Shown piece after piece: positions 1 to 52,487 of a stretch of DNA of 52,487 nucleotides (positions within the stretch are counted from its first letter, which is position 1; each line of letters opens with the position of its first letter). The stretch is taken from IMG/VR virus record IMGVR_UViG_3300035670_000291, positions 1 through 52,487 of that record; one strand, 5' to 3'. The notes below the pieces were generated by a model that saw only the letters and a program-made list of their open reading frames with translations, did no database searches and had not been told where the DNA came from. The translations under genes and the position numbers were made by a program. Source of the stretch: a virus.

Positions 1-3000
1 AACTAATTGCCAATGCTTGTCCATCGGTTTTTTCTCTAACTACTCCCAATTCACCATTTAGTGCTTTTACAATAATATCTTTTAATTCACCAAATGTCAA
101 TTGCATATCATCAAATGGATGTGACATATGACCATATGCACCACCTTCTGATAATAATTTTTTAGTCTCTAATTTATTTTCTTTTATAAATTTAGTAGGT
201 GTAAACGCAACTCTTGGTAAATTATCTATTGTATATTTAATAGTTCTTTCATCCGCATCCTCATCTCCAAATATAGTATCTGCTTTTGGAAAATCGGTTT
301 GAGTGTATCCACCATTTTTATACCAATCTTCACCTTTATATGTGTTCAATTTTCTCTTTTTACCTTTTGGTACAAATGCTCCATCTGGAATATCTGCTGT
401 ATTAGATATTGTTACTGTACTAACTTCGTTTAATCCAAATAGTTCATTTAAGAAATTATCAACTTCATCTACTATTCCAAATACTTTTATAAAAACAGGA
501 GGATTTTCATCTTTATATTCTGCACTTCTAACTAATTTCATTTTGTTAGAACCCATTGATGTAAATTCTTTTTCAAATTTTTGAGCATCTTTTTTATCAT
601 TAAAAATAAATGTATAACTTTTTTTTGATGTTTCAAAATTTATATCACTTAAACTTTTATATTTCTTTACAAATGTATCAAATACTTTTTTAATTTTTGA
701 ATTATTTGATTTATTATAATTCAATTCTTGCAAATACTTATTCGGAAGATTTAATTCTTTTTCCAATTTAGTTATTTCTTGATAATCCATATTTCTTAAT
801 CTTCTTGCAACTTCATCTGCTTTATTACCATTTGGATTATCAAAAAGATATACGTTTATTCTTTTTTTGAATTTTTGATTTCTATAAAGTTCAATAACAT
901 TTTTGAAATGAATATCTCTATTACCCATTTCATTCATAGTTCTAAATGTAGTTGCTTGTTTGCCGTTTATGGTTGGCATTCCGTGAGAATCCTTTCCAAT
1001 ATCCTTTACATCAACTTTTTTGTTTTTGAATTTACCCATTAAAACAGTATCACCTTTATCAACTTTTACATTTATATCTTCTTTTACAGGCTCATATCCT
1101 TTATTTTCGGTATCCTTTGTATTTGATTGATGTCCTGGTTCTCTTTCTCTATCATCATCAAAATCAATGGTATCCAATTCTGCTTCGTATCCTATTTCAG
1201 AAGCATGATTTTGTGTAAAATCTTTATCTGCTTTACTAACAGGTTCATGATTTTTTACAGTATGTGCTTCTTGATATATTTGCTTATCTACTCTACCATA
1301 CTCTCTCATCAATATACCTGCTACTGCATGTGCTTGGTTTTCTATTGGTGAACCATCGGCACCATCTTTTTCTGGATTTCTAACCAAACCCAATTCATCT
1401 TGCTTTCTATGAACCATTTCATGTGCAAGTGTTCTCAATATATCTGCGGTTAATCTACCTTCCGTTGCAACATATATTTCTTTTGTTACCGGGTCAAATC
1501 CACCTAAACTTGTTTTAGTTTCTGCAAACTCTCTACCACCAACCAATGTTACTTTTGGAGTTTCTTTTAATTTTAATCTTTTGGTTGCATATTCTACAAA
1601 CCTTTTAATAGATTGTTGTTTTGTTTCCGAAAGATTTTCTTTTAATAAATCTTGTGCATCATTTTTTGGTTCTTCTTTTTTATATCTTTCTATTGTTTTC
1701 AATAATTGTTCATCGGATAGTTTATATGTTTTCATTGTTTTCAATGTCTTTTTAATTAAATTAGACATGAATTTTTTACTATCTATATTATCATCAATTC
1801 CTTCAAATATACCAGTTGCACCCATTGCAATACCACCACTAGATGCTGTTGCGGTATTTGCACCCAATGCTTCAAATGCGGAATGTTTAATTATATCTTT
1901 CACCACATATTCACCCAAATGCCCACCTGCTAATTTATATCCTGCCTTTGCAGCTGCACCTTTAGCAATTCCCGTTGCACCTGCACCTTTAGCAGCTGCA
2001 CCAACTCCACCAATTATCCCACCTGTAACTGCGATTGAACCAATTATTACCGCAGTTTCAGTTGCCAAACCTTTTAATGCTTTTGTTTGTTTTTTATATT
2101 CACCCCAAGATTGGTCAAATAATTCTTTTTCTTCATCCGTTGCATATTCTGAAACTTTTGGTTTTTTCTCAATTTTCTTTTTACCAGTTGAATGTCCGTG
2201 ACTATCCAATACATCTACTTCATTTTCTTCCCATTCACTATCCCCACCTCTACCAACACTTGTAAATTCACTCCAATGTCTATCGTTACCATCTTTATCT
2301 TTTACACTTCCAACATTTCCAGTAGTTGCCAATGATTTTACTGCTTTCATTGAACCACCCACCATTTCTTTTTTATGGTCAATAACGTGTTTTACACCTT
2401 TAGCAACATATTCATATGCTTCTTTATATCCATCTATTATATCATCAAAAAAAGAACTTCTTTCTTCTGAATTAGGATCATTTAATTTATCAATTGTTTC
2501 ATTTTCTTCCGATGATAACTCTTTCCTAGCATTATCCAAAGTTTCTTTTATCTTATCTTGCTTTCTATCTTTTTCACCACGTTCTGCATCTGATTTAAAC
2601 TCATCTCCACTTAATTTTTGTGGTTCTTGTTCAGGTTGTTCTTGATTTTTAGTATCAGTTTCTTTTGGTTTTTCTTGTTTATCAGACGGTAATCCTTTTT
2701 CTTTTTTTTCCTTATCGGTATCAGATAATGGTGTATTATCATCTGGGACTAATTTTTTAGCCGCAACGTGTGCTGGATGTTCTTTCGGTAATCTTAATGC
2801 ATCTCTTGCTTTTATTTTTGCTTTCTGTCCTTTTGTATTTGTATATTCAATATCCTTATCCAATTGTGGATTTGGTTCTTCTTGCAAATAAGAATTCAAC
2901 CAATCTTCAAATAAATCATCTGTAATTGTATTTGCAATTATTTCTTTTATTGGATCATATAAAAATTCTTTATCCGTATCTAATTTATTTCTCAACTCTT

Positions 3001-3625
3001 TATTTTTCTTTTCAATATCCAATACTTGCTCTTTTGATGGATATCCTCTATATAAGTTTTCACTAATAAGTTTTCCTGTAATTAAATCAAATATATTTTT
3101 GTCAAATTTAGGATAAGCTGTTAAGAAGAATTTCTTTGCTTTCTTATCATCACCACTTCCTAAATTATTTCTAACATCCGTTCCACTAATAGGATTTGGT
3201 TCTGCTGGTACTGCATATACATAACCAATTTCATCATACCCGTATCCTTGCTTTCCTTTGTATGCTTTAAAGTATTTACCTTGTAATCTATCTGCATCTT
3301 TCTCACCAACTGCTGCAATATATTGAGTAGTTTGTCCATCAAATTTAGAAAGTATTTCAACTGGTTTATATGGATTTTTAATTTGGACAAACCTGTTAGA
3401 AGGTATTCCAAACATTGTAGTTGCTATCTTCTTTTTTTCTTTGAAATTAAAAGGTGATTTTGGTCCTGATGTATCATTAGATGTTCCTATAAAAACATTA
3501 TCCGCTCCAAATTTTGAAACTAATTTTTGATAAGATGCATAATGTCCTTTATGGAATGGTTGAAATCTACCAGAATATACAACTACAGTTTTGGTCACCT
3601 TTGGTTTATCTACTTCATTAATCAT
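1..3625 (-). CDS. Multidomain protein: cytidylyltransferase-like nucleotidyltransferase, HExxH metallopeptidase, KxDG ligase-like motif (3' end outside window)
   Basis: The frame is open from the ATG at 3625 to the window edge, about 1208 codons, so the C-terminus is missing. Residues ~14-150 form a nucleotidyltransferase of the HxGH superfamily: GRFQPFHKGH at 19-28 (H25-K-G-H28) and ISGTDVR near 145. A charged, repetitive linker rich in K/E/D/P follows (~250-450), then a Gly/Ala-rich hydrophobic stretch (~580-640). LAHEMVHRKQ carries a zinc-peptidase HExxH motif at 735-739. The last visible residues hold EKTDGQ (K1199-T-D-G1202), which resembles motif I (KxDG) of covalent nucleotidyltransferases/ligases. 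Similar HxGH proteins occur beside tail genes of marine and freshwater T4-like phages (recalled). The combination suggests a large virion-associated or injected enzyme, but the role is unknown. It has both a host-like promoter and a late-type motif upstream. Confidence 0.8.
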   Translation of the reverse strand, partial: MINEVDKPKVTKTVVVYSGRFQPFHKGHYASYQKLVSKFGADNVFIGTSNDTSGPKSPFNFKEKKKIATTMFGIPSNRFVQIKNPYKPVEILSKFDGQTTQYIAAVGEKDADRLQGKYFKAYKGKQGYGYDEIGYVYAVPAEPNPISGTDVRNNLGSGDDKKAKKFFLTAYPKFDKNIFDLITGKLISENLYRGYPSKEQVLDIEKKNKELRNKLDTDKEFLYDPIKEIIANTITDDLFEDWLNSYLQEEPNPQLDKDIEYTNTKGQKAKIKARDALRLPKEHPAHVAAKKLVPDDNTPLSDTDKEKKEKGLPSDKQEKPKETDTKNQEQPEQEPQKLSGDEFKSDAERGEKDRKQDKIKETLDNARKELSSEENETIDKLNDPNSEERSSFFDDIIDGYKEAYEYVAKGVKHVIDHKKEMVGGSMKAVKSLATTGNVGSVKDKDGNDRHWSEFTSVGRGGDSEWEENEVDVLDSHGHSTGKKKIEKKPKVSEYATDEEKELFDQSWGEYKKQTKALKGLATETAVIIGSIAVTGGIIGGVGAAAKGAGATGIAKGAAAKAGYKLAGGHLGEYVVKDIIKHSAFEALGANTATASSGGIAMGATGIFEGIDDNIDSKKFMSNLIKKTLKTMKTYKLSDEQLLKTIERYKKEEPKNDAQDLLKENLSETKQQSIKRFVEYATKRLKLKETPKVTLVGGREFAETKTSLGGFDPVTKEIYVATEGRLTADILRTLAHEMVHRKQDELGLVRNPEKDGADGSPIENQAHAVAGILMREYGRVDKQIYQEAHTVKNHEPVSKADKDFTQNHASEIGYEAELDTIDFDDDREREPGHQSNTKDTENKGYEPVKEDINVKVDKGDTVLMGKFKNKKVDVKDIGKDSHGMPTINGKQATTFRTMNEMGNRDIHFKNVIELYRNQKFKKRINVYLFDNPNGNKADEVARRLRNMDYQEITKLEKELNLPNKYLQELNYNKSNNSKIKKVFDTFVKKYKSLSDINFETSKKSYTFIFNDKKDAQKFEKEFTSMGSNKMKLVRSAEYKDENPPVFIKVFGIVDEVDNFLNELFGLNEVSTVTISNTADIPDGAFVPKGKKRKLNTYKGEDWYKNGGYTQTDFPKADTIFGDEDADERTIKYTIDNLPRVAFTPTKFIKENKLETKKLLSEGGAYGHMSHPFDDMQLTFGELKDIIVKALNGELGVVREKTDGQALAIS

Positions 3626-3649
3626 TTGAATTCTTTAACTTTAGTCAGT

Positions 3650-3658
3650 ATAAATATC
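3650..3658 (-). promoter_or_regulatory. Putative late promoter element GATATTTAT
   Basis: Coding-strand GATATTTAT ends 24 nt before the ATG at 3625. It belongs to a family of (G/T)ATATTTAT sites in front of late operons in this window. A TATAAATA at 3683-3690 (minus strand), like the T4 late consensus, lies further upstream. Confidence 0.5.
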
Positions 3659-3733
3659 TTTTTTTCTTTTCTTTTTATTTTTTATTTATACTTTTAATTT
3701 TTATAGTGCTGATCAGTGCTGTCTTTTTTTATT

Positions 3734-3764
3734 CAAACATACAAAAAATTTTTTAGTTTACCAA
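3734..3764 (-). promoter_or_regulatory. Host-type promoter TTG-N20-TATGTTTG
   Basis: On the minus strand a TTG (3764-3762) is followed after exactly 20 nt by TATGTTTG (3741-3734), matching the Bacteroidota -33/-7 consensus TTG-N~20-TAnnTTTG. It would give a leader of about 100 nt for the gene starting at 3625. Confidence 0.6.
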
Positions 3765-3772
3765 ATTATGTA

Positions 3773-4318
3773 TTAGCCAAAGCAAACTATATTACATGAA
3801 TTTGCACCAAGCGGAACTGCAGTTTCATCAAAATCTTCCGTTGCAAATGTAGTTCCTGTTAAGAAGAATACGTTACCAAACCCATCACCATAATAACTAT
3901 ATGTTGGTGTTCCGAAGAACTTAATAACAACACTACCCAATGGTGTACTTAGTGCAGGACAATCGCTACAACTATATTGAGTTGCAGTATAATTTACAAC
4001 AAGTACAGATGGAGATGGTGTTACAGTAATGCTTGGCGTCATTGTTGGAGTAGGTGTTATGGTTACACTTGGTGTTCTGGATGGTGTCATAGTTACAGTA
4101 GGGGTTACGGTTCTAGTAGGTGTTATAGATGGTGTAACGGGCTTACCATAGAAATCGGAAAAAGATATTGGATTTATTCCAACCTTTCCTGCCAATACTC
4201 TAACATCATTATCATTCATACTAATTGTAGCATCTATTGCTTTTCCTAATTCTAAATTTATTGATTGTCCTATTGAACCACTTCCTAGTGCAATAGGTCC
4301 GGAACTATTTATTCCCAT
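3773..4318 (-). CDS. Tail-associated protein with Thr/Pro-rich repeat linker
   Basis: 181 residues. The N-terminal ~58 residues (glycine-rich start, SMNDNDVRVLAG, ISFSDFYGKP) resemble a short domain found in proteins beside phage tail fibres, where an SDFYGK-like tail is typical (recalled). Residues ~61-103 are a degenerate tandem of TPS/TPT/TVT units, clearly a linker or stalk. The C-terminal ~75 residues contain several cysteines (CSDC, C-x3-C near the end), suggesting a small disulfide- or metal-stabilised head. Its ATG overlaps the stop of the giant fibre gene (TAATG), so the two are translationally coupled. I infer a fibre tip or accessory adhesin; function is not shown. Confidence 0.65.
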   Translation of the reverse strand: MGINSSGPIALGSGSIGQSINLELGKAIDATISMNDNDVRVLAGKVGINPISFSDFYGKPVTPSITPTRTVTPTVTMTPSRTPSVTITPTPTMTPSITVTPSPSVLVVNYTATQYSCSDCPALSTPLGSVVIKFFGTPTYSYYGDGFGNVFFLTGTTFATEDFDETAVPLGANSCNIVCFG

Positions 4319-7300
4319 TATTTATTCTTTTTTAATTCTTCAATTTCGTTTTTAAGTTCTTTAATTGCTTCAATCAAAAGAGGTACAATTTTTTCATATC
4401 TAACTGCTTTAAAACCATCATCTCTAGTAGCAACTGCTTCTGGTAAAATTTTTTCTATTTCTTGTGCAATTACACCAACATCGTGTTTTCTTATAAAATA
4501 CCCATCTTCACCACCTTTTGATTCAATCAAATCAGTTATCCAATCAAATTCAACACCATTTATTTTATTTATTTTTGAAACCGCAGAATCTATTTGTTTT
4601 ATATTTTCTTTTAATCTTTCATCCGATGTATAGTATGCCGTTATATTTCCGGTTGCGGTTATATCACCACCAACTTGTAACATTGTTGCATCCGTTGAAG
4701 ATATCCTCTGAATTTTAACGTACCTATCTGCACTTCTTATAGATTGAAATCCAAAATCTGTTAATTCTGTATATGCAGTAGTTTTACTTAATGTAAATGA
4801 AGGAAAATTATGAGATATTGTATTCCAACTTGCACTAGGATTATCAGGACCAAATGCAAATCTTTTCCAATATGATCGTATGTAATATGTTCCCGTAGAA
4901 TTAAATGTCAGTTCAATCTGTTTTGCTGCAACTGCCGGTATAACCGCTTGTACACCAACCGTAGTTGATGTTATTGATGAAACTCCGGAATCATACACAA
5001 CATTTGCAAATAGATTATCCGATGCTATTTGCATTGATAAACTATACCCATAATATCCAGATGAAAGTGGAGTAAATGCATTTGCTGATGATAACGTTAT
5101 TGTGCCCGTATATAAGCCCGTAGTACTAACTGTAAAAGATGATGCTAAATTATATTTTGTTTCATTTACTTCATCGGTAGTAGTACCAGCGGTAAAGCCG
5201 GATTTATCTGCGTTCCAAGTAACATTTATAGATGCCGCACCAACTGCAGTATCTAATAATTGTCCTGTTTTAATAACGACTGCAGGCGCACCAGCTACAT
5301 CGGTTAGTGTAAATTGTGGATTTGCGTAGTTTGGTTCAAGTTTCATTTTTATTATATTATTTGAACCCGAACCTGATGAATATAATCTATCACTATCAAT
5401 TAACCAACCACCAATTTCACCCGATGTTGCGGTTATTTTGCCTGTAAAATCTCCGGATGAACCCGATATTATAGGTGCATAAAAAGTTTTTCCATCAAAA
5501 AACGAACCAGAACCCTTACCATCGGCTAAACTTTGAGCTTTATCTAATAACCTATTTAAATCAGGTTCAGTTCCATCTACCTCAAAAACTGCCGGACCAA
5601 ACATTTGTTGATAAAGTGTTGTTCCATTACCTGCTGTATTATAGAAATGATAACATCTATGCAATGCTTTTGCAATTGGATTCACTCCATCAGTTTTCCA
5701 TTTAAAATCATAACATTCAAAAACTTTTCTTCCACTTTCTACATCATAAACACCACCCATATTTGTTGTTCCGGTATAATCTTTACCATGAACATATCCA
5801 ACCATCAAATACCATCTATTTGTAAATGGTATAGGATTTACTCCTGATGGATTTTGTGAGAAAAAGAAGTAAGTATTATCTGATACCGTATTATTTAAAA
5901 AAGAAGAACTAACCAGTGCACCTGTTGTACTTATTGAATAAAAACCAAAATATAAATCGCCATCCGCATTATTGTTTATTTTTGCATAAGTTATAAACTT
6001 ATAAGTTTTGTTGTTATCAATTTCAGTTGGAGTCGAATTCCATCCACCATCTGCATTACCATCTCCTGATGGATAACATTCCCATAATAAAGATTGTTTA
6101 CCAAAAGGATCAGTTCCATAATTTATGGCATTTTCCGCAGCTGTACCATTTATAGTTAAATTTTCATAACTACTTGCTAAAATTCCTGATGAAGGTTTTG
6201 GATCATATCGCCAAACTAACGGCATGATGTTTACACCAGAACCTCTAACACCATATGCCAATTTACCTGCAAAACTTACATCACCACTACTACTTATAAA
6301 GAATTTTTCAGATGATATCCAACCATCTTTATTTAAAATTATACCACTATTTGTGAATGAACCATCCCCACCACCGGATGTTCCGGCGCTTGATATATTG
6401 TTAGTATTTATACTCCACCCACCAATCGTACCACCACTAAGTGTTGCATTTGTAGCCGTTAATGCACCACCTGGAGTAACTCTGAACGGTGCAGAAGCAA
6501 ATGTTCCATTTCCTAAGTATATACCATTTAAGTCCGCTTTGAAAACACTAGGCGCCGTTCCTATTGTTATATCACCACCATATATTGAACCACTAATTCT
6601 AACATTTCCATTACTTGCTAAATAAAAATTTGGAGCAGAAATCCACCCAACAGCGCTTATTCTCATACCTGTTGTAGTATGTGATGAATCACCTCCTCCA
6701 ACGGTATTTGATGATGAGATTTCATTAGTTCCTATTCCCCATCCACCAATTGAACCACTTCTGGCTATTATATTACCATCAACGGATAATGTATTTCTTG
6801 TTGCATTCCAAACAAATCCATGGGTTGAAGATCCGGATAAATAAAAATCACCAGATGAACTCAAAAATGAAGTCCATCCCGATCCTGCTTTAAAATATCC
6901 CAAATACTGTTGACCTGTATATAAACCACTTGTACTAGGATTTGGTAACTTATCTATTAAACCATTCGCATTTGTAAAAATAGATTGATCTGTAACGTAT
7001 ATTGATTGGCTTATTGATGCACTTGCATTTATTAAACTTTGAGATATGGATGATGTAAATGATTGAATCGATGCAGTAAATTGTAATAATTGAGTTGGTG
7101 TTATTAATTGACCACCATTTGCTCTCAAACTACCACTAAAGCTACTTTGTCCTGTTGTTGTTATAAAAAATCCAGGAGCACTTATGTAACCCGCAGATCC
7201 AATGGTTATCATACTTGCACTATTGAATTGATTGTAACTACTATTTCTTTTTGTACCCACATAAATAGAATCCGTATCTACAACCCAACTACCTATTGCA

Positions 7301-10300
7301 CCCGCAGTTGCACTGACCGTTCCCGTCATAGAAACATTGCCCGTAGATGATACTGTAAAATTTTTAGTAGATATCCAACCATCTTTAGATAAAATTACAC
7401 CACTTGTAGTTCCCACACCATCACTACCACCAACTACATTTGCGGTAGATATTGAACTTGCACCGATTACCCATCCACCAATGAAACCAGAATTAGCAGC
7501 TATACTACCACTCAATACTACATTACCTGCAGATGAAATTGAAAAGTTTTTAGCGGATATATATCCGGTTCCACCAATTCTCATACCGGTAGTAGTAAAT
7601 ACACCATCACTACCACCAACTGTACCTGAACTACTTATTTCGGATGTTCCGATTCCCCATCCACCTATCAATCCCGTTCTTGCAACCACCCTACCATCTA
7701 TTGATAATGTATTAGCAGTAGAGTTCCAAACCAACCCTTGCGTTCCTGATCCAGATAGATAAAAATCACCAGATGAACTTAAAAATGAAGTCCAACCCGA
7801 ACCTACTTTGAAATATCCAAGATATTCTTTTCCAGTATATAATCCACTTGTGGATGCATTTGGTAGTTTATCAATTAAACCATTTGAATTTGTAAAAATT
7901 GCATCATCTAATGTAGCAATAGATACACTTATAGAAGAACTTATATTTATTAAACTACTTGATACGGATGATGTAAATGAATGCATTGATGCGGTAAATA
8001 ATAATAGATTGGTGGTTGTTAAAACCGTTCCACCATTTGCTTGTAAACTACCACTAAATACACCTTGACCAGTAGTTGATATGTAAAATCCAGGAGCACT
8101 TATATAACCGGCAGATCCAATAGTTATCATACTTGCACTATTGAATTGGTTATAAGAACTGGCTCTTTTTGTTCCAGAAAATATAGAATCGGAATCAATT
8201 GTCCATCCACCCAAAGAACCTGTATTTGCTCTCAAAGTACCACTAATGTTTAAATGCTCACCTATTGGATCCCAACTTAATTTATCTTCCAATGAGAAGT
8301 GTCCACTTCTACTTATAAAAAATCCAGTATTTTTATTATTCCAAAGACCAACACCCGTATATATTGCTGCATTGGACATTGTAATTCCACCAATTGATCC
8401 AGTTGTAGCAGTTATAGTCCCACTTATGTTTAAATTTTCAGTTATTGGATTCCAGTTCAATTTATCTTCCAATGAAAAGTGTCCCGAAGAACTGATAAAG
8501 AATCCAGTTGCTTTATCATTCCAAAGACCTGCTCCTGCGTAGATTGAAGCATTGGACATTGTAATTCCACCAATTGATCCTGTTGTTGCAGTTATAGTTC
8601 CACTAACATTCAAATAATTGTTTACTGGATCCCAACTCAATTTATCTTCTAATGAAAAGTGTCCCGAAGAACTTAAAAAGAACCCGGTATTATTATTTGC
8701 ATACGTTCCTGTTCCGGTGTATATAGAATTTCCTGCTATTATTACTCCACCAATAGAACCCGTTTGTGCTTTTATTGTACCACTAACTGTTAGATTTGTA
8801 CCATCCCAAGATACAACAGATGAACCGGTATCACCAAATCTAAATGTACCATCATAATTAAAATAATAACCCTTACCAGCAGTTAAAGAGGTTGCATTTG
8901 CACTTCTAATAAATCCACTAAATCCATCCAATGTTCCCATGACCAACCCTCTGGTTATAGTTGCATCCGCAGTTAATAATACGTTGGTAGCGACTGCATC
9001 AAACGTAGCACCAAATGCAGTCCAATCCGTTGGTGGTGTTCCCCACGTTGTTAATCCACTTTTTGCTGTATTATTTGCCAAATAGTATTGACCAGAATAT
9101 ACCACTATATCCCTTCTAATATCTGTGTGAAAGTATGTAGTTCCTGCTACATATGTTCCTCTATAAACTACACCAGGACCTTGTCCACCATCATTTCCTT
9201 CCAATGCAACACCAACACTATAACTAACAGAAGATGTTAATATAGTACCTTCTGAATTTATATATGTAATCAAAGATGATGCATTTACACCCAAAGATGT
9301 ATTGGGTGTATTTGGGGTTATTATTCCCGTCAATGTATCAATTGTAGCATTTGTTACTGATGCGCTAAAAGTATTTATTGTTGAACCTAATGTTGATGTG
9401 TATGTATATGGTGTACCCCCTACTTCTTGTAAAGTTAATGTTACATTTTGAGGTGTTCCATATCCAATACTAGATGATGTTACCGTTTGGGTTTGTGGGG
9501 TTACTGAAATTGCAGTAAGTGGTGCAGCTGAACGAACTCTTGTAACACTTGCTACTATTGTTTTTAATCCTGTATTTCCTTCACCATCCGTATAGTTTAT
9601 TGGAATAAAAACAGAACCACTATCTCTTAACATAGAAGTTGCATTCGAACTAAAGTTTATAGTGTTTCCAGTTGCAGTTCCGGCTAATCCATTTGTAAAT
9701 GATAAAGTTCCTATACTTGTAAATCTATCAGTTCCACCTTCTGCTGCAGTTACAGTAATGGGTTGTGGTGTTACAGAACCACTTCCTCTTGAATTTGCTA
9801 AAATAGTTTGCGCAACGGGTACTAATGATACTTCAACATTTGGAACCGCATTTCTTGCTTTTGCTAATGAAATGTTTCCATCCAATGCTCTTATAACATT
9901 TTCCGAATCTAAAACTTCCAGAGAAATACTAAGTTGTTCAAAATCGGTACTCAATGTTCTAAGCGCTATAGTTTGATTTACTGAATTATAAAAATAATTA
10001 CTATACCCATATAACGTAGTTATTGTAGGCGTTCCATATATAGATTTGGCGGTTGTTACACCATCATATGTTTCTAAAATTTCAATACTAGCAGATGCAA
10101 ATTCGGATAATTGTACTCCGGTTGATTTTGCATTTACAGTTTGATTATTATTTGTTATGTTTATAGCAAGTACCGGCGCAGCTTTTTTTGCTTTTGAATA
10201 TGTAATAATTTTTGGAAAATTAGTAATAACTCCCGTTGCATCTTGATATGATACATTCAAAGTAACACTTCCTGTATCATTTGTTAATTGTCCTATACTA

Positions 10301-13251
10301 TATACACCATCTACAATCGTTGGATTTGAAACACCCGTTGATTGTGAAATACTTGCACTAAATCTATTTGTTGTTAACGTTGGTGCATATGATGCTGTTT
10401 CATTTCCAACGGTAACAATTATTGATCCTGTTGTTGATAAAAATGATGCAGATGGTACGAACCCAGTAGAGTATGCCGTTAACGTTGTATTTTCATTAGA
10501 AGCTAATACACCTATTTGTGATTTTACAATTAACGCATCTAATGTAACCTCATCAATATATTCTATATCATTGGAATCTGATCCTGTAAAATAATATGTG
10601 GTAGACCCGGCCGAATATGGGTATTCTATAGTTGAAATACTATATTGCGCAACTCCGTTTCCTATATTATTACTTATCAATGTTAATGCAGGTTTTCCAC
10701 TCCCACTATTTACTGTTATAGATGATGATGGTGATGTTAAATTTAATCTTTTTACAAAAATAGTCGCTGATTGTGGATTAGGATCCGGATCAGCATTTGA
10801 CATTTTATAAAAAAATTGATTTTTATCAGAGGTAGCTATAATACCTTTTGCCGCATCTCCTTTTGGGATTGCATCTATTGTTATAGATGATGTAAATACA
10901 CCATCTATTGTATGTAATTCAAAATCATAATTTGATTGACCTATTGCAAAAGTATATCCATTCTTATTGTCAGGAGTTATATCGGAAGAAGTAGAAACAA
11001 ATAATCTGTAAATACTTGCATTACCAACACTAGATGTATAATAAAGTGGAGGTGGAGAACCGGCCTCAGATGCAGAATTAATTACAAGACCCATAGGACC
11101 ATTATCAGGTAAATTCTGCTGAACTAATCGTATATCAATGTAATCATTCTGTACTACTGATTTGTATCCAGCATCCGGATTAAATGTAAAATTATTTTTA
11201 TCGGCAGTTGCATAAAATAAATAAGCGGGTGCACCCTGTTCGGTTCTAAATACTGTAAAATAACGATTTATATCTTCACAACTTGCAGTATAACTTATTG
11301 CTCCAACGGTAACGCCTGATATAGAACCGGTGAAATTCGCAGCTGTTAATTTATATGTATTTTCATCAACAACTTCTAATGTACCTGGAAAACCAGCTTG
11401 TGGCGATATCTCATTACCAGTAGTATCTACAGCAGAAGATGCAAATAATAATGATCCTGTTAATCCACTTTTTGTAAAATCAATTGTAATAAATGATGGA
11501 ATAACGGATGATGTAGAAAAATTAAAACTATTATTTGATAAATTAAGTTCTAAGTTTCTAGTAACGGATACATCATTACCACCTACAAACAAAGATGATG
11601 TTTGTAAGGTTATTGGAACATAATTATTATTTATGTCATAAATTTCAAATTTGAAATCAAAAGTTTCATTATTAATTTTAGTTGGAACATTTACAACTAA
11701 AGAAATTTCGTTTGGTGAAAAAGAACTTTCCTGTGCAGCTTTTAAACTTACATTTGATATATGCCATGTACCCGCTTTTACCAAAAATACAAGCTTACCA
11801 TCACCATTTGCATCTGGTTGAAAATTTATAGTTTGTCTATCGTATCTTCTAAATGGTGTATTTGTTTCTAATTCACCCAAAAACTTTCCAAAGGTATTTG
11901 AACTATTACTATTTACAAATGCAGAACCGCTACCATAAATTTCCAATAAAGCATAGTTACCCAAAGATGAACTCATTAACGGAGTAAAATCCAATTGGTA
12001 TTGAGTAAATCTAGAAAAATTTATAGAACCACTTGTCATAAATTTAAACAATCCTTGTAAATTTACAGGACTATTTACATCCGTAGTTGGTTGTAATTTA
12101 ACAGAACGTATTAATAAAGAATTATCAATAGAAACAATTGGAGAAGTTGTTATATTTTCTGTTTGCCAATAAGAATCTATAACTGGTTGTGAAAAAATAC
12201 CAGTTCTTACATTTAGTACCCCATTGAATTCATCTACTTGTAAAATTTCATTACTTTCTAATAACGCATCCTCTAATAGTTGATAATCACCTAAATCATT
12301 TTTTGATGATGCATATACTTTTATTCTGGATGCATCGCCTGTAAACGTTTCTAAATCCGTAATTCTTATTTTAGCAAATGATGAATTTATATTTGAATTT
12401 GTTATAGAAACACTTTCATCATATGTTATACTAAACGGTTTGTTTGAAAAATTTCTAATTCTTTCATAGAAAGGATCGGGTGTAGATCCTGTTATATAAT
12501 ATGGTATCGATACTAATGCTTTTTTATCATTAATAACATCTGTCAATAGTGGTGAATACGAAGAAGATAATCCAGAAACATTTATATTGAATCCTTCCAT
12601 TGATTGTGAAAAAAAACTGGATGTTGTTGATAATTCGTAAGAAATAGGTCCTCTATATGTTCTATAATCCGTATCTTGAATTGGTAATATGGATGTTCCA
12701 TTTATACTTCCTGAAAGTGTAACGCTTGTTACATTTCTATTATATATTGGTAAAACCGATTCTGTTATTTCTACTTGTGGCCTCCTATAAAAACGAATTG
12801 GTGTTATGTTTTTCTTAAATGGATTTACATTTATTGTTCTTTGCCACTTTACATTATATTTACCCACCCAATCTAATGGAACGGGTACATTTATTCCATC
12901 AACTGTGTAACTACTTAATTCACCTAAAATAGTTATAGTACAAGGTCCAAATGCGGTATCTGGATAAATATGAACGGATACAACTTTAGATGTACCCTCA
13001 TAATAAGATGGAATACCTGCAGATGGTTCTGAATATATAACGTTACCCAAAGAATCCTTAATTTCAATCTTAACCAAAGTATCAGGAACTAAATTTGTAG
13101 AACCTTGCACTAAAAATGCATTCTTACCACCCGTAAATGTATCGGGCAAATCCGTAACCCTAAAATACTGACTATTTGGGTCAAAATCATTTATGAAAAC
13201 ACTTATTTGTTCTAAATTTTGTTTAAATGATGTTTTTTTGAGTATTGCCAT
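4318..13251 (-). CDS. Giant tail fibre protein with C-terminal S74 intramolecular chaperone
   Basis: 2977 residues, the largest gene in the window. The C-terminus (~2868-2977) carries YTSDERLKENI, the signature of the peptidase S74 intramolecular chaperone that trimerises a fibre and then cuts itself off. Upstream are many beta-rich repeats with GSIGGW or TGSIGG units: three tandem ~60-residue copies around 1500-1675 (each with GHFSLEDKL) and a tandem duplication of ~300 residues (about 1684-1983 and 1984-2283; shared GLIDKLPN, GSGWTSFLSSSGDFYLSGS). The N-terminal half is Ser/Thr/Asn-rich with Ig-like character. Role: long host-recognition fibre, autoprocessed on assembly. It starts at an ATG behind a late-type motif and is followed by the coupled 181-residue protein. 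Confidence 0.9.
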   Translation of the reverse strand: MAILKKTSFKQNLEQISVFINDFDPNSQYFRVTDLPDTFTGGKNAFLVQGSTNLVPDTLVKIEIKDSLGNVIYSEPSAGIPSYYEGTSKVVSVHIYPDTAFGPCTITILGELSSYTVDGINVPVPLDWVGKYNVKWQRTINVNPFKKNITPIRFYRRPQVEITESVLPIYNRNVTSVTLSGSINGTSILPIQDTDYRTYRGPISYELSTTSSFFSQSMEGFNINVSGLSSSYSPLLTDVINDKKALVSIPYYITGSTPDPFYERIRNFSNKPFSITYDESVSITNSNINSSFAKIRITDLETFTGDASRIKVYASSKNDLGDYQLLEDALLESNEILQVDEFNGVLNVRTGIFSQPVIDSYWQTENITTSPIVSIDNSLLIRSVKLQPTTDVNSPVNLQGLFKFMTSGSINFSRFTQYQLDFTPLMSSSLGNYALLEIYGSGSAFVNSNSSNTFGKFLGELETNTPFRRYDRQTINFQPDANGDGKLVFLVKAGTWHISNVSLKAAQESSFSPNEISLVVNVPTKINNETFDFKFEIYDINNNYVPITLQTSSLFVGGNDVSVTRNLELNLSNNSFNFSTSSVIPSFITIDFTKSGLTGSLLFASSAVDTTGNEISPQAGFPGTLEVVDENTYKLTAANFTGSISGVTVGAISYTASCEDINRYFTVFRTEQGAPAYLFYATADKNNFTFNPDAGYKSVVQNDYIDIRLVQQNLPDNGPMGLVINSASEAGSPPPLYYTSSVGNASIYRLFVSTSSDITPDNKNGYTFAIGQSNYDFELHTIDGVFTSSITIDAIPKGDAAKGIIATSDKNQFFYKMSNADPDPNPQSATIFVKRLNLTSPSSSITVNSGSGKPALTLISNNIGNGVAQYSISTIEYPYSAGSTTYYFTGSDSNDIEYIDEVTLDALIVKSQIGVLASNENTTLTAYSTGFVPSASFLSTTGSIIVTVGNETASYAPTLTTNRFSASISQSTGVSNPTIVDGVYSIGQLTNDTGSVTLNVSYQDATGVITNFPKIITYSKAKKAAPVLAINITNNNQTVNAKSTGVQLSEFASASIEILETYDGVTTAKSIYGTPTITTLYGYSNYFYNSVNQTIALRTLSTDFEQLSISLEVLDSENVIRALDGNISLAKARNAVPNVEVSLVPVAQTILANSRGSGSVTPQPITVTAAEGGTDRFTSIGTLSFTNGLAGTATGNTINFSSNATSMLRDSGSVFIPINYTDGEGNTGLKTIVASVTRVRSAAPLTAISVTPQTQTVTSSSIGYGTPQNVTLTLQEVGGTPYTYTSTLGSTINTFSASVTNATIDTLTGIITPNTPNTSLGVNASSLITYINSEGTILTSSVSYSVGVALEGNDGGQGPGVVYRGTYVAGTTYFHTDIRRDIVVYSGQYYLANNTAKSGLTTWGTPPTDWTAFGATFDAVATNVLLTADATITRGLVMGTLDGFSGFIRSANATSLTAGKGYYFNYDGTFRFGDTGSSVVSWDGTNLTVSGTIKAQTGSIGGVIIAGNSIYTGTGTYANNNTGFFLSSSGHFSLEDKLSWDPVNNYLNVSGTITATTGSIGGITMSNASIYAGAGLWNDKATGFFISSSGHFSLEDKLNWNPITENLNISGTITATTGSIGGITMSNAAIYTGVGLWNNKNTGFFISRSGHFSLEDKLSWDPIGEHLNISGTLRANTGSLGGWTIDSDSIFSGTKRASSYNQFNSASMITIGSAGYISAPGFYISTTGQGVFSGSLQANGGTVLTTTNLLLFTASMHSFTSSVSSSLINISSSISVSIATLDDAIFTNSNGLIDKLPNASTSGLYTGKEYLGYFKVGSGWTSFLSSSGDFYLSGSGTQGLVWNSTANTLSIDGRVVARTGLIGGWGIGTSEISSSGTVGGSDGVFTTTGMRIGGTGYISAKNFSISSAGNVVLSGSIAANSGFIGGWVIGASSISTANVVGGSDGVGTTSGVILSKDGWISTKNFTVSSTGNVSMTGTVSATAGAIGSWVVDTDSIYVGTKRNSSYNQFNSASMITIGSAGYISAPGFFITTTGQSSFSGSLRANGGQLITPTQLLQFTASIQSFTSSISQSLINASASISQSIYVTDQSIFTNANGLIDKLPNPSTSGLYTGQQYLGYFKAGSGWTSFLSSSGDFYLSGSSTHGFVWNATRNTLSVDGNIIARSGSIGGWGIGTNEISSSNTVGGGDSSHTTTGMRISAVGWISAPNFYLASNGNVRISGSIYGGDITIGTAPSVFKADLNGIYLGNGTFASAPFRVTPGGALTATNATLSGGTIGGWSINTNNISSAGTSGGGDGSFTNSGIILNKDGWISSEKFFISSSGDVSFAGKLAYGVRGSGVNIMPLVWRYDPKPSSGILASSYENLTINGTAAENAINYGTDPFGKQSLLWECYPSGDGNADGGWNSTPTEIDNNKTYKFITYAKINNNADGDLYFGFYSISTTGALVSSSFLNNTVSDNTYFFFSQNPSGVNPIPFTNRWYLMVGYVHGKDYTGTTNMGGVYDVESGRKVFECYDFKWKTDGVNPIAKALHRCYHFYNTAGNGTTLYQQMFGPAVFEVDGTEPDLNRLLDKAQSLADGKGSGSFFDGKTFYAPIISGSSGDFTGKITATSGEIGGWLIDSDRLYSSGSGSNNIIKMKLEPNYANPQFTLTDVAGAPAVVIKTGQLLDTAVGAASINVTWNADKSGFTAGTTTDEVNETKYNLASSFTVSTTGLYTGTITLSSANAFTPLSSGYYGYSLSMQIASDNLFANVVYDSGVSSITSTTVGVQAVIPAVAAKQIELTFNSTGTYYIRSYWKRFAFGPDNPSASWNTISHNFPSFTLSKTTAYTELTDFGFQSIRSADRYVKIQRISSTDATMLQVGGDITATGNITAYYTSDERLKENIKQIDSAVSKINKINGVEFDWITDLIESKGGEDGYFIRKHDVGVIAQEIEKILPEAVATRDDGFKAVRYEKIVPLLIEAIKELKNEIEELKKNK

Positions 13252-13267
13252 TATTACCTTATTTTGA

Positions 13268-13276
13268 ATAAATATC
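13268..13276 (-). promoter_or_regulatory. Putative late promoter element GATATTTAT
   Basis: Coding-strand GATATTTAT ends 16 nt before the ATG of the giant fibre gene. A TATAAATA (13297-13304, minus strand) lies ~20 nt further upstream. The same stretch read on the plus strand gives ATATTTAT at 13296-13303, pointing toward the divergent RHH gene. Confidence 0.5.
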
Positions 13277-13342
13277 CTTAAAAAATAAAGTAATCATATT
13301 TATATATAGAAAACTAATATAAACTAAAGAAAAATAAAGATT

Positions 13343-13522
13343 ATGAAATATGCAATGTTACAGATAAAAAAAGAAACCCACGAACTTCTCAAAAACTATT
13401 GCGAAGAACATGGGTTTAAAATGGGTAGTTTGGTTGAAAACCTAATTAAAAAACATATAGGAATAATTAAAACTCAACCTACTATACTAAAAGCGGATAA
13501 GATTAAAAATCAATCTTACTAA
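13343..13522 (+). CDS. Small ribbon-helix-helix (Arc/CopG-like) DNA-binding protein
   Basis: 59 residues on the plus strand, ATG at 13343 and TAA at 13520-13522. The order is a short beta strand (YAMLQIKKE), helix (THELLKNYCEEHG), a turn with KMGS, and a second helix (LVENLIKKHI), the expected layout of a ribbon-helix-helix repressor. A 20-residue basic tail follows. It is the only convincing plus-strand gene in the window. It lies head-to-head with the giant fibre gene and its 3' end overlaps the 3' end of the recombination nuclease gene by 20 bp. I infer a transcription regulator, perhaps acting on the divergent intergenic region 13252-13342; the target is unknown. Confidence 0.7.
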   Translation: MKYAMLQIKKETHELLKNYCEEHGFKMGSLVENLIKKHIGIIKTQPTILKADKIKNQSY

Positions 13523-16500
13523 ATCCATTCTCTTTTTTTATTTCAATTAATCCATCTACAATATCTCTCATTTGTTCCAAATGTGAAATCATCCATATAA
13601 AATCAAATTGAGTTTTAAGATACTGCATCATCATAAACAAAGATGATAAGTTATCCGCATCCAATGTACCGAAACCTTCATCAATTACAAGGAAATTAGG
13701 ACGTGGTAAATTACATATGTTAATTAATGCAACTCTAATTGCCAATCCACTAACAAACTTCTCCATACCACTACACATCTCCAAAGGCCACTCTTGATCA
13801 TCGTAAACAATCTTTGCATTGATTGATTTACCATCCACTTCCATAACACATCCAAAATCTACAACCTGTGCAAGTATATTATTTACTTCTGTTTCGATTA
13901 CCGGTAATGCTTTTGAAATTAGTTCATAAGGTATCCCATCTCTCTTTACTGCATCTAAATAGTATGTGTATAGGCGGTTCTTTTCTTCCAAATCCTTAAC
14001 TTCATTCATCTTTTGCTTTATACCTTCTACAAATGAAGCCAGGCTTGCTATAGCACCATTGATTGTGGTTATATCCTTATTCAATTCTTTTATATCACCT
14101 TCAATTTTTGACTTACTATATTCTATCGTATTTATTTCAATTTGAAGATTTTTATTTCTTTCAATTGTATCTTCATTTTCATAATATAGTTCTATATCAT
14201 TTTCAACATTATCCAATTGAGTTTGTAATAGTTCCTCTTTTGTTTCTATACCTTTTAACTCAGCTTCTGTCTTTTCTTTGATAACAATTGCTTTTTGATA
14301 TTTAGCTTTCAAATCTACTAAAGTATCCCATTTAGAATTAACATCTGATAATGTTTGTTCATGTGTTTTTAATGTTGATATTAAAACATCAAATGTTTCC
14401 AATTGTTGTTCTTGTTCTCTAACTTTATTTTTTGTATCAATAGCATCTTTAACAAATACATTATTCATACAAAATTTACAATTAGGATCATACTCATGTG
14501 ATTCCAAATGAGATAACTTTTCTTTATTTGAAGATAATGATTGATTTATTAATTCTATTTGATGTGTTGTTTCTATAATTTGTTTTTTCAACAAATCATA
14601 TTCATTTTTAGCATCTTCAATTGGTTGTCCATTATGTGTTTTTATTTCATCAATTGATTGTGAAATTTCTAATAATTGATTTGTGTATTCTACAATTTTG
14701 GATTCTTTACTTTGTCTATCTACATCCAATAACTCAATTGATTTTTGAATTGAATCTCTTTTTGATTCTAAATTAGGTAAATCTAAATTTTTATCAATAG
14801 GTGTTAGTTGTTTATTCAATTCCACAATACTCTTTATCAAAGAATCTTTTTCTTCGTTCTTTTTATCTAAATTAGATTGTAATACTTTTAGTTTATCTTT
14901 TTTATCTTTTATTTCAACTCCTTTATCTGCAAGTTCTGATGTGAAATTTGTTTTTTTGAAGTTCTTAATTAAAACGGAAACTTCTTTAATGTCCTCACTT
15001 GCGGTTTCGTATAATTTATCAAATACATTAAGTCCCATAAACTGTGCCAACAAATCCTTTCTTTCCGATTGAGATTTATCAATAAACAAAGCATTGTTAC
15101 CTTGTAGAGATAATGCGGTTAATACAAAATCTTCGTACTTACCGACATATTGTTCAATTATTTGATTTGTATCACGTCTTTCCGTTCCGTTTAATGATAT
15201 AGATTGACCATCTTCTATTTTTGAAAATTGAACATCTACTTTTACATTCTTTCCTTTATTGATGGTTTTTGCTTCTCTACGAATGATATAATCTTCACCG
15301 TTTATTTGAAAATGTAATTCACACCAAAAATCGTTTTTACGATTATTCATTATATTTTGAGCCTTAAATGCTCTACTACACTTATCATATAAACAAAAAG
15401 ATATTGCATCAAAAATTGATGATTTACCACTTGCATTTGCTGCAAACAACCCCATCAATCCACCTAACTTTGTAAAATCAATTTTATTATCTTCACCATA
15501 TGAAAACATATTTGAAAATTTGAATTTTATTGGTTTCCAAAATATGTTTCTTTGAATATCTTCTTGATGTATTCTACTATTTACATCTCTATTTATTAAT
15601 TCCAATCCATCCAAATCTTCAGAAGTTGCAAATGGCATCATTCTTTCTACATATTCTTTTATCAAAGAATTTTGATAATTGATATCACTAACATCTTCAA
15701 AATCTAATTTGTTTACTCTATTACCACTTTTTAATTTAGAAAGAGAATCGGTTCTAATAATTGTAAAATCATCAATACCATATCTCAATTTAATTTCCGT
15801 CATTACCTTCTTCGTATCTGCGGTATCGGTATTTGATAAACGAACACGAAGTCTTGGAAACTTTGGCATATCATTAACGATTGGAACAATTCCTTTATCA
15901 ACATCCAATGTATAATATCCATAATCGTTTTTAATATCTATTTCTTCATACGTTAAGGTTTCTAAATCCCAAACTAATAAACCATGTTTATTCAAAGATT
16001 CTCCAAAGTTTTGTTGAATCAATGAACCCGCATATACTACTTTACATCCTTTCGGACTAATCATTTCTTGTCTTTTGTGAATATCACCCAATAGAGCCAA
16101 ATCGTATCCATCAAATATATCGGTTGTAAAATGTCTACTACTTACAACATAACCAACATCCGTTTGAGAATTATCAACTGGTCCGTGAAATAGTGCAATT
16201 TTTCTTTTAGCATCTTGCAATTGCCAATTATCTGCTAATGGCCAATTATCTTTATTATCAAAAATACTAAATACTGAAAATGCAACATCTCTATAATTCC
16301 AAACTTGCGTATCTCTTAAATAATAGAAGTTATCTAAATTCAATGCCTGAACGATTGGTGTCAATACATCAACCCTATCCGAATTGTTCATATTACAATC
16401 GTGATTTCCGGCAATAAGAATTGTAGGACATAATTTTGAACATTCTCTAAATAACCAAACAATTTCTTGAATTAATTCGGGAGACATTTCCAATTTAGCA

Positions 16501-16658
16501 TGTGCAATATCACCTGCCAAATAAATGATTGAATCTTCTGTTCCTCTTTTACGGATTTCATCAAACATTTTTATAAACACTTCTCTATACTCTTTGTGTC
16601 TTTTAACATTACGAATATGTACGTCCGCAATATGGTAAATCTTTTTTAGATTACTCAT
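13503..16658 (-). CDS. Single-chain Mre11-Rad50 (gp47-gp46) recombination nuclease
   Basis: 1051 residues joining what T4 encodes as two proteins, gp47 and gp46 (SbcD/SbcC in bacteria). Residues ~1-340 are the calcineurin-type nuclease: D12-x-H14, G49-D50, G84-N-H-D87, then a GDIHK loop. From ~385 comes the Rad50 ATPase: Walker A in ANASGKSS near 411, a long coiled coil, the zinc hook CKFC near 726, a returning coiled coil, the ABC signature region CSGMEKFVSGLA near 961 and Walker B FLVIDEGFG near 989. The role in T4 is 5'-end resection for recombination-dependent replication. The ATG overlaps the primase stop (ATGA). All catalytic motifs look intact. Confidence 0.92.
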   Translation of the reverse strand: MSNLKKIYHIADVHIRNVKRHKEYREVFIKMFDEIRKRGTEDSIIYLAGDIAHAKLEMSPELIQEIVWLFRECSKLCPTILIAGNHDCNMNNSDRVDVLTPIVQALNLDNFYYLRDTQVWNYRDVAFSVFSIFDNKDNWPLADNWQLQDAKRKIALFHGPVDNSQTDVGYVVSSRHFTTDIFDGYDLALLGDIHKRQEMISPKGCKVVYAGSLIQQNFGESLNKHGLLVWDLETLTYEEIDIKNDYGYYTLDVDKGIVPIVNDMPKFPRLRVRLSNTDTADTKKVMTEIKLRYGIDDFTIIRTDSLSKLKSGNRVNKLDFEDVSDINYQNSLIKEYVERMMPFATSEDLDGLELINRDVNSRIHQEDIQRNIFWKPIKFKFSNMFSYGEDNKIDFTKLGGLMGLFAANASGKSSIFDAISFCLYDKCSRAFKAQNIMNNRKNDFWCELHFQINGEDYIIRREAKTINKGKNVKVDVQFSKIEDGQSISLNGTERRDTNQIIEQYVGKYEDFVLTALSLQGNNALFIDKSQSERKDLLAQFMGLNVFDKLYETASEDIKEVSVLIKNFKKTNFTSELADKGVEIKDKKDKLKVLQSNLDKKNEEKDSLIKSIVELNKQLTPIDKNLDLPNLESKRDSIQKSIELLDVDRQSKESKIVEYTNQLLEISQSIDEIKTHNGQPIEDAKNEYDLLKKQIIETTHQIELINQSLSSNKEKLSHLESHEYDPNCKFCMNNVFVKDAIDTKNKVREQEQQLETFDVLISTLKTHEQTLSDVNSKWDTLVDLKAKYQKAIVIKEKTEAELKGIETKEELLQTQLDNVENDIELYYENEDTIERNKNLQIEINTIEYSKSKIEGDIKELNKDITTINGAIASLASFVEGIKQKMNEVKDLEEKNRLYTYYLDAVKRDGIPYELISKALPVIETEVNNILAQVVDFGCVMEVDGKSINAKIVYDDQEWPLEMCSGMEKFVSGLAIRVALINICNLPRPNFLVIDEGFGTLDADNLSSLFMMMQYLKTQFDFIWMISHLEQMRDIVDGLIEIKKENGFSKIDF

Positions 16659-17596
16659 AAACTATTTATTTTATTTAATAACAATTCTTCCGAAGTAAAC
16701 TCTTTTGTTTTTGTTAGTTCTTCGTAGAATTTTGTATAACCAATTTCGGATGCATCCTTATCTTTCAAATACATCATCTTTACATTTATTCCATTCTTTC
16801 TAAAATACTCTGCAGCTTTCATTGCTTCGTTTATTGCATCGTTATCTAAAGAAATGATTATATTATTTACACCACTCATAAAGATTTTTTCAACCAATTG
16901 TTTGGATGGAAATTTTCCTAAAAGTGGTATTACATTTCTTTTTATTGTTATTGCATCAAACACACCTTCACATAATATAATTGGTTGTTTCCAATTAACT
17001 TGCGATTCAAAACAAATTATATTTTTACTTATTGGTGGATTCTTATATTTCATCTTTTCATCCTGATAATAAGAACGAGATACAAAGTAGTTTAATAATC
17101 CATTTGAATCATATGATGGTATAATCACTCTCCTTGCATATAATCCATTTTCACAATAACCTATATTATACTTTATAATTTCCTTTTGAGTTATTCCCCT
17201 TTGTCTTAGATAGTTCATCGCCTGTTTATATTCGGGATTAAAACCCTTTGGTTGTTCATTTAAGGACTTAAATTCTTTTGGTAACGAAATGTATATTTTG
17301 GTTTCGGAATCGTCCTGTTGAGGATTATAATTGCTATCACCATATATTTCACGGATGATTGATATAGAATTTTTATCAACATCAAGTTTACGAAGTAAGG
17401 ATGTTAATTTCTTACCACCACTATTACAAGTCCAACAATGCCACTTTTGTGTTTCCGTATTAACTTGTAGTTTTTGTTTATGGTGATTGCAGAAAGGACA
17501 ATAGAAAGCCAGTTCATTTCCTCTCAATGTAGAATGACTACCCAAAGTATTGGATAGTATAGAAGTAACTTTATTTTTATCATTTAGACTTAACAC
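16655..17596 (-). CDS. DNA primase, zinc finger plus Toprim (gp61/DnaG-like)
   Basis: 313 residues. The N-terminal zinc ribbon has C33-P-F-C36 and C54-W-T-C57, the layout of DnaG/T7/T4 primases that read the priming site. The Toprim core is visible in LCEGVFDA (glutamate motif, ~205-215) and SLDNDA (~245), which bind catalytic Mg. It makes RNA primers for the lagging strand. The start is GTG at 17596; there is no suitable ATG upstream. A host-type promoter ends only 4 nt before this GTG, so the mRNA should be leaderless or nearly so. It overlaps the downstream recombination nuclease gene by 4 bp. No helicase gene is visible nearby. Confidence 0.88.
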   Translation of the reverse strand: MLSLNDKNKVTSILSNTLGSHSTLRGNELAFYCPFCNHHKQKLQVNTETQKWHCWTCNSGGKKLTSLLRKLDVDKNSISIIREIYGDSNYNPQQDDSETKIYISLPKEFKSLNEQPKGFNPEYKQAMNYLRQRGITQKEIIKYNIGYCENGLYARRVIIPSYDSNGLLNYFVSRSYYQDEKMKYKNPPISKNIICFESQVNWKQPIILCEGVFDAITIKRNVIPLLGKFPSKQLVEKIFMSGVNNIIISLDNDAINEAMKAAEYFRKNGINVKMMYLKDKDASEIGYTKFYEELTKTKEFTSEELLLNKINSL

Positions 17597-17600
17597 AAGT

Positions 17601-17631
17601 CAAATATACAAAAATAATTTTAATTTATCAA
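17601..17631 (-). promoter_or_regulatory. Host-type promoter TTG-N20-TATATTTG for primase
   Basis: Minus-strand TTG at 17631-17629, 20-nt spacer, perfect TATATTTG at 17608-17601. Four nucleotides separate it from the GTG start at 17596. Confidence 0.7.
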
Positions 17632-17634
17632 ATC

Positions 17635-18012
17635 TTATATTAGATTGTTTTTATATAGATTGAATTCATCATCAAATTGATTATAACTTACTAGTATTTC
17701 TTCATCTTTTTGAATATCTTTGGATGTAATCATTTCATCCGGTCCATATGGAACTGAATTTGGTTCATAACTATGATTTTGAAATATAGAATGATCACAT
17801 GATGAATAATAATAATCTCCTTCTTTCCAAAAGTATTTATTAATAAAATCTTTTTGAATATCCGTTAGTTCATTTAATCTATCTACATGAACTTTTATAT
17901 CAAACCCATCCATAAATCTCCAAATGATAGTTCCCTTTGGAACAAAGTTTTTTGCAAATGTTCCAAATCCCTTATCATTTGATTCTTTTATATATGTTTC
18001 TATTAAAAACAA
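17635..18012 (-). CDS. SET-domain protein (putative protein lysine methyltransferase)
   Basis: 125 residues, essentially a minimal SET domain. Seen in order: KGFGTFA at 14-20 with FVPKGTII (the N-terminal SET beta strands and SAM-contacting GxG region), N79-H-S-x-x-P-N85 (the NHSxxPN knot motif) and EEILVSY ending in Y110 (the ExLxxxY catalytic motif). SET proteins transfer methyl groups from SAM to lysine. There is no pre-SET or post-SET cysteine cluster. The start is TTG at 18012; the upstream frame reaches a stop after seven codons with no ATG, and the SET fold needs these first residues. The substrate is unknown: host ribosomal or transcription proteins, or a virion protein, are possible. 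Confidence 0.75.
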   Translation of the reverse strand: MFLIETYIKESNDKGFGTFAKNFVPKGTIIWRFMDGFDIKVHVDRLNELTDIQKDFINKYFWKEGDYYYSSCDHSIFQNHSYEPNSVPYGPDEMITSKDIQKDEEILVSYNQFDDEFNLYKNNLI

Positions 18013-18035
18013 ATAAATATATTTTATTATTTATA
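18013..18035 (-). promoter_or_regulatory. Putative late promoter region (TATATTTAT and TATAAATA)
   Basis: The coding strand holds TATATTTAT (18021-18013) directly abutting the TTG start of the SET gene and a T4-late-like TATAAATA at 18035-18028. If either is a -10 element the transcript is almost leaderless. Confidence 0.4.
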
Positions 18036-18441
18036 AAAACCAATCATCTGGTATAAACTTATCGGCATACTTAAATCCATTCTTTTCACACCAATCGGCA
18101 TAAGTTGTTTTTGATTTCTTATTGATTTTATTTTTTGAATTTGTAAAAACAAAACGAATATCCAGATTAGGATGCTGCTGTTTTACTAGTAAGTGCTTTT
18201 TCCTGTCTGCAAGTAAAAATCTACCTTTGGTTTCTACAAAGATTCCATTCGGTAACTTAAAATCAGGATGGTAAGTATGTTGAGAAGCAGGTACAACATA
18301 ATCCACAGTTTCGGATTCATATTGTACCTGTACTCCTTTACTATTAATTTGCGTTGATATATTTTCTTCAAGACCTGATCTAAAACCATACTTCTTTCCT
18401 ACCCACTTGGAGGATTTTTTTGATGTAACCTGTTTTCCCAT
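18031..18441 (-). CDS. T7 endonuclease I-like Holliday junction resolvase
   Basis: 136 residues. Catalytic residues can be placed with T7 gp3 spacing: E25 (in GLEENIS), D60 (HPDF), E70 and K72 (VETKG). The intervals 35, 10 and 2 equal those of T7 endonuclease I (E20, D55, E65, K67). The N-terminus is basic, as in the family. It cuts branched DNA before packaging and during recombination, which fits its place just upstream of primase and the Mre11-Rad50 nuclease. The stop lies 18 bp before the SET start. The resemblance is strong despite no search. Confidence 0.85.
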   Translation of the reverse strand: MGKQVTSKKSSKWVGKKYGFRSGLEENISTQINSKGVQVQYESETVDYVVPASQHTYHPDFKLPNGIFVETKGRFLLADRKKHLLVKQQHPNLDIRFVFTNSKNKINKKSKTTYADWCEKNGFKYADKFIPDDWFL

Positions 18442-18444
18442 TAA

Positions 18445-18744
18445 TTATTGTGGGTTTGATTCTCCGTATTTTTTAGTATCAGACCATCCATTTGGTAAAT
18501 AGGTTGTTCCTGCACCAATTGCTGCACCTTGAAATCCGTATCTATTTCCAGGAGAAACTACTGAAAATTCAGCCGCACCATCAATTGCACCAACATCAGG
18601 AGCTTTACCACCATTTATATTTTCACCTGCAGAATATGGTATTTGATCTATTGCTAAGTTTGCATCTACTTTAGATGCATCTGGTCCACCTTGATTGAAA
18701 GGTAAATCTTTTTTTGCGTTGTATAAATCTTGCATCGTTGCCAT
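18445..18744 (-). CDS. Hypothetical small Gly/Ala-rich protein, likely virion-associated
   Basis: 99 residues, acidic and rich in Gly, Ala and Asn, with no hydrophobic segment or recognised motif. It starts with an ATG 18 nt behind a late-type motif and ends 3 bp before the resolvase gene. The late promoter and the tail genes just upstream suggest a minor structural protein, but nothing in the sequence shows a function. Confidence 0.6.
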   Translation of the reverse strand: MATMQDLYNAKKDLPFNQGGPDASKVDANLAIDQIPYSAGENINGGKAPDVGAIDGAAEFSVVSPGNRYGFQGAAIGAGTTYLPNGWSDTKKYGESNPQ

Positions 18745-18762
18745 AATAGTTATATTTTTTAT

Positions 18763-18771
18763 ATAAATATA
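18763..18771 (-). promoter_or_regulatory. Putative late promoter element TATATTTAT
   Basis: Coding-strand TATATTTAT 18 nt before the ATG at 18744; a member of the repeated late-type motif family. Confidence 0.45.
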
Positions 18772-18782
18772 AAATTTTTAGA

Positions 18783-19988
18783 TTAAGTATCAATTCTTAT
18801 TATAAAATTAATATCAATGTTTGGTAATGATTTCATTGGTTGTGGTAGTTTAGCGACCGCTATTAATTGACAATCATCATCGTATAATCCAATAGTTGTT
18901 ATAAATGGTGTTAAAAATGATCCAGTAATATCGGTTGAACCACTAATATCAATTTGTTCAAACCCACCATATACACTTGAATTTACTTTTGATTGGTATC
19001 TATAATCTATACTCTGTCCAAATTCATTCTTACCTAATTTTTTTATGTATTTAACGCCAGGCGTTGATTGGACTTTTATTGTATATGGTTTAAAATTTTG
19101 ATTACTACCATCGGAAGTTAACCAATCTATTTCGGTTTTTCCAACTTCTACAAAAGATGATGGATTTGTTGAAACATTAAATTCATCTTGCCCTACAACC
19201 AATAAGTACTCATGTTCGTATATAGTTTCTGTAGATCTAAATTTAAGTTCCCAATCCATTAATAGCATCGTTCCTACATTTTTTGTAAAAACAATTAAAC
19301 CTTGTTCATAAAATACATTTCCAGTTTGTGAACCCGTTCCATATGAACTAACAAATGGAATCATAAGTGCCGTTGCTTCTCCACTTTGCAAATCCACACC
19401 AGCTATATCTATTTGATATTCGGTACCATCATACTGTAAAGTTAAAATATCAGTATTTAAATCTATTGTATAAGAATCTATACTTGCACTATAAACATTT
19501 GATAATGAATCGGTAAAACTTAAAGAGCCAGATTGTAAATTATATTCAGATATGTATATTACCAAACCACTACTCCTAAATAGATTACCATATCCATCAT
19601 CAATATATTCTACACCACGTTCATTCAATAAAACTGATCTTTTTTTAATTCCCTCACCAATATATCTTTGAGGTATAGATATTACCTTTGCTTCATTATT
19701 TAAATACCTTTCCCAATTTTCAAATTCTTCAACGTATTGATTTGTCTTTGAACCAAATCTTGTAAATGGATTATCACCACTATCTTTATAAAATTGCGCC
19801 CTTAATTGTCCATATAGTGAAACTTTATTAAATGTTAAGTTGTTTCCTGAAGATGCTTCAGTAGAAAAAACATCTAAATGTTCGGCATCCAATACATCCA
19901 ATTCAATAGATGAATTATTAAATTCCCATTCTTTGTAAACCTTGAATGGTCGAACACTAATATCAGATTTAGGTATCTTTTTTAACAT
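18783..19988 (-). CDS. Tail structural protein, paralogue of the 20081-21313 product
   Basis: 401 residues, beta-rich, without signal or membrane segment. The C-terminal ~50 residues (TTIGLYDD then LIAVAKLPQP) match the end of the next gene (TSVGLYDD, LLAVAKISKP), so the two share a C-terminal domain. Related GLYDD...AVAK endings occur in phage tail or baseplate proteins (recalled). I infer a fibre-attachment or baseplate component. A late-type motif lies 6 nt upstream of the ATG and a terminator separates it from the neighbouring gene. Confidence 0.7.
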   Translation of the reverse strand: MLKKIPKSDISVRPFKVYKEWEFNNSSIELDVLDAEHLDVFSTEASSGNNLTFNKVSLYGQLRAQFYKDSGDNPFTRFGSKTNQYVEEFENWERYLNNEAKVISIPQRYIGEGIKKRSVLLNERGVEYIDDGYGNLFRSSGLVIYISEYNLQSGSLSFTDSLSNVYSASIDSYTIDLNTDILTLQYDGTEYQIDIAGVDLQSGEATALMIPFVSSYGTGSQTGNVFYEQGLIVFTKNVGTMLLMDWELKFRSTETIYEHEYLLVVGQDEFNVSTNPSSFVEVGKTEIDWLTSDGSNQNFKPYTIKVQSTPGVKYIKKLGKNEFGQSIDYRYQSKVNSSVYGGFEQIDISGSTDITGSFLTPFITTIGLYDDDCQLIAVAKLPQPMKSLPNIDINFIIRIDT

Positions 19989-19994
19989 ACAAAT

Positions 19995-20003
19995 ATAAAT
20001 ATC
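19995..20003 (-). promoter_or_regulatory. Putative late promoter element GATATTTAT
   Basis: Coding-strand GATATTTAT 6 nt before the ATG at 19988 and immediately after the terminator at 20016-20039. The TATATTTG overlapping it (with TTG 22 nt upstream) could also act as a host-type promoter. Confidence 0.5.
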
Positions 20004-20015
20004 TTATTAAAAGAA

Positions 20016-20039
20016 AACCCAACTTTTTAAGGTTGGGTT
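20016..20039 (-). terminator. Intrinsic terminator after the 410-residue tail protein gene
   Basis: Inverted repeat AACCCAAC...GTTGGGTT, extendable to a 10-bp stem with a 4-nt loop, followed on the minus strand by TTCTTTTAAT. It lies 42 nt after the stop at 20081 and just before the next late motif. Confidence 0.75.
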
Positions 20040-20042
20040 CGG

Positions 20043-20064
20043 TCTATGAATACCTATTCATAGA
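20043..20064 (-). repeat. Second hairpin in the tandem terminator
   Basis: Perfect inverted repeat TCTATGAAT / ATTCATAGA with loop ACCT, placed between the stop codon at 20081 and the main terminator. It may stabilise the 3' end or form a double terminator; it has no T-tract of its own. Confidence 0.6.
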
Positions 20065-20080
20065 GGGGTTAGTTATTCTC

Positions 20081-21313
20081 TTAAAAATCTAATTTAACTT
20101 TAATTAAGATTTCTTTATCAAATGTTTTTTCAATTGGTTTACTTATCTTTGCAACTGCCAATAATTCATTTGCATCATCATATAAACCAACCGATGTAAC
20201 ATACACATGTGGATCAGTTTCAAATAAAGTTTGAACAAATTGACCAGTAGAACCTGTTACGAATGTTGGATTGTTTGAATAGTTGAATTCTCTATTATTT
20301 ACTCTTACGAAGAAATGCGAAGTAGAAACATTTTCTGTTCTTCTTGCTTGGAACGATGCTCCCGATTTTAATCCTTCATATAAATTTTCTATATTTGTTT
20401 TGTTAGAATAAGTACCTGCAACGGATGCGCTTTCAAAAGTTATACCAACCGATGAACTAATTGCTGCGGGATTTAATAAGAAAATTCCTAAATCTGGATA
20501 AAATAATCCATATCCTTGCTGGGTATAGTTATCAACGTATTGTGCAATTGTTCCTTCGTTTGAAGTTCCTATATTCAATGCACCACTAACTAAATTGAAA
20601 ATTCTACCACTAGCACCTATTGAATTTGTTTGTCCAGAATCATCTATCAAAGTAATAGTACCGTTTGTACCGGATAGAGTTATTTCTATATTTCCTGGAT
20701 CTAATTTTTCTCTACTTCTTGCTCTATTCACGTTTAGTGCGTAGAAATGATCTAAATTATAACCATTATTAACCAATCCAGAACTACCACTTGCATATAC
20801 GGTAAAAAATGTATCCGTAGGACCTAACAATACGTTTCTGAATTGACCGTAAATTGCTTTAGTTTGTAGTAAGGAATCATCATTTTGTGATAGAGTTGGA
20901 ACCGCACCGCCACTAATGTGACCGTAGGTTACCGAAAATTGTACCTCCGCAGCATCAGATGTAGTTGGATCATAATTGTAAACATCTAAATAGTATTTAC
21001 CACTATCACTTGCCTTTTGAACAGATGATGTGTATATACTATCCAAAGAACCAGTATCACCACTCCATATTCCGGAAGTAACTACTTCGGTTCTATTTAC
21101 TATCTTATCTATTTCATTAAATCTTTTGTAAATTCCAGTTACAGTTGTATTTGTATTGGAACTTACGGACTCTTCTGTAGCCAAAAACTGATTAAGTATA
21201 TTTACAACTTCGTTTGTATCAACAGGAGTTCCTGCTGTGTTAGCAACGTTGGCTAAATACTGTGATAAGTTTCCTGCTAAAAGGGCTCCTCTATTGTTTC
21301 TAATTATTGCCAT
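20081..21313 (-). CDS. Tail structural protein (paralogue of 18783-19988 product)
   Basis: 410 residues, beginning MAIIRNNRGALLAGN. The middle is beta-rich with repeated SG/TG turns. The C-terminus carries TSVGLYDDANELLAVAK, shared with the following gene, and ends with alternating charged and hydrophobic strands. It starts 7 bp after the stop of the 207-residue gene, so the two form one unit. Likely a tail or baseplate-periphery protein that binds fibres; the precise role is unknown. Confidence 0.7.
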   Translation of the reverse strand: MAIIRNNRGALLAGNLSQYLANVANTAGTPVDTNEVVNILNQFLATEESVSSNTNTTVTGIYKRFNEIDKIVNRTEVVTSGIWSGDTGSLDSIYTSSVQKASDSGKYYLDVYNYDPTTSDAAEVQFSVTYGHISGGAVPTLSQNDDSLLQTKAIYGQFRNVLLGPTDTFFTVYASGSSGLVNNGYNLDHFYALNVNRARSREKLDPGNIEITLSGTNGTITLIDDSGQTNSIGASGRIFNLVSGALNIGTSNEGTIAQYVDNYTQQGYGLFYPDLGIFLLNPAAISSSVGITFESASVAGTYSNKTNIENLYEGLKSGASFQARRTENVSTSHFFVRVNNREFNYSNNPTFVTGSTGQFVQTLFETDPHVYVTSVGLYDDANELLAVAKISKPIEKTFDKEILIKVKLDF

Positions 21314-21320
21314 ATTCTAA

Positions 21321-21944
21321 TTATATTACATAATTTACTGTTACTGGTATAGTTTGAGAACCACCCGTTTCGTTTCCATAAACAGTTATTGTTGTTTTAA
21401 CTGTAGATGTTAATGATGGGTTTGGAATAAACTTGAATGTCAATCCTTTTGCAATCGCTGCGGTTGCCGATACATCCGCTCCTATGAAAACAGGAACACT
21501 ACCAACTGCGGTTGTTAATCCTTCACCAATTATATCACCTGCATTTTTATTTGCTAGTACAATGGTGTAACCATTACTTCTATTACCCGCTGGAGACGTA
21601 GTTGGTGATAAAGCGACTTCACCACTTTTTTGATTTACATTTATATTAGGAACACCAAATTCAACAACAGGAATTCTTGTAGTAGATTTTGGAAGACTTA
21701 CTAATTTGTATTTCATAACCTGTGTTTCATCTGGATACGCTTCTAATACCGGCATATTTTTAATTGCTGCATCATAATAAGCAGAACCTAAAGGATGTGC
21801 AGGCTCATATAATGAATAATCAATTTCATCATCCGCCAAAGCAAATTGTGTAATGTTCAATCCTAATCCTGATGCTAATTTTTCTCTACCCTTTTTTGTT
21901 AGGATTGCATCAACTGTAAGTTCATTGTTACTTAAATATCCCAT
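21321..21944 (-). CDS. Conserved phage structural protein
   Basis: 207 residues. The N-terminus (LTVDAILTKKGREKLA then FALADDEIDYSLYEP) is a motif I associate with tail or virion proteins of phages infecting Bacteroidota and marine hosts. The C-terminal half is beta-rich. It is the first gene of a two-gene unit with the 410-residue protein and has a late-type motif 26 nt upstream. No enzymatic motif is seen. Confidence 0.65.
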   Translation of the reverse strand: MGYLSNNELTVDAILTKKGREKLASGLGLNITQFALADDEIDYSLYEPAHPLGSAYYDAAIKNMPVLEAYPDETQVMKYKLVSLPKSTTRIPVVEFGVPNINVNQKSGEVALSPTTSPAGNRSNGYTIVLANKNAGDIIGEGLTTAVGSVPVFIGADVSATAAIAKGLTFKFIPNPSLTSTVKTTITVYGNETGGSQTIPVTVNYVI

Positions 21945-21970
21945 AATGTATATATATTATTCGTTTAATA

Positions 21971-21979
21971 ATAAATATC
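21971..21979 (-). promoter_or_regulatory. Putative late promoter element GATATTTAT
   Basis: Coding-strand GATATTTAT 26 nt before the ATG at 21944, in the short gap after the stop of the 1747-residue gene. Confidence 0.45.
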
Positions 21980-21992
21980 GTTTTCTAAAAAA

Positions 21993-24900
21993 TTATGATC
22001 CAACTTCCAAAATTGGTTCAGAAGAACTTCTACCTGCTTTGTTAACAACCAATGTATTAGGATTAGTTGCAAAAATCTCAACAGGAGAACTACCATCTAT
22101 TGTAGTTGATGTTGTATTTTTACTTCCTTTGAAGAACGAATTATCCAATCCTCTCGTAGTATCCCTTGTATATCTATGATGTACTCTTAAATATCCTCTA
22201 ACAGGAGTTACATCTACCACAGACCCCGTTACCAAAGGTAGTTCGGAAGGTAATCCAGTTGAACCCGTAAATGGTTGTATGTTTAGTTTTGTTTCTATTA
22301 TTATCGATGAAGTAAGTTCTGTACCGCCTCTTGGATCACCCGTACCATCCGGAAGTAATACTTTGAATTTTGAAGTTGTAATTATCTTTTTTTCTTTTAC
22401 AACACATGCTCTAACTCTTCTCTTTTTTATTACATTATCCGTATCAAAATAAGTTTGAACTGCAAATCCACCACTTGCTGCATATAAACCAAATCCAAAT
22501 TTTTCATAATCATCTAAACCGACTATAGTAGTAAATGTTTCGGGTTTTTCTAGTAATGTTCTTTTACTAACTCCTGTTCCTATTGTGGCAGTTATTCCCA
22601 AATTTTCGGAAGTTACTAAAATATCATCTTGTGTATTTATTACAGTATCATATCCCAAATTTTGAGAACTTGCTGAAATTGGATTTGCTTCTAATACCGA
22701 TTCATATACCAAATTTTCACCAATAAGACTAGTTTCATCGCCGGCAATTAACGCATCGTATGTGGAGTATTCATTATCAAAACTTATATCATATTCTATT
22801 TCACCTGTGTAATCGTTAAAATCACCAGTTGGTTTTCTTTGCTTTACTTTACTTCTTTCTAAAAAATGGGGTTCAATCAAAATACCTGTTGTGGTTTTTG
22901 ATCTACCTGGCATTATTTTTTTAAGATTATCAAATAAACTATTTTCATATAAAGCAACTATATTCAGATATTGGTAAACATCCTTTTTTTGAACTCTATC
23001 AAAATAATAATTTCTTAAAGATTTTAAGGATTTATAATCATCAGAATATCTATCGGAAGGATCTCCTATGTAGTTTGATAAATTAAATCCACCAAAAGAT
23101 TTTGCAATATCTAAATTTAATTCTTTTGTAGGTGAAAAGAACGCACCCATTCTGGTAGAATCGGTTGGAGCAGTTTCTATTGATTTTTCAGTTGCACGAT
23201 ATTTTGATGATAAATCAGAAACCAATTGTTTCTCTTCAAAACGAATTTTATCATTAACATATCTTGAACCTATGCCATCTGGAATTGAAACTATTATGGT
23301 TCTATCTATTGGTTCAAAATTATATGGATAATCATTTATTGAGTTAAATTCATAAGCAGAAGCACTAAATGATGCCGATGGGTTTGTTGATGTAAATGCA
23401 GTATATATTGTACTATCTTCATAGTTATTTCTGGTAAGTGATCCAGATAATTTTATATTAGCCGCTACATTTATTAATCTTGTAGGATTTGAATCTCCTA
23501 AATTTTTTGGATATTCAAAATCAAGTCTAAACATCAAGTCGGAGGTAGAAGAGGAATAAGTATTTCCATGTATCATTTCAGGAAATAAAATGTGTTCTTT
23601 GAATATAGATGCACTTAAAGGTGTAGACCATAATCTAAATTCATCTATTGAACCAGTGTAATTACTTCCTATTTTTATTGTTGATCCACTATTCCAATTT
23701 GAACTTGTAAGTATATAATCCACCGAAGATGAAAATATAAAATTTCCCTTCTCAACTTGTCCTAAATATAAATTATATTTTGATGAGGTTGGTGAATTTA
23801 TTTCTCTAGAAACTTTAAAACCAAATAATTTACCATTAAAAATAGGAACTTCTGATGAAGTTATTTCTACATTTGTTCCATTTTGTAATAGATTTAATTT
23901 TGCTTTACCGTATTTAGAATTTTGAGAACCACTAATCTCTACATTCCATCCACTTCCTGATATGATTGTGTATTGATTACTATATGCAGGTTTTAGAAAA
24001 ATTTCTATTGTATCTGGCTTTCTATTTTTATTAGTATTAACCCAATTGGTTTGAATATACGAACCACTATTCATTTTTAAATAGTATGTTGTATTTTCCA
24101 TTTCTAACTTACCCGTACTTATGGATGATGTTGTTTCCGAACTAGGCCCACCGAATTCAAATACCGATAAATTTGATGCGGGTATTCCATAACAAGATAG
24201 TAATGCGTTTATTCCTCTTTTTGTACCTTTATGTTTAAGTAAGTAGGGTAGATTATTTATCAATCTTCTCCAAACTTCATAAGTTCTTTTTTTAGCAGGA
24301 TTATCTTCAACAACTTGACCACTATCATCATATCCAAAAGCGTATTTCCAAAGTTTTGAATCAACGGATAAATGTTTTGGATCAAATCCAAATGAAATTA
24401 AATAATCATATATTAACTTATTTGCTAATTCACCACTATCTTTGTATCCTAATTGACGTGAGTTTTCTATTGCCTTTGTATAATAATAAAAAGTATCAAA
24501 ATACTGACCAATCATTGAAAAGAATAATAACAAATGTTCATTCTCACCACTATTCTTTATATACTGTGGTATATTGTTATGAATAAAATTGTTATTATTT
24601 TTATCATACGTGTCTGCTAATTCTATTATATTGTTATACCAAGGTAAAACCGAAATAGTATCGGTAGATGATAATCTAACCGATCCACTATATGGCCATG
24701 TGATAGAATTAGAACCAGATGTTGTGTATTTAGATGATGGTGTGTATAAAAACGATTCAAAACCATCAAAATCTTGAATTAATTTTTGCTTTTTATCTCT
24801 ATTTCTTTGAACCTCTTGTTGAGAAGCTAGAGATGCGGTAAATGCTGATGGGTTTCCCGATGAGTTTGCAACATCGGTTGATGAACTTACTATTAAACTT

Positions 24901-27236
24901 TCGTAGTTTTCAATCAATTGTAACTTATATACAAAATTATCAACACGTTCCTTTGCCGATGAAAAGTGTACAAAATTTTCCCATATATAATTAGAACCAC
25001 TTACATATTCAATGTTTATATCATCAAAATCAATCTTTGATGAACTTAAATACGTTGTAATAAGCTGTTCGGATGTGGAGGAACTTAAAATTAATGTATC
25101 TAATGATTCAAAATCTGTTGATTTTCCTGTAACATAATCTATCTCAACATTAAAATTTGGTCCCTTTATAGGTGGACAATTTAACCCAACTTCATCTGTC
25201 AATACTACGGTTTCTACTATGGAATTTACTATAAGTTTTGTAATCCAAAGTGTAGTATTGTCATCAAATTCGTTTGGTAATGGTTCATATAATTTTAAAA
25301 TCAAAGATTTTATCTCCGATGTTATTATTTCATTACCCTGTACATCTTCTCCTTTTTCCGATAAAGTGTAATTATCATTTTCCCAAGATGAAATTAGTAT
25401 CTGTTCATCATTTCCAAAATTGGCAAGATGAGTTAAATACTTACTCTCTTTTTCTGGTTCTTCTAAAATTAATTTATCTAAATAAGATTCAAATCCATCA
25501 TATAGTGTTTTTCTTATTGAATCTTCATCTAAATTTAATGTTGGAAAATTTAATTTTGTTATTATTTCATATTCATTACCAATCAACTCCTTACTACCGG
25601 ATCTATTGTATGGTTTAAATATAATTGATACGGTATCCCTACCATTCCATGTAGGATAAGTTTCTGCTAATTTTTTTAAATTAATAGAAATTTTACCAGT
25701 AGGTGGTAAATTGGAAAAAAGTTGTAGTTTTGAACCATCCTTTGCTATCAAAAATGCATCAACACTAGTAGCAGCAAACGATGCATAATCTACATCATAA
25801 TCAATTTGCAAATCCGAAAAAGAAGGGATTTCTATAAAATCAGGAAATCTTATTTGAGTTATAGCAGGAAAATCATTTACTGCTAAAAATTTAAGTATTA
25901 CTTCTTTATTAGGACCTGTACCAGCTGCCTCACTTACAGGTTGAAATATGATTTTTTTAGAACCATATTCACCTTTAAAATCTTGAATAAAATATAAATC
26001 TACAAATCCTACATTGATATCTACTTTTACAAATTTATTTGGTGCAAGATATACATTTACATAATCTGCATTTTTTGTTGTAAAAGGTATTTTTATATTC
26101 TTATCGGTATCCGATTCCTTTATTTCTATATCATAATAATCATTAGGAATAGTAATAGAAGGTAATGGAATTATTTCTTCTTTTTTATAAATTATTGCAA
26201 TGACAGGACTTGATGATAATGAACTATTTGGTAAAGAAAATATAGTTCTTGTTGAATTCCATTTTGTGAAATCGTTTGGATAAGATTGTGCAATTGTTTT
26301 TGATGTATTATTTACAGAAACAATCGTATATTCTTTTGGAACGATTCCGTGGTTTATGTAAAAATCAGTATGACCATTCTTTGTAAAAGAATCTTTTATC
26401 TGCAATCTATCCGATATTCCATTTACTAATTTAACTACACCTTCGGATATTAGGTCATTAGTTGCACTATATGTTTTGTAACTTAATGATAAAATATCAC
26501 CTAACTCATTTTTAAAATTTGAGGTAAATGAAATACTATAATTTATTAAAACATCTTCAGCCGGTTTCGGTATTTCATCATCATCATTTTCAAATTCAAA
26601 ATCGCATCTAAAAGATCCATATGTTGAATCTAAATTTCTTTGTGAGTATTCTTTGTATTCTTTTGTTACTCTATCTAAACGATATTCTACTATCTTAACG
26701 TTTTCTTTATAAAGAATATCATTTTGAGTTGTTGCTTCTCCCCTAACTCTAGCCGTATCGGTAAAAGAATAATTAAAATCCAACAAAGAATTGGTTTGTT
26801 CTCTAACTCTAAAATTTTGCTGGTCTACTATTCCCGAATTTACATTTACATCATTTGTAGTTTGATAGGTTTTTTCTATTACTACTTCAAAATAATTTAT
26901 AGGTCTAAATCCTGTTCTTTTTGCTTTATAGGTTTTTTTATTACCAAATTTTAAAGAAGGAGCATATTTTTTACTTATAGCTGAACCAATACCCAATACT
27001 ACATCATCTTCATAAAATTCAGAAGAATCGGTTGATGCTAAATTTACTTTTAAATCTAATAAATCCGAACTTGAGTAAGATGGTAATACAAAAAATGGAT
27101 TAGTTATTGTTGGTGGAGTGTAAACACTTCCTGATGATGTATTTCCTGTGAATGGAATATACTCCCCAACTCCGTTATAAGGTGTAGTAGATACAACGCT
27201 CTCTCTTACTCTATTATTTGTTATTTCTTGTGCCAT
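21993..27236 (-). CDS. Large tail protein (1747 aa) with LamG-like domain
   Basis: Starts MAQEITNNRVRES. The first ~500 residues contain beta-rich repeats. The middle (~970-1030) has a YEVWRRLINNLPYLLKHKGT stretch followed by GINALLSCYGIP, a pattern I recall from tail proteins that thread other baseplate parts. Residues ~1060-1200 look like a LamG/concanavalin fold: TIEIFLKPA, internal strands, then GSIDEFRLWSTPLS. The C-terminal ~500 residues are mixed, with several Arg/Lys-rich segments. It fits a large tail or baseplate protein that may bind glycans. A late-type motif lies 11 nt before the ATG. There are no frame breaks. Confidence 0.75.
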   Translation of the reverse strand: MAQEITNNRVRESVVSTTPYNGVGEYIPFTGNTSSGSVYTPPTITNPFFVLPSYSSSDLLDLKVNLASTDSSEFYEDDVVLGIGSAISKKYAPSLKFGNKKTYKAKRTGFRPINYFEVVIEKTYQTTNDVNVNSGIVDQQNFRVREQTNSLLDFNYSFTDTARVRGEATTQNDILYKENVKIVEYRLDRVTKEYKEYSQRNLDSTYGSFRCDFEFENDDDEIPKPAEDVLINYSISFTSNFKNELGDILSLSYKTYSATNDLISEGVVKLVNGISDRLQIKDSFTKNGHTDFYINHGIVPKEYTIVSVNNTSKTIAQSYPNDFTKWNSTRTIFSLPNSSLSSSPVIAIIYKKEEIIPLPSITIPNDYYDIEIKESDTDKNIKIPFTTKNADYVNVYLAPNKFVKVDINVGFVDLYFIQDFKGEYGSKKIIFQPVSEAAGTGPNKEVILKFLAVNDFPAITQIRFPDFIEIPSFSDLQIDYDVDYASFAATSVDAFLIAKDGSKLQLFSNLPPTGKISINLKKLAETYPTWNGRDTVSIIFKPYNRSGSKELIGNEYEIITKLNFPTLNLDEDSIRKTLYDGFESYLDKLILEEPEKESKYLTHLANFGNDEQILISSWENDNYTLSEKGEDVQGNEIITSEIKSLILKLYEPLPNEFDDNTTLWITKLIVNSIVETVVLTDEVGLNCPPIKGPNFNVEIDYVTGKSTDFESLDTLILSSSTSEQLITTYLSSSKIDFDDINIEYVSGSNYIWENFVHFSSAKERVDNFVYKLQLIENYESLIVSSSTDVANSSGNPSAFTASLASQQEVQRNRDKKQKLIQDFDGFESFLYTPSSKYTTSGSNSITWPYSGSVRLSSTDTISVLPWYNNIIELADTYDKNNNNFIHNNIPQYIKNSGENEHLLLFFSMIGQYFDTFYYYTKAIENSRQLGYKDSGELANKLIYDYLISFGFDPKHLSVDSKLWKYAFGYDDSGQVVEDNPAKKRTYEVWRRLINNLPYLLKHKGTKRGINALLSCYGIPASNLSVFEFGGPSSETTSSISTGKLEMENTTYYLKMNSGSYIQTNWVNTNKNRKPDTIEIFLKPAYSNQYTIISGSGWNVEISGSQNSKYGKAKLNLLQNGTNVEITSSEVPIFNGKLFGFKVSREINSPTSSKYNLYLGQVEKGNFIFSSSVDYILTSSNWNSGSTIKIGSNYTGSIDEFRLWSTPLSASIFKEHILFPEMIHGNTYSSSTSDLMFRLDFEYPKNLGDSNPTRLINVAANIKLSGSLTRNNYEDSTIYTAFTSTNPSASFSASAYEFNSINDYPYNFEPIDRTIIVSIPDGIGSRYVNDKIRFEEKQLVSDLSSKYRATEKSIETAPTDSTRMGAFFSPTKELNLDIAKSFGGFNLSNYIGDPSDRYSDDYKSLKSLRNYYFDRVQKKDVYQYLNIVALYENSLFDNLKKIMPGRSKTTTGILIEPHFLERSKVKQRKPTGDFNDYTGEIEYDISFDNEYSTYDALIAGDETSLIGENLVYESVLEANPISASSQNLGYDTVINTQDDILVTSENLGITATIGTGVSKRTLLEKPETFTTIVGLDDYEKFGFGLYAASGGFAVQTYFDTDNVIKKRRVRACVVKEKKIITTSKFKVLLPDGTGDPRGGTELTSSIIIETKLNIQPFTGSTGLPSELPLVTGSVVDVTPVRGYLRVHHRYTRDTTRGLDNSFFKGSKNTTSTTIDGSSPVEIFATNPNTLVVNKAGRSSSEPILEVGS

Positions 27237-27247
27237 CCGGATTTTGT

Positions 27248-27256
27248 ATAAATATA
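27248..27256 (-). promoter_or_regulatory. Putative late promoter element TATATTTAT
   Basis: Coding-strand TATATTTAT 11 nt upstream of the ATG at 27236, in the 30-bp gap behind the 461-residue gene. Confidence 0.45.
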
Positions 27257-27266
27257 AAACTGAAAA

Positions 27267-28652
27267 TTATATTCCTCTAGTTCTTGAAGTTCTTTTTGGT
27301 TGTTGTACCTTTACGATTGTTTCATTCAATTCTTTTTCTATTTCTTTTATATTTCTAACTTTTTTATATTTTTTCTCATCACTATCATCATTACCATCAA
27401 CTCTTATAGGAGGTGTAACGGGTTCTGTGGCCTGCGGCTTTGTATCTAATACAACATCTGTATAATCATCAACAGGTACAATTGGTTGAATAACCTCAAT
27501 AGGTTCTATTCTAGTTCTAGGAGTTGGTGTTGGTGTTGGTTTTGGAACCTCTTCCGGTTTAATTTCAATTATAGGTTTTACTATTGGAGGTGAATCATTT
27601 TTTTCATCGTAATTATAATCGTTTGATTCTTCTCTATATGGTATATCAACCCTATCAGGCTGATAAATTATTCTTTTTTCATGTTTATCTACTTCAAATG
27701 AATCCAAATTATCTTTTACATCTTTTCTTAACTGTGGTATTGCAAAATCTTTTGTAATTTTAGTTACTGTTATATTTCTCTTTTTCAAAAAAGTAGTATC
27801 GTATAAAATACAATCAAATAATATGATTTTTATTTCAGAAAGTATTTTTGAAAAATCATAACTTTCACAATCTTCAAATCGAGTTGGTGATGGTTTTCCA
27901 TAATTAGTTTCACCTATATGATAGTATTTATTAGTTAAATAGTAATCAACGGATATTTTAAAATCTTGATAAATTTTGTTTTTTAAGTCATCAAATTTAC
28001 TCAATCCAAAATCTTTTTGTAAAGTAGAAATATAATCTTTACCATAAACACTTTGAATAAATGTGGTAACTTCATTTAGAAATTCTTGCTCTTTGCTTGA
28101 TAAAAATTTTAATATACTATTTTTATAGTTTTTAAATTCTTTACTTAAATTTAATATATTATCAAATTCATTTTTTGTTTGTAAATTTGTTGTGGCATTA
28201 TCCGTTACCAATGGCAAGATACGAATTTCCTCTCTAGATGGTGAAACTTCATGTATCCAAACTCTTGTAAATTGATTATCGCTTCCAATTTTATTTTTTA
28301 CAAAATGTAAATTGACTTTGTATATTCCATTTAAAAATCCAATATCATTCATTAATTTTTCAATATCAATTGCCAATTCTTTTTTACCGGTTGGTTTGGT
28401 TACACTATATACATAATTTTTAATATCTGGCATTTTTAAATAAGAAACATTATTACCATTTTTTTGAGGTAATAAATTATTATTTATATCATAAACGGCG
28501 ACTTCCAAAACATCGTATTTACAATTCCCAAATTCAACATCTTCTTTTTGATTTTGAGAAAAAATAAATAAATCCTTTTCTTGAATACGTTTTCCTTCGT
28601 TTTCAATGTTTGTGTTTATATTTTCAAAATTAGTATATCTTTGGATACTCAT
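27267..28652 (-). CDS. Hypothetical tail-module protein with Pro/Thr linker
   Basis: 461 residues. The N-terminal ~330 residues are mixed alpha/beta with many lysines. Around 370-400 there is a Pro/Thr-rich stretch (PTPTPTPRTR), then an acidic region and a basic C-terminal end (QPKRTSRTRGI). No enzyme motif. It sits between coiled-coil and large tail proteins in one run of minus-strand genes (10-bp gap to the upstream gene). Probably a baseplate or tail-fibre connector; not recognised. Confidence 0.65.
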   Translation of the reverse strand: MSIQRYTNFENINTNIENEGKRIQEKDLFIFSQNQKEDVEFGNCKYDVLEVAVYDINNNLLPQKNGNNVSYLKMPDIKNYVYSVTKPTGKKELAIDIEKLMNDIGFLNGIYKVNLHFVKNKIGSDNQFTRVWIHEVSPSREEIRILPLVTDNATTNLQTKNEFDNILNLSKEFKNYKNSILKFLSSKEQEFLNEVTTFIQSVYGKDYISTLQKDFGLSKFDDLKNKIYQDFKISVDYYLTNKYYHIGETNYGKPSPTRFEDCESYDFSKILSEIKIILFDCILYDTTFLKKRNITVTKITKDFAIPQLRKDVKDNLDSFEVDKHEKRIIYQPDRVDIPYREESNDYNYDEKNDSPPIVKPIIEIKPEEVPKPTPTPTPRTRIEPIEVIQPIVPVDDYTDVVLDTKPQATEPVTPPIRVDGNDDSDEKKYKKVRNIKEIEKELNETIVKVQQPKRTSRTRGI

Positions 28653-28662
28653 AATTCAATGT

Positions 28663-29769
28663 TTAATAGGAATCTGGATGCATTATGTTTATTTTAGTTT
28701 CTATATTCTTAGCCTTTTCAGTTCCATCTCTTCTTTTTACCGATATTCTTAAATTGCTTAAAAATGTTTTACTAAAATCACCAGCAGTGTAGGTACATGC
28801 ACCAGGAGTAAATATAAGTAATAATTCTTCTGCAACACCTGGAGTTAATTCTAAAACATTTTTTGGTGTACTCAACCAATTTTGTCCTAATGGATTGAAT
28901 ACCGTTATAGTTACGGTTACGGGATTTAAATCATTATTTGTTACAAATAGTGTTTGGCCCCACTCCCATCTAAATTCCCCTGTTAGATTGTTTATTCTGC
29001 CAACAATAGGTGATTCTGGAGGTGCAGCCGTTGGTTCTGCTTTTGCAATTACAACTTCGTTTATAATATCACCACCCGCTACAAGTGCTATATTTTGTGA
29101 TGCCTGTGTTATCGCCTGTTGTTGTTGTATTGATCCTAATTGCGATTGTAATCCTTCTATTATAGAATTTAATGTATCTATTTGTTTTATTAACGCTTCT
29201 ATTTGTGCTTTATATCCCATATTTTGGGATTGTAAAGATGCTCTTAATACACTTTCTTCAATAGATTTTTGAACCGCATTTTGAACTTGTGTGGATATAC
29301 CATCAACTGTTTTGGATAATGTATCTATCTGATTTGCCAAAGCATCGTTGGTTTGTCCAACTCCCAAAATTTCATTATCTTTGGCGGAACTATCCGCCGA
29401 TATATTCCCTATTTCCGATTCTAAATCCGAAATAGATTGTGATAAATCTGCTATTTGATTTGATAAATCATCATTTATAATAAATTGTTCATCTAGTAAA
29501 CTTCTAGGAACTAAATCCTCAGGAGAAGGTTCAGGGATAACTGGTTTAAGTTCTATAATTTCCGTATTTACAGATTTTAATAACTCCTCTTGATTTATTT
29601 TATTTTTTGTAAGAGATTTAAATAACAAAGATGATGCAACGTTTTCTTTATTTGGAATTATTGCATTTTGATTTTGTCTATTATAATCGTAATTTGATCC
29701 GGAACTAATTAGAATTTTTTCTAACTGAGCTTTTCTTAATTGTTCCTCTAAAGGTGTTCTAGTTATCAT
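28663..29769 (-). CDS. Coiled-coil tail-module protein
   Basis: 368 residues. About residues 95-215 are heptad-like and rich in Gln/Ile/Leu/Ser (LSNQIADLSQSISDLESEI and similar), predicting a long trimeric coiled coil. The C-terminal ~110 residues are a beta domain containing GEFRWEWGQ and a likely Ig-like fold. The architecture, rod plus head, resembles a short fibre or whisker. It lies 8 bp downstream of the 361-residue gene. Specific function unknown. Confidence 0.65.
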   Translation of the reverse strand: MITRTPLEEQLRKAQLEKILISSGSNYDYNRQNQNAIIPNKENVASSLLFKSLTKNKINQEELLKSVNTEIIELKPVIPEPSPEDLVPRSLLDEQFIINDDLSNQIADLSQSISDLESEIGNISADSSAKDNEILGVGQTNDALANQIDTLSKTVDGISTQVQNAVQKSIEESVLRASLQSQNMGYKAQIEALIKQIDTLNSIIEGLQSQLGSIQQQQAITQASQNIALVAGGDIINEVVIAKAEPTAAPPESPIVGRINNLTGEFRWEWGQTLFVTNNDLNPVTVTITVFNPLGQNWLSTPKNVLELTPGVAEELLLIFTPGACTYTAGDFSKTFLSNLRISVKRRDGTEKAKNIETKINIMHPDSY

Positions 29770-29777
29770 TTATTAAA

Positions 29778-30863
29778 TTATACTATTTCAAAAATGTACT
29801 TTTCATCAATTATAGTAGAAATTCCACTTTCAACTACTTTTAGTTTCAATTTATATGTTCTATTAATAGGAAGTGTTGATAAATCCATTTTAAAATAATT
29901 ACCACTAGAATCGCAACTTAATTTTGTATAATCATCAAATGGAAATACAATATCACCAGTAACATAATCTTCTAATTGGTAATATGATGATGTAGGTAAA
30001 TACTTAACTTGATCGTATTCAAATGTTGTTCCAAATGATTTTAATGGATACGAATCTCTACCTTTTAATCTAATTTTTACAATAGTATCTTTTGGATATT
30101 TTGATTTCAAATTTGTAAAAATAATTTTATAATCATCATCCGACAAATATCCAGATACAGGAGATAAACTTGCAGTAACAAACGATACATCATCCCAAAC
30201 TATTTCTAATTTTGGTTCGAATATCGTATTAGTTTCTTTTGAGAAAAACTTTAAAACACCATAATCCGTAGTATTTTCTTCATTACTTAAACTATGGTGA
30301 ATTATAAATCCATTGTTGGGTATAGAACCACTTAACCACAATGATACTATTTCGGTAACATCCATTCTAACATCATCAGGTTCATAATTGTATGATTGAG
30401 ATGCTTCGGATGCGGTGTACCAAGTACCACCAGCCGCAGTATATGATCCAGTAGTACCTACTGCAAATGTTGCACCAGATCCACTAACCACATCTTGCCA
30501 TTTTGAAATTCCATCTCTATAATTCCAACTTACACCATCGGATGTTATTTTATCAAATTTTGTACCAGTTCCCATAGACCAACTTTGAGAAACGGCATTT
30601 GCGTATATAGTATATTCTATTGGTATTTCCTCTGATTGGAACGATTTTAAATTCAAATATGCTTTCCAATTCTGAGATATACCATTTTGTGAAAAAGATT
30701 CGGAAACATCTGATAAATTAAATTTTATTAATGCTCTATAAATATCTTTTATACTACCATAGTAAAGTTTTCCAACTTCAATTACTTCATCCCTTCCCGT
30801 ATTTTGATCAGGTTGCTGTAGATATACACTTGCATCGTATATTGATGTAAAAAATTTATGCAT
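29778..30863 (-). CDS. Beta-sandwich (DNRLRE-like) tail protein
   Basis: 361 residues. The first ~230 residues resemble DNRLRE-type domains: an early ALIKFNLS strand, a run with AYLNLKSF, TYTIYANAVSQSW-like strands, MDVTEIVSLWLSG, then GFIIHHSLS and an EPKLEIVWDD end strand. Such domains occur in surface adhesins. The rest is beta-rich. It is the first gene after the gp6-like wedge gene (TAATG overlap), so it probably decorates the baseplate periphery. Domain assignment is from pattern memory. Confidence 0.65.
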   Translation of the reverse strand: MHKFFTSIYDASVYLQQPDQNTGRDEVIEVGKLYYGSIKDIYRALIKFNLSDVSESFSQNGISQNWKAYLNLKSFQSEEIPIEYTIYANAVSQSWSMGTGTKFDKITSDGVSWNYRDGISKWQDVVSGSGATFAVGTTGSYTAAGGTWYTASEASQSYNYEPDDVRMDVTEIVSLWLSGSIPNNGFIIHHSLSNEENTTDYGVLKFFSKETNTIFEPKLEIVWDDVSFVTASLSPVSGYLSDDDYKIIFTNLKSKYPKDTIVKIRLKGRDSYPLKSFGTTFEYDQVKYLPTSSYYQLEDYVTGDIVFPFDDYTKLSCDSSGNYFKMDLSTLPINRTYKLKLKVVESGISTIIDEKYIFEIV

Positions 30864-32881
30864 TATAATGCCCTCCCTTTAATATCTTTGTTAGGAAATT
30901 TAACTTCAAAAACACATGGATCTAATGATGGATAAACTATTTTACCCTTCGTTGCTTCATCTACATTGTAACGATTTGTTGAATATGGTTCACCACATAA
31001 ATTATAAACTTTAACCATTGGAACACTTACAACACCTTCTACATTTGCCAAAACTAACTCAATTTCGGATATGTTTATGGTTTTATTGAAAGTCCATCTA
31101 TCTATATTGAAATAGTCTTGAAGTTCAGTAACACATGCGGTCAATACTTCTCTTTTATTATAGTTTGAATAACATATTATTTCAAAATCAATTCCTATAT
31201 TAACTATATAACCATTTAATATATTGACAGTATCAGTAAGTACTCTATATTCTGCTAAATATGTTTTTAAATTTTGCTTAACTGCCTGATTTAAATTTGT
31301 TAATTTTTTATTTGAATCAAATCCCAAAACATACATATTAACTGCACCAGGATTGTTTACTTCACTTACATCATTAGTATTTAAATTTAAATACCTCCTT
31401 AATTCGGTTTGTATTTCTACATTTGATTTATTTTTTAAACCCTGAACTAAATTTGTAAATTCTGTTAATTTTTTAGGATTTGATAAAATTGATGATGGTG
31501 AATTAGTATCCGCCTCACCATCTGGAGAAACCCAAACCTTTGCTATACTACCATATTTTTCAGGCATACTCAATGCACGAACCATATAGTCTTGTCTGGT
31601 TACCGCTCTATTTTGTGAACCAAAAATACCTAAAGCATTTTGTCTTATTTCTTCAATACTTTCGGCACCTCTACCACCCGTTGCTGCTTCTATATTTTCT
31701 ATTGCTACGGTTGATTTGGTATCATCATATATTGGTAATAAATCATCGGTTAAAGAAAGTAAATCTTCATTATATTCTACATTTATTATAGTAGTTAAAT
31801 CGCCTGTATTTACATTCGATTCTATACCACCACCTACCAGATATTTGATATTCAATGTTTTTGAAACAGGTGCTACTCCAAATGTATTAGTTTTTAAAAA
31901 ATTAGAAGGATCTATTCCTGTATTTAATCTTGATATTGAATTAGATAATCCAAGTCCTATATTTTTTGAATTTGGTAATATAATTTCATCATTTAAATTA
32001 GTATCTCCTGGTCCAAACTGAATAGTGTGAGTGTTATCAGAATTCACTCTAACAGAAAATCTTCTTGGAACTTTTCTAACTTCCAAAATATATGGTACCG
32101 AATCAACAAATTGATTTAGTCCTGTGTTAACTTCCGTATTTGGAACTTCTGAAAATATGGTTTCTTGTGCTAAATAAGGAACTTCATACCATGTATTATT
32201 ATCTTCATCTGTTATGGAAGATATTGAAATTATATTTGTATCACCTAAAATGGCAGTTGGGTAATCCGTAGATGTATCAAATGAAATGGAAGTTTCTAAT
32301 TCTGTAGCAGATATTCCTTTTACATATTTGGTTATTAAATACCTACTGGGTTCTCCTGTTATAGCATCTCTTTCATAAACTTCTATTTCCCTATCGGTAG
32401 AATTACTAAAGTCAACCTCATCCAAAGTTCTAAAAATAATATCAGAATTTGAAGTCGACTGTATTTCCATACCATCTTTTATTCTTAAATAAAATCTAGA
32501 ATCAGGCCTGTTATTTGATCCCGTTCCTATTGCAGGTACCAATTGATAAACTTTAAAAGTTGTAACAGCAGGAGCGGATACTTTTGGTTTATATCCCATC
32601 GTCTGTGCAATTGCTATGACATTTTTTCTCTCCGTTGCATAATACAACATTGATTCTTTAAGTTGTGTATCTTGATAAAAGGATAATAAGTCACCCAATA
32701 CCGCTGCCTGTTCTATAAAAACCATACCAGGCGAAGCTTCATTAAAGTCCGAATAGGTTGATGGAAAATATGTTTTGGTAAAATCAATAAGAGCCTCTTT
32801 TAAAGAAGCAAAATCTTTATTTAAATAATTAAAATTTTTATTATCATTTCCCCAAACTTTATTTATAGGTCTTATAGCCAT
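30863..32881 (-). CDS. Baseplate wedge protein, gp6 / Baseplate_J family
   Basis: 672 residues. The N-terminus has the family hallmark pattern: FNYLNKDFASLKEALIDF, then FNEASPGMVFIEQAA, DLLSFYQDTQLKESMLYYA and a TMGYKP segment. The centre has GGRGAESIEEIRQNA and AVTRQDYMV, which recur in gp6/gpJ proteins. gp6 forms the inner ring of the contractile-tail baseplate. It directly follows the gp25-like gene (15-bp gap), the order expected in T4-like phages. Length is close to T4 gp6 (660). Confidence 0.88.
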   Translation of the reverse strand: MAIRPINKVWGNDNKNFNYLNKDFASLKEALIDFTKTYFPSTYSDFNEASPGMVFIEQAAVLGDLLSFYQDTQLKESMLYYATERKNVIAIAQTMGYKPKVSAPAVTTFKVYQLVPAIGTGSNNRPDSRFYLRIKDGMEIQSTSNSDIIFRTLDEVDFSNSTDREIEVYERDAITGEPSRYLITKYVKGISATELETSISFDTSTDYPTAILGDTNIISISSITDEDNNTWYEVPYLAQETIFSEVPNTEVNTGLNQFVDSVPYILEVRKVPRRFSVRVNSDNTHTIQFGPGDTNLNDEIILPNSKNIGLGLSNSISRLNTGIDPSNFLKTNTFGVAPVSKTLNIKYLVGGGIESNVNTGDLTTIINVEYNEDLLSLTDDLLPIYDDTKSTVAIENIEAATGGRGAESIEEIRQNALGIFGSQNRAVTRQDYMVRALSMPEKYGSIAKVWVSPDGEADTNSPSSILSNPKKLTEFTNLVQGLKNKSNVEIQTELRRYLNLNTNDVSEVNNPGAVNMYVLGFDSNKKLTNLNQAVKQNLKTYLAEYRVLTDTVNILNGYIVNIGIDFEIICYSNYNKREVLTACVTELQDYFNIDRWTFNKTINISEIELVLANVEGVVSVPMVKVYNLCGEPYSTNRYNVDEATKGKIVYPSLDPCVFEVKFPNKDIKGRAL

Positions 32882-32896
32882 TTATAAATTTTATTT

Positions 32897-33334
32897 TTAT
32901 TGTTCTATTAAAATAGTAACTGAATCTCCAAAATTTGAATTTATTTTTAAAGAAAATACAATTTGTAAAAATATACTATGGTTATCTATATCGGTTTCAT
33001 CATAATCAAATAGAATTTGATCTATGTTTAAATATGGCAACCATATGTTTACTGCTTCAACTATTGTTCTTTCTATATCCAATTCTAATGTATCGGTGGT
33101 GATTTGTTCAAAAATTAACCTCCATATATCACATCCAAATTCGGGTTGCATTGTTCGTTCCCCCTTTCTGGTCATTATTAGATTTACAAGATTATCTTTT
33201 GCTTGCGATAAGGTAGTGTAGTTTACAGAAAAAATACCATTAGAATCGGATTGTTTATTTATTCCAATTCCTAAAACTTTATCTTTATTAACAGATAAAT
33301 CTTGCGTATTAAATCTACCTAATTCGTATGCCAT
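32897..33334 (-). CDS. Baseplate wedge subunit, gp25 / GPW family
   Basis: 145 residues, close to T4 gp25 (132). It shows the family core NLIMTRKGERTMQPEFGCDI followed by LIFEQ and TLELDIERTIVEAVNIWLP. gp25 nucleates sheath assembly and, with gp6, forms the conserved core of contractile baseplates. It ends just before the gp6-like gene and starts 1 bp after the stop of the 167-residue gene. Confidence 0.9.
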   Translation of the reverse strand: MAYELGRFNTQDLSVNKDKVLGIGINKQSDSNGIFSVNYTTLSQAKDNLVNLIMTRKGERTMQPEFGCDIWRLIFEQITTDTLELDIERTIVEAVNIWLPYLNIDQILFDYDETDIDNHSIFLQIVFSLKINSNFGDSVTILIEQ

Positions 33335-33335
33335 T

Positions 33336-33839
33336 TTATCTTAACCCCTTTTCTTTTTCTTGTTTTGTAAATACTTTTGTTAAAGAACTATAATCTCTAG
33401 TCAATGCTTTATTTAGTGCATCTAAACCTGCATTTCCTGTTGATGGAATACTTTCTTGTACTGATTGATTTCTATAATCCATTGTATCCCACTCATCTTC
33501 TTGATATCTCTGCGGTTGAATAGCATCTAAAATACTACCCTCATTTACCATTCCACCTTCAACCCTTTCCGAAGCACTAAATGGTTTGGTCATATTCAAA
33601 ATCTCATTTATCATTGGGTCTTTTGAAAATTCTTTTTGTTGTGTTTTTACTACCGATTGTTTTTTAGAAGCATTACTATTTACTTCTGTTAATTTTACCA
33701 AAGATGGTGTAGTTTTCTTTTGTGAGTTTAATGTAACTGCACCAGATTTTACAAGTTTAATTAATTCTTCTTTAACTTGTTGTTTTACTTCATTTTTGAC
33801 AATCTCCTTAATAAGAGATACTATCACATCCGATTTCAT
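33336..33839 (-). CDS. Hypothetical baseplate-module protein
   Basis: 167 residues. The first ~40 are an amphipathic, Lys/Glu-rich helix (IVKNEVKQQVKEELIKLVK); the rest is polar and probably flexible. Not recognised. It starts 13 nt behind a late-type motif and runs directly into the gp25-like gene, so it belongs to the baseplate unit. Confidence 0.6.
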   Translation of the reverse strand: MKSDVIVSLIKEIVKNEVKQQVKEELIKLVKSGAVTLNSQKKTTPSLVKLTEVNSNASKKQSVVKTQQKEFSKDPMINEILNMTKPFSASERVEGGMVNEGSILDAIQPQRYQEDEWDTMDYRNQSVQESIPSTGNAGLDALNKALTRDYSSLTKVFTKQEKEKGLR

Positions 33840-33852
33840 AAAATTCTTTTTA

Positions 33853-33885
33853 ATAAATATCTAAAGAAAAAATTTACTATTTATA
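33853..33885 (-). promoter_or_regulatory. Putative late promoter region (GATATTTAT; TATAAATA)
   Basis: Coding-strand GATATTTAT (33861-33853) lies 13 nt before the ATG at 33839; a TATAAATA (33885-33878) overlaps the end of the upstream gene. Confidence 0.5.
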
Positions 33886-34423
33886 CTTTATATCCAACCC
33901 ATGGAACAACTCCTGGACCAGGAGTATTTGGTGGATATATTGCGGTAACAAAAAATTGACCGGATACGGTCATCAAATGTGCCATCGCCGCAGCTTTAAA
34001 TGCTTTTATAAATATCTTACTATCCGTATTAGGTTTGACAGGTATGGGTGACCATGTTCCTGGATTTGTAACCAAACCCTGTGTTGTTATTAAATTTTTG
34101 ACAGCACCTGGAGCAGGTATTTTTGGTGGAGGAACCAATTGCATTGTAGCACCTGTCCAATACATTATTATAGCAGGTCCTATTGTATCCAATAATGTAG
34201 TTGCGGTTGAAGGTTGTACAGATTTTAATTTAGCCTTCAACACATTCTCCATACCAGCTTTATTCGGTTTTAAAACTTTAATACCACTTATTAAATCTCC
34301 ACCCGATAATATAGCAAAATGATAATTGTTTGTAAATTGTTTTGCCCAACCATCCATATCCTTACCATATGAGTGATTTGACATCAACTGTTCCATTGTA
34401 GATTCAAATGAATTCCAAGGCAT
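33881..34423 (-). CDS. Hypothetical tail/baseplate protein
   Basis: 180 residues. Contains hydrophobic segments TIGPAIIMYWTGATMQLV and AAMAHLMTVSGQFFVTAIYPP separated by Pro-rich turns, and ends PGVVPWVGYKV. It may contact membrane or the tail tube; I do not recognise a family. It lies 1 bp after the gp5-like gene. Confidence 0.6.
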   Translation of the reverse strand: MPWNSFESTMEQLMSNHSYGKDMDGWAKQFTNNYHFAILSGGDLISGIKVLKPNKAGMENVLKAKLKSVQPSTATTLLDTIGPAIIMYWTGATMQLVPPPKIPAPGAVKNLITTQGLVTNPGTWSPIPVKPNTDSKIFIKAFKAAAMAHLMTVSGQFFVTAIYPPNTPGPGVVPWVGYKV

Positions 34424-34424
34424 T

Positions 34425-35651
34425 TTATTTCTTTTTACTTAAAAAGTTAGATTCTGCTAAAATAACTTTAAGTTTATTTTTAATTGCTATAAATTTAGGT
34501 TTATTTAGTGGACCTGCATCGGTAGGGGTGGGTCCAGATGGAGTTGGATACCATTGTTTGTTTATTTCATCTATTAAATCTGAAAGTATTTTAACCAATT
34601 CACCACCCAATACCATTGGTTGAACTGGATCACCATCTTTACCTGGTTTATCATTTTTTCCTAAATAAACTTCACCACCATCTGATTTTAAAAATATCTG
34701 TTTACCCTTTCCACCACAGTGTAAAATTACATTACTTTTATTAGCGAATACATAAACATCGTTCATTGCATCTACCGAAAATCTACCACCACTAAATACA
34801 CTAACCTGTTTCTGTCCAAATACTAAAAATTCATTCACCCTTGCTGATAATAATATCCTATCGGAATTTACATACAATTGATTACCGTTTAAATCAGAAT
34901 CTTTTGGATAGTCTATCTTCTTTTTACCTTTCTCATCCAAACTATATGCTTTCTTTTCATTAAAAGCTTTTTTTAAATTTGAATTTTGTTGTGTTATGTT
35001 GTATGGTATTTTTACTTTATTTGAAGTAATATAAATAGATGTACCATCTTTATTAAAATCTTCATCAATTAGTGTAGATATCGGTTTACTATCTTGCTCT
35101 TTATTTTGTAAGGTTCGTATGAATATAGAAGGAGAAGATGTTTTATTATCATCTGTTAGAAAAATATCCGAAAATCTTATAGTATTTCCATTTCTACCGG
35201 ATATTAATGTATCCCCCTGCCTAGGTTTTAAGAATTTTATTTTTTCGTTTACTTTATATTCACCTTTTGTTGGACTGGGTGCTTCAACGCCTGTGCCCGA
35301 TATTTTTGATTGATCAAAAACTATCGCACTTCTTCTGTAATTTGGATACGGAGTAGCGGAATATGGTAACCAATATGTATTGTTTTCTATTTTTAGAATT
35401 ACTACCGTTTCACCCTTTATAGGAAATGTTATGTTGTTTTTATCAAATGGAAATGCGTAATCATCGATTGGTATTCCTGATTCAAATTTATAAGTAATAG
35501 CGCCATAAAATCTACCATCAGCTGATGAAAATGCTTTATTACTATTATATACTGCAGTTCTATCCGCAGCTACATTTCTTGCCAACATGGTATCTTTGGA
35601 TCCAAATACTTTATCTACAGTTGCATAAAATGCTTGCACTAAATTGGCCAT
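34425..35651 (-). CDS. Baseplate hub / spike protein with OB-fold (gp5-like, no lysozyme domain)
   Basis: 408 residues. The N-terminal ~230 residues look like the gp5 OB-fold region: GRFYGAITYKFESG, FPIKGETVVILKIENNTYW, then RQGDTLISGRNGNTIRFSD (~140-157). A beta-rich part follows (RILLSARVNEFLVFGQ, VYVFANKSNVILHCGGKGKQ) with GGEVYLGK and QPMVLGGELVKILSDLIDEI, typical of phage hub proteins. T4 gp5 carries a lysozyme between OB and beta-helix; no such domain is seen here. The role is the tail-tip hub that docks tube and spike. Confidence 0.75.
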   Translation of the reverse strand: MANLVQAFYATVDKVFGSKDTMLARNVAADRTAVYNSNKAFSSADGRFYGAITYKFESGIPIDDYAFPFDKNNITFPIKGETVVILKIENNTYWLPYSATPYPNYRRSAIVFDQSKISGTGVEAPSPTKGEYKVNEKIKFLKPRQGDTLISGRNGNTIRFSDIFLTDDNKTSSPSIFIRTLQNKEQDSKPISTLIDEDFNKDGTSIYITSNKVKIPYNITQQNSNLKKAFNEKKAYSLDEKGKKKIDYPKDSDLNGNQLYVNSDRILLSARVNEFLVFGQKQVSVFSGGRFSVDAMNDVYVFANKSNVILHCGGKGKQIFLKSDGGEVYLGKNDKPGKDGDPVQPMVLGGELVKILSDLIDEINKQWYPTPSGPTPTDAGPLNKPKFIAIKNKLKVILAESNFLSKKK

Positions 35652-36055
35652 TACAATTTATTTTTTATATCTTCAATATCCAACTGAATATCAACAAGCT
35701 TCTCTTTGTTTTTTTCTTCAACCTGCGTTATGGTATCTTCCATCTCCTGAAGCAATTGGGCCTTCTCCTGTTCACTTAACCAACCATCTTCACCAATACC
35801 TTTAGCTTCCGCAGATGCTAACCTCTGCGCAATCGTAGCAAGTTTGATGAGATGATCATCGTTCTTAACAGAAACCTCAATAAGGTCTTTTATAATGGGA
35901 GCGATGACGGTAGCTTCACCGACATTCTTAATTAGTTTACGCAACGATTCAATTAAATCCGAAATGTTTTTCTTTTTATTTAATTGATTTTCGTATATAT
36001 CTTTGAAAAGGGATGATAAGTTTTTACCATCAAATAACTTAAATTCTGCACTCAT
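35651..36055 (-). CDS. Hypothetical alpha-helical protein in baseplate unit
   Basis: 134 residues, almost entirely helical with heptad-like Leu/Ile patterns; the C-terminal 45 residues (QLLQEMEDTITQVEEKNKEK) are coiled coil. It overlaps the start of the gp5-like gene by 1 bp and follows the sigma gene after 43 bp. A chaperone or hub-assembly factor is possible, but there is no direct evidence. Confidence 0.6.
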   Translation of the reverse strand: MSAEFKLFDGKNLSSLFKDIYENQLNKKKNISDLIESLRKLIKNVGEATVIAPIIKDLIEVSVKNDDHLIKLATIAQRLASAEAKGIGEDGWLSEQEKAQLLQEMEDTITQVEEKNKEKLVDIQLDIEDIKNKL

Positions 36056-36098
36056 AAATTATAATTTAGATACTAATAATTATTGAGTATAAAAATAA

Positions 36099-36788
36099 TT
36101 ATATTTTAATATCACCTGTATCCATAAATTCGTTATAAAGTTCCATTTGTTTTCCTTTCATTTTGTTTAGAACCTTTGTTATATAATGAGTTGGATGTCC
36201 TGTCATTTCTCTAATGAGTAAGTATAGAGATTTTTTATTAAAACTTTCTATAAATTCTGCTCTTCTAAATAATTCCAAAACGGCATCTGCAATTTGCATA
36301 TCTCTACGTTTTGGAAAATAATTTTCAAGATGAATATCCCAATAGCACAACATTCTTTTGTTAAATGTTTTATATTCATCATTAAACGTTTCTTCTTTGA
36401 AGTTATTTTCCGTATCCCAATTTTCGGGCATATTGGACATTACATCCGTATCTTTATATCTTTTGTAATTTGAATTATTATTGAGTATTAAATAATTCCT
36501 TGCAACAATAGTAAAGTAAGAAAATGCTTTGCCTTTACCTTCTTGATACATATGAATTTTCTCAATCATAAATGTTACAACTTCCGCCATTACATCTTGT
36601 GGGTCATCATCAAAATAAGTAAACTTCCATTTGTTATAAACTATTTCTGCTAGTTTTTCAAATGATTTTTGAATATGATCTTTATAAATCTTATCTCTAA
36701 CTAATTTGTTTTCCGTTTTGTTATATAGGATTATAGCATCCTCTGTTTCTTTTGTAAAATACTGTCTATTTGATTTTTTTCTCGGCAT
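36099..36788 (-). CDS. Late-transcription sigma factor, gp55-like
   Basis: 229 residues from the ATG at 36788; a longer frame from TTG at 36815 is less likely. A sigma region-2 pattern is visible: HIQKSFEKLAEIVYNKW, then DPQDVMAEVVTFMIEKIHMYQEGKGKAFSYFTIVARNYLI. This is the gp55 version of region 2 (core binding and -10 recognition). The C-terminal helical part (QIADAVLELFRRAE, SLYLLIREMTG) has no clear region 4, as in T4 gp55. It should direct host RNA polymerase to late promoters; the recurrent (G/T)ATATTTAT motif is the natural candidate target. Confidence 0.85.
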   Translation of the reverse strand: MPRKKSNRQYFTKETEDAIILYNKTENKLVRDKIYKDHIQKSFEKLAEIVYNKWKFTYFDDDPQDVMAEVVTFMIEKIHMYQEGKGKAFSYFTIVARNYLILNNNSNYKRYKDTDVMSNMPENWDTENNFKEETFNDEYKTFNKRMLCYWDIHLENYFPKRRDMQIADAVLELFRRAEFIESFNKKSLYLLIREMTGHPTHYITKVLNKMKGKQMELYNEFMDTGDIKI

Positions 36789-37053
36789 ATTCTTTGAATT
36801 GTTTGAAACGTTCAATAGTTTCTTTTATTTGATAAAATATAGAACCTACATCATCGTCCTTCTCAAACATTTGGCGATTATCTATCTGCCTTAATGCCTC
36901 CAGTAATGATTGATTTTTTAATTCTTCTTGTTCTAAGAAGTTTTCATATTCTTCATTTGCATCTACAACTTTTTCTAATTTAATTAATAAGTTAATAGTT
37001 GCAAATAAAGAAATGAAAAGTAAAATTGATAAAGATATTATTATTGTAATCAT
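36766..37053 (-). CDS. Small membrane-anchored coiled-coil protein
   Basis: 95 residues. Residues ~2-25 are one transmembrane helix (ITIIISLSILLFISLFATI), followed by a charged coiled coil (LEKVVDANEEYENFLEQEEL) and a DNRQMFEKDDDVGSIFYQI motif that I recall from genes next to gp55 in marine T4-like phages. It overlaps the sigma gene start by 23 bp. Function unknown. Confidence 0.65.
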   Translation of the reverse strand: MITIIISLSILLFISLFATINLLIKLEKVVDANEEYENFLEQEELKNQSLLEALRQIDNRQMFEKDDDVGSIFYQIKETIERFKQFKEYAEKKIK

Positions 37054-37055
37054 AA

Positions 37056-37685
37056 TTAAACTAATTCGTATCCTTTTAAATAGTATTCGTTTGCTTTTTT
37101 GTATTTAACTTCTACAAATTCACCATCTGGAGATTTCATAATAACTTTTTCATTTCTTCCAAAAGTTCTTTCTTTTTCAATAGTAGTAGAATAAACTCTA
37201 TCCAAAATAGTAATACCATCCAAATGATCAATCTCATGCTGAACTATAACGGTCATCATAGTTTCGGTAGATACCTGTTCTTTATCTCCATCCGAATTTA
37301 TTTCAAAAGTTAGTTCACCCAAATTATCGGTTTCAATTACAACTTTGCAAGGTCTAATTGTTTTTACAAAACTATCAATTGATTTTGGAATTGACAAACA
37401 TGCTTCATAAAATATAAACCCTTCTTTAGATTTTTCTTTTACCTTTGGGTTTAATAAAAATAATTCTCTATCTCTAAATTTAATTAGACATGCTCTTTTT
37501 TTAATTCCTAATTGAGTTGCAGAAATACCCAATCCAGGATATTCTAACATTCCTTGTTCTAAGGTTTTTCTCAATTCATCTGCTTCTTCTTGTGTAAATT
37601 CGCATCTTTCAACGGGAGTTTTAAGATATTCAAAAAACTCATTGTTGTCTAATCCGTTTGCTTTTTTGTTTTTAATTAATTTCAT
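37056..37685 (-). CDS. Peptide deformylase
   Basis: 209 residues with all three deformylase motifs: GLGISATQLG (51-60), E-A-C96-L-S and QHEIDH (H150, E151, H154). C96 and the two histidines bind the catalytic metal and E151 is the general base. It removes formyl groups from new N-termini. Phage-encoded deformylases are known from cyanophages and other large phages and may speed maturation of phage or host membrane proteins. The ATG overlaps the stop of the UV endonuclease gene by 4 bp. Confidence 0.9.
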   Translation of the reverse strand: MKLIKNKKANGLDNNEFFEYLKTPVERCEFTQEEADELRKTLEQGMLEYPGLGISATQLGIKKRACLIKFRDRELFLLNPKVKEKSKEGFIFYEACLSIPKSIDSFVKTIRPCKVVIETDNLGELTFEINSDGDKEQVSTETMMTVIVQHEIDHLDGITILDRVYSTTIEKERTFGRNEKVIMKSPDGEFVEVKYKKANEYYLKGYELV

Positions 37686-38623
37686 ATTTCGTAAGATTTA
37701 ACAGAAGGTAACCCACTATATTCACAGGTAACTTCTTTTATAAAAGGTATTATTGCTTTTTCTTTTGCTTTTGCTTCAACCATAACATATAAATCCAATT
37801 CGTATGTGTTGGGAAGGTTGTTAATATAATCGGAGTGTGCTTGGGGTTTTTCTTTTTTATTGTTTTCATGCAATGCTTTTGATTCCGAATAATGAACAAC
37901 CGGCACAATTCCTTTAGGCCAAGTTGTTACTGCTAATTTAACTGCCTGTTCTTCTGATAAATCACCTGTACAAAATTGATGGTGGTGATAATCAAAAACG
38001 ATTGGAATGCCAATTTTATTGTGTATATACATTAAATCTCTAACAGAGTACATAGATGCCTTATCATCATTTTCAACCGTAAGCCTCTTTTTAACCGATT
38101 CTGTCAACCTTTCAAAATTTGTACAGAATCTATCCATAGCTGCTATTTTATCCCCATATACCCCATTACAATGGATATTAATCTTATTGTATGGTGTTTG
38201 TGATAATCCCATAGCATCCATAATTCTACCATGAACCTCTAAATCTTTAATAGTATTTTCTACAACCGAATCTTTTGGAGAAACCAATACATTAAATGGT
38301 CCTGGATGGAAAGTTAATCGTTGATTATAGAATGTAGCCTTATCACCACATTTTTGTAAGATTTTATGAATTTCTTTCCAATCTTTTAATTGTTCAAATT
38401 CGTATTCGGTTGCCCACGGAAACATGTCCGAAGACATACGATAAAAATTAATACCATTTTGGTGATTCCAATCTATAATACGTTCTAAATCCGAAACATT
38501 TAGTAAAACCAAATCTGAAACATAATTTAGACCTTTTTGAGTAAAAGTTTTCTTAACCATACTTCTATTGGTTGTAACTTTTTTGCCCATACTCATATTA
38601 ATGCAAGCGTAACCTATATTCAT
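37682..38623 (-). CDS. UV damage endonuclease (UvsE/UvdE family)
   Basis: 313 residues, the usual length. The TIM-barrel pattern is clear: N-terminal MNIGYACINM, YRMSSDMFPWA, RLTFHPGPFNVL, NKINIHCNGVYGDK, LTVENDDKA, VFDYHHHQFC and VVHYSESK, with the conserved His/Glu/Asp residues that bind metals. It nicks 5' to pyrimidine dimers. In T4 this function is served by denV, an unrelated enzyme. A host-type promoter ends 4 nt before the ATG, implying early or middle expression and a leaderless mRNA. It is coupled to deformylase. Confidence 0.9.
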   Translation of the reverse strand: MNIGYACINMSMGKKVTTNRSMVKKTFTQKGLNYVSDLVLLNVSDLERIIDWNHQNGINFYRMSSDMFPWATEYEFEQLKDWKEIHKILQKCGDKATFYNQRLTFHPGPFNVLVSPKDSVVENTIKDLEVHGRIMDAMGLSQTPYNKINIHCNGVYGDKIAAMDRFCTNFERLTESVKKRLTVENDDKASMYSVRDLMYIHNKIGIPIVFDYHHHQFCTGDLSEEQAVKLAVTTWPKGIVPVVHYSESKALHENNKKEKPQAHSDYINNLPNTYELDLYVMVEAKAKEKAIIPFIKEVTCEYSGLPSVKSYEI

Positions 38624-38627
38624 ATAT

Positions 38628-38658
38628 CAAATATAGTAAAAATAATTGTAAATACCAA
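38628..38658 (-). promoter_or_regulatory. Host-type promoter TTG-N20-TATATTTG for UV endonuclease
   Basis: Minus-strand TTG at 38658-38656, 20-nt spacer, perfect TATATTTG at 38635-38628, 4 nt before the ATG at 38623. Confidence 0.7.
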
Positions 38659-38661
38659 AAA

Positions 38662-39900
38662 TTAGTAGGTTTTTACTAAATCGTTATTATTTTTATCTTG
38701 ATTTCCCTTTTTATAACGCAACCAATAATTAACGGCGTTCTGGTCATTTATCCATTTTGATTTATCAGACCAATCAAAATCAGGATTTGCGTAGTAAGGA
38801 ACTCTATTGCGTATTTCTCTAGCTCTTGCAGCTGATTTTGGTGCAAATTCATCAATCATACCATCACCATCCGTATCGTATCCATCTATATTACCATCAC
38901 CATCCAAATCTATTGGTATTCTAACATTTTCTTTAATAGGAGAGGCAACCGGTTCAATACTATCAACAGGAACTTCTATTGAAACGGGCACATCTATTCC
39001 CGATACAGGTATTTCAATAATTTCTTCAATTATTTCTTCTTCTTTTGGAATTTCTCCATAAACTTCATACGTTTTTGGAGATTTTCTAATAAATTTTGAA
39101 AAAAATGTTGATTTTTTTGGTTTTTTTTCAATGATTTCTTCTTCTTTCTTTTTCCCAATACCAATCAATCCATTGAAAGCTATAATTAATGCAACTGCCA
39201 ATGGATCAAACACAATTACTATCAAAAGTATGAAAAATTTAACTACCGTATTCAATTCAAACCCAAATGCTTCTGCTACAAAACGGAATCCACCAACTTC
39301 TTTTTCTAATTCTATATTATTGTTTTTAATTGCATTGATTGAATCTAAAGCAACGTTGTTTTCTTTAGATAATTCATCAATTCTTTGGGATATAGTTGCT
39401 ATTTCCTTATCTGCATTACGAATCATTTGCGATACTCTTGCGGTAGATTTATCTTTATCAATTTGTTTAGATAAATTTGCTTCCTGAGAGTTACGAATTT
39501 GTTGTAAATTGTTAATTTGTGTAGTAAAACGTGTAATTTCGTTCTCATTTTTGGTAATTCTTGTTTGATATACTGCAATATCTCTATCTACCTTTTGTAA
39601 TTCTAAATTTTGTTGCTGGAATGCATTTGACAAATATCCAAAAATACCAGCAGAGGTAATTAACATCAATACAATAACTGCGGATGTTAAATACCATTTG
39701 TTAAATCCTTTAATTTCATCCCATTTTTGTTTCAAATAAGTAGCAGCCACTAATTTAGCTAGTTCCAAAGAACTCGCCATTACCATAACCGCAACAGATG
39801 AACCACTAAACAAAACACCCAATCCTGTTACAGAGAAAAACGCAGCACAACCTGCGATAATAATTGCGGAAAATCCGACAAGAAATTTAAGCCAATTCAT
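38662..39900 (-). CDS. Multi-pass membrane protein with coiled coil and EF-hand/dockerin-like Ca-binding tail
   Basis: 412 residues. Transmembrane segments: ~5-30, ~35-52, ~72-92, and FFILLIVIVFDPLAVALIIAF near 220-245. Between the third and fourth lies a coiled coil rich in Q/N/K/E (~95-195). The tail (~250-412) is charged, with IPIDLDGDGNIDGYDTDGDG near 343-366: two DxDGDGxxD loops of the type that bind Ca in dockerin, EF-hand or thrombospondin-3 repeats. Such a protein could sit in the host inner membrane and sense or bind Ca. It is 4 bp from the 58-residue gene. Not assignable to a family. Confidence 0.7.
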   Translation of the reverse strand: MNWLKFLVGFSAIIIAGCAAFFSVTGLGVLFSGSSVAVMVMASSLELAKLVAATYLKQKWDEIKGFNKWYLTSAVIVLMLITSAGIFGYLSNAFQQQNLELQKVDRDIAVYQTRITKNENEITRFTTQINNLQQIRNSQEANLSKQIDKDKSTARVSQMIRNADKEIATISQRIDELSKENNVALDSINAIKNNNIELEKEVGGFRFVAEAFGFELNTVVKFFILLIVIVFDPLAVALIIAFNGLIGIGKKKEEEIIEKKPKKSTFFSKFIRKSPKTYEVYGEIPKEEEIIEEIIEIPVSGIDVPVSIEVPVDSIEPVASPIKENVRIPIDLDGDGNIDGYDTDGDGMIDEFAPKSAARAREIRNRVPYYANPDFDWSDKSKWINDQNAVNYWLRYKKGNQDKNNNDLVKTY

Positions 39901-39904
39901 ATTA

Positions 39905-40081
39905 TTAGTGATTTACGCTAACCAAATCCTCAATTCTTTCTACAATTTTTTTAGAATCATTAATTGTATTAACTATATCTCCATGAGATAGGATTTGGGA
40001 TCCGTTAGCTGCATTATCTAAAATGCGTAACTTTCCTTTGAGAGTATCTAATAATGTTAGTATTTTATCATTGTACATCAT
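39905..40081 (-). CDS. Small alpha-helical hypothetical protein (58 aa)
   Basis: 58 residues, ATG at 40081 and TAA at 39905-39907. Helical and amphipathic (ILTLLDTLKGKLRILDNAAN, then ILSHGDIVNTINDSKKIVER). It lies between a late-type motif 7 nt upstream and the membrane protein gene 4 bp downstream, so it starts that unit. Function unknown. Confidence 0.65.
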   Translation of the reverse strand: MMYNDKILTLLDTLKGKLRILDNAANGSQILSHGDIVNTINDSKKIVERIEDLVSVNH

Positions 40082-40088
40082 AGTAGTA

Positions 40089-40097
40089 ATAAATATA
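40089..40097 (-). promoter_or_regulatory. Putative late promoter element TATATTTAT
   Basis: Coding-strand TATATTTAT 7 nt before the ATG at 40081, just behind the terminator at 40114-40140. Confidence 0.45.
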
Positions 40098-40113
40098 TTT
40101 TTTATAAATAAAA

Positions 40114-40140
40114 AGGGGAGTAGTTTTTTTCTACTCCCCT
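40114..40140 (-). terminator. Intrinsic terminator after Hsp20
   Basis: Perfect 10-bp inverted repeat AGGGGAGTAG / CTACTCCCCT with a 7-nt loop; on the minus strand it is followed by TTTTATTTAT. It lies 21 bp after the Hsp20 stop. Confidence 0.85.
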
Positions 40141-40161
40141 AATTTACTAAAAATAACTGAA

Positions 40162-40542
40162 TTAACCAAGCTTTAAGGTTAATTTTTTGGGTTTGGCTTC
40201 CTCTCTTTTTTCCAAAGTAATTAGAAGAATACCATTTTTGATTTCGGCTTTTGCTTTTGTTCCATCAAAAACTTTACTGACTCGGATCGTTTCATCTATA
40301 TCAGCGACAATTTTATTAAAAGTTTCGTTTCCTTCTTCTTTCTTTGCTTTTACATGAATTTTATCCTCATAACAACTAATATCAATGTTTTTAGGGTCAT
40401 GTCCTAAAACGGATAAAGCAATTGTTGCAAGGTCATCTTTTACATCTACTGCAAATTTTGAAGGGACAAATGTAGTTGAATGATTTTCCCAAGTTGTGTT
40501 TGTTTCATTGAACAATTCATCAAATAATTTTGAATAATACAT
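40162..40542 (-). CDS. Small heat-shock protein (Hsp20 / alpha-crystallin)
   Basis: 126 residues. The alpha-crystallin domain spans ~28-115: LATIALSVLGHDPKNIDISC, IHVKAKKEE, ETIRVSKVFDGTKAKAEIKN and the hallmark GILLITLEK. Hsp20-like proteins are common in cyanophages and related T4-like phages. As a holdase it may protect phage proteins during assembly. An upstream gap of 86 bp separates it from the HD gene; a terminator follows it. Confidence 0.88.
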   Translation of the reverse strand: MYYSKLFDELFNETNTTWENHSTTFVPSKFAVDVKDDLATIALSVLGHDPKNIDISCYEDKIHVKAKKEEGNETFNKIVADIDETIRVSKVFDGTKAKAEIKNGILLITLEKREEAKPKKLTLKLG

Positions 40543-40628
40543 GATTTTAAATTTTTTTAGTTAATAAATTTAGTTATATAGTTCAATTTCAATACCAACT
40601 ATTAAAATCGGAAAAAATGTCATTAAAA

Positions 40629-41279
40629 TTATAGATTTATGTTATTTTGTCTTTCAATTATAGTAGACATGTGGTCTGCCCAATGCATAATAAACTGTAA
40701 TTTATATTTCAATTGCTTTTTAATATCATGCCCCTTCAGATACTTTTGATTATCTTCATCGTACATACCATCGGTAAGTTTTATTGCAAAGTATTCTTTT
40801 TCATTATATTGAATACCATAGTGGTTTAATGTATAAAAAGTTCTATCGGTAAGAGTCATATATGATATTTCTTCATTTCTTTTAAACAAATGACCACCGT
40901 TTTTAATTTGCCAATCATTATCATTTGGAATGTAATGTATCTGACCTTTGATACCTAACTTTCCTAAATCGTGATGGAAACAACTGAATATAAGTTCTTC
41001 ATCGGAAAAATCTATTTCACCACCTTGTGAAATAAATAACTCTTTCATTTTTAATGCAGACTTTGTTACATTCAATATGTGGTCTATATATCCACCAATA
41101 TATGCATTATGGTAATGTTTGGAACCAGATGCTGGTGATAGGGTTAAATTAATACCCAATTCTTCTTCAGAGTACATATGTAGTAACTTTTCCAATCTAT
41201 CGCCTGTAAAGGATTTCTTTATGAAGGTGATAAACCTATCATAGTTTTGTTTTAATTCTTGTTCTGTTTTTTGTTTCAT
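40629..41279 (-). CDS. HD-domain phosphohydrolase
   Basis: 216 residues. Metal-binding HD motifs: YIDHILNVTKSAL, FHHDLGKLG (~101-109) and HWADHMSTIIE near the C-terminus; the central LNHYGIQY supplies another histidine. HD enzymes of this size cut nucleotides or (p)ppGpp-like molecules; phage versions can also be nucleases. The substrate cannot be read from the sequence. It is part of a tight run of genes (3 bp to the next upstream gene). Confidence 0.8.
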   Translation of the reverse strand: MKQKTEQELKQNYDRFITFIKKSFTGDRLEKLLHMYSEEELGINLTLSPASGSKHYHNAYIGGYIDHILNVTKSALKMKELFISQGGEIDFSDEELIFSCFHHDLGKLGIKGQIHYIPNDNDWQIKNGGHLFKRNEEISYMTLTDRTFYTLNHYGIQYNEKEYFAIKLTDGMYDEDNQKYLKGHDIKKQLKYKLQFIMHWADHMSTIIERQNNINL

Positions 41280-41282
41280 GTT

Positions 41283-41603
41283 TTAATGTTTAAGTAATAA
41301 ATCTTTTTTAGTAATTATTTTATATAAAATTTCAACTTCTTCTTCACTCATCAATTCTGGCAAATCTTCCTCAAACAATCTCAATGTATAAACCACTTCA
41401 CCATTTTCATCCTGAAATTCATCTGATTCTGAACTAAATAATGCAGGAACGGATTCTACATCATTCAATTCATCTTCCGATATTTCAATCAAAGGAATCA
41501 TATAATAATGATATGAACCATCTTCATCCGATGCATCTACTCTATGCGCTTTCCATTTTTGAAAACTTGCTTCTGTTATTGGTGTTTCAGGAACTATTAT
41601 CAT
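41283..41603 (-). CDS. Hypothetical acidic protein
   Basis: 106 residues, strongly acidic (SEDELNDVESVP, LFEEDLPELMSEEEVEILYK). No motif recognised. The ATG overlaps the stop of the zinc-ribbon gene (TAATG) and it is followed 3 bp later by the HD gene. It may act as a small regulator or DNA mimic; the latter is only a guess from charge. Confidence 0.65.
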   Translation of the reverse strand: MIIVPETPITEASFQKWKAHRVDASDEDGSYHYYMIPLIEISEDELNDVESVPALFSSESDEFQDENGEVVYTLRLFEEDLPELMSEEEVEILYKIITKKDLLLKH

Positions 41604-41863
41604 TATAATGTATCTTTTAAAATATCTCTATAATTTTTATCAGATTCTTCCCACTTCTTCAATGGGCAAGAATTGTATATGGGTGAAAATATCTTTTTAT
41701 TAATTGGACATCCGCAATTACCACAAACAATTACATTTATAACATTTGTTTTAATGTGTTCGCACCCATTACATATTTCCAATCTATTCAATGCTATTTC
41801 TTTCTCTTTTTCTGATCCTGTAAACGAACTAAACCAGGCTCTTACTATTTCTTTTACATTCAT
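41603..41863 (-). CDS. Small zinc-ribbon protein
   Basis: 86 residues with cysteines C-x2-C (ICNGCEHI), C-x2-C-x-C (CGNCGCP) and a single C (NSCPLKKW), a likely zinc-binding fold that occurs in many T4-like phages (recalled). It has no other domain. It overlaps its upstream neighbour by 4 bp (ATGA). Function unknown. Confidence 0.75.
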   Translation of the reverse strand: MNVKEIVRAWFSSFTGSEKEKEIALNRLEICNGCEHIKTNVINVIVCGNCGCPINKKIFSPIYNSCPLKKWEESDKNYRDILKDTL

Positions 41864-42162
41864 AATTTACTTTTTATTTCTTCGATATACTTACATCTTT
41901 CATATAATTCTAAATTAATAAATTTACCTTCAATGAAATCCAATAACTCCGCATATTCTTCCCTACGGATTGTTACATAAAACGGAAAATTCTTATATTT
42001 GAAAATGATTATCTCTTTAGCAGATTTATTCTTTTTGAAATTATTGATTATATCAACAATCTCATCCATAATATCTACGGATAAATTCATAGTGTGGATT
42101 ACATCTGACCAATGATACTTAACATATCCTTTTTCAATCTTACTCAACACTTTTACATTCAT
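41860..42162 (-). CDS. Hypothetical protein
   Basis: 100 residues from the ATG at 42162; a longer frame starts at a TTG inside the -7 promoter box and is rejected. Mixed alpha/beta with an NNFKKNKSAKEII stretch and a Glu/Lys-rich C-terminus. Not recognised. It is the first gene of a run leading to the HD protein and has a host-type promoter 3 nt before the start. Confidence 0.7.
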   Translation of the reverse strand: MNVKVLSKIEKGYVKYHWSDVIHTMNLSVDIMDEIVDIINNFKKNKSAKEIIIFKYKNFPFYVTIRREEYAELLDFIEGKFINLELYERCKYIEEIKSKL

Positions 42163-42165
42163 AAC

Positions 42166-42195
42166 CAAATATACAACTATTTTTTCACTTTACAA
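42166..42195 (-). promoter_or_regulatory. Host-type promoter TTG-N19-TATATTTG
   Basis: Minus-strand TTG at 42195-42193, 19-nt spacer, TATATTTG at 42173-42166, 3 nt before the ATG at 42162. The spacer GTGAAAAAATAGTTG is nearly identical to that of the promoter at 47746-47776. Confidence 0.7.
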
Positions 42196-42207
42196 AATAG
42201 AAATAAA

Positions 42208-42225
42208 GGGGCGGGGGTTGGGGGG
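42208..42225 (+). other. G-run cluster (G4-C-G5-TT-G6), possible quadruplex
   Basis: Runs of 4, 5 and 6 G on the plus strand within an A+T-rich spacer; the coding strand has the C-runs. It lies between the stop at 42281 and the promoter at 42166-42195 and could impede polymerase arriving from the 42281-44892 operon. Confidence 0.5.
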
Positions 42226-42280
42226 AAAGTCGGATTTTTACAAATTTTTCCAGAAATCCAAGAAATTTCCAAAAATAGTA

Positions 42281-43090
42281 TTAAACTACAGTTGAACCAG
42301 TTACCGGTGGTAATTGTAATCCAATGGTATCATAACTCTTAAACAATACAGTATGCGTCGAATCTTCCTCTGCCGATGCTACTCTCGATATAGTTGTAGT
42401 TCCGTTATTAGGTGGTAGGGTTGCGTTAAAGAACACATACTTAATAGAATTGAAATCTTCCCTTAACAGTTTTAATCTTTGAGATACACCACCCAAAAAC
42501 TCCGTTAGTTTTGCTCTATCCAAATAGTTATCCTTTTGTTTAGTAGCAGTTACAAGAACATCAATAGAATAATCGCCGGCAAATTTCCAATTCCAAAGAG
42601 TAAACACATCCGCCGGTGGGATATCTCTATTTTCATTCAAAAAATAATTTACTTGCTCCAAAACACTTTTTGGTATTCCACTCACCAATTCACCTTCGTA
42701 TAGATAATCAACGGAATCAACGCCGGCATTACGATTCTTTATATCTCTTTCTTCTCCTTTTATAGCAAGACCGGTAGTGGTAATTTTGATTATCGGTATT
42801 CCTCCACCCAACATTACTCCATTTACAGGCCCTACCTTTAAGGGTGAGTAATGCAAGTTTCCAGATACTTCTGCTTCTCCTATATCAGTTAGGGTTTGGG
42901 GGGAACAAACATTCACTCCATCTATATTCACAATAATTCCATCTACTTCTAATAAGGGTAGAGGGGCTGGGGTAAGGGGAGGAGCAAACGGTATGTTTAG
43001 AGGGGGTACTCCACTACCGGCCGAAATTACCCAACCATTAGTTCCTTTACTATATCTTTGTGGATTACTATTTAATATCGGTGCTGCCAT
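42281..43090 (-). CDS. Hypothetical protein with Pro-rich N-terminal part
   Basis: 269 residues. Residues ~28-48 are Pro-rich (VPPLNIPFAPPLTPAPLPLL). The middle is beta-rich and Gly-rich (GPVNGVMLGGGIPIIKI), the C-terminal third is helical then beta. It uses CCC/CCG-type codons far more than its neighbours, giving G-runs on the template strand. I do not recognise a family; a small virion or tail-completion protein is possible. It overlaps the 91-residue gene by 23 bp and is the last gene of its operon. Confidence 0.65.
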   Translation of the reverse strand: MAAPILNSNPQRYSKGTNGWVISAGSGVPPLNIPFAPPLTPAPLPLLEVDGIIVNIDGVNVCSPQTLTDIGEAEVSGNLHYSPLKVGPVNGVMLGGGIPIIKITTTGLAIKGEERDIKNRNAGVDSVDYLYEGELVSGIPKSVLEQVNYFLNENRDIPPADVFTLWNWKFAGDYSIDVLVTATKQKDNYLDRAKLTEFLGGVSQRLKLLREDFNSIKYVFFNATLPPNNGTTTISRVASAEEDSTHTVLFKSYDTIGLQLPPVTGSTVV

Positions 43091-43343
43091 TTAATATCTT
43101 TTTATAGAACGTACTTTCTTTCTCTCTTTTATCTCTTCCTTTTTCCATCTTCAAAACCTTTCTTCTAAATTCTTTGTATTCTCCGTTAACGATTGCTTTT
43201 GCTATAACCTTATTCACATTTATATCATCCATCTTTATTCCTCTTCCGATTCTTTTATCCGATGGAGGTGCCATATACGATGCTACACCCGTTGAGCATC
43301 CAAAGGTTCTTGCTACGTTGATATATGTTTCTTCTCGTAACAC
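43068..43343 (-). CDS. Small basic hypothetical protein
   Basis: 91 residues, GTG start at 43343 placed 1 bp after the stop of the 47-residue gene, which suggests re-initiation. Lys/Arg-rich C-terminal half (KMEKGRDKREKE). The order N-terminal Cys-containing turn, MAPPSDKRIGRGIK, helix is not a known motif to me. An ATG at residue 24 is an alternative start. Confidence 0.6.
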   Translation of the reverse strand: MLREETYINVARTFGCSTGVASYMAPPSDKRIGRGIKMDDINVNKVIAKAIVNGEYKEFRRKVLKMEKGRDKREKESTFYKKILNGSTDIK

Positions 43344-43344
43344 C

Positions 43345-43488
43345 TTATCCTTTTGATTGGGTTAATGGGGTTATCATACTTAACGCAATCGCATTCAATA
43401 CTTTTTGATTATCCTCTACTAACTTCTTCCACTTTAATCCGTTCTTTCTACTTTTCATTGGTCTGGGTTTGGGTTGCTTCTTTGCCAT
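43345..43488 (-). CDS. Very small basic protein (47 aa)
   Basis: 47 residues, ATG at 43488 and TAA at 43345-43347. The N-terminal half is extremely basic (KKQPKPRPMKSRKNGLKWKK), the C-terminal half a short helix. It starts 2 bp after the stop of the 274-residue gene, so it fits the operon. It could be a DNA- or RNA-binding or packaged head protein. Confidence 0.6.
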   Translation of the reverse strand: MAKKQPKPRPMKSRKNGLKWKKLVEDNQKVLNAIALSMITPLTQSKG

Positions 43489-43490
43489 AC

Positions 43491-44315
43491 TTATTTAGTT
43501 TTCTTTTTACTGAATGTTAGAATTTTACCTCTTGCATCTGGTTTCCATTGGTTTACTGTTATTACTTCTCCGGATACCATGCTCTTCAATTTTTCTTCTA
43601 TCTTTTTAATTTCCTTTTCCTTTGATGTCTTTGCTGTTGGTGCGTAATCACTTATATAGGATGTATCCCATATAACATCTATCAATTGGATTTCGTTCAC
43701 CAAAAATTCGTTCCAATCTGCGTAAGTATTATCCATATCTGCGAAATAACTCAATATATCCTTTTTATGGGTTTTAGCGAATTTAGTTGCTACATCTATA
43801 TAATCCTTTAAGAATTTACGGATTTCTTTATTTTGTTCATCACCAAATGTTTCCATATGTGATATCTCTCTTCCTCTTTGTTTGAATTTGTTTTTACTAA
43901 ATTCACTGGCCCATAATGTATAAATGTTACTATGAGTTTCATCACGAAAATTAAGCCATCTTCTTCCTTCGTTATCTGGTTTAGACATAATATCATCCAA
44001 TCCTTTCACCAACAAAGTTCCTTCTAAATAAAACAATACACCATCTTCCCATATTCCCATTAATCCATTACTGATTGTACTATTTGGTACTTTGGTTGTT
44101 GTACTTATAGTCTTTTTAGTTCCCTGTAATCCGTTTAGTTGATCTAATCTTTTTATAGATGTTATATGAAATGTTCTAACACGTTTACCTTTATTCAACA
44201 TCTTTCCTATTTCAGGTGTTATTGGAAATGCCTCATTCATCCAAGCCAATTCAAATGCGTGCTTCACCCATTGTGCGTCTACACCTTCCAATAATAAATC
44301 CTTTAACTTTATCAT
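43491..44315 (-). CDS. Putative capsid-targeted protein; weak ADP-ribosyltransferase-like features
   Basis: 274 residues. The N-terminus MIKLKDLLLEG resembles the capsid-targeting leaders of T4 internal head proteins, cut after L/I-x-E (here LLE|G). The next gene upstream starts with almost the same leader. Residues ~45-130 read RVRTFHITSIKRL, LQGTKKTISTTTK, GVLFYLEGTLL and NEGRRWLNF, a pattern I associate loosely with R-S-E-class ADP-ribosyltransferase folds (Arg strand, STT motif). The glutamate cannot be placed with certainty. If right, it would be packaged and injected like T4 Alt. Family assignment is tentative. Confidence 0.55.
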   Translation of the reverse strand: MIKLKDLLLEGVDAQWVKHAFELAWMNEAFPITPEIGKMLNKGKRVRTFHITSIKRLDQLNGLQGTKKTISTTTKVPNSTISNGLMGIWEDGVLFYLEGTLLVKGLDDIMSKPDNEGRRWLNFRDETHSNIYTLWASEFSKNKFKQRGREISHMETFGDEQNKEIRKFLKDYIDVATKFAKTHKKDILSYFADMDNTYADWNEFLVNEIQLIDVIWDTSYISDYAPTAKTSKEKEIKKIEEKLKSMVSGEVITVNQWKPDARGKILTFSKKKTK

Positions 44316-44668
44316 TACTTCTGTTTGTGTTTAATTATTAGTTCACCTAATACTTCTATTAGTCCAACTAATTTCTGAAATTCAATTTGTTCGAAACCAT
44401 CTGCTTCCGTTATACCACAAAGGGTATTCAAATAATTAGTATATTCAGTTTCTGCCATTTTACAATCAAACATACCATCAACTGCGTTTTGGTAGTATGG
44501 TAGTTTAACTACAAAGTGGTTATAAGTTAAAAGTGCGGGTCCACCTTTCTCTTTTGCGTTCTCTGCTATCTTCGTTGCTCCCTCTAATCTTTTTTTACAA
44601 AATTCTATGAACTCTTTGTTATCTACTTTAACTTCTTCTTGTTCTAACAATGATTTTAACTTAATCAT
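44315..44668 (-). CDS. Hypothetical protein with capsid-targeting-like leader
   Basis: 117 residues starting MIKLKSLLEQEE, matching the leader of the adjacent 274-residue protein and containing an L-x-E type cleavage site. The rest is helical, with Cys near 24 and 76 and a Lys-rich end. Its stop overlaps the next ATG by 1 bp. A small internal head protein is the simplest reading; not proven. Confidence 0.6.
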   Translation of the reverse strand: MIKLKSLLEQEEVKVDNKEFIEFCKKRLEGATKIAENAKEKGGPALLTYNHFVVKLPYYQNAVDGMFDCKMAETEYTNYLNTLCGITEADGFEQIEFQKLVGLIEVLGELIIKHKQK

Positions 44669-44673
44669 ATTAA

Positions 44674-44892
44674 TTATATTTTACCCTTAACATCTTTTAA
44701 TGAACTATTAACTCTGTCTACAATTTTGGATAAATCATTTATCATAGATTTATCAATCCTATCCATCTTCATTTTATTCATTACATTAATTACACTTTCT
44801 AATGTTTTCAACTCATGCATTAATGGATATAGGAGTATTTCTTTCTCTAACTTTTGTTTTTGTTTTTCCTTTTCTTTAATTGATTCTGCCAT
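44674..44892 (-). CDS. Small coiled-coil protein
   Basis: 72 residues, charged coiled coil (SIKEKEKQKQKLEKEILLY, then LSKIVDRVNSSLKDVKGKI). First gene of the operon that carries the two leader-bearing proteins; a late-type motif lies 14 nt before its ATG. Possibly a scaffold-like or head protein; no family recognised. Confidence 0.65.
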   Translation of the reverse strand: MAESIKEKEKQKQKLEKEILLYPLMHELKTLESVINVMNKMKMDRIDKSMINDLSKIVDRVNSSLKDVKGKI

Positions 44893-44906
44893 CTTAAACG
44901 TTTCAT

Positions 44907-44915
44907 ATAAATATC
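44907..44915 (-). promoter_or_regulatory. Putative late promoter element GATATTTAT
   Basis: Coding-strand GATATTTAT 14 nt before the ATG at 44892. About 40 nt further upstream is a perfect 6-bp inverted repeat ATGTGT-TG-ACACAT (minus strand), a possible operator. Confidence 0.5.
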
Positions 44916-44987
44916 CCTTACAAAAATAAATCCTCTTAAATCACCTTATGATGTGTCAACACATATATCAAAAAAACTCATATAGGG

Positions 44988-45205
44988 AAAAAACTTGACC
45001 GGGATATATTTACGTGTCCGACCGGGGTTCACGCGAATGCGTTTCTTCCAGTTACACGTAATTCAGTGCGCGTGAGTGTGGGTAGTCCTCTGTAACGTAG
45101 ACCAGTTGTGCGTTGCCGGGATGGCACAAGAATCCCGTTGCAACCTTTCGGTCACAACGGGTTCACCCATTAGTTGGGGCTACTCTCGCACGGCATGCAA
45201 TGTTT
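44988..45205 (-). ncRNA. Candidate structured non-coding RNA
   Basis: A ~220-nt gap without any ORF. By hand count 45001-45200 is ~53% G+C in an otherwise A+T-rich genome. On the minus strand: (1) a 12-bp hairpin capped by a GAAA tetraloop at 45161-45134, with two G-U pairs that become A-C mismatches on the other strand; (2) TTGTGC/GCACAA at 45129-45106; (3) TTACGTGT/ACACGTAA (45061-45054 with 45017-45010) enclosing ACTGG/CCGGT and ACGC/GCGT with loop ATTC; (4) a possible closing helix GTGCG+GAGT with ACTC+CGCAC (45191-45182 with 45077-45066). A T6 run at 44993-44988 follows. No match to tmRNA, RNase P, SRP or 6S RNA that I can see. Confidence 0.65.
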
Positions 45206-45230
45206 TGTGTATATAGTACCTACATACAAA

Positions 45231-45452
45231 TTATTTTATTTTGTTACATAGTTTGAATGTAGCAATCCATTCATCACTATTAAATAAGTTTATCATTCTT
45301 TCCTTATTGTTTCTATGTAGTGTTTCATCTACATAGTGTGCAGATATCCTTAGTTCTTTACACCAAGTCTGGAAAGATTTTTGTTTCATTGTTTCTGTTC
45401 TCTCTTTATCTATTTGTTTTAGTCTTTCGTCTGATATAGTGTGTGAGTACAT
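45231..45452 (-). CDS. Hypothetical small protein
   Basis: 73 residues from the ATG at 45452 (MYSHTISDERLKQID); a TTG-initiated extension is rejected. Contains SFQTWCKELRISAHYVDETL and a basic/acidic helical pattern reminiscent of small DNA-binding proteins but without a clear motif. It lies upstream of the structured RNA candidate. Confidence 0.6.
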   Translation of the reverse strand: MYSHTISDERLKQIDKERTETMKQKSFQTWCKELRISAHYVDETLHRNNKERMINLFNSDEWIATFKLCNKIK

Positions 45453-45487
45453 TTGAAGTAAATTTATTTTTATTAAGGTTGTCAAAA

Positions 45488-45655
45488 TTACTTTTCTAGA
45501 TCCTTATCACTAACCCAATTGTTTCGCCAATACTTTGAAAACTTTGTGTTAGGATATTTTTCAGTTATTCCTTCACCAATGATAATAGCAAATAGTGTAC
45601 CCATACCCAATGAATAACAAAGGATGAATAGCTGTATAAAAAAATTCATTTTCAT
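45488..45655 (-). CDS. Small single-pass membrane protein (55 aa)
   Basis: 55 residues, ATG at 45655, TAA at 45488-45490. Residues ~4-27 are one transmembrane helix (FFIQLFILCYSLGMGTLFAI), followed by a short polar tail with KYWRNNWVSDKDLEK. It sits 3 bp after the 76-residue gene. Function unknown. Confidence 0.65.
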   Translation of the reverse strand: MKMNFFIQLFILCYSLGMGTLFAIIIGEGITEKYPNTKFSKYWRNNWVSDKDLEK

Positions 45656-45658
45656 AAA

Positions 45659-45889
45659 TTAAGCTTTTGCCTTTGGTGGGTTATTAATAAATTGTTGAGT
45701 TAAAATTTCATCTTCATTCTCCGCCAACATTTCATCCATTTCATCATGTGTTTTTAAGATTTGAATTGCGTAACGAATTTCATTTAACTTTTCACTTGCG
45801 GCATATTTAGGTTTGCCATCCTTCATTGCTTTTATCTTTTTCATCATTACAACTTCACTATGTTGTAAAATTTCAATTGCTTCTTGCAT
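45659..45889 (-). CDS. Hypothetical helical protein
   Basis: 76 residues, amphipathic helices (MQEAIEILQHSEVVMMKKIK and DEMDEMLAENEDEI). No motif recognised; acidic C-terminal half. Part of the small-gene run; the gap to the upstream gene is 11 bp. Confidence 0.65.
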   Translation of the reverse strand: MQEAIEILQHSEVVMMKKIKAMKDGKPKYAASEKLNEIRYAIQILKTHDEMDEMLAENEDEILTQQFINNPPKAKA

Positions 45890-45900
45890 ATCTTATTTGT

Positions 45901-46074
45901 TTAATTGTTATTGAAATATAGTAACTCAACTACTTCGGCGTGATCGTAATAACCCATATCCTCAAACAGGGAGTAAGCTCCATCTGCATCTGAAGCGGAT
46001 ACTACTTCCATTACTTCACTTACAACGTTATCGCCATAATTACTAATTGCTTCAGCTATTAATTGTTTTGTCAT
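45901..46074 (-). CDS. Small acidic protein (57 aa)
   Basis: 57 residues, ATG at 46074, TAA at 45901-45903: MTKQLIAEAISNYGDN then VSASDADGAYSLFEDMGYYD. Acidic, mostly helical, not recognised. Spacing to both neighbours is short (3 and 11 bp), typical of this operon. Confidence 0.6.
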   Translation of the reverse strand: MTKQLIAEAISNYGDNVVSEVMEVVSASDADGAYSLFEDMGYYDHAEVVELLYFNNN

Positions 46075-46077
46075 TGT

Positions 46078-46287
46078 TTATTTATTTTTATTTATCATTT
46101 CCCAAATTTCTGCAACGGATTCGGCAACATAATTAGTTGATACCATTGCACCTCTGCTTTCTATCTTTGTACAACTATATTGTTCACCTGTGTGGACCTT
46201 CAGTATAAATGGATTCATTTCAATAACACTTTCAGTTCCTATTAGGACCGGTGCATCGGTTCGGACGTTTGTTAATTTTAATATCAT
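46078..46287 (-). CDS. Hypothetical small beta-rich protein
   Basis: 69 residues (MILKLTNVRTDAPVLIGTES, ending AEIWEMINKNK). Likely a small beta barrel followed by a helix. The ATG overlaps the stop of the metalloprotease-like gene by 4 bp (ATGA). Function unknown. Confidence 0.65.
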   Translation of the reverse strand: MILKLTNVRTDAPVLIGTESVIEMNPFILKVHTGEQYSCTKIESRGAMVSTNYVAESVAEIWEMINKNK

Positions 46288-46694
46288 TTCACTTTGTTTA
46301 TTTTATTTTTTAATTCATTCCAACATACTGGCGTCCATTTCATTTCAGCATATCTTGCTTGCCTTTCATATGGGTTGCGAGAATAACTGCCGGGAAACTT
46401 ATGATACTTTGTAAGTATTGGTTGATTCTGATGAGTCCATTCATGAATACATGTTGATATTAATTCCTCAACATCTTCACAATTATTCCAAAAGATATAC
46501 ACTTCATTGTCGGTTGCGTCATACTCACCACATGTGCCATCTTCATCCCATCCCTTTCGTACATACCAAATCGGTTCCCATTTTTTTCTACCATTCACTC
46601 CTAAATTTTTCTTGCACCATCGCAAAGCCATATTAGCAATTCTAACCGACTGCACACGACCTAATGATTCTATCTGCGTATTAAGCTCAATCAT
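46284..46694 (-). CDS. Putative zinc metalloprotease-like protein (HExxH)
   Basis: 136 residues. STCIHEWTHQNQPIL gives an HEWTH zinc motif near residue 85, with a downstream NPYERQARYAEMKW that could provide the third ligand glutamate, as in several small metallopeptidase families. The N-terminal part has Trp/Cys-rich strands (MALRWCKKNLGV, WEPIWYVRKGWDEDGTCGEY). Too short for a secreted protease; an SprT- or ImmA-like cytoplasmic enzyme is the closest layout. Substrate unknown. Directly downstream of the terminator at 46719-46746. Confidence 0.65.
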   Translation of the reverse strand: MIELNTQIESLGRVQSVRIANMALRWCKKNLGVNGRKKWEPIWYVRKGWDEDGTCGEYDATDNEVYIFWNNCEDVEELISTCIHEWTHQNQPILTKYHKFPGSYSRNPYERQARYAEMKWTPVCWNELKNKINKVK

Positions 46695-46718
46695 TCCACA
46701 TTGTTTTAATTAAAAAAG

Positions 46719-46746
46719 AAAGGTAGCGTTCTCGTACGCTACCTTT
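46719..46746 (-). terminator. Intrinsic terminator downstream of the tRNA
   Basis: Perfect 11-bp inverted repeat AAAGGTAGCGT / ACGCTACCTTT with a 6-nt loop, followed on the minus strand by CTTTTTTAATT. It ends transcripts coming from the tRNA and lipoprotein side before the gene starting at 46694. Confidence 0.85.
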
Positions 46747-46823
46747 GAAATTGGTAAAGCTTTATTTTGTAAAGTAAAAGAGAATAACCATTAAATAATC
46801 GAGATGCGTTACCATTAGTTTAG

Positions 46824-46894
46824 AGCGACGGGTAGGAATTGAACCCCTCCTTCCGGCTGGAATGCCAGATGTGCAACCATTACACTTCCATCGC
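46824..46894 (-). tRNA. tRNA-like gene, best read as tRNA-Gly(UCC); atypical, possibly degenerate
   Basis: Minus strand. Acceptor GCGATGG pairs with CCGTCGC (one G-U); D stem GTGT/GCAC with loop AATGGTT; T loop TTCAATT. The anticodon arm pairs best as TCTGG/CCGGA with an 8-nt loop CATTCCAG, or one pair longer with a 6-nt loop; either way UCC follows a U. In the canonical register the stem has two mismatches and reads UUC. The T stem has only three good pairs. No CCA is encoded. A strong hairpin precedes it at 46905-46932 and a terminator follows at 46719-46746. Confidence 0.6.
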
Positions 46895-46904
46895 TTGTTG
46901 TGGG

Positions 46905-46932
46905 TTGGCCGGCTGAATACTAAGCCGGCCAA
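46905..46932 (-). repeat. G+C-rich perfect hairpin 5' of the tRNA
   Basis: Inverted repeat TTGGCCGGCT / AGCCGGCCAA (10 bp, 8-nt loop GAATACTA) 10 nt upstream of the tRNA 5' end and 13 nt after the stop at 46946. There is no T-tract, so an RNA-processing or mRNA-stability element is more likely than a terminator. Confidence 0.7.
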
Positions 46933-46945
46933 TACTCCCACTAAA

Positions 46946-47308
46946 TTACTTAATCGGTTGTAATGATTGATTATCACCAGAGCCACCGCCAACTGGTTCA
47001 ACAACTGAATCAGATGTACTTGCAACTGAATCAACTACAACGGTATCAACCAATACGTCAGATGCTACTGAATCTTGTGTTGCTTGTTCACCTGAACCTG
47101 CACACGCCATAAAGCTCATTGAAAGTACAAGTGCCATTGCACCAATCTTTGCTTTGCTTACGAAAGTACTCAAACGTTTTGCGTTATACAATGCACGGGT
47201 AGTAAAGAAATCTCTCTTTTGTTCACTCGTTGCAGTTGCTGCTTCGTTTAGGTTGTTCACTAATTCTGTTACCTGATAATCTACTTTTGACTTAATTGTC
47301 TTAGCCAT
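46946..47308 (-). CDS. Putative lipoprotein or membrane protein with long N-terminal extension
   Basis: 120 residues. Residues ~1-54 are polar with helical character. Then K54 and a hydrophobic stretch IGAMALVLSMSFMA lead to C69, followed by AGSGEQATQDS and an Asp/Val/Ser-rich tail. This looks like a lipobox (FMAC, atypical at -3) after an unusually long N-terminal region, or a single membrane anchor. An internal start at M58 would give only a stub signal peptide. A host-type promoter at 47392-47422 gives an ~80-nt leader. Function unknown. Confidence 0.65.
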   Translation of the reverse strand: MAKTIKSKVDYQVTELVNNLNEAATATSEQKRDFFTTRALYNAKRLSTFVSKAKIGAMALVLSMSFMACAGSGEQATQDSVASDVLVDTVVVDSVASTSDSVVEPVGGGSGDNQSLQPIK

Positions 47309-47391
47309 AAAAATTGTTTTTGGTCCACTCGTTTATTTAATCTTCAAACTCCATATTGACGGGACCGTTATCAATACTTCATTTGTTATTT

Positions 47392-47422
47392 GTAATATAG
47401 GTAAATTTATTTAGTTTACCAA
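47392..47422 (-). promoter_or_regulatory. Host-type promoter TTG-N20-TATATTAC
   Basis: Minus-strand TTG at 47422-47420 inside a TTTGGTAAACTAAA stretch shared with the promoter at 3734-3764, 20-nt spacer, TATATTAC at 47399-47392. Transcription would start near 47386, about 80 nt before the ATG at 47308. Confidence 0.6.
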
Positions 47423-47423
47423 A

Positions 47424-47720
47424 TTATTTTCTTGGTTTCTTTGGTTCGGTTTTTAGTTCTTTCAAAACTTCCTGAACATCTGCGGTTATATTAATCGGCA
47501 TGTTTGTAATTTGCGAAGGAATTTCTACAATTGGATTAACTTCTTCAATTCTAACAACTGCGGTACAGCTAGCTGGATACAAAGCAATCTGTGCCCATTG
47601 GTCATCTTTATTCTTTACCCAAAAAATAACCATTCCATTTTCAATAGTATGCGCTTCTGCTTCTACTGTTTCGGTATGTAATTGGTTCAACCCAAATACC
47701 TGTAATTTAAATCTTTTCAT
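47424..47720 (-). CDS. Hypothetical protein
   Basis: 98 residues from the ATG at 47720 (MKRFKLQVFGLNQLHTETVE). A longer frame begins at a TTG overlapping the -7 box of its own promoter and is rejected. Beta-rich N-terminal part, Pro/Lys-rich C-terminus (ELKTEPKKPRK). No family recognised. The host-type promoter lies 25 nt upstream. Confidence 0.7.
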   Translation of the reverse strand: MKRFKLQVFGLNQLHTETVEAEAHTIENGMVIFWVKNKDDQWAQIALYPASCTAVVRIEEVNPIVEIPSQITNMPINITADVQEVLKELKTEPKKPRK

Positions 47721-47745
47721 AACTTTATTTCTTATTTGATTAACA

Positions 47746-47776
47746 CTAATATACAACTATTTTTTCACTTTACCAA
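47746..47776 (-). promoter_or_regulatory. Host-type promoter TTG-N20-TATATTAG
   Basis: Minus-strand TTG at 47776-47774, spacer of 20 nt, TATATTAG at 47753-47746. Near-identical to the promoter at 42166-42195 (shared GTGAAAAAATAGTTG). Confidence 0.65.
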
Positions 47777-47781
47777 ATTTA

Positions 47782-48138
47782 TTATAGAACATTGGTATCA
47801 AACCAATTGCGGATTGCATCTTCTACAATATCTTCAACAGAACTAGTATCTATATCAACGGCGGCCAGGTCAATCCTATCTCCTACCAATTCAAATTCAG
47901 CTGAGCCATAATCAATAAGGTTATTGTCATCCAATTTATCAGCTATTTCACTTCTAACAGAATCAATCAACTCAGCTATTTGTTCCTCTGTTATTTCTCG
48001 TGTGAAGTCATCATTATCTTCATCGCCCGCCGGCACATCAGATACATCATTCAATAATTTAATCACGTCCTCTTTTGTAAAGAAAGAAGCTGGACTATTC
48101 TTTACCAATTCAATTGTGTTTTCTAATTTACTTGTCAT
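47782..48138 (-). CDS. Acidic hypothetical protein
   Basis: 118 residues, very acidic (PAGDEDNDDFTREITEEQIA, then a C-terminal VEDIVEDAIRNWFDTNVL). Largely helical. Not recognised; a DNA-mimic or inhibitor role is possible from charge only. It shares its Asp/Glu-rich style with the 69-residue upstream gene. Confidence 0.65.
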   Translation of the reverse strand: MTSKLENTIELVKNSPASFFTKEDVIKLLNDVSDVPAGDEDNDDFTREITEEQIAELIDSVRSEIADKLDDNNLIDYGSAEFELVGDRIDLAAVDIDTSSVEDIVEDAIRNWFDTNVL

Positions 48139-48156
48139 ATTGTTTTGTTTTTGTTT

Positions 48157-48366
48157 TTAATTAATAGAGTCTAATTTACCATGGATGAATAATACACTAC
48201 CCAAATCAGGCACATCTATATTGTAGATGCCATCATTAGGATTTGATATATCGTCTACCTCAATCCATCCATAATCAATATCATTGTTGTCCAATAATTC
48301 GGAAAAAGCTCTTGCATCTAATTCATTGGCTAATAATTCCAAATTCAGTTTAGTTTGTGTTGACAT
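48157..48366 (-). CDS. Small acidic hypothetical protein
   Basis: 69 residues: a helical N-terminus (LNLELLANELDARAFSELL), then DNNDIDYGWIEVDD and a beta-rich end. The DNN-IDYG turn recurs in the next protein (DNNLIDYGSAEFE), suggesting a shared domain and duplication. Confidence 0.65.
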   Translation of the reverse strand: MSTQTKLNLELLANELDARAFSELLDNNDIDYGWIEVDDISNPNDGIYNIDVPDLGSVLFIHGKLDSIN

Positions 48367-48389
48367 AATTTTTTATTTTAATTGTTTGC

Positions 48390-48495
48390 AGTCAGGACAG
48401 GATTCGAACCTGTATGTAGTTTTCAAATTAGGCGTTCATCTCTTTCACATCAAGGCTGGGAGACGGCTTACATTGATACCATTTATCACCTGACT
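48390..48495 (-). tRNA. tRNA-like element of 106 nt, anticodon not assignable
   Basis: Minus strand. Perfect 7-bp acceptor AGTCAGG/CCTGACT, perfect T arm ACAGG-TTCGAAT-CCTGT and a D-arm candidate GATA-AATGG-TATC. The ~60 nt between D and T arms is far longer than in a normal tRNA and contains no clean 5-bp anticodon stem with a 7-nt loop; instead ATCAA/TTGAT and ATGTG/TACAT helices can form. It may be a tRNA with an insertion, a long-variable-arm tRNA that I fail to fold, or a tRNA-like RNA. It lies between two small genes. Confidence 0.55.
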
Positions 48496-48500
48496 ATATT

Positions 48501-48647
48501 TCACCATCTTACATATACGCTTGCAAAAGCAAGAGCGATTGTAAGAACCATTTTTTTATTAGGGTGATATTCTGTTTTTTCAATAGAAATACCCAATTCA
48601 AACCACCAATCACCTTCCAATCTGTTTAGCATGAATTCTATAATCAT
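48501..48647 (-). CDS. Small hypothetical membrane-associated protein (48 aa)
   Basis: 48 residues from the ATG at 48647 (MIIEFMLNRLEGDWWFELGI); the longer frame upstream is rejected because this ATG has the AAAATAAAAGTT leader seen before other genes here. It ends with a hydrophobic helix (MVLTIALAFASVYVRW). Function unknown. Confidence 0.5.
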   Translation of the reverse strand: MIIEFMLNRLEGDWWFELGISIEKTEYHPNKKMVLTIALAFASVYVRW

Positions 48648-48660
48648 AACTTTTATTTTT

Positions 48661-48813
48661 TTAATAATCCATTCCGTAATAAGCCAATTGTTCAAAGGTA
48701 GTTACTGTACCAGATTCTACTAACTCAATTAGGCAATCAAATAATCTTTGGCTTTCTTCGTACACATAATCTTTTTCATGCTTATAACAATAATCCAATA
48801 ATTCTTGTTTCAT
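48661..48813 (-). CDS. Small acidic protein (50 aa)
   Basis: 50 residues from the ATG at 48813 (MKQELLDYCYKHEKDYVYEE). The longer open frame overlaps the upstream gene and lacks the AAAATAAAAGTTATG start context. Helical, acidic, not recognised. Confidence 0.6.
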   Translation of the reverse strand: MKQELLDYCYKHEKDYVYEESQRLFDCLIELVESGTVTTFEQLAYYGMDY

Positions 48814-48829
48814 AACTTTTATTTTTGTT

Positions 48830-49183
48830 TTAGTTATATTTACTAATCTTATTATCAATTTCAGCAATAGTATCATTAAGTAATTCACACATATCCCAAT
48901 CACTTATAGATGCGTAGAAATTACGTTCATATTCAAACTTCTCGCGTTGCAACTCCAAGTCATCTACCATTTGCTGGCGTGCTTCGGCAACTACTTCATC
49001 TACTATCTTACATTCATCGTAAAGAGCCGTTTGTACTTTCTCAACCAACTCTTCAGCGATAATCAATTGTTTGTCAAAGAATGTGGATGGATATTGCTTT
49101 GCTTCTTGCTTTGCAACATTCAATTGATTGCTAACGGCAACATACAGGGAGTTCAACTCCATAAGGTTCAATTGTAAATTCAT
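48830..49183 (-). CDS. Hypothetical coiled-coil protein
   Basis: 117 residues, almost all helix (NQLNVAKQEAKQYPSTFFDK, LIIAEELVEKVQTALYDE), with acidic and Gln/Lys heptads. No motif recognised. Separated by 13 bp from the upstream gene. Confidence 0.65.
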   Translation of the reverse strand: MNLQLNLMELNSLYVAVSNQLNVAKQEAKQYPSTFFDKQLIIAEELVEKVQTALYDECKIVDEVVAEARQQMVDDLELQREKFEYERNFYASISDWDMCELLNDTIAEIDNKISKYN

Positions 49184-49196
49184 ATAAGTATTTTAA

Positions 49197-49544
49197 TTAT
49201 TTTTCGTATCCGATAAATTTCTTTTCAACATCTACTACACCAAGCTTCAAAAAATCATTCCAGTTTGTGTGCAACCAATGATTTTGGACGTTATCCAATT
49301 CTCTACAAGCTTCATTGTGTACTTCGTCAATATCGTATTGATTGCTCATTCCATATCCACAAATACACTTACATAAAGCTGATAAGGTTTGATAATCGTC
49401 AATTGCGTATGCGGCATTGATTGCTTCGAAGATATTTTGTTTAGCTTCAATTGCAACCTTATCATTATGTTCATACATTTCCATACTCCACGGCTTGGTA
49501 ATTTCAATACCATACATTGTACCTAATACTTTCACTTTACTCAT
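49197..49544 (-). CDS. Hypothetical protein
   Basis: 115 residues. Helical centre with a CKCICGYG stretch (three Cys in five residues) that could bind metal, and a WNDFLKLGVVDVEKKF end. Not recognised. Part of the accessory run, 14 bp after the 120-residue gene. Confidence 0.65.
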   Translation of the reverse strand: MSKVKVLGTMYGIEITKPWSMEMYEHNDKVAIEAKQNIFEAINAAYAIDDYQTLSALCKCICGYGMSNQYDIDEVHNEACRELDNVQNHWLHTNWNDFLKLGVVDVEKKFIGYEK

Positions 49545-49558
49545 TCTTTATGTTTTAA

Positions 49559-49921
49559 TTATTTATCAGTATCTTCAGGCCTTACTGCGTTAGCATCCCT
49601 AAACCTAGCATCCACAATAGTTTCCAATTCAGGAACCAATTCGGATATTTCTTTTGCAGCTAACAATTCTTTCCTTTCGGATTTGGTTGAAGCTCTCTTA
49701 ACTGCTGCGGTGAATGATTTGATTAACTTCGCTTCACCTTCAATTTCATTAACAAACTTCAATACACTTTCAGTATCAACAAAGATACGAGGCTTATCCA
49801 TTTTAGGACCAGCAAGTTCATACACTTCATACCTATGGCGACCTTCACCAAAGTTATACAATTTGTTTTTCATAGTTACTTCGTAACCTGCTTTCAAGCC
49901 TTTCAATTTCATCTTTTTCAT
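49559..49921 (-). CDS. Hypothetical protein
   Basis: 120 residues, basic N-terminal region (MKKMKLKGLKAGYEVTMKNK), beta strands, then a helical Lys/Ala/Glu part. No domain recognised. Confidence 0.65.
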   Translation of the reverse strand: MKKMKLKGLKAGYEVTMKNKLYNFGEGRHRYEVYELAGPKMDKPRIFVDTESVLKFVNEIEGEAKLIKSFTAAVKRASTKSERKELLAAKEISELVPELETIVDARFRDANAVRPEDTDK

Positions 49922-49940
49922 ATCTTAATTATTTTATTTA

Positions 49941-50306
49941 TTATTTTACAATTCTACCCCAACCACCACAATTAGTATCGGTAACAAACCAACTCCAATC
50001 TTCATCATCTGAATAGAAACGGTCCCAATTCTCAGCTTTAACCAATTGCTTACCTTCGTATTTGATTACCTTAATATCTTTCAGTATCTTACGAATAGTT
50101 GAATAGTAACCATTCACTTCAATGTTTACCATACGTCTTTCACTTTCAAACATATAACGTACCACATTGGACCATGTTTTTGGTACGAACCCGGCATTGA
50201 GGTCAATTACATCACGCAATGGTTCATATATCCTAACTAGCATTTTCTTATTGTAAGAATCAAATCCTACTTTGTCTTCAAATAAATTGATATCAATTCT
50301 ATTCAT
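49941..50306 (-). CDS. Hypothetical protein
   Basis: 121 residues from the ATG at 50306 (MNRIDINLFEDKVGFDSYNK). A longer frame starting at 50342 overlaps the terminator and is rejected. Contains a Trp-rich C-terminal part (DEDWSWFVTDTNCGGWGR). Not recognised. Confidence 0.65.
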   Translation of the reverse strand: MNRIDINLFEDKVGFDSYNKKMLVRIYEPLRDVIDLNAGFVPKTWSNVVRYMFESERRMVNIEVNGYYSTIRKILKDIKVIKYEGKQLVKAENWDRFYSDDEDWSWFVTDTNCGGWGRIVK

Positions 50307-50328
50307 ATATTTTGTTTTTGTTGTTGTT

Positions 50329-50358
50329 AAAAAAATACCCAATGTAGAAACATCGGGT
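50329..50358 (-). terminator. Intrinsic terminator after the GIY-YIG gene
   Basis: Minus strand ACCCGATG / CATTGGGT (8 bp with one G-U pair) with loop TTTCTA, followed by ATTTTTTT. Located 33 bp after the GIY-YIG stop. Confidence 0.8.
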
Positions 50359-50390
50359 CAAATTGAATGAGGATGAAAATTAAAAATATC

Positions 50391-50705
50391 TTAATGTGTA
50401 CTATTTAATTCGTATTCAAACTCTTTGAGTAATTCGGTTTCTATTTGATGTGCCAGAGCCTTACCCCTTACTACGTCTACAATGAACAAGTCATACACAT
50501 CTTCATTGTGTTCACGCATATCAATATACAATGCCCACTGTTTATTCTCACGTCTTGCTCTACTGAAATGTTTTTGTAAACGAAGTTTAGCTGAATAGTG
50601 GAAACGTCTGCCAATGGCTACAGTGATACCAATGTAAGATTTTCCATTTTCACTATTCACTATTTCATATATTACGTGGTTTCTATCTGAACGTTTCTTT
50701 CTCAT
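50391..50705 (-). CDS. GIY-YIG family nuclease
   Basis: 104 residues. The two motif strands are HVIYEIVNSENG and KSYIGITVAIG (V-I-Y ... Y-I-G), followed by a helix with HFSRARRENKQW (conserved Arg) and QIETELLKEFEYE (a possible metal-binding Glu). A stand-alone GIY-YIG domain without a DNA-binding module suggests a small repair or host-defence-type nuclease, or a homing-endonuclease remnant. No intron or interrupted gene is seen beside it. Confidence 0.8.
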   Translation of the reverse strand: MRKKRSDRNHVIYEIVNSENGKSYIGITVAIGRRFHYSAKLRLQKHFSRARRENKQWALYIDMREHNEDVYDLFIVDVVRGKALAHQIETELLKEFEYELNSTH

Positions 50706-50710
50706 ACTAA

Positions 50711-50806
50711 TTACTTTTTAATAAAGGTTTGATAAAAGGCTTTAATTACTACATATCCAAACAAACTAACTGCGGATACTACAATGGCTTCAAAAATGGT
50801 TATCAT
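50711..50806 (-). CDS. Very small membrane protein (31 aa)
   Basis: 31 residues, ATG at 50806 and TAA at 50711-50713. One hydrophobic helix (IFEAIVVSAVSLFGYVVIKA) with a Lys end. It fits the gap between the 75-residue gene and the GIY-YIG gene. Small membrane proteins of this size are common phage accessory genes. Confidence 0.5.
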   Translation of the reverse strand: MITIFEAIVVSAVSLFGYVVIKAFYQTFIKK

Positions 50807-50807
50807 A

Positions 50808-51035
50808 CTACTTATATTGGAATTTGAATTTATGAATTTGATTAGGGGTTAAAGTTTTATCACATTGTTTGTTGATAAAAGATTGAGCATCTTTTTTAGT
50901 GGTGAAAAACTTATTGGTATCATTAGGACCAGTTACCCTATACACAATGTATTTATAAGGTACAAAGTTTTCTTCGGCAAGTGCGAGAACCTTTGTAGTT
51001 TTTGTAATTTTGAATTTTGATTTGATAGAATTCAT
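50808..51035 (-). CDS. Hypothetical small basic protein
   Basis: 75 residues from the ATG at 51035 (MNSIKSKFKITKTTK). Rich in Lys, Thr, Phe; KFFTTKKDAQSFINKQCDKT resembles short domains of phage proteins but no family is recognised. A longer start at 51077 is less likely. Confidence 0.6.
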   Translation of the reverse strand: MNSIKSKFKITKTTKVLALAEENFVPYKYIVYRVTGPNDTNKFFTTKKDAQSFINKQCDKTLTPNQIHKFKFQYK

Positions 51036-51087
51036 ATTAATGTTGTTTGATGTTGTGAATGAATGTAGGAAATACAAAAGGCTGATA

Positions 51088-51459
51088 TTAATAACCAGCC
51101 ACTTTGTTAATGAATTCGTTTGAAAAACCTAAAGGTTTCAATTCAGAACGAAGTTCTTTCATAAACTTTTTAGGAATACGACCCATTGAAATAGGATATT
51201 CAGAAAGGATATTCTTCAAAGTAGTAGTTTCCTGTTTGAAGATAGAAAGAAACGCCATAGCTTCTTTCATTTTAGTTTTGTTAGCACATTTGATAACGTA
51301 CTTTTTACCTAAAAAATCGGTAAATTCTACTACCGTCAAAGGTTTAACTGAATTAGACATTTTAGAAGCTGAGAAATTCTTAAAAGGATTCTCAATAAGG
51401 TTACCTAAACGATTTGAAGATTTGATACCTTCGTTGAACTGAATTTGAAACTTACTCAT
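51088..51459 (-). CDS. Hypothetical basic protein, first gene of the accessory cluster
   Basis: 123 residues, basic, with a beta-rich middle (VVEFTDFLGKKYVIKCANKT) and a helical C-terminus (SNEFINKVAGY). No known family. It is transcribed from a perfect host-type promoter 45 nt upstream and begins the leftward accessory gene run next to the repeat region. Confidence 0.65.
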   Translation of the reverse strand: MSKFQIQFNEGIKSSNRLGNLIENPFKNFSASKMSNSVKPLTVVEFTDFLGKKYVIKCANKTKMKEAMAFLSIFKQETTTLKNILSEYPISMGRIPKKFMKELRSELKPLGFSNEFINKVAGY

Positions 51460-51504
51460 ATATAAAAAATTTTAATGTGTGGTTGGTTGGTGAATGAATA
51501 TATA

Positions 51505-51535
51505 CAAATATACGAAGATCCATAATACTGGCCAA
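51505..51535 (-). promoter_or_regulatory. Host-type promoter TTG-N20-TATATTTG
   Basis: Minus-strand TTG at 51535-51533, 20-nt spacer, TATATTTG at 51512-51505, about 45 nt before the ATG at 51459. It borders the repeat-rich control region. Confidence 0.7.
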
Positions 51536-51555
51536 ATTTTGAGAAAAAAAAGTTT

Positions 51556-51836
51556 ATTGACAATCAATCACTTATACATATTTCTTTTTGTAATACCTGT
51601 AACTCGTTGATTGTCAATAAAAAATTTTTGAATATAGGGAAAACTGTAAAGGCCTGGAAATCAACGAGTTACGATTTTTCTATTTAACATAATATAATAT
51701 ATCAGTAAAACCACGCTTTTCCAGGCATAACTCATTGATTGTCAACCCTTTCCCTATTTAACATAATAACACGTTATATACGGAATGCAACTCATTGATT
51801 ATCAACGTTTTACGCATAACTAATTGATTCTTAATA
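51556..51836. repeat. Iteron-like repeat region, candidate replication origin/control region
   Basis: Imperfect copies of TAACTCATTGATTGTCAA at 51599, 51727, 51788 and 51816 (plus), an inverted copy at 51672-51658 and a partial one at 51556-51570. GTAACTCGTTGATT (51599-51612) and AATCAACGAGTTAC (51659-51672) are a perfect 14-bp inverted repeat. GCCTGGAAA / TTTCCAGGC (51652-51660, 51718-51726) is another. CTATTTAACATAATA recurs exactly at 51680 and 51754. The region is A+T-rich and has no ORF. This is typical of an origin with initiator-binding sites or of a repressor-controlled switch; which one is unknown. Confidence 0.7.
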
Positions 51837-51940
51837 CTTTATGAATTAGAAAATTTTTATATCTAATCAGTATCCTTTTAGATAATTTCTATTTCACATC
51901 ACAGTCAAATTAAATTTTATCTAATGATCACCCGGAAAGT

Positions 51941-51953
51941 TAGACCAGGTCTA
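51941..51953. promoter_or_regulatory. Operator-like palindrome TAGACC-A-GGTCTA
   Basis: Perfect 6-bp dyad just upstream of the plus-strand promoter at 51957-51987. A half-site TAGACCGG recurs at 52021-52028. Confidence 0.5.
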
Positions 51954-51956
51954 CGT

Positions 51957-51987
51957 TTGGCAATATCATTTATTTTTCGTATCTTGC
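51957..51987 (+). promoter_or_regulatory. Plus-strand host-type promoter TTG-N20-TATCTTGC
   Basis: TTG at 51957-51959, 20-nt spacer, TATCTTGC at 51980-51987. It would drive rightward transcription across 51993-52278, where no convincing plus-strand gene exists. The first bases downstream can fold (TCAAAC ... GTTTGA at 51987-52013). Confidence 0.5.
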
Positions 51988-52081
51988 TCAAACCCTTATC
52001 AGGCTTGCGTTTGAAGGGATTAGACCGGTGAAGCAAAATAAAATTACTTGCGCAACTAATCTCCCTTATCCCCTTTACCCC

Positions 52082-52150
52082 TTATCGCAATGTTTTCTCT
52101 TATTGCAAAAAATTGTTTGCGCAGTGTGTTTGGGTGGGACTTTGCGATAA
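52082..52150. repeat. Inverted repeat TTATCGCAA / TTGCGATAA
   Basis: Arms at 52082-52090 and 52142-52150, with a related TTATTGCAA between them. The rest of 51837-52278 shows no gene; the plus-strand frame 52090-52371 looks like a shadow with repetitive Leu/Ile/Phe content. Confidence 0.5.
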
Positions 52151-52278
52151 ACGTTTCTATGCATTATACGCCATTACCGTTTATTATTCTTTTATACCCT
52201 ATCATAATTATTTTTATAGGGATTCCATTTTTATACACTCTTTCCCACTTACTTACACTTTCACCCACTTTTTTACTC

Positions 52279-52487
52279 TTATTGTTTATTTTGATACGTC
52301 TTTTCACTTTGATACACTATTTCACTTATTTCTTTCCATTCTTGCTCATCTATCTTATCTCCATTCAATAAATAGAAATTAGTTTGGGGTAATTCGTTTT
52401 GTATAAATAAGATATGATAATCTTTACTTATTGGTGAGTTAGATATTGTTTCAGTAAACATTCTTATCTTTTCTTGTGGAAATTGAT
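52279..52487 (-). CDS. Partial hypothetical protein (5' end outside the window)
   Basis: The minus-strand frame is open from the right edge to the stop at 52279 (about 68 codons visible). An ATG at 52461 is in frame but the frame continues upstream of it without a stop, so the true start may lie beyond the window. The visible part (DYHILFIQNELPQTNFYLLN then EQEWKEISEIVYQSEKTYQN) reads like the C-terminal end of a real protein. Not recognised. Confidence 0.6.
   Translation of the reverse strand, partial: QFPQEKIRMFTETISNSPISKDYHILFIQNELPQTNFYLLNGDKIDEQEWKEISEIVYQSEKTYQNKQ

What the first reader, a model, noticed from the sequence alone, without database searches (positions are those of the whole stretch)
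43491..44668. Two neighbouring proteins with a shared capsid-targeting-like leader; one may be a packaged ADP-ribosyltransferase
MIKLKDLLLEG and MIKLKSLLEQEE are near-identical N-termini on otherwise different proteins, each with an L-x-E site as cut by gp21-type prohead proteases in T4 internal proteins. The 274-residue partner has an Arg strand, a STT motif and GRRW segments that loosely recall ADP-ribosyltransferases. T4 packages Alt, an ADP-ribosyltransferase, in the same manner. This may be an independent injected-effector operon.
Basis: inference. Interest (0 to 1): 0.7.

Follow-up and report, generated by a model that had tools for sequence, protein, structure and literature searches.

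The report
Phage head-packing tags on neighbouring proteins
Two neighbouring genes of an uncultured T4-like phage begin with the same short tag, and that tag recurs on at least 65 otherwise unrelated proteins in environmental phages, often beside the gene for the head-processing protease, so it most likely marks proteins to be packed into the phage head, trimmed and injected into bacteria.

Summary
ORF A (44315-44668, 117 aa) and ORF B (43491-44315, 274 aa) are adjacent, unrelated, and share the N-terminus MIKLK[DS]LL with an L-x-E site. The 110 clean ORFs fall into 65 unrelated families, and residue 10, which the pattern left free, is Glu in 59 of 65. Conservation stops after residue 10. A permuted control pattern gave 41 hits and one E10. 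The register equals T4's experimentally mapped capsid-targeting sequence MKTYQEFIAE (positions 4, 7, 8, 10). Leader genes often flank the gp21-type prohead protease. Orthologous P-loop proteins in HTVC008M and Melnitz begin their conserved body exactly after the E of other leaders. The window lacks head genes, but a syntenic relative carries gp21 followed directly by leader genes. A and B are most likely prohead-packaged, gp21-trimmed internal proteins; no virion proteomics was available. ADP-ribosyltransferase activity of B remains unproven: the fold resemblance is weak, though H50, S71 and E203 are invariant and B-like domains sit in head-cluster multidomain proteins. Pfam-recognised ART-PolyVal proteins in a related phage do carry the leader. 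New variant of a known kind.

The parts
44315..44668 (-). ORF A, 117 aa: predicted packaged internal protein, all-helical body, function unknown
   Evidence: 38 viral contigs and Flavobacterium phage immuto encode relatives; body conserved from F20, N-terminus varies; AF2 pLDDT 89.5 with the first 20 residues at 58-67
44642..44668 (-). leader of A, MIKLKSLLE (residues 1-9), with predicted cut L7-L-E9|Q (site 44642-44650)
   Evidence: sequence; same leader in relatives L005, L006; other A relatives carry other leaders, most ending in [LI]-x-E
43491..44315 (-). ORF B, 274 aa: predicted packaged effector, possibly with an ART-like fold
   Evidence: family of divergent phage proteins, also found as a domain inside 1066 and 1703 aa multidomain proteins
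44286..44315 (-). leader of B, MIKLKDLLLE (residues 1-10), with predicted cut L8-L-E10|G (site 44286-44294)
44166..44168 (-). B His50 codon (invariant F-H), candidate catalytic residue
   Evidence: alignment A4
44100..44105 (-). B Ser71-Thr72 codons (S71 invariant, T72 nearly so), candidate ART second motif
   Evidence: alignment A4
43707..43709 (-). B Glu203 codon in W-[ND]-E, candidate catalytic Glu at the start of a long strand
   Evidence: alignment A4 and AF2 model
2..3625 (-). multidomain protein (nucleotidyltransferase N-terminus), cut by the contig end; in relatives it directly precedes terminase, portal and gp21
   Evidence: 56% identical over 825 aligned positions to the G022 protein at 63944-68044

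Best explanation
The shared N-termini are capsid-targeting propeptides of the T4 type. The first 9-10 residues (hydrophobic at 4, 7 and 8, Glu at 9 or 10) dock each newly made protein onto the prohead scaffold core. During head maturation a gp21-type serine protease cuts after L-x-E and frees the cargo inside the head, and the cargo is ejected into the bacterium with the DNA. A and B are two such cargoes made from adjacent genes. A is a small helical protein of unknown role. B is a larger presumed effector that may have an ADP-ribosyltransferase-like fold with an H-S-E triad. Shown by sequence: leader, register, recurrence on unrelated proteins, proximity to gp21 in relatives. Inferred: packaging, cleavage and injection. 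Speculative: the activity of B.
For: Permuted control: 41 hits, 10 ORFs, one E10. (2) Selection is on protein: 114 distinct 30-mers among 132. (3) Register matches T4 ipII/ipIII MKTYQEFIAE|A; in T4 the first 10 residues suffice for packaging, residues 4 and 7 matter for targeting, 8 and 10 for processing (PMC9026906). (4) gp21 lies inside 24 of 120 leader loci against 1 of 41 control loci (p = 0.005), with runs of up to 7 leader genes near it; 7 of 16 long leader contigs hold gp21 against 1 of 16 controls (p = 0.04). (5) The P-loop body G-x-x-DP starts exactly after the leader's E in five IMG/VR proteins and in HTVC008M (MIPFILKE|G) and Melnitz (MKTFAELQE|G), where leaders differ. (6) The A body is conserved while its leaders vary, most ending in [LI]-x-E. 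(7) The leader is low-confidence and the body better ordered in both AF2 models. (8) Cargo includes Nudix, exonuclease, P-loop/Zeta, lysozyme and two ART-PolyVal proteins.
Against: No virion proteomics or N-terminal data for any leader protein. The protease is not in the window, and 9 of 16 long leader contigs show no gp21 match (fragments, or a different protease). A and B lie about 40 kb from the predicted head genes. Some A relatives (L013, L018) start MKIIITEEQLKKI, whose site is ambiguous. 12 of 125 leader ORFs lack E10. The leader search used one particular form, so its frequency across all phages is not known, and the 120 hits are a truncated, not random, sample. Control loci hold less sequence than leader loci (0.38 against 1.05 Mb).
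Confidence: 0.8

Rival explanations
1. The leader is an amphipathic helix with another destination (host membrane, a phage assembly or replication body, or a partner complex) and is not a head-packaging propeptide.
For: No packaging data exist. Many leader genes are not next to head genes, and lysozyme and M23 peptidase cargo could work elsewhere.
Against: Conservation stops sharply after E10; E10 and residues 4, 7 and 8 match the mapped T4 targeting and processing positions; leader genes cluster at gp21.
Confidence: 0.1
2. The leader reflects DNA-level exchange or translation control at gene starts (shared recombination site or initiation signal) and not a protein function.
For: Leader position is always at the start codon; leader genes come in runs.
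Against: Synonymous codons vary (114 distinct 30-mers of 132), only 21 of 132 have an SD-like upstream motif, and unrelated leader types replace each other at the same boundary.
Confidence: 0.04
3. The leader is a packaging propeptide, but B is not an ADP-ribosyltransferase: it is a different, so far undescribed effector or an internal structural protein.
For: No family or PDB profile match; Foldseek found nothing below E 0.27; VIA Z values of 3-4.4 are within the range of unrelated matches; hhalign to ART-PolyVal aligns only the leader.
Against: H50, S71, E203 are invariant in 16 divergent members; 15 of the 50 listed VIA entries are ART-superfamily structures (Tpt1, PARP14, PARP16, DarT).
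Confidence: 0.5

Closest known systems
T4 internal proteins IPI/IPII/IPIII and their capsid-targeting sequence (CTS), processed by gp21
   Same: N-terminal 10-residue leader on otherwise unrelated proteins, hydrophobic at 4, 7, 8, Glu at 10, cut site [LI]-x-E; gp21-family protease in the relatives
   Different: Sequence is MIKLKD[IL]LxE rather than MKTYQEFIAE; carried by at least 65 protein families, several with recognisable enzyme domains; packaging not tested
T4 Alt (head-packaged ADP-ribosyltransferase)
   Same: B is a predicted packaged protein that might be ART-like; other leader proteins in these phages match Pfam ART-PolyVal
   Different: B shows no family-level sequence relation to any ART; its conserved residues suggest H-S-E and not the R-S-E known for Alt (own knowledge); no activity data
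Polyvalent proteins of phages (Iyer et al. 2017, PMC5512222)
   Same: B-like domains sit inside 1066 and 1703 aa multidomain proteins of the nucleotidyltransferase-headed kind, one beside terminase and gp21; ARTs are a typical polyvalent domain
   Different: In the window B is a stand-alone protein with a short packaging-type leader
phiKZ/SPN3US head propeptides cut by gp21-like proteases
   Same: Cut after Glu in N-terminal propeptides of head-internal proteins
   Different: Those propeptides are often over 100 residues and are not one common short leader

Membership tests
T4-type capsid-targeting sequence | short N-terminal leader shared by otherwise unrelated proteins | tested here: met
   65 unrelated families; control pattern fails
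T4-type capsid-targeting sequence | hydrophobic residues at 4 and 7, [LI]8 and E10 in the T4 register | tested here: met
   against T4 ipII/ipIII and the mapped positions in PMC9026906; window A has the site one residue earlier
T4-type capsid-targeting sequence | gp21-family prohead protease in the same phage | tested here: inconclusive
   not in the incomplete window; present in the syntenic relative G022 and 13 of 22 A-bearing records
T4-type capsid-targeting sequence | leader proteins found in virions and cut after the Glu | not testable with these tools
   needs virion mass spectrometry
ADP-ribosyltransferase superfamily (for B) | ART fold | tested here: inconclusive
   AF2 pLDDT 70.6; VIA Tpt1 Z 4.4 (100 residues, 4.2 A), PARP/DarT/Tpt1 about 3; no significant Foldseek hit
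ADP-ribosyltransferase superfamily (for B) | catalytic triad R-S-E or H-[YST]-E | tested here: inconclusive
   H50, S71, E203 invariant in A4, but their geometry could not be inspected
ADP-ribosyltransferase superfamily (for B) | profile match to a curated ART family | tested here: not met
   hhalign with two ART-PolyVal proteins aligned only the leader
ADP-ribosyltransferase superfamily (for B) | NAD+-dependent ADP-ribosylation | not testable with these tools
   needs biochemistry

The most novel reading that the evidence does not exclude
A sequence-readable packaging code exists across large uncultured T4-like phages: interchangeable [LI]-x-E leaders mark the whole set of proteins that each phage injects, and B founds a new leader-bearing ART-like effector family.
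Probability: 0.35. Interest if true: 0.85.

Novelty: new variant of a known kind. Interest (0 to 1): 0.68.

Why it matters
Which proteins a phage injects is normally learned only by virion proteomics of an isolate. If this leader is a packaging tag, predicted injected effectors can be listed from sequence alone for uncultured environmental phages, including Nudix, exonuclease, Zeta-like and ART-PolyVal proteins, and tested by leader-reporter packaging. It would also broaden T4 capsid targeting from a few E. coli phage proteins to a general delivery route. The string MIKLKDIL was not found in the held literature, and the capsid-targeting papers found there treat T4, giant phages or P1.

Tried and rejected
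Family and PDB searches with A and B and Foldseek against PDB and BFVD: nothing significant; absence from VIA lists is not taken as evidence. The immuto annotation of an A relative as tRNA(Ile2) agmatinyltransferase has no support in the Pfam scan of A. Tpt1/KptA family PF01885 in 21 phage records: none, so no in-context ART reference from there. Bacterial genomes: one scan with a B relative found none; a profile scan could not be run. Named phages with B: none by tblastn. Profile comparison of B with ART-PolyVal and with the neighbouring 173 aa YHHTT protein: no body match. DNA-level explanation of the leader rejected by codon variation. Chance rejected.

Full report
What is in the window. 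The record is a 52,487 bp IMG/VR virus contig carrying tail and baseplate genes of a T4-like myovirus but no terminase, portal, protease or capsid gene in view (PF03420 negative). ORF A (44315-44668, -) and ORF B (43491-44315, -) share one base at their junction. Their first eight residues are MIKLKSLL and MIKLKDLL, and the bodies are unrelated. Neither has a Pfam or PHROG match.

Each protein in its own family. A has relatives on 38 viral contigs and in Flavobacterium phage immuto. The body is highly conserved from residue 20, while the N-terminal segment changes from phage to phage: MKDLIRQILRE, MKNLIKNILKE, MKLIEMLNE, MKNQIKPFSEFINE, MDNYIKLYSDFLNE, MRLLELLRE and others, most ending in [LI]-x-E. 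B has relatives with 95, 67, 45 and 25-31% identity. Many carry MIKLKDLLxE; one branch carries MKLQVTESQLKLIEQQQLNE instead. B-like domains also occur inside 1066 and 1703 aa multidomain proteins, the latter near terminase, portal and gp21 in record G048. The window has a relative of that multidomain protein at 2-3625.

The leader on its own. I searched IMG/VR with a degenerate DNA pattern for MIK[LF]KD-x-L, leaving residues 9 and 10 free. Of 125 ORFs of 30 aa or more, 113 have no upstream in-frame ATG and 113 have Glu at residue 10. Clean ORFs of 60 aa or more give 104 distinct bodies in 65 families by single linkage at E 1e-3, with E10 in 59 representatives, and the information content collapses after residue 10. 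A control with the same codons in another order gave 41 stretches in the whole collection, 10 ORFs and one E10. Codons vary synonymously. In genes not chosen by leader, the pattern is found at 10 of 973 N-termini and after 1 of 4552 internal Met.

Link to head maturation. In G022, a 102 kb syntenic relative (baseplate gp6 70% identical), the order is multidomain protein, terminase, portal, gp21, then three leader-like genes including MIKLKNILRE, then scaffold and capsid. Among the 120 leader loci 24 include gp21, against 1 of 41 control loci; L219 has seven leader genes within 8 kb of it, L300 five, L280 four, L302 three. Long leader contigs hold gp21 in 7 of 16 cases, control contigs in 1 of 16. 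The contig-level count could arise simply because both belong to T4-like phages; the immediate adjacency is harder to explain that way.

Link to the T4 capsid-targeting sequence. T4 ipII and ipIII begin MKTYQEFIAE. Published work summarised in PMC9026906 reports that the first 10 residues of IPIII suffice for packaging, that residues 4 and 7 matter for targeting and residues 8 and 10 for processing. MIKLKD[IL]LxE has hydrophobic residues at 4, 7 and 8 and Glu at 10 in the same register. A P-loop protein family starts its conserved body (G-x-x-DP) exactly after the leader Glu in five IMG/VR proteins and in the isolates HTVC008M (MIPFILKE) and Melnitz (MKTFAELQE), so different leaders occupy the same place before one body.

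Is B an ADP-ribosyltransferase? The AlphaFold model (10 sequences, pLDDT 70.6, pTM 0.70) gives a beta-alpha-beta start with His50 near the end of one strand, Ser71-Thr72 near the end of the next, and Glu203 at the head of a long strand after a helical insertion. Foldseek finds nothing convincing in PDB or BFVD. The VIA second look has Tpt1 at Z 4.4 with 100 residues at 4.2 A and PARP14, PARP16, DarT and other Tpt1 chains near Z 3; 15 of 50 listed entries are ART-superfamily structures, but such Z values are not decisive. H50, S71 and E203 are invariant in 16 divergent members, with T72 nearly so. I put ART-like at somewhat under one half. Independently, record G040, which holds gp21, has two Pfam ART-PolyVal proteins whose N-termini are MIKLKVLLFE (after an upstream MF) and MIRLKNIVNGILAE, so leader-bearing ARTs very probably exist in this phage group even if B is not one.

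Limits. All packaging, cleavage and injection statements are inference from sequence and from T4. The leader sample is truncated and tied to one leader form. Only two structure predictions were available, and the B alignment used for folding was shallow. Literature statements cover the open-access library only.

Noticed in passing
window 44950-45240, - strand (upstream of the A/B genes): GC-rich (55% against 31%) non-coding stretch conserved in L003, L005 and L006, folding better than shuffles (z -2.8), with a conserved GAACCCGTTG/CAACGGGATTC hairpin and no Rfam match; possibly an undescribed structured RNA.
   Followed up: partly
window 2-3625, - strand: Large multidomain protein with a nucleotidyltransferase-like N-terminus (PF01467), a metallopeptidase-like HExxH stretch (AHEMVH) and a KxDG motif near the contig end; relatives directly precede the head gene cluster.
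   Followed up: partly
L052, L056, L058-L061: Runs of leader genes with two leader types, MKL[LMQ]DI[IL]xE and MK..[IV][TS]ExQL, on large divergent proteins; the second type may be another targeting leader.
   Followed up: no
L056 5467-5988 and relatives: 173 aa neighbour of B relatives, MKLQDILLEKLRDMVSIPIYHHTTEERA, with a sub-threshold Pfam match to Tox-ART-HYD1 (E 0.05); may be another ART-like cargo.
   Followed up: partly
L056 6001-7413 (about residues 300-470): Some B relatives have a C-terminal extension with a G-F-S-Q-G motif recalling an alpha/beta hydrolase nucleophile elbow.
   Followed up: no

Follow-up and report, generated by a model that had tools for sequence, protein, structure and literature searches.

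Does the G+C-rich interval at positions 44988-45205 of this A+T-rich phage DNA encode one large structured RNA, as a sequence-only reading had proposed? The window, by which we mean the whole 52,487-base virus record analysed here (G+C 31.0%), is a fragment of a T4-like phage carrying baseplate, tail-fibre, primase and repair-type genes. Several elements of the initial description held. The interval is a G+C island (51.4%, earlier estimated by hand at about 53%), a T-tract (44988-44993) follows it in the minus-strand reading, and the 12-bp stem capped by GAAA is present (45134-45145/45150-45161). The absence of ORFs was confirmed for minus-strand frames of at least 40 aa, although two ORFs of 46-47 aa lie antisense. 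The minus strand of the region folded better than its shuffles (z -2.93, 0/200 shuffles), the plus strand giving a z of -1.56. No known RNA family was recognized either: Rfam covariance models run on the window and 20 related loci returned nothing at gathering score except tRNAs, and none of the matches below this threshold was credible. Comparison with relatives, however, divided the interval, and we consider it probable (roughly 0.6) that the island consists of two neighbouring elements rather than one structured RNA, placed where two operons of a large T4-like phage, both on the same strand, meet. The features referred to below are:

45121-45198, minus strand: module 1, a terminator-like RNA structure of about 78 nt at the end of the upstream operon (R1 covariance model, folding z)
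45134-45161, minus strand: HP2, a 12-bp stem with a GAAA loop, followed by ATTCTTGTGC (terminator scan, covariation counts)
45165-45180, minus strand: HP1, a small side hairpin, GCCC/GGGT in the window (predicted fold; pairing kept in relatives)
45124-45191, minus strand: possible closing helix of GTGCGAGAGT (45182-45191) with ATTCTTGTGC (45124-45133) (predicted fold)
45050-45069, minus strand: module 2, conserved block 1, GCACTGAATTACGTGTAACT (alignment of 40-41 relatives)
44988-45027, minus strand: module 2, conserved block 2, CCCCGGTCGGACACGTAAATATATCCCGGTCAAG and the T-tract (spacing to block 1, identity)
44949-44986, minus strand: module 3, TTTTGAYAT and a small dyad, ATGTGT..ACACAT (44951-44964) (alignment)
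44907-44915, minus strand: late-promoter-like motif GATATTTAT, upstream of the next gene (spacing to module 2)

The relatives were found first as a 92%-identical copy (L003) and then as a distant syntenic copy, and the set was widened by searching with the neighbouring peptidase and by a pattern scan. After de-duplication, 41 distinct sequences remained, the window counted in, all of them metagenome contigs of large T4-like phages in IMG/VR. Related contigs reached 221 and 238 kb; in the longest (G033, carrying L155-L166; 238,219 bases) all genes lie on one strand and the GC skew is monotonic. By baseplate protein, the nearest cultured relatives were Microcystis phage Mel-JY01 and Flavobacterium phage immuto, at about 40% identity. 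A BLAST search of the element against cultured phages yielded chance matches only, the downstream gene had no match among cultured phages, a pattern scan of bacterial genomes gave three chance matches, none upheld by the profile, and a limited literature search found no description of the element. Nearly always the interval sits between the end of an operon of peptidase and small genes and the start of an operon beginning with C2 and C1, all on one strand. The downstream operon had been called head-like, but its genes in the window are not head genes and include baseplate and tail genes, and 85 kb separate the element from the gp23 capsid gene in the 238-kb relative. Within the structural gene cluster of the window we also noted genes for a UvdE-type UV endonuclease, a peptide deformylase and an Hsp20-like protein (37056-38623 and 40162-40542, minus strand).

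The long-range helices that would have joined the island into one RNA did not survive this comparison. The 8-bp repeat taken for a long-range stem does exist (45010-45017/45054-45061), but its pairing is broken in most relatives and shows no covariation: among 40 relatives, pair 1 was broken in 35 rows, pair 3 in 28 and pair 5 in 15. Likewise, the minimum-energy fold contains a 6-bp stem, UUGUGC/GCACAA, that is broken even in the 92%-identical copy. The conserved helices expected of a single large structured RNA spanning 44988-45205 were not found, and module 2 carries neither a folding nor a covariation signal. The proposal of a structured RNA stood for about a third of the interval, module 1, where compensatory changes were found on the coding strand; module 2 showed no sign of RNA structure in the 41 relatives. 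Nothing was found in support of a decoy, packaging or anti-defence RNA.

Module 1 is a real RNA structure, because it folds far better than its shuffles in every relative and because its stems carry compensatory changes. Against dinucleotide shuffles its mean folding z was -4.66, with z below -2 in 41/41 relatives (shared ancestry ignored). In HP2, whose G-U pairs are on the coding strand, changes on both sides that kept the pair were counted in 29 cells as against 10.8 in shuffles, and in 16 as against 4.9 in a second alignment (shared ancestry again ignored in both counts); in L003, for instance, a G-U pair and the adjacent A-U pair have become A-U and G-U. For module 1, a script aligned the sequences by the TGC that follows the stem, and one row was corrected by hand. 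HP1 has quite different sequences across groups of relatives and still pairs, including a compensatory pair (UA:11/CG:7 in A4). The closing helix fared less uniformly: it is predicted in the window and an analogue (ACAAAG/CTTTGT or equivalent) in many relatives, but others lengthen HP2 instead. The R1 covariance model found one copy of module 1 in the window and one in the 238-kb relative; other records had at most one place each, and their weak second matches were the reverse strand of the same stem.

Its position after a stop codon, its T-rich tail and the picks of a terminator scan led us to read module 1 as a terminator or a structure of the transcript's 3' end. The last upstream stop codon precedes its end by 57-155 nt, and the module comprises a stable G+C-rich hairpin with a T-rich tail immediately downstream (a mean of 5.0 T in the 8 nt after HP2 among relatives, versus 2.4 expected). 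The scan selected the 12-pair GAAA stem in the window and its counterparts in L123 and L104, and L123 has a canonical terminator, TTTTTTGTGC. Module 1 thus resembles intrinsic (Rho-independent) terminators in its G+C-rich stem with a T-rich tail directly after it, in its location shortly after an operon's last gene, and in the way the sequence of the stem varies while its pairing stays. It departs from them in the conserved side hairpin, the frequent closing helix, the TGC(T/C)C after the tail and the weak T-run of the window, where ATTCTTGTGC falls below the relatives' average and is poor for an intrinsic terminator; neither the conserved TGC(T/C)C behind the tail nor the conserved side hairpin is necessary for termination. 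These additions would also suit a processing or protection signal (e.g. an RNase III site or an exonuclease block) on a transcript running into the next operon, for the side hairpin and closing helix are conserved beyond what a terminator needs and the window's tail is weak. We hold this doubtful, as most relatives have a T-rich tail and L123 has its canonical terminator. Module 1 is still best read as a putative intrinsic terminator, or a 3'-end structure, to which a side hairpin has been added. It would be part of the 3' end of the upstream operon's transcript and may form there a terminator-like structure of a long G+C-rich stem, a T-rich tail, the side hairpin and often the closing helix. 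Since there is only one per genome, module 1 is not the generic terminator of these phages.

Module 2 (44988-45069) showed the opposite behaviour. Its blocks had a median pairwise identity of 83-86% (86% in the core), as compared with 70% for the peptidase gene, and the spacer between them, only 48% identical, was constant in length (26 nt in 39/41 relatives). Its mean folding z was +0.46 on the minus strand, with no value below -2 in the 41 relatives, and +0.22 on the other (ancestry ignored), and neither pair counts nor APC-corrected covariation over about 41 relatives gave a consistent signal. A register-free swap test gave weak values, and its best relevant swap for a long-range helix (z -3.3 among 190 tests, ancestry ignored) failed on hand reading, so such helices were discarded, as was a protein-coding origin of module 2, for which stops occur in all six frames in many relatives. 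By profile and pattern, module 2 occurs once per genome, apart from one partial match to block 1, with 1 mismatch, in the 238-kb genome. In module 3, the minus-strand fold of the window gave no significant signal, hand reading revealed several types of dyad among relatives, and as the alignment register fails when the dyad is treated as a column-aligned hairpin, its pair count is uninformative. What looks like a structured RNA in a G+C island can therefore be two neighbours under opposite constraint, one keeping its pairing while its sequence changes and the other keeping its sequence without pairing.

The two modules might nevertheless form a single non-coding RNA that acts in trans, measures about 220-250 nt and stops at the T-tract of module 2, with module 2 supplying conserved single-stranded functional segments. 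They are conserved together, single-copy and syntenic, module 1 is a structured RNA and module 2 does end in a T-tract. We judged this improbable: module 2 shows no sign of folding or covariation, its T-tract is not preceded by a stable hairpin, inspection by eye revealed no consistent promoter motif upstream of module 1, and the distance between the modules varies sixfold (25-152 nt). That distance varies while the spacing from module 2 to the promoter-like motif is fixed, and for this reason we treat modules 1 and 2 as separate.

The motif in question, [GTA]ATA[TC]TTAT, is separated from the module 2 anchor by 141-146 nt in 28/41 relatives, and by exactly 144 nt in 18; it is off the fixed distance in 12/41, and a 13th relative is truncated. 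The coding strand of the 238-kb relative contains 32 copies of [GT]ATATTTAT and the opposite strand 3; of 39 sites of a slightly looser form, 24 are found no more than 80 nt before a start, as against 10% expected. We take it as a putative late-type promoter, "late" by its position and by its resemblance to T4-like late promoters. Like those of T4-type phages, it is short, A+T-rich, strongly strand-biased and shortly upstream of genes; unlike them, its coding strand reads ATATTTAT and not TATAAATA, and this copy has about 100 bp of conserved upstream sequence at fixed spacing. Elsewhere in the 238-kb genome, late-type motifs are not accompanied by a module 2. A second strand-biased motif of that genome, TTTG-N17-23-TATATTT (24 to 5), is likewise found close upstream of genes and resembles the Bacteroidota host promoter. 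In L104, L103, L105, L106, L114 and L139, where the late motif is missing at the fixed distance, sequences such as TTGACACTCATGTGGAAAAATATATTTA stand about 130 bases past the start of module 2 and look like the second of these promoter classes.

The near-fixed spacing to the motif, together with the variable distance to module 1, argues for a role of module 2 as DNA-level control (promoter-linked activator sites, possibly an origin) more than as RNA. Module 2/3 is thus probably a control sequence for the downstream operon: it would act as double-stranded DNA, in which conserved blocks at fixed spacing upstream of the late-promoter-like motif likely bind a regulator of that operon. The main rival reading is an origin of replication, or a different kind of single-copy site acting in cis as DNA (e.g. 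for packaging or recombination). T4 oriE offers an example of a phage replication origin, and module 2/3 resembles origins of that type in being a complex intergenic region that is conserved, occurs once and lies near baseplate genes: there is one copy per 221-238-kb genome, more than 100 bp are conserved at fixed spacing, with an A/T tract and dyads, and the element sits before the baseplate/tail gene cluster. Unlike in such origins, neither iterons nor an initiator gene were seen, and the GC skew, monotonic over 238 kb, does not change at the element, though skew is a weak test in T4-like phages. Because gp23 lies 85 kb from the element and the fixed distance to a promoter motif points to transcription, we regard an origin or other cis site as rather unlikely. 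The remoteness of gp23 also led us to drop a packaging site; PF17289, the single terminase model searched, matched none of five records and is uninformative on packaging.

Transcriptional control of the downstream operon thus remains our preferred reading of module 2/3. A bolder and fairly unlikely proposal is that it constitutes an undescribed, once-per-genome cis element of a large phage family (an origin or a master switch of the tail operon), linked with an RNA three-way junction that would control read-through from the upstream operon. A single-copy conserved element of more than 100 bp stands out in these otherwise fast-changing large phages, and it provides a concrete handle on how expression or replication is controlled or started in unidirectional genomes of 220-240 kb.

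Some tRNA-related observations were made along the way. A borderline tRNA match (29.5 bits, cut-off 29), which ARAGORN did not report, lies at 46824-46894 on the minus strand of the window, and clear tRNAs occur upstream of the element in L107, L102 and L100, at other positions than this one. The 238,219-base relative encodes 26 tRNAs and its own tmRNA, with the tag DEKSTMTYDDLMAFVGMDYAVAA.
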